Position numbers and translations under genes: made by a program
Virus record (IMG/VR): IMGVR_UViG_3300047440_000164
Location: 1-28,518 of that record
Strand: one strand, 5' to 3'
Origin: a virus
Length of the DNA stretch: 28,518 nt
The notes under the pieces: model-generated
What the model saw: only the letters and a program-made list of their open reading frames with translations
What the model was told of the DNA's origin: nothing
Database searches by the model: none
Shown here: piece by piece, positions 1 through 28,518 of the stretch
Numbering within the stretch: the stretch's first letter is position 1
Layout: the number at the start of each line of letters is the position of its first letter

Positions 1-942
1 AGACAGGAACTCGGTGCTGCCGGTCTGCCATCACTGACCAACACAACGCGCTATATCGTTGATGGTTGGCAGATCGCAACTGTCGGCGGGCAGGTAATAG
101 CCAGTTCACCAAATGCTGCTTGTCCTTCGGGCTTTGTACAATCACTCGCAGTTCAGGTTATGACGGCCAACGCGGCACCAGCTGCTGGAAATCTGTGTGC
201 GATCAGACACGCCATTGAAGGATACCGTCTTGCCCATCTGGCGTGGGGAACGGCAAACGCACAGCCAATCACGATTAGCTTCTGGATATATGCTGTACGC
301 CCCGGCAATTACTCAGGCGCGATTAATAATGGGGCTGGTAATCGCAGCTACCCGTTTGCCTTCACCATCAATGCCGCCAGCACTTGGGAATACAAAACGG
401 TCACCATCCCCGGCGACACAGCAGGCGCATGGGCAAAGGACAACAGCGTTGGTCTGTATCTGCACATCGCGCTGATGGCAGGCAGCACCTACGCCGGTCC
501 CGCCAATGCGTGGGCAGCAGCAAATTATTACGGCGTGACGGGCGGCACCAACGGCGTTGCTGCAACGACTGATTTGATGCTGTTGACCGGCGTCATCGTT
601 CTCCCCGGCAGCGAGGCACCCTCTGCTGCACGGTCGCCGTTCGTGATGCGGAGTTACGGGCAAGAACTGGCGCAGTGCCAGCGGTACTGGCAATTAGTCT
701 ATCCAGAAGCGCGATGGTCCGCGACAGCCGGATCGGTATGGATGATCTACGTCCACATGCTTTCGGTGGAAATGCGCGGCCTTCCCACGATAGCGCAACT
801 TGCGCCGGGAATATCCGGCAACGCTTCCGCCTTCACGCTTAATGCCTTGTCTGGCAGGGAATTGCGGGTGCAACTCACCAGTGCTGCCGCCGGGGACTGT
901 TACTGTATGCAGCGTACTTTTTCGCTGGACGCGAGGTTGTGA
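1..942 (+). CDS. Phage tail appendage / receptor-binding protein, 5' truncated
   Basis: The reading frame is open from the first base and ends at TGA 940-942, giving 313 visible residues; the true start lies upstream of the window. Internal ATGs such as 160 have no ribosome binding site and are not credible starts. The visible part is a beta-rich module (segments around [18 protein letters not shown] and [17 protein letters not shown]) followed by the motif [13 protein letters not shown]. That ELxxCQRYW signature is common at the C-terminal side of carbohydrate-binding-like modules in phage tail fibre and tail spike proteins. The gene directly precedes a small accessory gene and a second tail-fibre gene, which fits a host-recognition cassette. 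The exact role, fibre or baseplate appendage, cannot be settled without the N-terminus. Confidence 0.75.
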
Positions 943-1259
943 TGGCAGAATACCAACTCACCGCGACCGATGTTGTCATCCGCACCGAGGACGGCGCATC
1001 AATCCCCAACGATCCGGCCAATCGCGACCGGGCCGAATACGAGCAATGGCTCGCGGATGGCGGTGTGCCCGATCCGTATGTGCCGCCCGAACCGGTGCCG
1101 CCGGAAGCGCAGCCGGAAACAACGGTGCTCTACGATCATGAGAACCGGTTGCGCGCCATCGAGGGCCAGCCGCCGCTGACCATCGGCGAGTTTCTGGTCA
1201 AGGCCACGCAAAATCCTGCGCCACAGCCATCAAGCAAACCAGCGCGAGCGAAAAAATGA
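942..1259 (+). CDS. Small tail-fibre-associated protein (assembly-chaperone-like)
   Basis: A protein of about 105 residues. The ATG at 942 overlaps the TGA of the preceding tail gene (TGATG), so this start is preferred over the GTG at 939. The segment [20 protein letters not shown] resembles the C-terminal pattern of many short proteins encoded beside phage tail fibres, often annotated as tail fibre assembly or hypothetical. The rest is proline-rich and ends in a basic tail (KPARAKK). It sits between two tail-appendage genes and overlaps the next start by 4 bases. A role in folding or assembling the neighbouring fibres is inferred from context. No catalytic motif is visible. Confidence 0.6.
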
Positions 1260-2830
1260 CCTCGCACTACCGTCACCGACGCATCTTCGATCCGGCCACG
1301 GCGTTTCCCACGCCGGTTGAGCCGGGCGAAATCGTGGTGAACTCGGCGAACCGGCAGATCGCCGTGGGTGATGCTGATCCGGCGTCGCCCGGTGCGACCA
1401 AGCCGCTGCTGGCCGTGCGCGTGTTCGATGCCAAGGCGCAGTACGCGCAGCACGACTTTGTCGTGCAGGCTGGCGTCCTCTATCGCAGCAACACAGCGGT
1501 CAGCCCCGGTGCTTTCAATGCCACGCAATGGGACAGCTTTGTCAGCGACAGTGTTAGCAGGGCTTACATCGATGCGGGCGATGCCGCTGTCACCGCCGCC
1601 TTCCAGACTGCCGATGCCTCCATCATTACCGACTATCAGGCGGCTGACGCCGAACTGTCCGGTCTGATCAACGGCAAGGTCGACAAGACTGGCGATACCA
1701 TGACCGGTGCGCTGATCTTGGTCGGTGCACCCACCGCCGCGCTGCAGGCGGCAACCAAAAAATACGTCGACGACGTGGTCGCTGCCGGTGGCCCCGACGC
1801 CACCGCTGCCGACATCATCAACGTGCCCGCGGGCGGCATTGCGTCGATCAACGTGCAGGGCGCGCTCTATGAGTTAGACAACGAGAAAGCCAATCTGGCC
1901 TCGCCCAATTTCACAGGTGCGCCCACCGCCCCGACGCCGCCGGTCAACGACAACGACACGTCAATCGCCACCACTGCCTTTGTTCTCGGGCAGGTGGGCA
2001 CTGCTGCGCCGGTCATGGACGGCACCGTGCCGCTGGTCGGCGTGTCGCAAAAATATGCGCGCGAGGATCACGCCCACCCGACCGACACGACACGCGCGCC
2101 GATTGACAGCCCCAATTTCATCGGCACCCCCACCGCCCCGACGCCCGCACCGGGTGACAACGACACGTCCATTGCCACGACAGCCTTTGTGCAGAATGTG
2201 GTCAGCGCGGCCACATCGGGATTTAGCACTGGTGACGCCAAACTGACGCTCAAGACGATTGCCGATGCGGGCTGGGTGATGATGAACGACGGTACCATCG
2301 GTGATGCGTCGTCGGGTGCCACCGCGCGTGCCAGTGCCGACACGCAGGCGCTGTTCATCACGCTCTGGACCAACATCCCCGATGCCTTGTGCCCGGTGTT
2401 GCCCGGCGGGCGCGGCGTCAGCGCGGTCAATGATTTTACCGCGCACAAGACGCTCAAGCTGCCGCTGGCGCTGGGCCGCGCACTGGCCGTGGCCGGTGCC
2501 GGTGCTGGACTGACGGCGCATGCGCTTGGTTCCGTCGCTGGCGAGGAAACTCACACGCTGACTGCCAGCGAGCAGGCCAGCATGGGTGTGGGCGGGAGCA
2601 TGAGCGGCAGCGGTAGCGCCGGGAGTGCCGTGACATCGGTTGATACAACCGGCGGCAGTGCGCAGACGGCAGGCGGCGAGCCGGTAGGTACTATTAACAG
2701 TGTCACGCCGCACGCAAATGCGTTGCCCGTCAGCGTCAGTGGCTCCATCAGTGGGACGGCATCGGGCGGCGGTCAACCGCACAACAACATTGCGCCGACG
2801 TCGTTCTGGAACGTGATGGTCAAGTTATGA
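1256..2830 (+). CDS. Tail fibre protein with repeat region and collar-like C-terminus
   Basis: A 524-residue protein starting at an ATG that overlaps the upstream stop (ATGA). An N-terminal region of about 130 residues is followed by a likely trimeric stalk with the fibre motif [13 protein letters not shown]. Next come two copies of a 28-residue repeat of the type SPNFxGxPTAPTPxxxDNDT, which is typical of phage tail fibres. The C-terminal third has a glycine-, serine- and threonine-rich tip with ETHTLTASE and ends in [15 protein letters not shown], the pattern seen at the end of tail-collar domain proteins. It probably forms a receptor-contacting fibre. It overlaps the downstream small membrane gene by 4 bases and is followed by the lysis block. 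Confidence 0.85.
1901..2191 (+). repeat. Two 84-bp coding repeats in the tail fibre gene
   Basis: Copies lie at 1901-1984 and 2108-2191. Each encodes SPNFxGxPTAPTP followed by [12 protein letters not shown]. The spacer encodes a segment with [13 protein letters not shown]. Such repeats usually build the shaft of a fibre and provide sites for recombination between phages. Confidence 0.8.
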
Positions 2831-3030
2831 ACGCTACCGTCAAAACGGTCGCGGACAATCTCAAGTCGCATCCGGTGGCGTTTGCGCTGGTTGTTGTCAT
2901 GTTCATGTTCTTGACCGCCGAACTTTACATTTTGCGTAGTGTCGCGGCCAACACACGCGCGCGCTTCGACGCGCAGGACAAATTGCTGGAACGCATGGCG
3001 AGCGACTGCTTCGACCGGAGCAGAAAATGA
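2827..3030 (+). CDS. Small single-pass membrane protein of the lysis block
   Basis: A 67-residue protein starting at an ATG that overlaps the fibre stop (ATGA). One hydrophobic segment spans about residues 17-37 (VAFALVVVMFMFLTAELYIL) and is followed by a charged, helix-prone C-terminal part of about 30 residues. It sits between the tail fibre and the endolysin and overlaps the endolysin start by 4 bases. Position and topology fit a lysis accessory such as an inner-membrane spanin-like protein or a holin/antiholin. No family-specific motif is visible, so the precise role is open. Confidence 0.6.
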   Translation: MNATVKTVADNLKSHPVAFALVVVMFMFLTAELYILRSVAANTRARFDAQDKLLERMASDCFDRSRK

Positions 3031-3701
3031 CCGACCGCCGCGCCGAGTGTCTGACGGTTCTGGTCGATCAGATCAACGCCATCGCGCCCAACCGCGACGT
3101 GTCGTCGGATGGCTGGATTGGCGACGAGAGCCACCAGACCACGACCAGCGATCACAACCCATGGGTCTACGACGATGACGGGACGTGGGTGGTGACGGCG
3201 CAGGACATCACCGACGATCCCGAGAACGGCATGTCGTGTCAGGCGCTGGTCGACTCGATTATCGCCAGCGAGGACGAGCGCATCAAATATATCATCTGGA
3301 ATAAGCAAATCTGCAGCGGCACCGGTCAAGATCACGAGGCGTGGTGGTGGCGCGATTACACCGGGTCAAACGATCACACCCTGCACGCGCACTTCTCGGT
3401 GAAATCGCAGCCGGAATATTACGACGACAAGCACCTCTGGCAGATCGACATGGAAGGCGTGCCCGCGGATGTGGCGAAGGTCGAAGACGACAAACTGCTG
3501 CCGGTGCTGCAGCGCGGCGACAAGGGGCCGTGGGTCAAGGTGCTGCAGCGCCAACTGCTCGACGAAGGCGTGCATCTCGTGCGCATCGACGGCGACTTCG
3601 GTCCTGCCACCGAACTGCAGGTGATGGCCTTCCAATATCGGAATGATCTCGTCGTTGATGGTGTGTGCGGTTCTTACACTTGGCAAGCACTGCGAGACTG
3701 A
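3027..3701 (+). CDS. Endolysin: zinc peptidase domain plus peptidoglycan-binding domain
   Basis: A 224-residue protein. The N-terminal domain (about 1-130) carries an M15-like zinc-peptidase arrangement: His43 in TTSDHNPW, Asp60 in TAQDI, and His122 in the HxHxS motif TLHAHFS. Peptidases of this type cut the peptide part of peptidoglycan. The C-terminal domain (about 150-224) is a peptidoglycan-binding type 1 fold, with LQRGDKGPWVKVLQRQL, DGDFGPATE and a final GVCGSYTWQAL. There is no signal peptide, so release probably depends on a holin, for which the next gene is the candidate. The start overlaps the preceding gene (ATGA). Family assignment is by motif reading only. Confidence 0.85.
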   Translation: MTDRRAECLTVLVDQINAIAPNRDVSSDGWIGDESHQTTTSDHNPWVYDDDGTWVVTAQDITDDPENGMSCQALVDSIIASEDERIKYIIWNKQICSGTGQDHEAWWWRDYTGSNDHTLHAHFSVKSQPEYYDDKHLWQIDMEGVPADVAKVEDDKLLPVLQRGDKGPWVKVLQRQLLDEGVHLVRIDGDFGPATELQVMAFQYRNDLVVDGVCGSYTWQALRD

Positions 3702-3712
3702 AGGAGAAAACA

Positions 3713-4177
3713 ATGACCGGTTCAGGGCTGATTGATTTTGTCATCACGCTGATTGTCATCTGCGGCGTCGGCGCGCTGTTCTTCATCACCATCGACTGGA
3801 TGAAGGTCGATCCGACCATGAAGAAGGTGGCCAAGATTGCCATCGGGGTTGTGCTCGCCGTGGTCATCCTGCTGGCCATCAAGGCCGTGCTGTTCGGCAG
3901 CGGCGGTGCTGCCCTCACTGCAGGCGGCATCATCGGCTTCGCCGTTGGCATCATCGTGCTGCTGGTGGTGCTTTACATCATCGATATCCTGCTGGGCTGG
4001 TTGGCTACCAACATGGGCATGGCCGCGCCGATCCTCGACATCGTCCGGTATCTGGTGTTTGCCATCGCGCTGATCGCGCTGTTGGTGTTGGCTGACCGGT
4101 CGTTCTTCGGTGGTCACTACATCGGTAATTCGCTGGGCATCGAGACGCCGTCGATCATGAAACCAGAGCGGAGATGA
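3713..4177 (+). CDS. Four-helix membrane protein, putative holin
   Basis: A 154-residue protein. The ATG at 3713 is chosen because AAGGAG lies just upstream; an upstream in-frame start at 3665 would run through the endolysin end. Four hydrophobic segments are visible near residues 6-26, 40-62, 70-94 and 106-126 (for example DFVITLIVICGVGALFFIT and VAKIAIGVVLAVVILLAIKA). Its place directly after the endolysin supports a holin role, although 154 residues with four segments is larger than most holins. Another membrane function cannot be excluded. Its stop overlaps the start of the following tiny gene. Confidence 0.65.
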   Translation: MTGSGLIDFVITLIVICGVGALFFITIDWMKVDPTMKKVAKIAIGVVLAVVILLAIKAVLFGSGGAALTAGGIIGFAVGIIVLLVVLYIIDILLGWLATNMGMAAPILDIVRYLVFAIALIALLVLADRSFFGGHYIGNSLGIETPSIMKPERR

Positions 4178-4305
4178 TCGAGCGCAATATGGTGCTGGCC
4201 GTCGCTTTGGGCGTGCTTATCCTCATGCTGGTGGCGGCGTCGGTCTCTTGGCCAGCATGTTGCCGCTGTTCGTTTGATGCGCAGAATGTTCTGAGATGTG
4301 ACTGA
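4174..4305 (+). CDS. Tiny cysteine-containing membrane protein
   Basis: A 43-residue ORF, easily missed by length cut-offs. Its ATG overlaps the stop of the holin candidate (ATGA, 4174-4177) and its TGA overlaps the next ATG (TGATG at 4303). Both junctions suggest translational coupling. Residues 6-24 are hydrophobic (MVLAVALGVLILMLVAASV), followed by a short tail with four cysteines (CCRC and a terminal Cys-Asp). A perfect lipobox is not present. It could be a small lysis accessory; the function is not recognised. Confidence 0.55.
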   Translation: MIERNMVLAVALGVLILMLVAASVSWPACCRCSFDAQNVLRCD

Positions 4306-4628
4306 TGCCAACGAATGACGAGTGGCTTGGCAATTCTCTGGCCAGCCTGTGGGATATGCCGCAGGACGTGCCGCAGTACGCGCTGCCGCTACCGCAGCAG
4401 GATGCGCCGTATCAGCAGCCGCAATTTGCCCCACCAATCCAGCCACCGCGATATGTGATGCCGCAGGTCGACATCAACTCGCTGATCCCGAACGCGCCAC
4501 CGCAAATCTCCGGCAACGTCACGGTGCCGGTGCCGCTCGGTGAACTGTTTGCTTCCGGCAAATATCAACCGATGCCGGAGCGACCAATGCCGCCCGAAGT
4601 TCACTTCGGCTATCGGCGGAGGTTCTGA
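4305..4628 (+). CDS. Proline/glutamine-rich hypothetical protein
   Basis: A 107-residue protein, unrecognised. The middle is rich in Pro and Gln (for example DVPQYALPLPQQDAPYQQPQ) and predicted to be largely disordered. It ends in an arginine run (GYRRRF). The ATG overlaps the preceding stop and its own TGA overlaps the next ATG, so it belongs to the same translational chain. It may form a unit with the 416-residue protein downstream, whose N-terminus has a similar style (LTPEDWLLSGTAPPPSPYDQ). Confidence 0.6.
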   Translation: MPTNDEWLGNSLASLWDMPQDVPQYALPLPQQDAPYQQPQFAPPIQPPRYVMPQVDINSLIPNAPPQISGNVTVPVPLGELFASGKYQPMPERPMPPEVHFGYRRRF

Positions 4629-5878
4629 TGGACCAAGGTCTCGGCACAACCTTCTACGGCGGCTTGACGCCGGAGGACTGGTTGCTGTCGGGCACTGCGC
4701 CACCGCCGTCACCATACGATCAGTCGCCGTTGGGGCCAAGTTGGCTGCAGCGCGCGCAGGATCAGACGCAGAAGGACATTGCAAACTACCAGCAGGGCGG
4801 CGTGCCGCAGATGCTCGCCGACACGACAGAGACGCAAGATTTGGCTGGCGGCTTCGGCGGTGGCGGCATTGCCGGGGTGACGAGAGACCCGGCGCTCTGG
4901 CACGGCATCTCAAAAGTAAAATTGCCGCGGCCAATCTCCGAAATGTTTGCAACGCACGTTCCTGATCCCGCCGTTGCGGCAGTGCCCGAGAAGATCATCA
5001 CGCCGTCTGATTTGCAGGGCGGTCTGCTGCTGCCTGCGCTGGGCGACCGTTCGGCTGCTGGCAGCGCACTGACCGCGGTCGGCGAGACACCGCTCGCCAA
5101 CCCGGTAACGATGCAGGGTGGCCATGGCTACATGGCGGCGCAGTCGCCGGAAGGTGCGGTTTGGGCATCGGCACCGAGTGTCGCCAGCAGGCTGGGCAAT
5201 ACCGTGCGCGATCTTTCCGAGACGACCGGCAAGCCGGTTTACCTGCCGTACACCGCGATGGGCGAGCGGTCGGTCGACTTTTCGCATCATGCGTCCGACA
5301 CGCTGGCCAACATGCTGGCCGACGCCGCTGTAGGCCGCAGAGACCTTGGCTCGTTCAATGCCGCGATGCGCAGGACAGATGCCAACTTCGGCCCGGTTCG
5401 TGACTGGCCCGGCGTGCAGGCCGATGATCTTGCCGCATACCTGCGCGAGGGCGGCGGTGATGTGCGCAACAAATTTGCCAAGACCATGGATACGCGGCAG
5501 TTTCAGGAGGCCGGATTTCCCAGTGTCGCCGAGGCGCGCTTTGCAGTGACCGATCCGCGGCTGCTCAATGTGCCGACTGGCGCGTCTGGTCTGTCCATCG
5601 CGCGCGCCGATCCCACCGGCAGGACGTTTACCGAGGGCGCGCTGCACCTGACTTATCCGACCAAGCTGGCTGGCTCTTACGAAGGCAGTTTCGGCACCAG
5701 CGTGCCGAAAGAGGTCATGTTCCCCGACATGATCAACGCCTACCGCAGGCTGGGCTATGAGCCGTACCGCCACGACTACCTGATGGCGCGCGGCGTTGAG
5801 GGCGCACCGACATATCAGCGCGCCAACCAGCAGTGGGTCGACCGTGTCTCCAAGTGGCTGGAGAAAAACCAACAATAG
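4628..5878 (+). CDS. 416-aa phage protein, polyvalent-protein-like, function unknown
   Basis: The first 75 residues are low in order (proline- and glycine-rich). From about residue 110 to the end the protein looks globular. Recognisable blocks are NPVTMQGGHGYM, YLPYTAMGERSVDFSHHAS, KTMDTRQFQEAGFP and TEGALHLTYPTKL. From memory these resemble segments found inside very large polyvalent or internal proteins of podoviruses; this could not be checked. No catalytic signature was identified, although the adjacent His pair in DFSHHAS is notable. It is translationally coupled to the gene before and lies between lysis and packaging genes. It might be a virion protein injected with DNA, which is an inference. 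Confidence 0.6.
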   Translation: MDQGLGTTFYGGLTPEDWLLSGTAPPPSPYDQSPLGPSWLQRAQDQTQKDIANYQQGGVPQMLADTTETQDLAGGFGGGGIAGVTRDPALWHGISKVKLPRPISEMFATHVPDPAVAAVPEKIITPSDLQGGLLLPALGDRSAAGSALTAVGETPLANPVTMQGGHGYMAAQSPEGAVWASAPSVASRLGNTVRDLSETTGKPVYLPYTAMGERSVDFSHHASDTLANMLADAAVGRRDLGSFNAAMRRTDANFGPVRDWPGVQADDLAAYLREGGGDVRNKFAKTMDTRQFQEAGFPSVAEARFAVTDPRLLNVPTGASGLSIARADPTGRTFTEGALHLTYPTKLAGSYEGSFGTSVPKEVMFPDMINAYRRLGYEPYRHDYLMARGVEGAPTYQRANQQWVDRVSKWLEKNQQ

Positions 5879-5887
5879 GAGAGCATC

Positions 5888-6130
5888 ATGCAGAAGAACA
5901 AAGACGAATACACCACCGACGAAGGACCGCCGCCATCCGACACGCGCGACCGCTACTCGCATCACTCATCGCCACAGGACGATGTGCAGCAGGCCGTGCA
6001 GAAACCGCCAGCGGCCAGCACGCCGGGCCGTCGCGAGGTCACCGGCACGGTCAGCCGCAAGGAAGTGCCGATGCATGTCACCAAACATCCCGAACCGGTC
6101 GGTCGACCGAAGAATCGAAACTACGACTGA
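5888..6130 (+). CDS. Small hydrophilic hypothetical protein
   Basis: An 80-residue protein with a good ribosome binding site (AGGAGAGCATC before the ATG). It is strongly charged, rich in Pro, Ser, Asp and Lys, and probably disordered. No motif is recognised. It lies one gene upstream of the terminase large subunit, where many phages place the small terminase. However, it lacks a helix-turn-helix-like segment and is too short and disordered for a confident assignment. Its stop overlaps the next tiny gene (TGATG). Confidence 0.55.
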   Translation: MQKNKDEYTTDEGPPPSDTRDRYSHHSSPQDDVQQAVQKPPAASTPGRREVTGTVSRKEVPMHVTKHPEPVGRPKNRNYD

Positions 6131-6258
6131 TGAGGTTGAGGTATTGGCGGAATTGGTGGGGACTGAAATGCTGGCTGCAGTGCTGCGGCGGATGCATCGA
6201 CTATGACGAGAAGTCAGTGCATTGGATGTGCGCTGATTGCGGAAAGGTAACGCGATGA
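6130..6258 (+). CDS. Tiny zinc-ribbon-like protein
   Basis: A 42-residue ORF whose ATG overlaps the preceding stop (TGATG at 6128) and whose TGA overlaps the terminase start (ATGA at 6255). It has a basic, Trp-rich N-terminus followed by cysteines at 14, 18, 19, 22, 34 and 37. The pairs C19-x-x-C22 and C34-x-x-C37 (in WMCADCGK) form a plausible zinc ribbon. The double stop/start overlap argues that it is translated. Function is unknown; a DNA- or protein-binding cofactor of packaging is possible but unproven. Confidence 0.6.
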   Translation: MRLRYWRNWWGLKCWLQCCGGCIDYDEKSVHWMCADCGKVTR

Positions 6259-7820
6259 ACAACCGGCATCTCACGCTGCTGCAGCGCAAGCGCGCGATCC
6301 TCAAGGCGCGCGAGGAGTTGATTGCGTTCACGCAGTTGATGATGCCCGACGCTGACCACGCCGATGATCCGGCCTATTCGCTGTATTCGCCGCAGCAATT
6401 TCACCGGGTCATCGGCGCTGGCCTTGAGGAGATCGACGCGCGCAAATTCCGGCGGCTGATCATCAAAATCGGTCCCCGGTTTGGCAAGACGACGCTGGCG
6501 TCGAATATGTTTCCGGCGTGGTACATCGGTCGCCATCCCGACAAGTCGGTGATCGTCGCCACCTACAATCAGACCTACTCAGAAGATTTGGGTCGCCGCA
6601 TTCGCGACATCATGCAGTCGCCCGCCTACAAGCAGGTCTTCCCCGATCTCGAAATCAAGCAGCGGTCGGCTGCGGTCAACCGCGTCGAGACGACGGCGGG
6701 CGGCATTGTGTTCTGCGTCGGTCGCGGCTCGGCCATCACCGGTCGCGGCGCGCATCTCATCGTGCTGGACGATCCAATCAAGGACCGCAAGGAAGCCGAC
6801 AGCGCCGTCATCCGCGACACGTTGTGGTCGTGGTACACGCAGGTGCTGCGCACCCGCCTGATGAACAAGACCGGCGTGATCGTGCTGATCACCACGCAAT
6901 GGACCGAAGACGACCTCATCGGTCGCCTCACCGATCCGCTCAATCCGTTCTACACCATCGACGAGGCGCGGCTCTGGCACAAGATCGATCTCCCGGCGCT
7001 GGCCGAAGATGACGACATTCTCAAGCGCGAGCCGGGCGAGAGCCTGTGGCCGGAGCGGTTCGACAAGGAATATCTGGAAGAAATTCGCGTCAGCGATCCG
7101 CGCGGCTTCAATGCCCTCTATCAGGGCCGACCGTCACCGCGCGAGGGTGCGTTCTTCCGCGCCGAGGATATGATCACCTACAACTCGATGCGCGATCTGC
7201 CCGCGCATGAGGAGATGCGCTTTTACGGCGCGAGCGATCACGCGGTGACGCAGGAGCGGCAAGGCGACAAGACCTGCCTGATGGTGGTTGGCGTCGACAA
7301 GGCCGATCATCTGTGGATCATGCCCGATGTGATCTGGCATCGGCTCGATAGCAACGTCGCGGTCGAGAGCATGCTGATCCTGATCGAAAAATATAAGCCG
7401 CAATTCTGGTGGGCTGAGAACGGTCAGGTCACCAAGTCCATCGCGCCGTTTTTGCGCAAGCGCATGCTGGAGAAGCGCGTGTTCTGCGCCATCGATCCGA
7501 TCACACCCGCACAGGACAAGCAGCAGCGCGCGCAGTCGATCCAAGCGCGCGCGGCAATGAAGATGGTGCACTTCCCCGGCTGGACGAGATGGTGGGGCGA
7601 GGCGCAAGATCAGATTTTGAAATTCCCGCTGGGCAACAAGGACGACTTCGTCGACACCTTGGCGCTCATCGGGCTGGGACTAAACAAGATGAGGCCGCGA
7701 ACCAAGCAGCGGCCTGTGACGCCAGTCGTTGCGGAAGGCACGTTCCGCGCACTGCTTGCGGGCACCAGACGTCGCGAGGGGCTTGACCGGCGCAAGAGGA
7801 GCCTCAACGGATGGCTGTAG
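6255..7820 (+). CDS. terL: Terminase large subunit
   Basis: A 521-residue packaging motor. The ATG at 6255 is preferred over an upstream TTG because of the GGAAAGG ribosome site and ATGA overlap. The N-terminal ATPase domain shows a Walker A variant GPRFGKTT at 73-80, Walker B LIVLDDPI at 168-175 and the coupling motif TTQW at 213-216. The C-terminal nuclease domain has a first acidic residue at Asp328 (GASDHAV), an acidic residue in WWAENGQ near 396, and a late acidic cluster in KDDFVDTLALIG. It cuts concatemeric DNA and drives it through the portal, encoded next with a 10-base overlap. Length and motif order are normal for the family. Confidence 0.93.
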   Translation: MNNRHLTLLQRKRAILKAREELIAFTQLMMPDADHADDPAYSLYSPQQFHRVIGAGLEEIDARKFRRLIIKIGPRFGKTTLASNMFPAWYIGRHPDKSVIVATYNQTYSEDLGRRIRDIMQSPAYKQVFPDLEIKQRSAAVNRVETTAGGIVFCVGRGSAITGRGAHLIVLDDPIKDRKEADSAVIRDTLWSWYTQVLRTRLMNKTGVIVLITTQWTEDDLIGRLTDPLNPFYTIDEARLWHKIDLPALAEDDDILKREPGESLWPERFDKEYLEEIRVSDPRGFNALYQGRPSPREGAFFRAEDMITYNSMRDLPAHEEMRFYGASDHAVTQERQGDKTCLMVVGVDKADHLWIMPDVIWHRLDSNVAVESMLILIEKYKPQFWWAENGQVTKSIAPFLRKRMLEKRVFCAIDPITPAQDKQQRAQSIQARAAMKMVHFPGWTRWWGEAQDQILKFPLGNKDDFVDTLALIGLGLNKMRPRTKQRPVTPVVAEGTFRALLAGTRRREGLDRRKRSLNGWL

Positions 7821-10249
7821 ACACAACGATGGGCGGGCCGGTTGGCGGATCGCTGCTGGCGCAGATGCTCGCGGCGGATGGCACGGTCCAGTTTGGCTAC
7901 GCGCAGACGGAAAATCCCGACAAGAAAGACACCATCCCGCGCGATGCACCCGACCCGCCGGATCGCCGCAAGGCGCTGGTCGCGGCATGGACCGGGCGCG
8001 TCAAGGCGGCGAAAAAGCACTGGGATAAAGCCTTCCGGCGCATGCTGGAGGATCAGGACTTTGCCTTCGGCCATCAGTGGTCGAAGGGCAACCTGAACCC
8101 GACGAGCGGTGATGGGAGCAACACTGCCGATCCGCGCTACGTTGCCAATCTGACGCTGCGCCTCGTCGCGCAAAAGACGGCCTTCCTCTACGCCAAAAAT
8201 CCCAAGGCCATCGCGCGCAAGCGCGAGCGCATGATCGCCACGGCGTGGGACGAGACGCAGACGCAGTTGCAGCAACTTGTGCAGACCGGCGGCATGATGG
8301 TTCAGCAAATGACGCAGCCGGGGGTGATGCCGGGGATGCCGCCGCAGCCGGGTATGCCGCTACAGGGAATGCCGCCCGGCGCACCGCCGGGAATGCCGGG
8401 TGCGCCGCCGATGGGCGGCGATCCGACGATGAGCGGCGTCATGGGCGCGATGAGCGCCGTGCAAAGCAATCCGGCGATGATGGCAGCGGCGCAGCAGGGC
8501 ATGGCGGTCGCCATGGATGCCGCGCGCGTCAAGGCGCAGAACGCGCTGATGGACAAACTCGGCAAGACGCTGGAGTTGCTCTACGCCTACAACGTCGATC
8601 AGCAGGTGCACTCCTTCAAACAAATGATGAAAATGGTCGTGCGCCGCACCGTCACCTGCGGCGTCGGCTATGTGAAGCTGGGTTTCGAGCGGGTGATGGA
8701 GAAAAGCCCCAATCTCGAAAAGGGCATCGCCGATGCCGGTGAGCGCCTTGCCACCATCGAGCGCCTTGCCGCCGACATGGCCGACGATCTCACCGATGAG
8801 AACGACAAGGAGGCCGAACAGTTGCGCCTGCTGATCAACGACATGGCCAAGCAGGTCGACTTTGTCGCGCGCGAGGGGCTGACGTTTGATTACCCATTGC
8901 CGACCAACATCATCCCCGACGTGAAGACGCTTGAACTGCGCAACTTCCTTGGCGCGGACTGGGTCGCGGAGCAGTACATTCTGACCAAGAACGACATCGA
9001 GGAGATTTACGGCATCGACGTCGGCACCGAGTTTACCGGCTACAAGTGCTGGGACTTGCGCGGCCCCGATCCGGTGCAGATGGCGCGCGAGATGACCGCC
9101 GGTTACGACTGGGTCGAGGGCGGCAAGGCGGCAGATCGCGAGTATGATTTCTGCCTCGTGTGGGACATCTACTGCCGCAAGGACGGCCTCATCTACACCG
9201 TGTGCGATGGCTACAACGACTTCCTGCGTGAGCCAGCGTCACCGGAAATCTACAACGAGCGGTTTTTTCCTTGGTATCCGCTGATCTTCAACGAGTGCGA
9301 TCACGAGACCGAAATCTATCCGCCGTCCGACGTGCGGCTGATCCGCGACATGCAGCGCGAATACAACCGCTGCCGCGAAGGCCTCAAGGAGCAGCGCATC
9401 GCCGCGCGCCCGTTCACCGCGGTGGTGGCGGGCACCATGGAGGAGGAAGACCTCGACAAGCTGGAGAACCGTGCCGCCAATGCGGTGGTCGAGTTGAACG
9501 CGCTGCAGCCCAATCAGGACGTGAAGAACCTGCTGCAGGCCTACAGCGGCCCGGGCATCGATCCCAATTTGTATGAGGTGAACCCGGTCTACGAGGACAT
9601 CCTGCGCACCACCGGCATTCAGGAAGCCAATCTCGGCGGCACGTCCGACACGACGGCGACGCAAACGCAGGTTGCCGAAGGCTCGCGCATGACGTCGATG
9701 GGTTCCAACATCGATGATCTCAACGATCTGTTGACGCAACTGGCGCGCAACGGCGGTCAAATCCTCATGGCCGAGATGTCGAAGCCGACCGTCGAAAAGA
9801 TCGTCGGCCCCGGCGCGGTGTGGCCGGAATTGTCGCGGCAGGACATCGCGCAGGAAATCTATCTGGAGATCGAGGCCGGTTCGATGGGCCGACCGAACGC
9901 GGCGCAAGACATCGCCAACGCCCAGCGCATCTACCCGCTGCTGCTGCAAATCCCCGGTATCGATCCCAACTATCTGGCCAAGGACTTGCTGCAGCGGCTC
10001 GACGACCGCTTCGATCTCACGCAGGCGTTCAAGAGCATGCTGCCGTCCATCGTGGCGATGAACGGCATGGTGCGCGGGCAGATGGGCGCGACCGGTGCGC
10101 CCGCGGGCGCAGGTCAGGGACCGCAGGGTGCCAACAACACCGCGCGCATGGGCAACACGCCGCCGGGTGGCCCGCCAGACATGACCGGCCAGTTGACCGG
10201 CACGCCGCCGCCCGGCTCAGCCGGAGGACCGCCGCCACCGGGAGGCTGA
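7811..10249 (+). CDS. Portal protein with Met/Pro/Gly-rich insertion
   Basis: An 812-residue protein, large and comparable to P22-type portals. The portal forms the dodecameric DNA gate at one capsid vertex and docks the terminase encoded just upstream. Supporting signs are its place between terminase and scaffold, the helical segment RDMQREYNRCREGLKEQR, and a glutamine- and threonine-rich stretch (TQTQVAEGSRMTSMG) typical of portal stem/crown regions. An unusual low-complexity insertion spans about residues 161-235, with repeats of the GMPP type. The last 55 residues are Gly/Pro/Ala-rich (GGPPPPGG at the end). The ATG at 7811 has a GAGGAG-like site upstream. The assignment rests on context plus general sequence character. 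Confidence 0.88.
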   Translation: MAVDTTMGGPVGGSLLAQMLAADGTVQFGYAQTENPDKKDTIPRDAPDPPDRRKALVAAWTGRVKAAKKHWDKAFRRMLEDQDFAFGHQWSKGNLNPTSGDGSNTADPRYVANLTLRLVAQKTAFLYAKNPKAIARKRERMIATAWDETQTQLQQLVQTGGMMVQQMTQPGVMPGMPPQPGMPLQGMPPGAPPGMPGAPPMGGDPTMSGVMGAMSAVQSNPAMMAAAQQGMAVAMDAARVKAQNALMDKLGKTLELLYAYNVDQQVHSFKQMMKMVVRRTVTCGVGYVKLGFERVMEKSPNLEKGIADAGERLATIERLAADMADDLTDENDKEAEQLRLLINDMAKQVDFVAREGLTFDYPLPTNIIPDVKTLELRNFLGADWVAEQYILTKNDIEEIYGIDVGTEFTGYKCWDLRGPDPVQMAREMTAGYDWVEGGKAADREYDFCLVWDIYCRKDGLIYTVCDGYNDFLREPASPEIYNERFFPWYPLIFNECDHETEIYPPSDVRLIRDMQREYNRCREGLKEQRIAARPFTAVVAGTMEEEDLDKLENRAANAVVELNALQPNQDVKNLLQAYSGPGIDPNLYEVNPVYEDILRTTGIQEANLGGTSDTTATQTQVAEGSRMTSMGSNIDDLNDLLTQLARNGGQILMAEMSKPTVEKIVGPGAVWPELSRQDIAQEIYLEIEAGSMGRPNAAQDIANAQRIYPLLLQIPGIDPNYLAKDLLQRLDDRFDLTQAFKSMLPSIVAMNGMVRGQMGATGAPAGAGQGPQGANNTARMGNTPPGGPPDMTGQLTGTPPPGSAGGPPPPGG

Positions 10250-10278
10250 ACGCTTATGCGCCCACACGGGAGAGGTCT

Positions 10279-10461
10279 ATGAGCGACTGGCAGAAAATAG
10301 AGACAGCGCCGAAGGATGGGACCGAAATACTCGGATGTTGGTCCAAATCCAAAATTTGCTCGGTTGTTAGCTGCGAGGGTAACGGCACGTGGACGAGCGA
10401 TACCGAATATGTTTCCGCACCGACTCACTGGATGCCGCTACCAAAACTGCCGACAGAATGA
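10279..10461 (+). CDS. DUF551-like small protein
   Basis: A 60-residue protein starting at ATG 10279 after a GGGAGAGG ribosome site. It matches the DUF551 pattern: an opening WQKIETAPKDGTEILGCW and a closing PTHWMPLPKLP. Members of this family are common in phages and of unknown function. It is the first gene of an accessory cassette between portal and scaffold. That cassette is less tightly overlapped and looks somewhat lower in GC than its neighbours, which suggests later insertion. Confidence 0.8.
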   Translation: MSDWQKIETAPKDGTEILGCWSKSKICSVVSCEGNGTWTSDTEYVSAPTHWMPLPKLPTE

Positions 10462-10485
10462 ATATGCGCCCTATAGGAACAACCG

Positions 10486-10677
10486 ATGGCCTTTGATCAG
10501 CACCTTGCCAATGAGATTAAACGCAGCGACGAGCTTTACGCTGAAAACATGCGACTGCGGAAGGCACTACAGGACATGATTGAAATTACAAAGCGCAATT
10601 CGGAAGCAAGTCTGATGCTCATTGCGATCCGCAAATGTGCAGAACATGCGCTTACCGCCGCTAAATGGACGACATAA
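10486..10677 (+). CDS. Small helical hypothetical protein
   Basis: A 63-residue protein preceded by AGGAACAACCG. It is charged and helix-prone throughout (ELYAENMRLRKALQDMIEIT), consistent with a short coiled coil. Similar small helical proteins occur among phage accessory genes. No function is recognised. Its TAA overlaps an ATG of the next gene (TAATG at 10675). Confidence 0.6.
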   Translation: MAFDQHLANEIKRSDELYAENMRLRKALQDMIEITKRNSEASLMLIAIRKCAEHALTAAKWTT

Positions 10678-10952
10678 TGGAACAGGCAGAATTTCGGATA
10701 CCGGCAACCGGCGAAGCGTGGCGGCACTATAAGGGCGGCCTCTACACCATTGTTGGGTTAGCGATTGACGACAAGGGCGATGCCGCCGTGGTCTATACGC
10801 CCTTCGGCTGGTCGCTCGTTCAACTGCCGCCGCTCTTTACTCAGACCCTTGGCCGGTTCTTGCAGCAAGTCGAAATCGACAAGCCGCGCTTTTACTTTCA
10901 GGGCGAGCGAGGCGGCGATAAAAATTGCCCCTTCATCGCTTCTGGCCCTTAA
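10677..10952 (+). CDS. DUF1653-like protein
   Basis: A 91-residue protein from the ATG at 10677, which overlaps the upstream TAA; an in-frame ATG at 10665 would add four residues and cannot be excluded. The core WRHYKGGLYTIVGLAIDD followed by AAVVYTPFGWS and a late GRFLQQV fits the DUF1653 pattern, a small beta-rich domain found in bacteria and phages with no established function. It is part of the accessory cassette between portal and scaffold. Confidence 0.75.
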   Translation: MEQAEFRIPATGEAWRHYKGGLYTIVGLAIDDKGDAAVVYTPFGWSLVQLPPLFTQTLGRFLQQVEIDKPRFYFQGERGGDKNCPFIASGP

Positions 10953-10964
10953 GCGAGCAACACC

Positions 10965-11351
10965 ATGACAAAGATCGCACGCGCTGCCGAACTCTGGGCG
11001 CGCCTTGAGAAGCGCCTGATCAATCGCTGCGGCCTGCCGAACGGCAGGATGCTCGATGTCGAGCGGCCAAATTTGATCCGCTCTATCGGAAACGCATTAG
11101 TCGGTGGTCGAGCCATCCAGCATGCGCGCATAGCTGACGGCACAGAAATTGCCGGTAGAGCGGCGGCAGTGACAAACGTAAGCCCGCCGCTACCACAACA
11201 GGACGCATATGCGAAACGCATTAAAGTGCGTCCTGACAAAATGCGTCCTGACACGGTGCATGATCCGAAGCTGGCGGCGATGCTGGAACAGTCCTGTTCG
11301 CGCCGCACCGGCTACGACGGTGATGACACTGTGAGTTACGAGCGCGGCTGA
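10965..11351 (+). CDS. Hypothetical protein of the accessory cassette
   Basis: A 128-residue protein, unrecognised. The N-terminal half is helical and basic (ELWARLEKRLINRCG). A short internal near-repeat (KVRPDKMRPD) falls in a likely linker, and the C-terminus is polar. The ATG at 10965 follows AAGCGAGCAACACC, a weak ribosome site. It closes the cassette of four small genes inserted between portal and scaffold genes. Confidence 0.55.
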   Translation: MTKIARAAELWARLEKRLINRCGLPNGRMLDVERPNLIRSIGNALVGGRAIQHARIADGTEIAGRAAAVTNVSPPLPQQDAYAKRIKVRPDKMRPDTVHDPKLAAMLEQSCSRRTGYDGDDTVSYERG

Positions 11352-11355
11352 CTGT

Positions 11356-11384
11356 TTGCGCAATAAAATTATCTAGTCTATCTT
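11356..11384 (+). promoter_or_regulatory. Candidate promoter upstream of scaffold/capsid genes
   Basis: TTGCGC (11356-11361), a 17-base AT-rich spacer and TATCTT (11379-11384) lie in the only sizeable plus-strand gap of the late region, 44 bases before the scaffold ATG. The match is moderate. It would allow separate, strong expression of scaffold and capsid, which fits the terminator after the capsid gene. Confidence 0.35.
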
Positions 11385-11427
11385 CCGCGCCTTCAGGGGA
11401 GATTTGGGTCGAGCGAGGTGTTGGCCA

Positions 11428-12546
11428 ATGGCCGACGCTGAAAACTCGACACCAACTGCGCCTGCGCTTGAAAATGCAGCACCGTCGCCTGCGTCACCCG
11501 CGCAGGCACCGGCATCTCCATCGACATCTCCCGGCGAGACTTCCGCGCCATCGCCAAGCGCGAAACCGGCAACCACCCGCGAAGCCTTACTCGACGCTGT
11601 GCAGAAGGCGGTCCCCGACAAGCCGCGCCCTGATCAGTTGCGAGAAGGTCAAGAGGCGGGAGGTGCTTCGCCAGCACCCGCAGCAAAATCTGAAACTGCA
11701 CCACACGACGAAGAAGACCTCTCCGATCTGTCGGAAGACCCGACGCCGCAGGAAATACTGGAAGGAAACTTCCAAGGCGGCGGTCGTCGGCGCGTCAAAA
11801 AACTCCTCCGGCAGCGCGATGAGGCAAGGATCACGGCAGACAAACAGCGGCAGCAGATCGAGCAGTTAAATTCTCGAATGCCGCAGGCTGAAGCGGCTGC
11901 CAGTGTGCAGAAGTACCTGATCGATAACGATATCGGGAAGGACGACTTTCTGCTCACCCTTGAACTGGCCGCAGCGATGCGGCGCGGTGACTTCAAGGCC
12001 TTCTACGAGGGTGTCAGGCCTTACGTCGATCTGGCTGAACAGTATCTCGGCGTCACCTTGCCCCAAGACCTGCAACAGCGGGTGCGTGAAGGGCACATGA
12101 CTACCGAGGCTGCGCGCCTGTTCGCGCGTGAGCGTATGGATCGTGGTCTGGCAGACACTGCCCGGCTGCGCACCGCGCAACGCTACGACCAGACCGTGCA
12201 GGAGACTGCGCAGCAGAACCTTCAGTCTGCCGTCGTTCAAGCTGTGAACGTATGGGAGCAGGCAACGATGCAGTCCGATCCAGATTACGCGCGAAAAAAA
12301 CCGCTACTTCAGGACGTGATGTGGTCTGTGGTGCACGCACGAGGTCGCCCGCAGACGCCGGAAGCCGCCTTAGAGATCGCGAACGAAGCTTACAGGCGTG
12401 TGAACGAGCACTCTGCTCAGTGGGCACCTCCGAAACGCCCGACATCACGACAACCGAGTAGCACAGGCCGAACCAACGGCGCTGCGCCCGAAGCCAAATC
12501 CCTCAAGGAGGCTGTTGCTCAGGCCATCGAGCGCGCGCGCGTTTAG
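11428..12546 (+). CDS. Capsid scaffolding protein
   Basis: A 372-residue protein starting at ATG 11428 with GAGG about 10 bases upstream; an upstream TTG is rejected. The first ~90 residues are low-complexity Ala/Pro/Ser, followed by an acidic patch (HDEEDLSDLSEDPTPQE). A basic helical stretch (RRRVKKLLRQRDEARITADK) leads into a long helical region rich in Gln, Glu and Arg. It ends in a basic helix (KSLKEAVAQAIERARV), the kind of C-terminal element by which scaffolds bind coat protein. It lies between the portal cassette and the major capsid gene, the normal scaffold position. It would guide procapsid assembly and then leave. Confidence 0.75.
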   Translation: MADAENSTPTAPALENAAPSPASPAQAPASPSTSPGETSAPSPSAKPATTREALLDAVQKAVPDKPRPDQLREGQEAGGASPAPAAKSETAPHDEEDLSDLSEDPTPQEILEGNFQGGGRRRVKKLLRQRDEARITADKQRQQIEQLNSRMPQAEAAASVQKYLIDNDIGKDDFLLTLELAAAMRRGDFKAFYEGVRPYVDLAEQYLGVTLPQDLQQRVREGHMTTEAARLFARERMDRGLADTARLRTAQRYDQTVQETAQQNLQSAVVQAVNVWEQATMQSDPDYARKKPLLQDVMWSVVHARGRPQTPEAALEIANEAYRRVNEHSAQWAPPKRPTSRQPSSTGRTNGAAPEAKSLKEAVAQAIERARV

Positions 12547-12563
12547 TTTGAAGGTGCGCGGAA

Positions 12564-13679
12564 ATGCCGACGTATACGGCCCCGTTGCTGTCGCATATCA
12601 CGACAGCGGCGTTGGACTATTGGCTCAACAAAGGCACTGCCTTTCAGGAAGCCATCCAAGAAAAACCCTTGCTCGCCATGATGGAGAGCAAGGCCAAGTC
12701 GTTTCCCGGCGGTAAGGGAAACATCATCATCAGTGTGAAGGGCGACTATGGCAACACTGCCGCCCCGGGTACTGGGGACTCGTTGGTGGGTTATCAACTC
12801 GATGACCAAGTTTTGTACTACACACCAGCGAACCTCACTCAAGCGATCTTCCCTTGGAAAGAACATCACATCGGTCTGACGCTGACGCACTCGGAACTCA
12901 AATCCGATGGCATCAGCGTGGTCGATACCGATGGCGATGAAACCAGCGAACACTCCGGTCGTGATGACACGGTGCTGGTCGGCCTGCTCGATGACGCACT
13001 GCAGGACTTGAGCGAACGCTACGCGATCTCGCTCAACAAACTGTTGTGGGGCAACGGCACTGCCGATCCGAAAGCCTTGGCTGGCATCGCCGCGCTCGTC
13101 ACCGACAATCCGACGACCGGCGTGGTGGCCAACATCGACCGTTCCCTGAAACCGTGGTGGCGCAATCGCGCCTACACGTCGGCGATGGGCACGGCGGTCA
13201 CCGGCACTCCGGCGCTGGCGGCATGGGGCGGTGCCCCGATTGCCTCCAGTGCGACCGGCGGCGGCGCGCTGATCACCAAACTGCAGAACGAGTACCGGCA
13301 ATTGTCCCGCTTCGGCGGCAGGCCAAACACCGGCCTGTGCGGCAGTAGCTGGCTCACGGCACTCGAAACCGAACTGCGTGCCAACGGCAACTACAGCATG
13401 CAGGGCTTCGCGCAAGGGAAAGACATCAGCGTCGGCACCATCAGCTACATGGGCACCGACTTTGAGTACGACCCGACGCTCGACGATCTCGGTTACGCCA
13501 AGCGCGCGTACTGGTTCGACAACAGGGATATTTATTTGGTCAAGATGCAGGACGAGTGGCGTCATCAACACTCACCCGCGCGTCCGCCAGACAAGTACCT
13601 GCTCTATCGGGGCATCACCTCGACCGGGCAATTGTGTGCGCGCCGCCTTAACTCGGCGGTCGTGCTCGATATTGCCTGA
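12564..13679 (+). CDS. Major capsid protein
   Basis: A 371-residue protein of normal size for an HK97-fold coat protein. It starts with a typical N-terminal arm (TTAALDYWLNKGTAFQEAI) and a glycine-rich loop (FPGGKGNIIISVKGDYGN). It contains the domain segment DDALQDLSERYAISLNKLLWG and ends with PARPPDKYLLYRGITSTGQL, a pattern I associate with phage coat proteins of this type. It follows the scaffold gene by 17 bases and is followed by a strong terminator, consistent with the most abundant virion component. The fold assignment is by pattern and position, not by search. Confidence 0.85.
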   Translation: MPTYTAPLLSHITTAALDYWLNKGTAFQEAIQEKPLLAMMESKAKSFPGGKGNIIISVKGDYGNTAAPGTGDSLVGYQLDDQVLYYTPANLTQAIFPWKEHHIGLTLTHSELKSDGISVVDTDGDETSEHSGRDDTVLVGLLDDALQDLSERYAISLNKLLWGNGTADPKALAGIAALVTDNPTTGVVANIDRSLKPWWRNRAYTSAMGTAVTGTPALAAWGGAPIASSATGGGALITKLQNEYRQLSRFGGRPNTGLCGSSWLTALETELRANGNYSMQGFAQGKDISVGTISYMGTDFEYDPTLDDLGYAKRAYWFDNRDIYLVKMQDEWRHQHSPARPPDKYLLYRGITSTGQLCARRLNSAVVLDIA

Positions 13680-13686
13680 CGATGAG

Positions 13687-13721
13687 AACCGCCGGGGTCG
13701 CTGTTGCCCCCGGCGGTTTTT
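13687..13721 (+). terminator. Rho-independent terminator after the capsid gene
   Basis: A perfect 9-bp GC-rich stem, CCGCCGGGG (13689-13697) with CCCCGGCGG (13708-13716), extended by two A-T pairs. The loop is 10 bases, followed by TTTTT. It lies 7 bases past the capsid stop and would cut most transcripts there, setting capsid expression above the downstream tail genes. Confidence 0.85.
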
Positions 13722-13743
13722 GCAACAGCAAAGGAAACTCGAA

Positions 13744-14172
13744 ATGAAAATGCACTGGTGCACCTGCCGGGTGAACCTGTCAGGGCAAGGCCACCACATC
13801 ATCGTCTTCGATCAGTTCAAGACGGTGTCGTGGCCGGAAGTGCAGGTGCTGATGGGCCTGCACGGTCAGGAAAACGTCTTCGACATCAAGCCGCTGCGTC
13901 TCACCGATGGCATCGATGCCAAGCAGGAGAAAGTGCGGCTCGGAGCCAAGTACGGCAGGATCGTCGAGCAGGTGTTTCCCGGCGCGCTGCCGCGCATGGA
14001 AATGACCATGCCCGGCGAAAACGAGGATCAGCAAAAAGCCGACGCCGACGGTGATGCCTTGCCGGTTAATGGCAACGGTCCCGACGACGAGCCGGAGGAC
14101 GAGCCGCCCATCGAGCCGGTCGGCCCGGCCACGTTCAAGCCCGGTCGTCACCGGCCACCGGCAGGTGTGTGA
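13744..14172 (+). CDS. Head-associated hypothetical protein
   Basis: A 142-residue protein starting at ATG 13744 behind AAAGGAAA. A folded N-terminal part of about 90 residues contains CTCRVNLSGQGHHIIVFDQF and a Leu/Val-rich helix. It is followed by a very acidic, proline-rich linker (DDEPEDEPPIEP) and a short basic end. Its place directly after the coat protein and before the connector suggests a head decoration or completion role, by context only. Its stop overlaps the next ATG (TGATG). Confidence 0.6.
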   Translation: MKMHWCTCRVNLSGQGHHIIVFDQFKTVSWPEVQVLMGLHGQENVFDIKPLRLTDGIDAKQEKVRLGAKYGRIVEQVFPGALPRMEMTMPGENEDQQKADADGDALPVNGNGPDDEPEDEPPIEPVGPATFKPGRHRPPAGV

Positions 14173-14891
14173 TGCCCATCGGTGTCACGCTGGTCGATCT
14201 GCGGCGTGACCTGCGGGCCGAGACCGGCCAGTCGCTCAACGTCGCGCAGGGTGTGCAGTCGCAGTCGACGCAGGACAACCAGCTTGACCGCCAGCAGCGC
14301 GAACTGTGGGAGGCCTACGACTGGCCGCACCTGCGCTACTGGCGCGACGTGCCGGTGCTGGCCGGGCAAGACCTCTACGACTACCCGCCCGACATGCCGT
14401 TCGACAGCATCAACTACGTTCACTACGCGCAGAGCGCGACGACGCAATGGAAGCGGCTGGCCTACGGCCTGCACGGTTTTCAAATCCGACCGGCGCAGCA
14501 AAGCCAAGGCACACCGGGCCGCTGGGGCAACATTGTCTCGGTCGATCAGGTGACGATGAAGACCAATCCGGTCGGCCAGATCAAGCTGGTGCCGATCCCG
14601 GTCGGCCCCGGCACGCTGCGGCTGGAGGGGTCGGCCCCCTGCAATCCGCTGATCGATGACACCGACACCTGCATCATCGACAGCAAGGTGATCGTGCTGT
14701 TTGCCGCCGCCGAAATCCTCGCCACGCAGAAGGTCGAGGCGGCGCAGTTGAAGCTGCAGAAGGCGCAAAACTATCTGCGCAAGCTGCTGGCCAACCAGAG
14801 CGCCGACAAGCGCCGCAACTACAATCTCGGCGGTGCCTATCACAACGGCTATCTCGGGCGCACGCCGTACATCGACTACATCCCGTCGTGA
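14172..14891 (+). CDS. Head-tail connector (adaptor) protein, P22 gp4-like
   Basis: A 239-residue protein. The ATG at 14172 overlaps the preceding stop; a GTG three bases earlier is less likely. The N-terminal helix LVDLRRDLRAETGQSLNVAQ and the following LDRQQRELWEAYDWPHLRYW recur in podovirus adaptor or tail-tubular A-like proteins that extend the portal. The gene lies after the coat genes and before the beta-rich tail hub protein, matching that role. The C-terminal part is helical and basic (LQKAQNYLRKLLANQ). The family match is from memory. Confidence 0.65.
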   Translation: MPIGVTLVDLRRDLRAETGQSLNVAQGVQSQSTQDNQLDRQQRELWEAYDWPHLRYWRDVPVLAGQDLYDYPPDMPFDSINYVHYAQSATTQWKRLAYGLHGFQIRPAQQSQGTPGRWGNIVSVDQVTMKTNPVGQIKLVPIPVGPGTLRLEGSAPCNPLIDDTDTCIIDSKVIVLFAAAEILATQKVEAAQLKLQKAQNYLRKLLANQSADKRRNYNLGGAYHNGYLGRTPYIDYIPS

Positions 14892-14897
14892 GGCGGC

Positions 14898-16286
14898 ATG
14901 CCGTATTTCACAATCCAGAACTTTTCTGCCGGTCTCGATCTACGCCGCAACTCGCTGACCGCACCGGCAGGAACGCTGCGCTCGCTGAAGAACCTGCACG
15001 TCACCCCCGGCGGCGAGATCGAGAAACGCTTTGCCTTCACGCTGATCAAGACCGTCGACCCGTCGACCAAGGGTCTCGTCGAATGCAACCAGATGATCTA
15101 CGTCTTTGCCCCCAATGGCCCGGGGCAGGTCGATCCCACCGGGCCGTTCGACGTCGGCGAAATGAAACTGGCCACGGCGACCATCGAGAAAGTCGTCGAT
15201 TACGACCTGTTCGACAACAAGGTGTTCAGCATCGTCTATATCGACACCGCCGGGACGGTCGGCAGGTACTACGACGGCATCCCGGTGCCGGATGCGCAGG
15301 GTCTCTACTGCCGCACCTACAAGACCAAGGTGCACGCCGTCGATCAGGGCGTGCTGTATTTCTCCGCGGTCGGTGTCGCCGATGACTGGACCGGCACCGG
15401 CTCCGGCTTCATCGATTTGTCGCTGGAGGACAGCGACATGAGCAACGCGCAGGCGCTGGAGGTCTATTACGACAAGCTGGCGATCTTTTCCGAGACGGCC
15501 TGCCAGTTGTGGGTGATCGACCCCGACCCGCTGCAGACCCAGTACACGCAGACGCTGCATCAGGCGGGCACCATCGCGCCGCTCTCGGCGCTGCAATACG
15601 GCTCCGGTGACGTCCTCTACCTCGCGCCCGATGGCATTCGTTCGCTGCGCGCCCGCAATGCCTCGCTCGCCGCGGCGGTGTCGGACATCGGCTCGCCGCT
15701 CGATCCGATCATGCAGAATTTGTTCCGCATGAACGGCAAGGACTGGCTGCACGACGTGATCTCGGTGCTGCAGCCGGTCGCCGGTCGTTTCTGGATCATC
15801 CTGCCGGATCGCGTCTACGTCCTCTCGGCCTTCGAGGGGGCCAAGATCACGGCGTGGTCGGAGTATGATCCCGGGTTTAGCATCACCGCTGCGGCGACCG
15901 CCAACCAGCGGCTTTATCTGCGCGACGATGCCAACAACATCTATGTCTACGGCGGCGACACCGTCACCGTGCCGTCGTTTGACACCTCGCCGGTCGAGGT
16001 GGTGTTCCCGTTCCACTCCGGCGATGAGCAGTCGTCGGCGATCTTCAAGAAGTTTCACGGCATCGACTGTGCCTGCGAAGGCGAGTGGGACGTCTATGCG
16101 TCCTACGATCCCTCCACCGAGGCCGAGGACTATCTCGGCAAGTTCACCGGCCCGACGTTCCTGCAGGGCCGTTTCCCGATGGAGGGGCACGGCACCCACA
16201 TTTCGCTGCGGCTGCGCTCGGCAGTCGATGGCCCCCTGCTCCTCTCCAACATGATCGTGCATTATGACTTGGCCGAAAGCGGATGA
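14898..16286 (+). CDS. Tail hub / packaged-DNA stabilisation protein, P22 gp10-like
   Basis: A 462-residue, strongly beta-rich protein starting at ATG 14898 (GAGGCGGC upstream). It opens with FTIQNFSAGLDLRRNSLTAPAG, typical of proteins that describe a beta-propeller tail hub in short-tailed phages. It has recurring blocks such as YYDKLAIFSETACQLWVI and DVLYLAPDGIRSLRARNASL. This last block is a good marker of P22 gp10-like and tail-tubular B-like proteins. It would close the portal-connector channel after packaging. It overlaps the next gene by 4 bases. Confidence 0.75.
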   Translation: MPYFTIQNFSAGLDLRRNSLTAPAGTLRSLKNLHVTPGGEIEKRFAFTLIKTVDPSTKGLVECNQMIYVFAPNGPGQVDPTGPFDVGEMKLATATIEKVVDYDLFDNKVFSIVYIDTAGTVGRYYDGIPVPDAQGLYCRTYKTKVHAVDQGVLYFSAVGVADDWTGTGSGFIDLSLEDSDMSNAQALEVYYDKLAIFSETACQLWVIDPDPLQTQYTQTLHQAGTIAPLSALQYGSGDVLYLAPDGIRSLRARNASLAAAVSDIGSPLDPIMQNLFRMNGKDWLHDVISVLQPVAGRFWIILPDRVYVLSAFEGAKITAWSEYDPGFSITAAATANQRLYLRDDANNIYVYGGDTVTVPSFDTSPVEVVFPFHSGDEQSSAIFKKFHGIDCACEGEWDVYASYDPSTEAEDYLGKFTGPTFLQGRFPMEGHGTHISLRLRSAVDGPLLLSNMIVHYDLAESG

Positions 16287-16789
16287 TCCGCGTCGAGATC
16301 GCGACGGTCTCTGCGTTGCGATACATCGCGCAGCACCTGCGCGAGATGGACCGCGTCGAACTGGCCTGCACGTCGCCGACCGACGATCCGGCGCAGTACC
16401 TGCCCGACCGCATCTTCGCCCACGCGCAGTTTGCCTATGTCGCCATCGAACAACACATCCCGCTCACCGCATGGGGGCTGGTGCCGATGTACCCCGGCGT
16501 CGGCGCGGCCTTCGCCTTCGGCACCGATGGCTGGGGCCGCGCCCTATGGTCCATGACACGGCACGTTCGGCGCGTTATGCTCCCGCTCGTGCTGGATCAC
16601 GGCTACCACCGGATCGAGTGCCGCGCGCTCAAAGGCCGCGACGACGTCGCCCGGTGGGTTGCTCTGCTCGGTGCGGAGCAGGAGGCCGTTTTGCGCTCCT
16701 CCGGCAAGCGCGGCGAAGACTTCGTCTTATACAGGTGGCTCAGCAATGAGCGCCCACGCGCAAAGGCTCAAGACCTACCCCGCGATTGA
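16283..16789 (+). CDS. T7 gp13-like (DUF2833-type) protein, GNAT-like fold
   Basis: A 168-residue protein starting at an ATG overlapping the hub gene stop (ATGA). The N-terminal VSALRYIAQHLREMDRVELA and the central TAWGLVPMYPGVGAAFAFG followed by DHGYHRIECRALKG are characteristic of the phage gp13/DUF2833 group. Those proteins look like acyltransferases but mostly have unproven activity. In T7, gp13 is needed for virion assembly. Here it sits next to a second acetyltransferase-like gene, which it overlaps by 44 bases. Confidence 0.75.
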   Translation: MIRVEIATVSALRYIAQHLREMDRVELACTSPTDDPAQYLPDRIFAHAQFAYVAIEQHIPLTAWGLVPMYPGVGAAFAFGTDGWGRALWSMTRHVRRVMLPLVLDHGYHRIECRALKGRDDVARWVALLGAEQEAVLRSSGKRGEDFVLYRWLSNERPRAKAQDLPRD

Positions 16790-17240
16790 GGTGCGGCTGG
16801 CCACGCTCGATGACGTCGAGCAACTGGTCATGCTGGCGATGACGCTGCTGCGCGAAAGCCCGACCTACAACGCGCTGTTTCCCTACGATCCGGCGGCAAC
16901 GCGCAAGCACATGCAACTGGCCATCCGCACGCAGTGCATGCCGTACATCGTCGCCGTGCATGACGGGCGGATCGTCGGCACCATCTCCTACACGATGGAC
17001 GACAGCTTCTCCGACAGCAAATGCGCGGTGATGGGCGACCTGTTTGCCTACCGCGAATACCGCTTCACCCCGGTCGGGCGCACGCTGGTCACCGCGCTGT
17101 TCGATCTGGTCAAGCATCGCGGTGCGGTGGCGATCCACATGCCCATCGCCGGGGGCCACGAGGCGATGCCGACCTTGAAGAACATGCTGAAGAAATTTGG
17201 GGCCGAGGACATCGGCGTCATCATGCGAAAGGTGCTGTGA
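16746..17240 (+). CDS. GNAT-family N-acetyltransferase
   Basis: A 164-residue protein from ATG 16746, lying inside the end of the preceding gene. The start is judged by where GNAT homology should begin: IEVRLATLDDVEQLVMLAM is the usual first strand and helix. The strands YIVAVHDGRIVGTISYTM and VMGDLFAYREYRFTPVGRTL follow, the latter covering the acetyl-CoA loop region (PVGRTL; the classical Q/RxxGxG/A is degenerate). The substrate is unknown. Such genes are frequent among tail/ejection genes of podoviruses; virion assembly or host-protein modification are both possible. Confidence 0.75.
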   Translation: MSAHAQRLKTYPAIEVRLATLDDVEQLVMLAMTLLRESPTYNALFPYDPAATRKHMQLAIRTQCMPYIVAVHDGRIVGTISYTMDDSFSDSKCAVMGDLFAYREYRFTPVGRTLVTALFDLVKHRGAVAIHMPIAGGHEAMPTLKNMLKKFGAEDIGVIMRKVL

Positions 17241-17899
17241 TGGGCGGAAAAGCCAAGTCGTCAAACGACCAGATGGTACAATTCGAAATGCAGCAGGCCG
17301 CGGAGGCCAAGCAGAAGGAGGCCGACCGGCAGGCGCGGCTGTCGCAGGGGACGGCAGCGGTCAACAGCATCTTTGATGCCTCCAATGATCCGACCAACCC
17401 CAACTACATCGATTACAACAAGTACAATCAGGCGCAACTGGACTACTACCAGCCGCAGTTGCAGACCCAGTACGAGCAGGCCAAGCGCAAACTGACCTAC
17501 GATCTGGCGCGCGGCGGCACGCTGCGGTCGAAAGGCGCAGCCGATGCAGCGGGCATTCTCAACACCGAAAACCTGACCGGCGATGCCGCGCTGCGCGCGC
17601 AGGCCGATACCTCGACCGCCAACCTGCGCTCGACTGTTCAGAACGAAAAGCAGACGGCGCTTAATCAGGTGTTCTCCACCGAAGACCCGTCCATCGCCGC
17701 CAACACGGCGACCAGCATGGTGCAGCAGGGCGCGGTGGCAGCACCTAACCTCAACCCGCTCGGCGCGATGTTCTCGCCGATTGCTGTCGGTGCTACCGCC
17801 GGGCTGACCAACCTGATCAACCAGTCGTATGTCAACAGGGGCATCAACGCGGCAAATCCGACCGGGACCGGGTCGCTGACAACGACGCAATACGGATGA
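17240..17899 (+). CDS. Putative internal virion protein
   Basis: A 219-residue protein. The ATG at 17240 overlaps the GNAT stop (TGATG), which settles the start against a much longer upstream open frame. The N-terminus is charged and helical (MQQAAEAKQKEADRQARL). The middle is Tyr- and Gln-rich (NQAQLDYYQPQLQTQYEQAK), and the C-terminus contains a mildly hydrophobic Ala/Gly-rich segment (LGAMFSPIAVGATAGLTNLI). Position and composition match small ejection proteins of podoviruses. No specific family is claimed. Confidence 0.65.
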   Translation: MGGKAKSSNDQMVQFEMQQAAEAKQKEADRQARLSQGTAAVNSIFDASNDPTNPNYIDYNKYNQAQLDYYQPQLQTQYEQAKRKLTYDLARGGTLRSKGAADAAGILNTENLTGDAALRAQADTSTANLRSTVQNEKQTALNQVFSTEDPSIAANTATSMVQQGAVAAPNLNPLGAMFSPIAVGATAGLTNLINQSYVNRGINAANPTGTGSLTTTQYG

Positions 17900-17908
17900 G
17901 CATGAACC

Positions 17909-18589
17909 ATGTGTGATCCGTTCACCGCTGGCATCATCGGCGCAATCGGCTCGATTGGCTCCGCTGTCGCAAACTACAGTGCGCAGTCGAGCGCGATGAG
18001 CAAGCAGAATGATGCCAACGCGCAGTGGATCGCGTTCCAGCGGCAGCAGTCGCAGGAGGCGTCAGCACGCGACGAGGCCAACCGGGCGCAGGCCATGGCG
18101 GCGCAGCAGCAATCACTGCAAAAGGTTTCCGGCCAGCAGCAGATGCAGCAACAGCAGACCGAGGAGAAGCGCGTCACCGAAGCCATCACGCCGGATCAAT
18201 TAAAGACACCGACCAACGTCGGCGACATGCTGCTGTCGGGTCAGAAAAGCGCCAACCCGCAAGTGTCGCAAGCGATGACCAACAGCATCACCAATGCGGC
18301 GCAGGACGCACGCCAGCGCATCGCCGCATTGGCCACCGTCGAAAGTTTCGGGCCGTCGCAGTTCGGCCTCAACAACTATGTCAACCAGTCGTTCCAGACC
18401 GGCAATCAGGGCATCGACCTTTACAACGATTACCGGCGCGGCGACCTCGCGGCCTACGGTGTGGCCAAGAACGTCGAGCCGATCCGCTATCAGGTCGCGC
18501 CGGGCGCGGGCATCTTCGGTGATCTGGCAACCGGTCTCGCCAAGATCGCAGGCACCGGCCTCACATCACGTCCATCAGGGGTAGTCTAA
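17909..18589 (+). CDS. Internal virion protein, T7 gp14-like
   Basis: A 226-residue protein beginning MCDPFTAG, then a glycine-zipper hydrophobic stretch (AGIIGAIGSIGSAVANYSA) that could insert into membranes. A long Gln-rich helical region (QQQSLQKVSGQQQMQQQQ) follows. This architecture is that of gp14-type ejection proteins, which form part of the DNA-delivery channel. It ends immediately before the next start (TAA then ATG at 18590). Assignment is by pattern and position. Confidence 0.7.
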   Translation: MCDPFTAGIIGAIGSIGSAVANYSAQSSAMSKQNDANAQWIAFQRQQSQEASARDEANRAQAMAAQQQSLQKVSGQQQMQQQQTEEKRVTEAITPDQLKTPTNVGDMLLSGQKSANPQVSQAMTNSITNAAQDARQRIAALATVESFGPSQFGLNNYVNQSFQTGNQGIDLYNDYRRGDLAAYGVAKNVEPIRYQVAPGAGIFGDLATGLAKIAGTGLTSRPSGVV

Positions 18590-20053
18590 ATGCCCGGCAT
18601 TTCATTTTCCGGTGATCCGGTCTTTGCCAATTCGCTCGGCGACATCGCCAACGCCTTTGCCACAGGGCCGATGCGTCAACTGCAAGCGCAGCAGACGATG
18701 CAGGACATCATCATGAAGGGCATCGAGCGCAAACGGCTGGAGGATCAGATCAGTACCGGCAACGCAGCCGGTGCGGCAACGCAGGCCGTATTTCAGGGTC
18801 AAGTCAATCCGCAGCCGGGTGCGCCCGGTGGCGCGGATGCTGCTGCACCCGCTGCACCGGCAAACATCTGGGGCGATACGACGCCAGCCCCGCAGGGCGG
18901 CATTGTGCCGAACGCACCGCCGCCACAACCCAAACAAGACCCGATGACGGCGGCGCGCATCGAGATGTACCGCACGCAAATCGAGGCGGCGCGCGCCAAG
19001 GGCGATCTCGCCGAACTGCGCAGGCTGGCGGCACTCGGCCCGATGGCTGTGACCGGGCAGGTGCCGCAGGACTTCAACACACGCGAACTCGCGCACGCGC
19101 AGGGTGTCGACATCCCGACCGTGCCAACGACACCGGGCAGCACTCCCGAAGCGGCGTCGGCCACGCTCGACAATACGGAAAGATTTCTGGCGTCGAACCC
19201 GAACGCGCAACTGTCGCCGCAGCAGGCGCTTGGTGCCTTGCAAGCGGCCAACAAGTCTGCGGAGACGACCTACGACAAGGATACGGCCAGCCTCATCACG
19301 GTGCCCAAGGCGCAGCTATCGCCGCGGCTGCAAGCCGAACTGGCGCGCCATGGTCTGGTGATGGCGGGCACCGGCACTGGCGTGCCTCCTCCCGGCGGTA
19401 CGATCCCGGGACAGCCTGCGCCTGCTGGTGCGCCACAGCAGTTCGGTGCAGCACCGCTGGTGCGAATGACGCCTGACGCGGCGCGGCTGCAATTCGAGAA
19501 CAAGACCAGCAAGTCGACCAGCTATCAGGATGCGAAGATCGCTGTCGATGCCGCCAATGACATCCACGATCTCTACACCAACCCGCTGGCCGAAGGCGAA
19601 CTGCCGTTCCTGCGCGATCAGGCGGCGCTGACAAAATATCGCGAGGCAGTGCAATCGCACATCGCGCGGCTCGCTGCGGTCGGTGGCTCGCGTGACGACA
19701 TTGCCGGGTCGCAGAGTATCCTTGCCAACATCAACGATGCTCTCGCGGCAGCGCAGCAGGGCAAGCAATTGTCGGAAGGGCAGCGCAAAGGCTTGTTCAA
19801 CACGGCGAAGCTGCTGGCCGAAGGTTCGAACAGATCATACGAGCAGGAACATAGTGCGGCGCGCAACACTTATGCGCAGCAGCTTGGCCCAGAGGCTGGC
19901 AACGTCGCGGTGCCGTCACTGCAAACGAAGACGCCCGACTGGAAAACCTTTGGCGTATTTCCAACAGCACCGGCTGCCACTGCCACTGGCGGCGGTGGTG
20001 GTAGCAACACCGATCCCAATGCGATCAGACGGCGCTTGATGGGAGGGCAGTGA
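18590..20053 (+). CDS. Putative ejection/internal virion protein (487 aa)
   Basis: It starts directly after the previous stop codon. An N-terminal helical region (AFATGPMRQLQAQQTMQDII) is followed by long Pro/Ala/Gly-rich linkers around residues 70-115 and 265-290. A helical domain (about 300-420) contains DAKIAVDAANDIHDLYTN and a Gly-rich tail closes the protein. No enzymatic motif is visible. Alternation of helices and disordered linkers suits a protein that must partly unfold to leave the capsid through the portal. The role is inferred from its place among ejection genes. Confidence 0.6.
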   Translation: MPGISFSGDPVFANSLGDIANAFATGPMRQLQAQQTMQDIIMKGIERKRLEDQISTGNAAGAATQAVFQGQVNPQPGAPGGADAAAPAAPANIWGDTTPAPQGGIVPNAPPPQPKQDPMTAARIEMYRTQIEAARAKGDLAELRRLAALGPMAVTGQVPQDFNTRELAHAQGVDIPTVPTTPGSTPEAASATLDNTERFLASNPNAQLSPQQALGALQAANKSAETTYDKDTASLITVPKAQLSPRLQAELARHGLVMAGTGTGVPPPGGTIPGQPAPAGAPQQFGAAPLVRMTPDAARLQFENKTSKSTSYQDAKIAVDAANDIHDLYTNPLAEGELPFLRDQAALTKYREAVQSHIARLAAVGGSRDDIAGSQSILANINDALAAAQQGKQLSEGQRKGLFNTAKLLAEGSNRSYEQEHSAARNTYAQQLGPEAGNVAVPSLQTKTPDWKTFGVFPTAPAATATGGGGGSNTDPNAIRRRLMGGQ

Positions 20054-20054
20054 C

Positions 20055-21968
20055 ATGGCCGACGAAGGCGTCACCTACGAGCAGTACAGCGATGCGATGC
20101 GCCGACTGATGAACAACGCCAGTCAGGAAGGCACGCCCGAATATGTGCAGGACAGCAGCGTCGTTAAGTCCGGCGATGCGCAGCACGGCAAGCAGTTCGA
20201 TGCGGATTACCAGAACGAAAGGACGGGCGGCAATATCCCGATTGATCAGTGGCGCGCCGATCCCAGCATCGGCCCGCATGCCATAATGCGCACGGTGCTT
20301 CCGGTCGCGGCAATGCCGTTCGACTGGTCAGTGCAGGCGGCAGACGCACTCGCCAACCTGAACCGCAAGATCACCGGAGGCGAGCCGGTCACACCAACGC
20401 CGCTGCCCAGCGCGATGCTGAAGAACGCACTCGGCGTGCCACCCGCGCCGGAACAAGGTCTGCAGAAATACGCCGAGACCGGTAGCACGCTTCTGTTGGG
20501 GGCAGCACCGGCAGCAGGCACTGCGGCGCTCAATGCTTTGCCCGCCGCAACGACCGCTGGCACGGTGGCAAATGCCGCCAAGGCGGGCGGCGCATCGCTG
20601 GTCAAGAACGCGGTTGTTGCCCCGGCAACGGCAGAGGCTGGCGGCTACGTCGGCGAGAAAGTCGGCGGTGACACCGGCAGATTTGTCGGCAGCACACTGG
20701 GTGGTCTTCTGCCGTCGACCCTGTTTGCGCCGAGTGCATCACGCATTGCGCAGAACAAATATGCCGCGCCGGAAAATGTCAGCCCTGATGCGCGCTACAT
20801 CGCCGCCGCTGAGCAGCGGCTTGGTCTGCCGCCACGTTACGGCAGGCTGGCCACGCCGGAAGGGCAGGAACTGGAGCAGAACGCCAGAGGACCGTCGCTG
20901 GCAATGGCCAACCGGCAGGAACGCTCGGCCCTCGCCAGTGCCGGTCAGGAGATGTATCAGGATCGCCGCCAACTGCCCGCTGCCACCGGACCAGCCGCAC
21001 CCTATGTGCAGGCTGCAGCGCAGGCGCGCACCGCCAATTTAAATGCACCGCCCTATACGCAGGCCGGACCGACCGCCAGCAACGCCGCGCAGGACATGCT
21101 GTACCAGCAGATGCGCGGCCAGCCGGTCGACATCACCAACACCATCAACATGGGCCGCAATATCGCGAGGAGCGAGGTTGGACCGGGCGCGGGCAGCGTG
21201 CTGGACCAGCATCTCAACGCGCTTGAAGCGCGCGCGACGAGAGGACCAAACGGCGAGTTGACGGTGCCGTGGGAAGTTGCGCACGGCACCCGCAGTGATA
21301 TTGGCCAGACCTACGGCGCTCTGCCTGCATTGCGTGGTTCGGCGCTCGGTAGAATTTATCCGGTGATCACGCAGGACTTGGCCAACGCCGTGGGGCGCAG
21401 AGGCATCAGCCCCGACGTGTTCCACACCGTCGATCAGATCACACATTCGGAAATGTCTGCCGCTGAACTCAAGGCTGCGCTCGACCGGACGCTGGGCCGT
21501 TCAAGCGCGACCGGCGGAAAGAATTTTGCCGAAACGGTCAACGACCTGTCGCAGCCCGACAGTCGTTACGAGTACGGGCGCATGACTGGTGCTGGTACGC
21601 CGAATGATGTCAGCCAGAAGGTGGCCGACATCGCGCTCACCGCCCGGCAAAGCTACACGCCGCCAGTGCAGGGTGGCTTGCGCAGTGTGATCAGCAGCGC
21701 GACACAGCACGGCGCAGCACCGGTTATCAGCACCATGCTGGCCAACTTGGCGCATCAATACGGTCTCGGTCCCTACATTGCTTCGGCAACGGCTGCTGCA
21801 GGCGCATTACCGTTTGCCAAGCGGATGATCGCCAGCGAGTACATGCAAAGCCCGGGGGTGCGCAACGCGATGCTCACTGGCCAACGAACGCCTTACGCGC
21901 AAACGCCCAGCATGAGCGATCTGCTCGCCGCGATGAACGCGGCACGCTTGGCTGCACCGGGACAATGA
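20055..21968 (+). CDS. Large putative internal virion protein (637 aa)
   Basis: It starts at ATG 20055, one base after the previous stop, with GGGAGGGCAG as ribosome site. It is rich in Ala, Gly and Gln. An Ala-rich hydrophobic stretch around residues 150-200 (LLLGAAPAAGTAALNALP) and another near 565-600 (GPYIASATAAAGALPFAK) may insert into membranes. The middle is helical (VLDQHLNALEARATRG). No catalytic signature was found. It is likely one of the large DNA-ejection proteins, as its neighbours suggest. A soluble packaging helper cannot be excluded. Confidence 0.6.
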   Translation: MADEGVTYEQYSDAMRRLMNNASQEGTPEYVQDSSVVKSGDAQHGKQFDADYQNERTGGNIPIDQWRADPSIGPHAIMRTVLPVAAMPFDWSVQAADALANLNRKITGGEPVTPTPLPSAMLKNALGVPPAPEQGLQKYAETGSTLLLGAAPAAGTAALNALPAATTAGTVANAAKAGGASLVKNAVVAPATAEAGGYVGEKVGGDTGRFVGSTLGGLLPSTLFAPSASRIAQNKYAAPENVSPDARYIAAAEQRLGLPPRYGRLATPEGQELEQNARGPSLAMANRQERSALASAGQEMYQDRRQLPAATGPAAPYVQAAAQARTANLNAPPYTQAGPTASNAAQDMLYQQMRGQPVDITNTINMGRNIARSEVGPGAGSVLDQHLNALEARATRGPNGELTVPWEVAHGTRSDIGQTYGALPALRGSALGRIYPVITQDLANAVGRRGISPDVFHTVDQITHSEMSAAELKAALDRTLGRSSATGGKNFAETVNDLSQPDSRYEYGRMTGAGTPNDVSQKVADIALTARQSYTPPVQGGLRSVISSATQHGAAPVISTMLANLAHQYGLGPYIASATAAAGALPFAKRMIASEYMQSPGVRNAMLTGQRTPYAQTPSMSDLLAAMNAARLAAPGQ

Positions 21969-21971
21969 ACC

Positions 21972-23714
21972 ATGGCACTCGATTTCGGGCTTGATCCAAA
22001 CGATCCGCGCAACCGGGATCGCTTTGCGGGGTTTACGCCAACGCAAGTTGCATCTGCCGAACCACCGCCGCCGCGGCCACCGGCCAATATTCCGCCCGCC
22101 ACCTCACAAGAGCAATCGAGCGCAGGGATCAGGCGGCAACCGTTGCAGCCGCAACTGATCGATACGCTGAACTATGCCGCACAGAACAATGGTGTGCGCG
22201 CACACGTCTACTCCGGCGGCCAACCGGCAAAGGGTCAGGGCTGGCCACGCACCGGCTCGACCCGTCACGATCTGGGCGGTGCTGCCGATCTCACGCTCAC
22301 CGATGTCAAAGATGGTCACACGCTCGACATGACCAACCCGCAGGACCAAGCGCGCATGGCGGGATTTGTGCGTGATGCCGTCAGTGCTGGTGCGACCGGT
22401 GTCGGCGCACATCCCGACTACATGGGGCCGAACGGCATTCATGTCGGCGGCGGCGTTGCCGCTGCATGGGGTGCAAGGAATAGCAGCGCGAATGCGCCGC
22501 CGTGGCTGACCGCAGCGTGGCAGGACGGCATGAAAAACCGCATGACGCCGGAGCAGGTGAAGACGGCGCTCAAGGCCAAAGACATATCGTCACCGGAAGG
22601 CTCGGCGTCGGCATCTGCGCCACCCGACGCCACAGTGCAGCCGACGAAAGTATCCACGGCACCGACGACCGCAGGGCCGTCGACCGGCGAGGTTGCTGCA
22701 GCAGCCACCAAACCGTTCTTCCGCACCGAGTCACCGAACTATCCATCGGCAACCACTCCCGGCTACGGCCTGCCGCCGCAGTTGCCGGTGACCAACGCGC
22801 CGGGCACGAGCGTGCCGTTCCCGATGCGTCGGCCAGCAACGGCCCCGACAGCGGTGCCGCAAGCTGCACCGGGACCGACGCCGGTCCAGACCGCATCACA
22901 ACCGCAAGCAACAAATGACGCGCGCAAAGCCGCGCCGCCACCAGCACCGCCGGGCGCGCGCAACGCAGGCGCATCACCGACTGCCGTGCCAAAAGCCGCA
23001 CCGGGGCCAACCCCGGTGGCGACCGCCGCGCAGCCTGCGGCGACTGGTGCGGTGCGCGCCGCTGCAGGCGGGCCAACGCTCGGCGAGGCCATCATCAAAT
23101 CGATGGGACCGCGTGGTGCGGGGATGTCGACGTATGTCGATCCCGGCACCGGTCATCAGGTCATCAATCCCGGTGGCAGCGGCGAGCAAGCCATGGGGAT
23201 CACACGCGACATCGGGCCGGTACGGCAGACCGTGTCCCGACTGGCACCGGCAGCACCGCAGCGTCCTGTTGCTCCACAGCCTCCCGGCGCAGGAACAACA
23301 ACTGCTCCAGCGGCGCAGCCGGTGCCACCTCCCAAGCCAGACTTCGCCGGGCCGAACGCGCCGTTCCCGTTCACCGGGTCGGTGCCGAATGCACCCGGTC
23401 AGCCGCCGCCGGGATCGTTCGCCTCGCGCTTCCCCGGTGACCGCTTCAACTTCATGGGGCCAACGCCGCCCGCGCCCGACGCAGCCGGTGTGCTGGCCGC
23501 GCCCACCGTCAATCAGCCGCAGCAACCGCTGCCGCCACAACCGCAGCCCTATCCGAGTGTCACCGAACAACTGCCGCCGGGCTTCAATGTGTTTGCCGGT
23601 AGTCCGCAGCCAGCACCGACCAGCATCAGCCAATTACCGTGGTGGCCGTTCCTCGATGGCGGTGGCGGTGGAAACGCCTTGGCGTACTCCGGTGACTGGG
23701 GCAGCGGCTACTAA
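21972..23714 (+). CDS. Virion-associated peptidoglycan peptidase (M15-like) with Pro/Ala-rich tail
   Basis: A 580-residue protein. Residues 60-170 form an M15/hedgehog-type zinc peptidase: GSTRHDLGGAADL gives His99 and Asp106 with the classical seven-residue spacing, and GIHVGGG gives His157. Residues 170-580 are mostly Pro/Ala/Thr-rich with a duplicated 23-residue unit, likely extended or disordered. It is the last gene of the ejection block, so it probably cuts cell-wall peptides locally during infection. It is distinct from the endolysin at 3027, which has a different motif spacing and a wall-binding domain. Substrate bond is not predictable. Confidence 0.75.
   Translation: MALDFGLDPNDPRNRDRFAGFTPTQVASAEPPPPRPPANIPPATSQEQSSAGIRRQPLQPQLIDTLNYAAQNNGVRAHVYSGGQPAKGQGWPRTGSTRHDLGGAADLTLTDVKDGHTLDMTNPQDQARMAGFVRDAVSAGATGVGAHPDYMGPNGIHVGGGVAAAWGARNSSANAPPWLTAAWQDGMKNRMTPEQVKTALKAKDISSPEGSASASAPPDATVQPTKVSTAPTTAGPSTGEVAAAATKPFFRTESPNYPSATTPGYGLPPQLPVTNAPGTSVPFPMRRPATAPTAVPQAAPGPTPVQTASQPQATNDARKAAPPPAPPGARNAGASPTAVPKAAPGPTPVATAAQPAATGAVRAAAGGPTLGEAIIKSMGPRGAGMSTYVDPGTGHQVINPGGSGEQAMGITRDIGPVRQTVSRLAPAAPQRPVAPQPPGAGTTTAPAAQPVPPPKPDFAGPNAPFPFTGSVPNAPGQPPPGSFASRFPGDRFNFMGPTPPAPDAAGVLAAPTVNQPQQPLPPQPQPYPSVTEQLPPGFNVFAGSPQPAPTSISQLPWWPFLDGGGGGNALAYSGDWGSGY
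22845..23045 (+). repeat. Duplicated 69-bp unit in the virion peptidase tail
   Basis: Copies at 22845-22913 and 22977-23045 (period 132 bases) encode PTAVPxAAPGPTPVxTAxQP. About 19 of 23 residues agree. Base-level divergence at third positions shows the protein sequence is being kept. Confidence 0.75.
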
Positions 23715-23842
23715 TCGATTGGCGTGCTGACATCGGTGGGCCAGCGCAGCACCTGTCTTGCCGGTGACGCGGACAGGACCATGGCCAGCACCAGCCATGC
23801 GGCGAAGATGACCAGACACTTTGCCCACGGTTTAATTATCAC
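23711..23842 (-). CDS. Tiny hydrophobic peptide (43 aa), third of a cascade
   Basis: A 43-residue frame starting at GTG 23842, overlapping the end of the preceding minus-strand gene by 11 bases. It has a basic start (MIIKPWAKC), a hydrophobic segment at about 9-25 (LVIFAAWLVLAMVLSAS) and a polar tail. The ribosome site is weak (GGAT). Its stop overlaps the convergent end of the virion peptidase gene. No terminator follows on this strand, so the transcript would run antisense into the late genes. The case rests on membrane-segment character and gene packing. Confidence 0.4.
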   Translation of the reverse strand: MIIKPWAKCLVIFAAWLVLAMVLSASPARQVLRWPTDVSTPID

Positions 23843-23930
23843 CGGGGGTATCCAGCTTCAGCAGCAGCCAGCCAACCAGCACGATGATGAACAGGCATGC
23901 CGTGGCGATGAAGGCGACGTAAAACAGCAT
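23832..23930 (-). CDS. Tiny membrane peptide (32 aa), second of a cascade
   Basis: The ATG overlaps the TGA of the upstream tiny gene (TGATG at 23932-23928), suggesting reinitiation. Nearly the whole peptide is one transmembrane segment (FIATACLFIIVLVGWLLLKL) with a short polar end (DTPGDN). Function is unknown. Small phage peptides like this can act in lysis control or superinfection exclusion. Confidence 0.5.
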   Translation of the reverse strand: MLFYVAFIATACLFIIVLVGWLLLKLDTPGDN

Positions 23931-24034
23931 CACGGCCACACGTCTTTTTTGCCGTTTGGCTTTGCAAAAAATGCCCGCCCAGCAATCAACCCCACGGCGA
24001 TTGCGATCACCGTCAGCCAGCCCAATAAATCCAC
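23930..24034 (-). CDS. Tiny membrane peptide (34 aa), first of a cascade
   Basis: A GTG start at 24034 is preceded by a strong GGGGGA ribosome site 8 bases upstream. The peptide has one hydrophobic segment (LLGWLTVIAIAVGLIAG) followed by a basic tail (KPNGKKDVWP), giving a defined topology. It lies about 20 bases behind the predicted start of a good promoter. Function is unknown. Confidence 0.5.
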   Translation of the reverse strand: MDLLGWLTVIAIAVGLIAGRAFFAKPNGKKDVWP

Positions 24035-24062
24035 GATGGATATCCCCCACAACTGTGGAGGT

Positions 24063-24092
24063 ACTATAGTCATACAGACTATAGTCTTTCAA
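24063..24092 (-). promoter_or_regulatory. Sigma-70-type promoter with paired ACTATAGT dyads
   Basis: On the minus strand TTGAAA (24092-24087), an 18-base spacer and TATAGT (24068-24063), each hexamer 5 of 6 from consensus. The palindrome ACTATAGT occurs twice, at 24063-24070 over the -10 element and 24078-24085 inside the spacer, 15 bases apart. This arrangement could be a repressor operator. It drives the three tiny membrane genes. Confidence 0.6.
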
Positions 24093-24124
24093 ATAAAAAA
24101 CCCCGCCCGGTGAGGGGCGGGGTT
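24091..24124 (-). terminator. Rho-independent terminator of the 24130-24815 operon
   Basis: The minus-strand hairpin GGGCGGGG-style stem (24115-24122 with 24101-24108, 8 bp plus A-T pairs) is followed by TTTTTTATTT. There is no T-tract on the plus strand, so it serves minus-strand transcripts. It abuts the next promoter, whose -35 box overlaps the end of the T-rich tail. Confidence 0.85.
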
Positions 24125-24129
24125 GGTCG

Positions 24130-24501
24130 TCAGGCCTTCTTGCGCTTCGACTTGATGAAGTCCTGTGCCGCACGGCCAGTCAACGGCATGGCGCTGCGCG
24201 CTGCAGCCTCTGCCTTCTTGCGTGCCGCCGTCATCTGCTCGGCGATCAGCGGGTTGGACCGGTTGAGGAAGTCGGGGATGTCATCCTCCTTCTTCACGTT
24301 GGATGGCAAGGATGCCAGATCGTCGAACTTGACGAGCGGCTTCAGTTCGCTCCGCACTTCCTTAATCACCTTCGGCTCGGCGGCTAGTCGGCGGCGCTGC
24401 TTCTCCAGCTTGGTGACCATGTTGCTGGCCCGGGTGAGCCGTGTGTGCCACCGCTTGAGGCTGGCTTCACAGGCTGCGAGTTTCTTGGTAACGTCAGTCA
24501 T
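24130..24501 (-). CDS. Helical hypothetical protein (123 aa)
   Basis: It starts at ATG 24501 behind GGAGAAAAGCCT; an extension to 24567 would read through a strong hairpin and is rejected. The N-terminal half is a basic helix, likely a coiled coil (SLKRWHTRLTRASNMVTKLE). The second half is charged and ends in KRKKA. It contains DIPDFLNRSNPLIAEQM. Unrecognised. A DNA-associated role is possible from the basic character but is not shown. Last gene of a two-gene operon ending at the terminator at 24091-24124. Confidence 0.6.
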   Translation of the reverse strand: MTDVTKKLAACEASLKRWHTRLTRASNMVTKLEKQRRRLAAEPKVIKEVRSELKPLVKFDDLASLPSNVKKEDDIPDFLNRSNPLIAEQMTAARKKAEAAARSAMPLTGRAAQDFIKSKRKKA

Positions 24502-24528
24502 AGGCTTTTCTCCATGTTTCTGAAGTGT

Positions 24529-24560
24529 GGCCCGGCGACTGTGTGAGCAGTCACCGGGCC
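24529..24560 (-). other. Intercistronic RNA hairpin
   Basis: A 13-bp stem (24529-24541 with 24548-24560) and 6-base loop between two minus-strand genes. As minus-strand RNA the one non-Watson-Crick position is a G-U wobble; as plus-strand RNA it would be a C-A mismatch. That supports function in the minus transcript. No T-tract follows, so it is more likely a processing or stability element than a terminator. Confidence 0.6.
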
Positions 24561-24566
24561 GTTTCA

Positions 24567-24815
24567 TTATGCGGTTACGGTCACGTCTTCCCAGTTGGCT
24601 TTGAAGATTTGGTAGGTGTTGCCTGACTGGTCGGGTGCCTCGATCATGCTCCCGTAGGTCTCGCCGAGATCGCGTTTATTTTTTGCGATCAACCGCCGCG
24701 CGTCATCGACGCTGGTGGCTGGCCCGACCCTCGACGTGTACGTCTCTTTCAGGCCGTTCTTTTTTGTCGGGACCGATGTGACGTAAACCACATATGGCTT
24801 TGGCACGAATGCCAT
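24567..24815 (-). CDS. Small hypothetical protein (82 aa)
   Basis: It starts at ATG 24815 with an AGGAGA ribosome site. The composition suggests a compact alpha/beta fold: PYVVYVTSVPTKKNGLKETY is beta-like, then a helix at DDARRLIAKNKRDLG, then a closing strand (TYQIFKANWEDVTVTA). No family is recognised. It is the first gene behind the promoter at about 24897-24902 and operator copy 1. Confidence 0.65.
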   Translation of the reverse strand: MAFVPKPYVVYVTSVPTKKNGLKETYTSRVGPATSVDDARRLIAKNKRDLGETYGSMIEAPDQSGNTYQIFKANWEDVTVTA

Positions 24816-25150
24816 TGCACTTCTCCTGTTTCTGATTTGATTGTCAAAGAACCCGGCAATGTGCCGCACCAGTCGGACTTCCCGACTGACACAAAGAGTA
24901 TAGCACAGGTCGTGAGCGACCATTGGTCGGAGGTCACTTTTTGCGATTGTGACATCGATGCCGCAGCGACAACTTGCACGTTTTGAAAAAATGAAATTAC
25001 GAAATTGCTGGTACTTCTCGAACACAACCGCGCGCGATTGATTGAACAACTCGCGCGTCGATGCGCGCATCCCGCGGAATGCGTATTAGACTATTTTCTA
25101 TTTTGCGATTGTGGTTGTGACGAAAAAAGTTGGTTGAAGTCCGGTTGAAA
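24816..25150 (-). other. Noncoding regulatory region with repeats and stem-loops
   Basis: No convincing gene is seen in these 335 bases. The region holds operator copy 1 and an extended -10 promoter. A 7-bp leader hairpin (24870-24888, CAGTCGG stem) lies at the predicted transcript start. A 13-bp direct repeat TTTTGCGATTGTG occurs at 24939-24951 and 25101-25113. A 7-bp inverted repeat CGCGCGA (25031-25037 with 25051-25057) is also present. Its AT-rich patches differ from the flanking genes. Confidence 0.55.
24897..24929 (-). promoter_or_regulatory. Extended -10 promoter with operator copy 1
   Basis: On the minus strand TGCTATACT gives an extended -10 (TATACT at 24902-24897) about 80 bases before the ATG at 24815. 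The -35 area lacks a good hexamer but is covered by the dyad CGACCATTGGTCG (24917-24929), the same sequence found at 26592 and 26634. A bound protein here could repress or activate. Confidence 0.55.
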
Positions 25151-25363
25151 TCAGTCGCCGAACTTAATGACCTTCTTGACCGGTAGCGGCGGATCGATGC
25201 CGTGCAGCATGTCAACTATTTCGGTGATCGATCTCTGGTCAGCCGCACTGACGCCAACACGGAAATGACAACCCGGGTGCGCGATGTCGAAGTCGCGCAG
25301 GTGCTGCAGCCAGTCCTGCTCCAGTCCATCGGTGATGGTGGCGACGGTGAAAATTTTAGTCAT
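25151..25363 (-). CDS. Small hypothetical protein (70 aa)
   Basis: The ATG at 25363 lies inside the end of the upstream zinc-ribbon gene (8-base overlap), implying coupled translation. It contains GLEQDWLQHLRDFDIAHPGC and a polar alpha/beta pattern ending KKVIKFGD. Unrecognised. No clear terminator follows; a T-run (TTTTTT at about 25128) on this strand has no strong stem before it. Confidence 0.6.
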   Translation of the reverse strand: MTKIFTVATITDGLEQDWLQHLRDFDIAHPGCHFRVGVSAADQRSITEIVDMLHGIDPPLPVKKVIKFGD

Positions 25364-25586
25364 TCCAGATGACCTCGTTCTCGTCAGCCGGTTCGTATGC
25401 GCCGGGCAGCGGCTTGATCAGCGGCACACCGTTCTTCTTGCGCATCGGGTTCATGCGGTCGACGCAAGCCTGACAGATGGGTTGCCGGGGACCACCGTCG
25501 AGACTGACGCTCGGCACCTTGTTCGGGTGATAGCTGAAGATGTTGCCGCAGCCCACGCAGGGGCTGGTGACCATGACGTATCCCAT
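25356..25586 (-). CDS. Small zinc-ribbon-like phage protein (76 aa)
   Basis: It starts at ATG 25586 with GGGAG upstream. Cysteines at 10, 13, 38 and 41 form two CxxC knuckles (SPCVGCGNIF and PICQACVDRMNP), a probable zinc site. The layout, including VMVTSPCVGCG early and a late PGAYEPADENEV, matches a widespread group of small phage proteins of unknown function, as I recall it. It is coupled to the following gene. It lies behind the terminator at 25616-25653, so it needs read-through or its own promoter, which I do not see clearly. Confidence 0.7.
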   Translation of the reverse strand: MGYVMVTSPCVGCGNIFSYHPNKVPSVSLDGGPRQPICQACVDRMNPMRKKNGVPLIKPLPGAYEPADENEVIWND

Positions 25587-25615
25587 CGCGACACTCCCGG
25601 TGAATGAACCACCCT

Positions 25616-25653
25616 AAAGCAAAAACGCCGCCCGGTGGAGGGGCGGCGTTTGC
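25616..25653 (-). terminator. Rho-independent terminator after the recombinase/HTH operon
   Basis: An 8-bp stem CGCCGCCC (25626-25633) with GGGCGGCG (25641-25648), extended by three A-T pairs. On the minus strand it is followed by TTTTTGCTTT. It closes the recombinase, HTH and 23-aa peptide transcript. Confidence 0.8.
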
Positions 25654-25654
25654 G

Positions 25655-25726
25655 TCAGCTATCGACGAGGAAGATGCAGGCGTAGAGGACGATCACGGCG
25701 AGGATCGAGAGTTGGCCTAATTCCAT
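25655..25726 (-). CDS. Tiny membrane peptide (23 aa) coupled to HTH gene
   Basis: The frame runs from ATG 25726 to TGA 25655. It starts two bases after the HTH stop codon and has a strong GGGAGA ribosome site 5 bases before the ATG, embedded in the end of the HTH gene. The peptide MELGQLSILAVIVLYACIFL ends VDS and is one transmembrane segment. It is followed directly by the terminator. The ribosome site and placement are better than chance, but so short a gene needs translation evidence. Confidence 0.5.
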   Translation of the reverse strand: MELGQLSILAVIVLYACIFLVDS

Positions 25727-25727
25727 T

Positions 25728-25934
25728 TTAGTCTCCCAGTTTTTTGAGGGCTGATGCGCCGGATTTGCCGGTCGCCTTCAGGTAGTCGAGGAATGCCGTG
25801 ACCGGCCCCGGCACATGCCGGTCGCCGGAGATGTACCGCTCGATGGTGCGCTTCTCGCTGCGCAGCAGACGTGCAGCTTCGGCCTGCGACAGACCGAGGC
25901 GCGCGAGCGCCAGTTCGAATTGCGTGCCGGTCAT
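25728..25934 (-). CDS. Small HTH (XRE-like) DNA-binding regulator (68 aa)
   Basis: A helix-turn-helix spans about residues 14-38: GLSQAEAARLLRSEKRTIER has the typical Gln and Ala of helix 2 and a recognition helix with KRTIERY. It is followed by VPGPVTAFLDYLK. Length is that of a minimal Cro-like protein. The ATG at 25934 overlaps the recombinase stop (ATGA), so it is co-translated with the recombinase. It is the only clear regulator in the window and is therefore the best candidate to bind the three CGACC/GGTCG dyads, one of which lies in its own operon promoter. That link is inference. Confidence 0.8.
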   Translation of the reverse strand: MTGTQFELALARLGLSQAEAARLLRSEKRTIERYISGDRHVPGPVTAFLDYLKATGKSGASALKKLGD

Positions 25935-26560
25935 GCTGCCAGCCTTTCCTGCACGCGGATGACGGTGCGGGCCGACCACGGTGCGCCGGTCGGCGTGGCG
26001 ATCTTGCGCGTATTCAGTTCGCGGGCGATGGCGCGCGCCGACTGCCCAGCCAGCCCGGCGAACACCGGTCCCAATGCCAGCGCCCGCTCGACCGCCGCGG
26101 TGTGGTTGTCGCTCGCCTGCTTGGCGTTGCCCAACTGCACGCCGCGCGCCTTGGCCATGGCGAGGCCAGCCTTGGTGCGGTCGCTGATCATGTCGCGCTC
26201 AAGTTCGGCCACCGCGCCCAATATCTGCACGGTGAACTTGGTGGCGTGCGGATTGTCGCAGGCGACGAAGTCGACCTTGCTGTCCTGCAGGCTCGTGATC
26301 ATCGACAGCTTGCGCGCCAGCCGGTCCAGCTTGGCGATCACCAGCGTGGCCTTCTGCTTCTTGCAGGCCGCGAGCGCCGCGGCCAGCGCCGGGCGATCCT
26401 CGCGCTTGCCGCTCTCGATCTCGGTGAACTCGGCGACGATGCTCTTGCCGGTCGACGTCCCGAACTCGGCGACGGCCTTGCGCTGCGCGTCGAGGCCGAG
26501 GCCGGAGCGGCCCTGCGCTTGCGTCGAAACGCGGTAGTAAGCGATTAGGCTTTTAGTCAT
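25931..26560 (-). CDS. Serine recombinase (resolvase/invertase family)
   Basis: A 209-residue protein from ATG 26560 with AAGGGG upstream. The catalytic domain opens with LIAYYRVSTQAQ (Ser12 nucleophile). It contains the active-site arginine motif AKLDRLARKL and the long dimer helix region ERDMISDRTKAGLAMAKARG. The C-terminus (about 165-209) resembles a DNA-binding HTH (SARAIARELNTRKIATPTG). Size fits small resolvases/invertases, not large integrases. It may resolve dimers or invert a segment; no obvious inversion sites were found. Its promoter carries operator copy 2. Confidence 0.9.
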   Translation of the reverse strand: MTKSLIAYYRVSTQAQGRSGLGLDAQRKAVAEFGTSTGKSIVAEFTEIESGKREDRPALAAALAACKKQKATLVIAKLDRLARKLSMITSLQDSKVDFVACDNPHATKFTVQILGAVAELERDMISDRTKAGLAMAKARGVQLGNAKQASDNHTAAVERALALGPVFAGLAGQSARAIARELNTRKIATPTGAPWSARTVIRVQERLAA

Positions 26561-26584
26561 AAGAACCCCTTGGTTGATCAGCGG

Positions 26585-26613
26585 AATATACCGACCAATG
26601 GTCGCAAGGTCAA
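26585..26613 (-). promoter_or_regulatory. Recombinase promoter with operator copy 2 in the spacer
   Basis: TTGACC (26613-26608), a 17-base spacer and TATATT (26590-26585) on the minus strand, close to consensus. The dyad CGACCATTGGTCG (26592-26604 as read on minus) fills the spacer. The ATG follows about 25 bases after the -10. Confidence 0.75.
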
Positions 26614-26624
26614 TGAATGCCCCC

Positions 26625-26653
26625 TTGCACCCCCGACCGTTGGTCGGTACTAT
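26625..26653 (+). promoter_or_regulatory. Divergent promoter with operator copy 3 in the spacer
   Basis: TTGCAC (26625-26630), a 17-base spacer and TACTAT (26648-26653) on the plus strand. The spacer contains CCGACCGTTGGTCGG (26633-26647), dyad-symmetric except at its centre. Its centre is 42 bases from that of copy 2, about four DNA turns, so one regulator could control both promoters, perhaps cooperatively. Confidence 0.65.
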
Positions 26654-26681
26654 GGAACTATCGAAACCATGGAGAAACAAC

Positions 26682-27050
26682 GTGATACGACCCCTGACGA
26701 TGGAGGACGAAAAGCGCATTGCGGCCAACCGCAGGCGTATGGCCGGTGAGCGGCGGGTGGTGCGCCGGGTGGTGCGTGACCTGCTGGCGGCTGGCTTTGC
26801 CCTCACCGTCGATGACGGCGGCGATGAGCCTGCCATCCGGCAGTCGACCGACGCCCGCAAGATCGAGGCCTGCCTGCTCAACACCGACGACGACCGCATC
26901 TACGCCAGCAAGCCGGGCGTGAAGACCGCCTTCGTGCGCTTCGTCTACGGCAACGATGCGTGGGAGGTGATCGCCGACTACAGCGTCAGCCTTGAGGATC
27001 ACCTCAAGGGCGCGTTCGATCTGTGCGGCAAGCTGGAGGCGCGGGGGTGA
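26682..27050 (+). CDS. Hypothetical protein divergent from the recombinase (122 aa)
   Basis: A GTG start at 26682 is chosen because GGAGAAAC lies just upstream and the predicted promoter ends at 26653. Earlier in-frame ATGs would lie in or before that promoter. The N-terminus is a very basic helix (RRRMAGERRVVRRVVRDLLA). The remainder is alpha/beta with YGNDAWEVIADYSVSLEDHL. No family recognised. Regulation by the dyad at 26634 is likely from position. A bidirectional terminator follows. Confidence 0.65.
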   Translation: MIRPLTMEDEKRIAANRRRMAGERRVVRRVVRDLLAAGFALTVDDGGDEPAIRQSTDARKIEACLLNTDDDRIYASKPGVKTAFVRFVYGNDAWEVIADYSVSLEDHLKGAFDLCGKLEARG

Positions 27051-27082
27051 AATGCCATTATGCGGTATAACGGTATAAGACC

Positions 27083-27111
27083 AAAACCCCGGCAGCGATG
27101 CCGGGGTTTTT
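27083..27111. terminator. Bidirectional terminator
   Basis: A perfect 12-bp stem AAAACCCCGGCA (27083-27094) with TGCCGGGGTTTT (27099-27110), loop GCGA. T-runs follow on both strands. It can end the plus-strand gene at 27050 and the minus-strand tRNA transcript. Confidence 0.85.
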
Positions 27112-27114
27112 GTT

Positions 27115-27189
27115 TGGTGGGCGATGAAGGGATCGAACCTCCGACCTTCCCGGTGTAAACGGGACGCACTACCGCTGTGCTAATCGCCC
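27115..27189 (-). tRNA. tRNA-Val (anticodon TAC), CCA encoded
   Basis: On the minus strand all arms are intact. The acceptor is GGGCGAT/ATCGCCC, the D stem GCAC/GTGC, and the anticodon stem TCCCG/CGGGA with loop TTTACAC giving anticodon TAC. The T stem is GGAGG/CCTTC with one G-U pair and loop TTCGATC. Discriminator A and CCA are encoded (27115-27118). Length is 75 bases. It sits next to the integrase gene and is a candidate attachment site. Confidence 0.93.
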
Positions 27190-27194
27190 GGTTT

Positions 27195-27453
27195 ATTTTG
27201 GTGCGGATTTTGGTGCGCACGGTTCCTGCAAATCAAAAACCCTCTGCAACATTGGGCTTTCCTCTCACGAGCAAACTGCGTGTAAATAGCCGTGCTTTCG
27301 ATTTTGGTGAACAAAATCAAGCAACGACGAGCAACGGCAAGCAACGATGTTCCCCCTCAGTTCACGTTGTTTTTGGTGCGCACCAAAATAAAGAACAAAA
27401 AGAAACCCCCGGCTTCGTGGGCCGGGGGTTGGGTTTCTGGTGCGCACCAAAAT
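27195..27453. repeat. Repeat-rich putative integrase arm / attachment region
   Basis: Copies of ATTTTGGTGCG occur at 27195-27205 and 27207-27217 (tandem, 12-base period). A degenerate inverted form GATTTTG-GTGAA-CAAAATC lies at 27300-27318. A perfect 18-bp palindrome TTTTGGTGCGCACCAAAA lies at 27371-27388, and a further partly palindromic copy at 27438-27453. Three GCAACG units at 27321, 27331 and 27341 have an exact 10-base period. The segment lies between the tRNA and the integrase end and holds no convincing gene. Confidence 0.6.
27390..27430 (-). terminator. Integrase terminator
   Basis: A perfect 10-bp stem AACCCCCGGC (27404-27413) with GCCGGGGGTT (27421-27430), loop of 7. On the minus strand it is followed by TTTCTTTTTGTTC. 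It lies 27 bases past the integrase stop. Confidence 0.8.
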
Positions 27454-27456
27454 CAA

Positions 27457-28518
27457 TCAGGCCATCTTGCGCCGCCGACCGAACCTGACGTTCAACACGC
27501 CGTCGAAGTGCCCCTCCATGTAGTGCTTGTAGTGCTTGTCGATGATCTGCACCGACACGCCACAATACTCGCTGACCTCATCCTTGGAGATGCCCGCCAT
27601 CAACAGCCACGAGATGCAGGTGTGGCGCAGGGTGTGGGGGGTGATCTCCTTGCCCAACCCGGCCAGATCACGCGCGTGGACGAAGCCACGGTAGAAGCCG
27701 CGGATAGGCTTGCCGTCCTTTTCGATGATCGAGCGCCGCGAAATCCCCAGCCGGTGCCAGCGCCGCATATGAGCCAGCAGTTCAGGACGAAGCGGTACGG
27801 TCGGCTGGCGCTTGTTGGTCGCCGATGATCCGTGAGCCTTGCGGTAATAGTGGCCACGCTCAAGGTCGACCCAGCCGCGGCCAATGGCACGCTCCGGTGC
27901 GGCATTACAGATCGCGGTAGCGCGAGTGCCGGTCTTGAGACCGACGAGGATGGCGCGGGCGACGTGGCGCATGGTGTGCCTGCCGGGCTTGCCGTCGCGG
28001 TTCTTCTGGCGAAAGCGCCATGCGGCGCGGACGAGCGCCGCGGCCTGCTCGACGGTAAGACAACCCTCTCGCGGTTGTGAGGGAGCGGGCAACGTCGGGC
28101 TGAACAGCAGGCGCAGACCGCCGCGCTTTCTGCTGTAGTCGTTGATCGCCGCTGCAAGGTGGTTAAGTTCGCGGCGGGCCATTGCGTCAGAACCGCGCTG
28201 CTTGGTGTAGGCCTCCTGCGTGTGAGGCGTCATCTCACTGATGGTGTAAGTGCCAAAATACACCAGCACGCGCTTAGACATCTTCTCGACGTCCCTGATG
28301 CGGCTCTCGCCACGTTTGTCGCCGGGCTGCATTTTCTTGCGCATGCGCTCGATCAAGCGCGGCGTATAGTAGCCGATGCAGTCGGCGATCACCGCTTGAT
28401 TGGGATCACCGTTGCCTTTCGCTTCCGGCTGCTCGATGACGTCGGCCCGGCACTCGGCGATGGCTTGCGTGATCGCGTCTGCCTTCTCTTGGACAGTAGG
28501 ATGCCTGCCGAGTGTAGT
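27457..28518 (-). CDS. int: Tyrosine recombinase / phage integrase, 5' truncated
   Basis: The frame is open to the window edge, so the start lies outside; 353 residues are visible. A GTG at 28392 would give 311 residues, but 42 further coding-like residues precede it. Numbered from that GTG, catalytic residues are Arg157 (KTGTRATAI), Lys194 as a possible strand lysine, His253 and Arg256 (HTLRH), and Tyr288 (DKHYKHY) as nucleophile. The usual GH before the tyrosine helix is GV (CGVSVQ), a variant I recall from other phage integrases. It would integrate or excise the element, probably at the neighbouring tRNA region. Its terminator and repeats follow directly. Confidence 0.92.
   Translation of the reverse strand, partial: TTLGRHPTVQEKADAITQAIAECRADVIEQPEAKGNGDPNQAVIADCIGYYTPRLIERMRKKMQPGDKRGESRIRDVEKMSKRVLVYFGTYTISEMTPHTQEAYTKQRGSDAMARRELNHLAAAINDYSRKRGGLRLLFSPTLPAPSQPREGCLTVEQAAALVRAAWRFRQKNRDGKPGRHTMRHVARAILVGLKTGTRATAICNAAPERAIGRGWVDLERGHYYRKAHGSSATNKRQPTVPLRPELLAHMRRWHRLGISRRSIIEKDGKPIRGFYRGFVHARDLAGLGKEITPHTLRHTCISWLLMAGISKDEVSEYCGVSVQIIDKHYKHYMEGHFDGVLNVRFGRRRKMA

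Follow-up and report, generated by a model that had tools for sequence, protein, structure and literature searches.

A small HTH protein as the likely repressor of promoter-embedded palindromes in a phage with a serine recombinase

Genes and sites of the window

The window, that is, the whole stretch of 28,518 bases analysed here, is an IMG/VR phage record that encodes large proteins of structural type. The features needed below are as follows, with coordinates in the window.

6237-7820: terminase-like protein, assigned by reading of the translation
24567..24815, minus strand: 82-aa protein downstream of operator O3
24916-24930: operator O3, overlapping the -35 region of a minus-strand promoter (-10 box TATACT at 24903-24898) ahead of the 82-aa gene
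25623..25651, minus strand: intrinsic-terminator-like hairpin 3' of the recombinase-HTH operon
25728..25934, minus strand: HTH protein of 68 aa, proposed repressor of O1-O4, with recognition helix RTIERY and Glu32
25931..26560, minus strand: small serine recombinase of 209 aa, invertase/resolvase type, with a Resolvase domain (Pfam PF00239, E=1.8e-30; phrog_125, DNA invertase)
26585..26613 (read 26613-26585), minus strand: promoter of the recombinase-HTH operon, TTGACC-17-TATATT
26591-26605, centre 26598: operator O1, CCGACCAATGGTCGC, CCGACC-AAT-GGTCGC
26625..26653, plus strand: promoter of the 122-aa gene, TTGCAC-17-TACTAT
26633-26647, centre 26640: operator O2, CCGACCGTTGGTCGG, CCGACC-GTT-GGTCGG
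26682..27050, plus strand: 122-aa protein with a GTG start, downstream of O2 (phrog_4158, 5680, 22565; homologues in the relatives G001 and G009)
27083..27110, plus strand: intrinsic-terminator-like hairpin 3' of the 122-aa gene
27457..28518, minus strand: tyrosine integrase, its 5' end past the window edge

The start of the HTH gene overlaps the stop of the recombinase gene (ATGA). The original prediction had described the 122-aa partner as a basic protein of no known family. Counted on the sequence it is net neutral, with 21 K/R against 21 D/E, and it has relatives among PHROG families without known function (phrog_4158 with E=1.3e-15). Searches of Pfam and PHROG found no HTH match in it, and the same two collections hold no match to the 82-aa protein downstream of O3. 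No convincing long inverted repeat was found that could bound an invertible segment for the recombinase.

Three further observations concern the surroundings. An intact tRNA-Val (anticodon TAC) lies at 27115-27189 on the minus strand, between the 122-aa gene and the 3' end of the integrase gene; it is a possible attachment site or a phage-borne tRNA. Direct and inverted GGTGCGCACCAAAAT repeats at 27200-27460 (L070 11633-11893) adjoin the 3' end of the integrase gene and may be attachment-site or arm-type repeats. At 24063-24124 on the minus strand a second promoter-like site, TTGAAA-18-TATAGT, carries a palindrome of its own, AGACTATAGTCT, and adjoins a terminator-like hairpin.

Two divergent promoters with an operator in each spacer

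Between the recombinase gene and the 122-aa gene two divergent sigma-70-like promoters, each with a palindrome in its spacer, had been predicted and are confirmed on the sequence. The minus-strand promoter reads TTGACC-TTGCGACCATTGGTCGG-TATATT in full and scores 10/12 in a consensus scan. The plus-strand promoter, TTGCAC-CCCCGACCGTTGGTCGG-TACTAT, scores only 7/12, below the threshold of that scan, which is a point against the reading proposed below. O1 and O2 take up the spacers, each ending directly at its -10 box. Their centres are 42 bp apart, as originally stated.

The motif CGACC-N3-GGTCG occurs three times in the window, O3 being the copy that the original prediction missed. Dinucleotide shuffles hold 0.05 copies on average and never three in 300. 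Some palindrome of 5-3-5 form nevertheless reaches three copies in 118 of the 300 shuffles, so that the copy count of this one motif is weak by itself. The case for operators rests on position and on the relatives.

The closest relative, G001 from IMG/VR, is 98-99.6% identical to the window over shared blocks. It has four sites of the CGACC type, all at promoters: the three of the window and a fourth, O4, likewise missed by the original prediction, in a region just past the right end of the window. O4 lies inside the promoter TTGACC-18-TATTAT upstream of a 140-aa gene without a family match, which is followed by the integrase gene. O1 is unchanged between the two phages. In O2 two of the three centre bases differ while the arms are identical, and the -10 box of the plus promoter changes by one base, from TACTAT in the window to TACAAT in G001. 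A 230-aa protein similar to phrog_2319 is encoded in G001 between O2 and the 122-aa gene (L070 10430-11122) and is absent from the window, so this operon is variable.

A second operator type in related phages

Searches with the recombinase and with the 122-aa protein reached relatives whose recombinases are 59-84% identical. In all of them the recombinase is followed by a homologue of the 68-aa HTH protein, and none has CGACC sites. In G002, G004 and G009, and also in L299 and L301, a divergent promoter pair carries GGGCC-N3-GGCCC in the same place as the CGACC sites of the window. The exception, G003, has the recombinase and the HTH homologue, the latter with the helix RSARDW, but no GGGCC site at the corresponding promoter. 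A promoter of G009 similar to the O3 promoter also carries GGGCC-N3-GGCCC.

The distance between the operator centres is 41 bp in G001, 45 bp in G004, 46 bp in G009, L299 and L301 and 49 bp in G002. Because it differs between relatives the helix face is not kept, and the four helical turns on which the original prediction remarked are incidental. The opposite arm is no more constant. It encodes unrelated small proteins of 143 aa (G002), about 125 aa (G004) and 121 aa (L299, L301), and among these phages only G001 and G009 have a homologue of the 122-aa protein of the window.

In G001, G002 and G009 an operator also lies at the promoter of the excisionase/integrase operon, with excisionase-type matches in G002 and G009. 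This position is what an immunity repressor might occupy, one that silences excisionase/integrase and other promoters in the prophage, and the GGGCC and CGACC phages would then be heteroimmune. Related Cluster A phages that are heteroimmune likewise differ in their operator sets (PMC6550527). Against this role, G001 encodes a separate regulator of the XRE type (83 aa) at the distal end of its early region. This regulator has no operator copy nearby and is itself a candidate immunity repressor. In addition, most loci of the HTH family described below are short operons with one strict site, an arrangement that looks like autorepression. We regard a role of the 68-aa protein in immunity as possible but rather unlikely.

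Linkage of operator and HTH protein

The GGGCC operator was used for a scan of IMG/VR by DNA alone, with the pattern TTGAC-N5,6-GGGCC-NNN-GGCCC-TA. It returned 86 stretches, compared with six for a scrambled palindrome. Eighty loci were analysed (numbered L173-L252), and a homologue of the 68-aa protein was called at E<=1e-4. Such a homologue is encoded at 50 of the 80 loci, and these fall into 37 clusters at 80% identity, a clustering applied since IMG/VR contigs are fragments and some are mutually related. G002, G004 and G009 prompted the pattern and are not independent of it; their omission leaves the picture unchanged. The control loci give 1/80 for the CGACC 15-mer (G001 itself) and 0/6 for the scrambled pattern (50/80 versus 1/80, Fisher p=7e-19). 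In 43 of the 50 loci the HTH gene follows the promoter on the same strand. Over 44 scan loci the median distance from promoter to HTH gene is about 0.5 kb, mostly with one to three small, diverse genes in between. Although the pattern placed no constraint on the centre triplet, this is AAT or ATT in 37 of the 50 loci with the HTH gene as against 10 of the 30 without (p=5e-4). Short loci account for only part of these 30. Four of them (L194, L199, L209 and L233) have two or three copies each with the centres GCA, GGT or GCC; perhaps another repressor family uses the same half-site there.

The reverse test, a search by protein alone, yields 13 loci, of which 11 have the exact promoter-operator arrangement. 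Of the two exceptions, L293 extends only about 1 kb upstream, and G003 has the deviating helix. That the palindromes are chance matches inside promoters is hardly credible in the light of these results, even though the shuffles readily produce some 5-3-5 palindrome in three copies. Their position is conserved in seven phages, the scan was blind and controlled, and the sampling of related contigs is countered by the 37 clusters.

The same counts bear on the recombinase. Its homologue accompanies operator and HTH gene at 4 of the 50 loci and is absent from 46, and in 56 other recombinase loci the HTH homologue does not occur at all. The operators adjoin the recombinase gene in the window and could in principle be res- or hix-like recombinase sites. 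Tn3 resolvase provides a precedent, as it represses a divergent promoter pair. An odd 3-bp centre is, on the other hand, ill suited to a crossover with a 2-bp overlap; O3 and O4 are at a distance from the recombinase gene, and G002 and G003, with recombinases 84% and 81% identical, lack a CGACC site. Recombinase sites with autoregulation in the style of Tn3 resolvase are thus a very improbable explanation, and the recombinase is rejected as the binder on the linkage counts, in which the HTH family goes with the operator whether a recombinase is present or not.

Another candidate binder is a second conserved small HTH protein, of 80 aa in G001 and with relatives in G002, G003, G004 and G009. 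Its presence in GGGCC phages would agree with such a function. In the phages examined its gene lies a long way from the divergent operators, and it is the 68-aa family to which both linkage counts (50/80 and 11/13) belong, which leaves the 80-aa protein a very improbable binder. A mixed palindrome, GGGCC-AAT-GGTCC, a cross of both operator types, occurs at 18246 in G001 and at 25207 in G003, in both cases close to early genes and to the gene of the 80-aa HTH protein.

A scan with the CGACC 15-mer gives 87 stretches, nearly all single sites without the HTH gene, and its combination with the promoter gives five stretches that are unrelated. One contig from these scans, the 129-kb G012 (IMGVR_UViG_3300044835_000040), has five copies of CGACC-N3-GGTCGCTATA between 7998 and 112568, several of them directly downstream of -35 boxes of the TTGAC type. 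It encodes no homologue of the 68-aa protein, and its sites are a putative further set of promoter-embedded operators with a different regulator. Among 385 alphaproteobacterial genomes the exact GGGCC pattern occurs in none, which is about chance level, and 14 have a match to the HTH protein, mostly a distant one. Two of these, at the bacterial loci L285 and L288, encode distant RTxQDW homologues, each with a promoter some 490 bp upstream and TACGGC-(ATT/GTT)-GCCGTA in its spacer; judged by sequence, this is the same geometry with a third half-site. No plasmids were found, and few isolate phages.

The 68-aa protein as the probable binder

The 68-aa protein matches HTH_31 with E=1.3e-5, just under the Pfam cut-off, and its structural model is all-helical (pLDDT 96.6). 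In a profile search of the PDB the best solved sequence match is Aca10 (7XI5; E=8e-9 over 39 residues), followed by HigA2 (E=3e-7) and by Aca1, Aca2 and Aca3 at about 1e-3. A fold search places HigA2 first and superposes Aca2 at 0.9 Å over 56 columns and Aca10 at 1.8 Å with 32% identity; all Foldseek E-values are above 0.001, as expected for 68 residues.

The recognition helix conforms to R[TS]xRR[WYF] in 47 of the 50 GGGCC members. In the window and in G001 it is RTIERY, and among the phages with this HTH family only these two have CGACC operators. Position 32 is Glu in the window and Arg in the GGGCC members, and it aligns with Q37 of Aca10 and Q33 of Aca2. In Aca10 the exchange Q37W impairs operator binding, and R44, which aligns with R39 of the present protein, is essential (PMC9410881). 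The operator and the recognition residue have changed together, and the phage of the window appears to be a specificity variant that pairs Glu32 with CGACC. This is a single evolutionary event and not proof, but a change of the expected kind. Taken with the linkage, it makes the HTH protein, not the recombinase, very probably the binder and autorepressor.

Proposed mechanism

The 68-aa HTH protein is, in our judgement, quite likely the repressor of CGACC-N3-GGTCG in a circuit that would produce an early burst and then joint autorepression. Presumably as a dimer, it would bind the palindrome between the -35 and -10 boxes at three sites (O1, O2 and O4) and on the -35 region at O3, and so keep RNA polymerase off. 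In a cell that is free of repressor at phage entry the promoters would fire, and the recombinase and the HTH protein would be made along with the 122-aa protein, the 82-aa protein and the products of the integrase operon. As the HTH protein builds up, its own promoter and the others would shut together. The model treats the recombinase as cargo of this operon under autorepression.

Most likely, then, a small DNA-binding protein of the phage occupies the space between the promoter halves and in this way turns off its own gene together with several others of the phage. One repressor on both arms means joint shut-off and not a toggle. The original prediction had proposed that a single protein, with the HTH protein as the candidate, serves both promoters, and this part very probably holds. 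The stand-alone two-arm switch that it also envisaged is not supported, as the pair is one node of a regulon with at least four sites, the integrase-operon promoter of G001 included.

Significance

Dozens of further phage contigs show the arrangement, which is similar to that of the regulators encoded behind anti-CRISPR genes. A one-line DNA pattern leads to the repressor family, and the family leads back to the pattern. Such tight operator-repressor pairs offer a way to collect co-regulated phage genes, including candidate anti-defence genes and excisionases, from unannotated contigs. The natural specificity pair, Arg32 with GGGCC and Glu32 with CGACC, allows tests of DNA reading and of operator type against superinfection immunity.

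A wider interpretation is offered tentatively. A large, unnamed family of Aca-like phage repressors may read GGGCC-N3-GGCCC, with CGACC-N3-GGTCG as a variant, and mark short operons whose small genes change fast and in many cases serve anti-defence. In some phages the single autoregulated promoter would have been expanded to a genome-wide early regulon that includes excisionase/integrase. If so, anti-defence genes could be searched for by means of the operator, and position 32 would act as a specificity switch. Among the open-access papers whose text was searched, none was found to give the GGGCC operator with this meaning.

Comparison with known systems

Cluster A mycobacteriophages also have one repressor acting on several dispersed sites, with an operator sequence that varies between relatives (PMC6550527). 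Their stoperators are 20-30 asymmetric 13-bp sites in one orientation, mostly outside promoters (PMC6550527), in contrast to the four palindromes of G001, all of which are at promoters. The C-terminal HTH domain of the HigA2 antitoxin (PDB 5J9I/5JAA) supplies the top fold matches, but no toxin gene is recognised in the recombinase-HTH operon. The res sites of the Tn3 type accompany a recombinase gene, which the present operator mostly does not.

The lambda-type switch pairs two divergent repressor genes, whereas here an HTH gene stands in one arm only and the opposite arm encodes a protein in place of which other phages have unrelated ones. The lambda sites OR1-3 are clustered, unlike the dispersed single sites of the present phages. 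Lambda Cro, likewise a small HTH protein, has divergent early promoters as its targets. The QseC/QseM switch is a further possible analogue.

The closest resemblance is to the Aca proteins. We know of no control of excisionase/integrase by Aca1 or Aca2. Aca proteins are small HTH autorepressors that end anti-CRISPR operons, and in reporters each bacterial family tested had representatives that repressed their promoters (PMC9410906). The inverted repeats of Aca1 and Aca2 overlap the -35 and -10 boxes (PMC9410906, PMC8434428, PMC9410881). The Aca1 site, GGCAC-AAT-GTGCC, has the 5-3-5 form of the present operators with other half-sites. Aca2 is set apart by other half-sites and an extra dimerisation domain, in spite of its close superposition. 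Aca10 of Pseudomonas citronellolis is a 65-aa HTH protein encoded at an operon end, with the palindrome ATACGCTC-ATT-GAGCGTAT inside the core promoter (PMC9410881). Its DNA-reading residues R34, Q37 and R44 align with R29, E32 and R39, and it shares the promoter-embedded palindrome and the operon-end gene with the phage of the window. It differs in its half-site, in that a single promoter is described and in its linkage to known anti-CRISPR genes (PMC9410881).

The present protein, at 68 aa, is well below the 150 aa that bound the small HTH proteins of this group. Its gene closes a short operon of small genes, in the order recombinase, HTH gene and terminator-like hairpin, and an inverted repeat lies in its own core promoter (O1) as it does at 43 of the 50 homologue loci. 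Since no anti-CRISPR gene was identified among the partner genes, which have no informative match in Pfam, PHROGs, NCBIfam or PADLOC, and the sequence comparison covered Aca1-3 and Aca10 only, the protein is not filed as an Aca. By analogy it would nevertheless work as an Aca repressor or Cro does.
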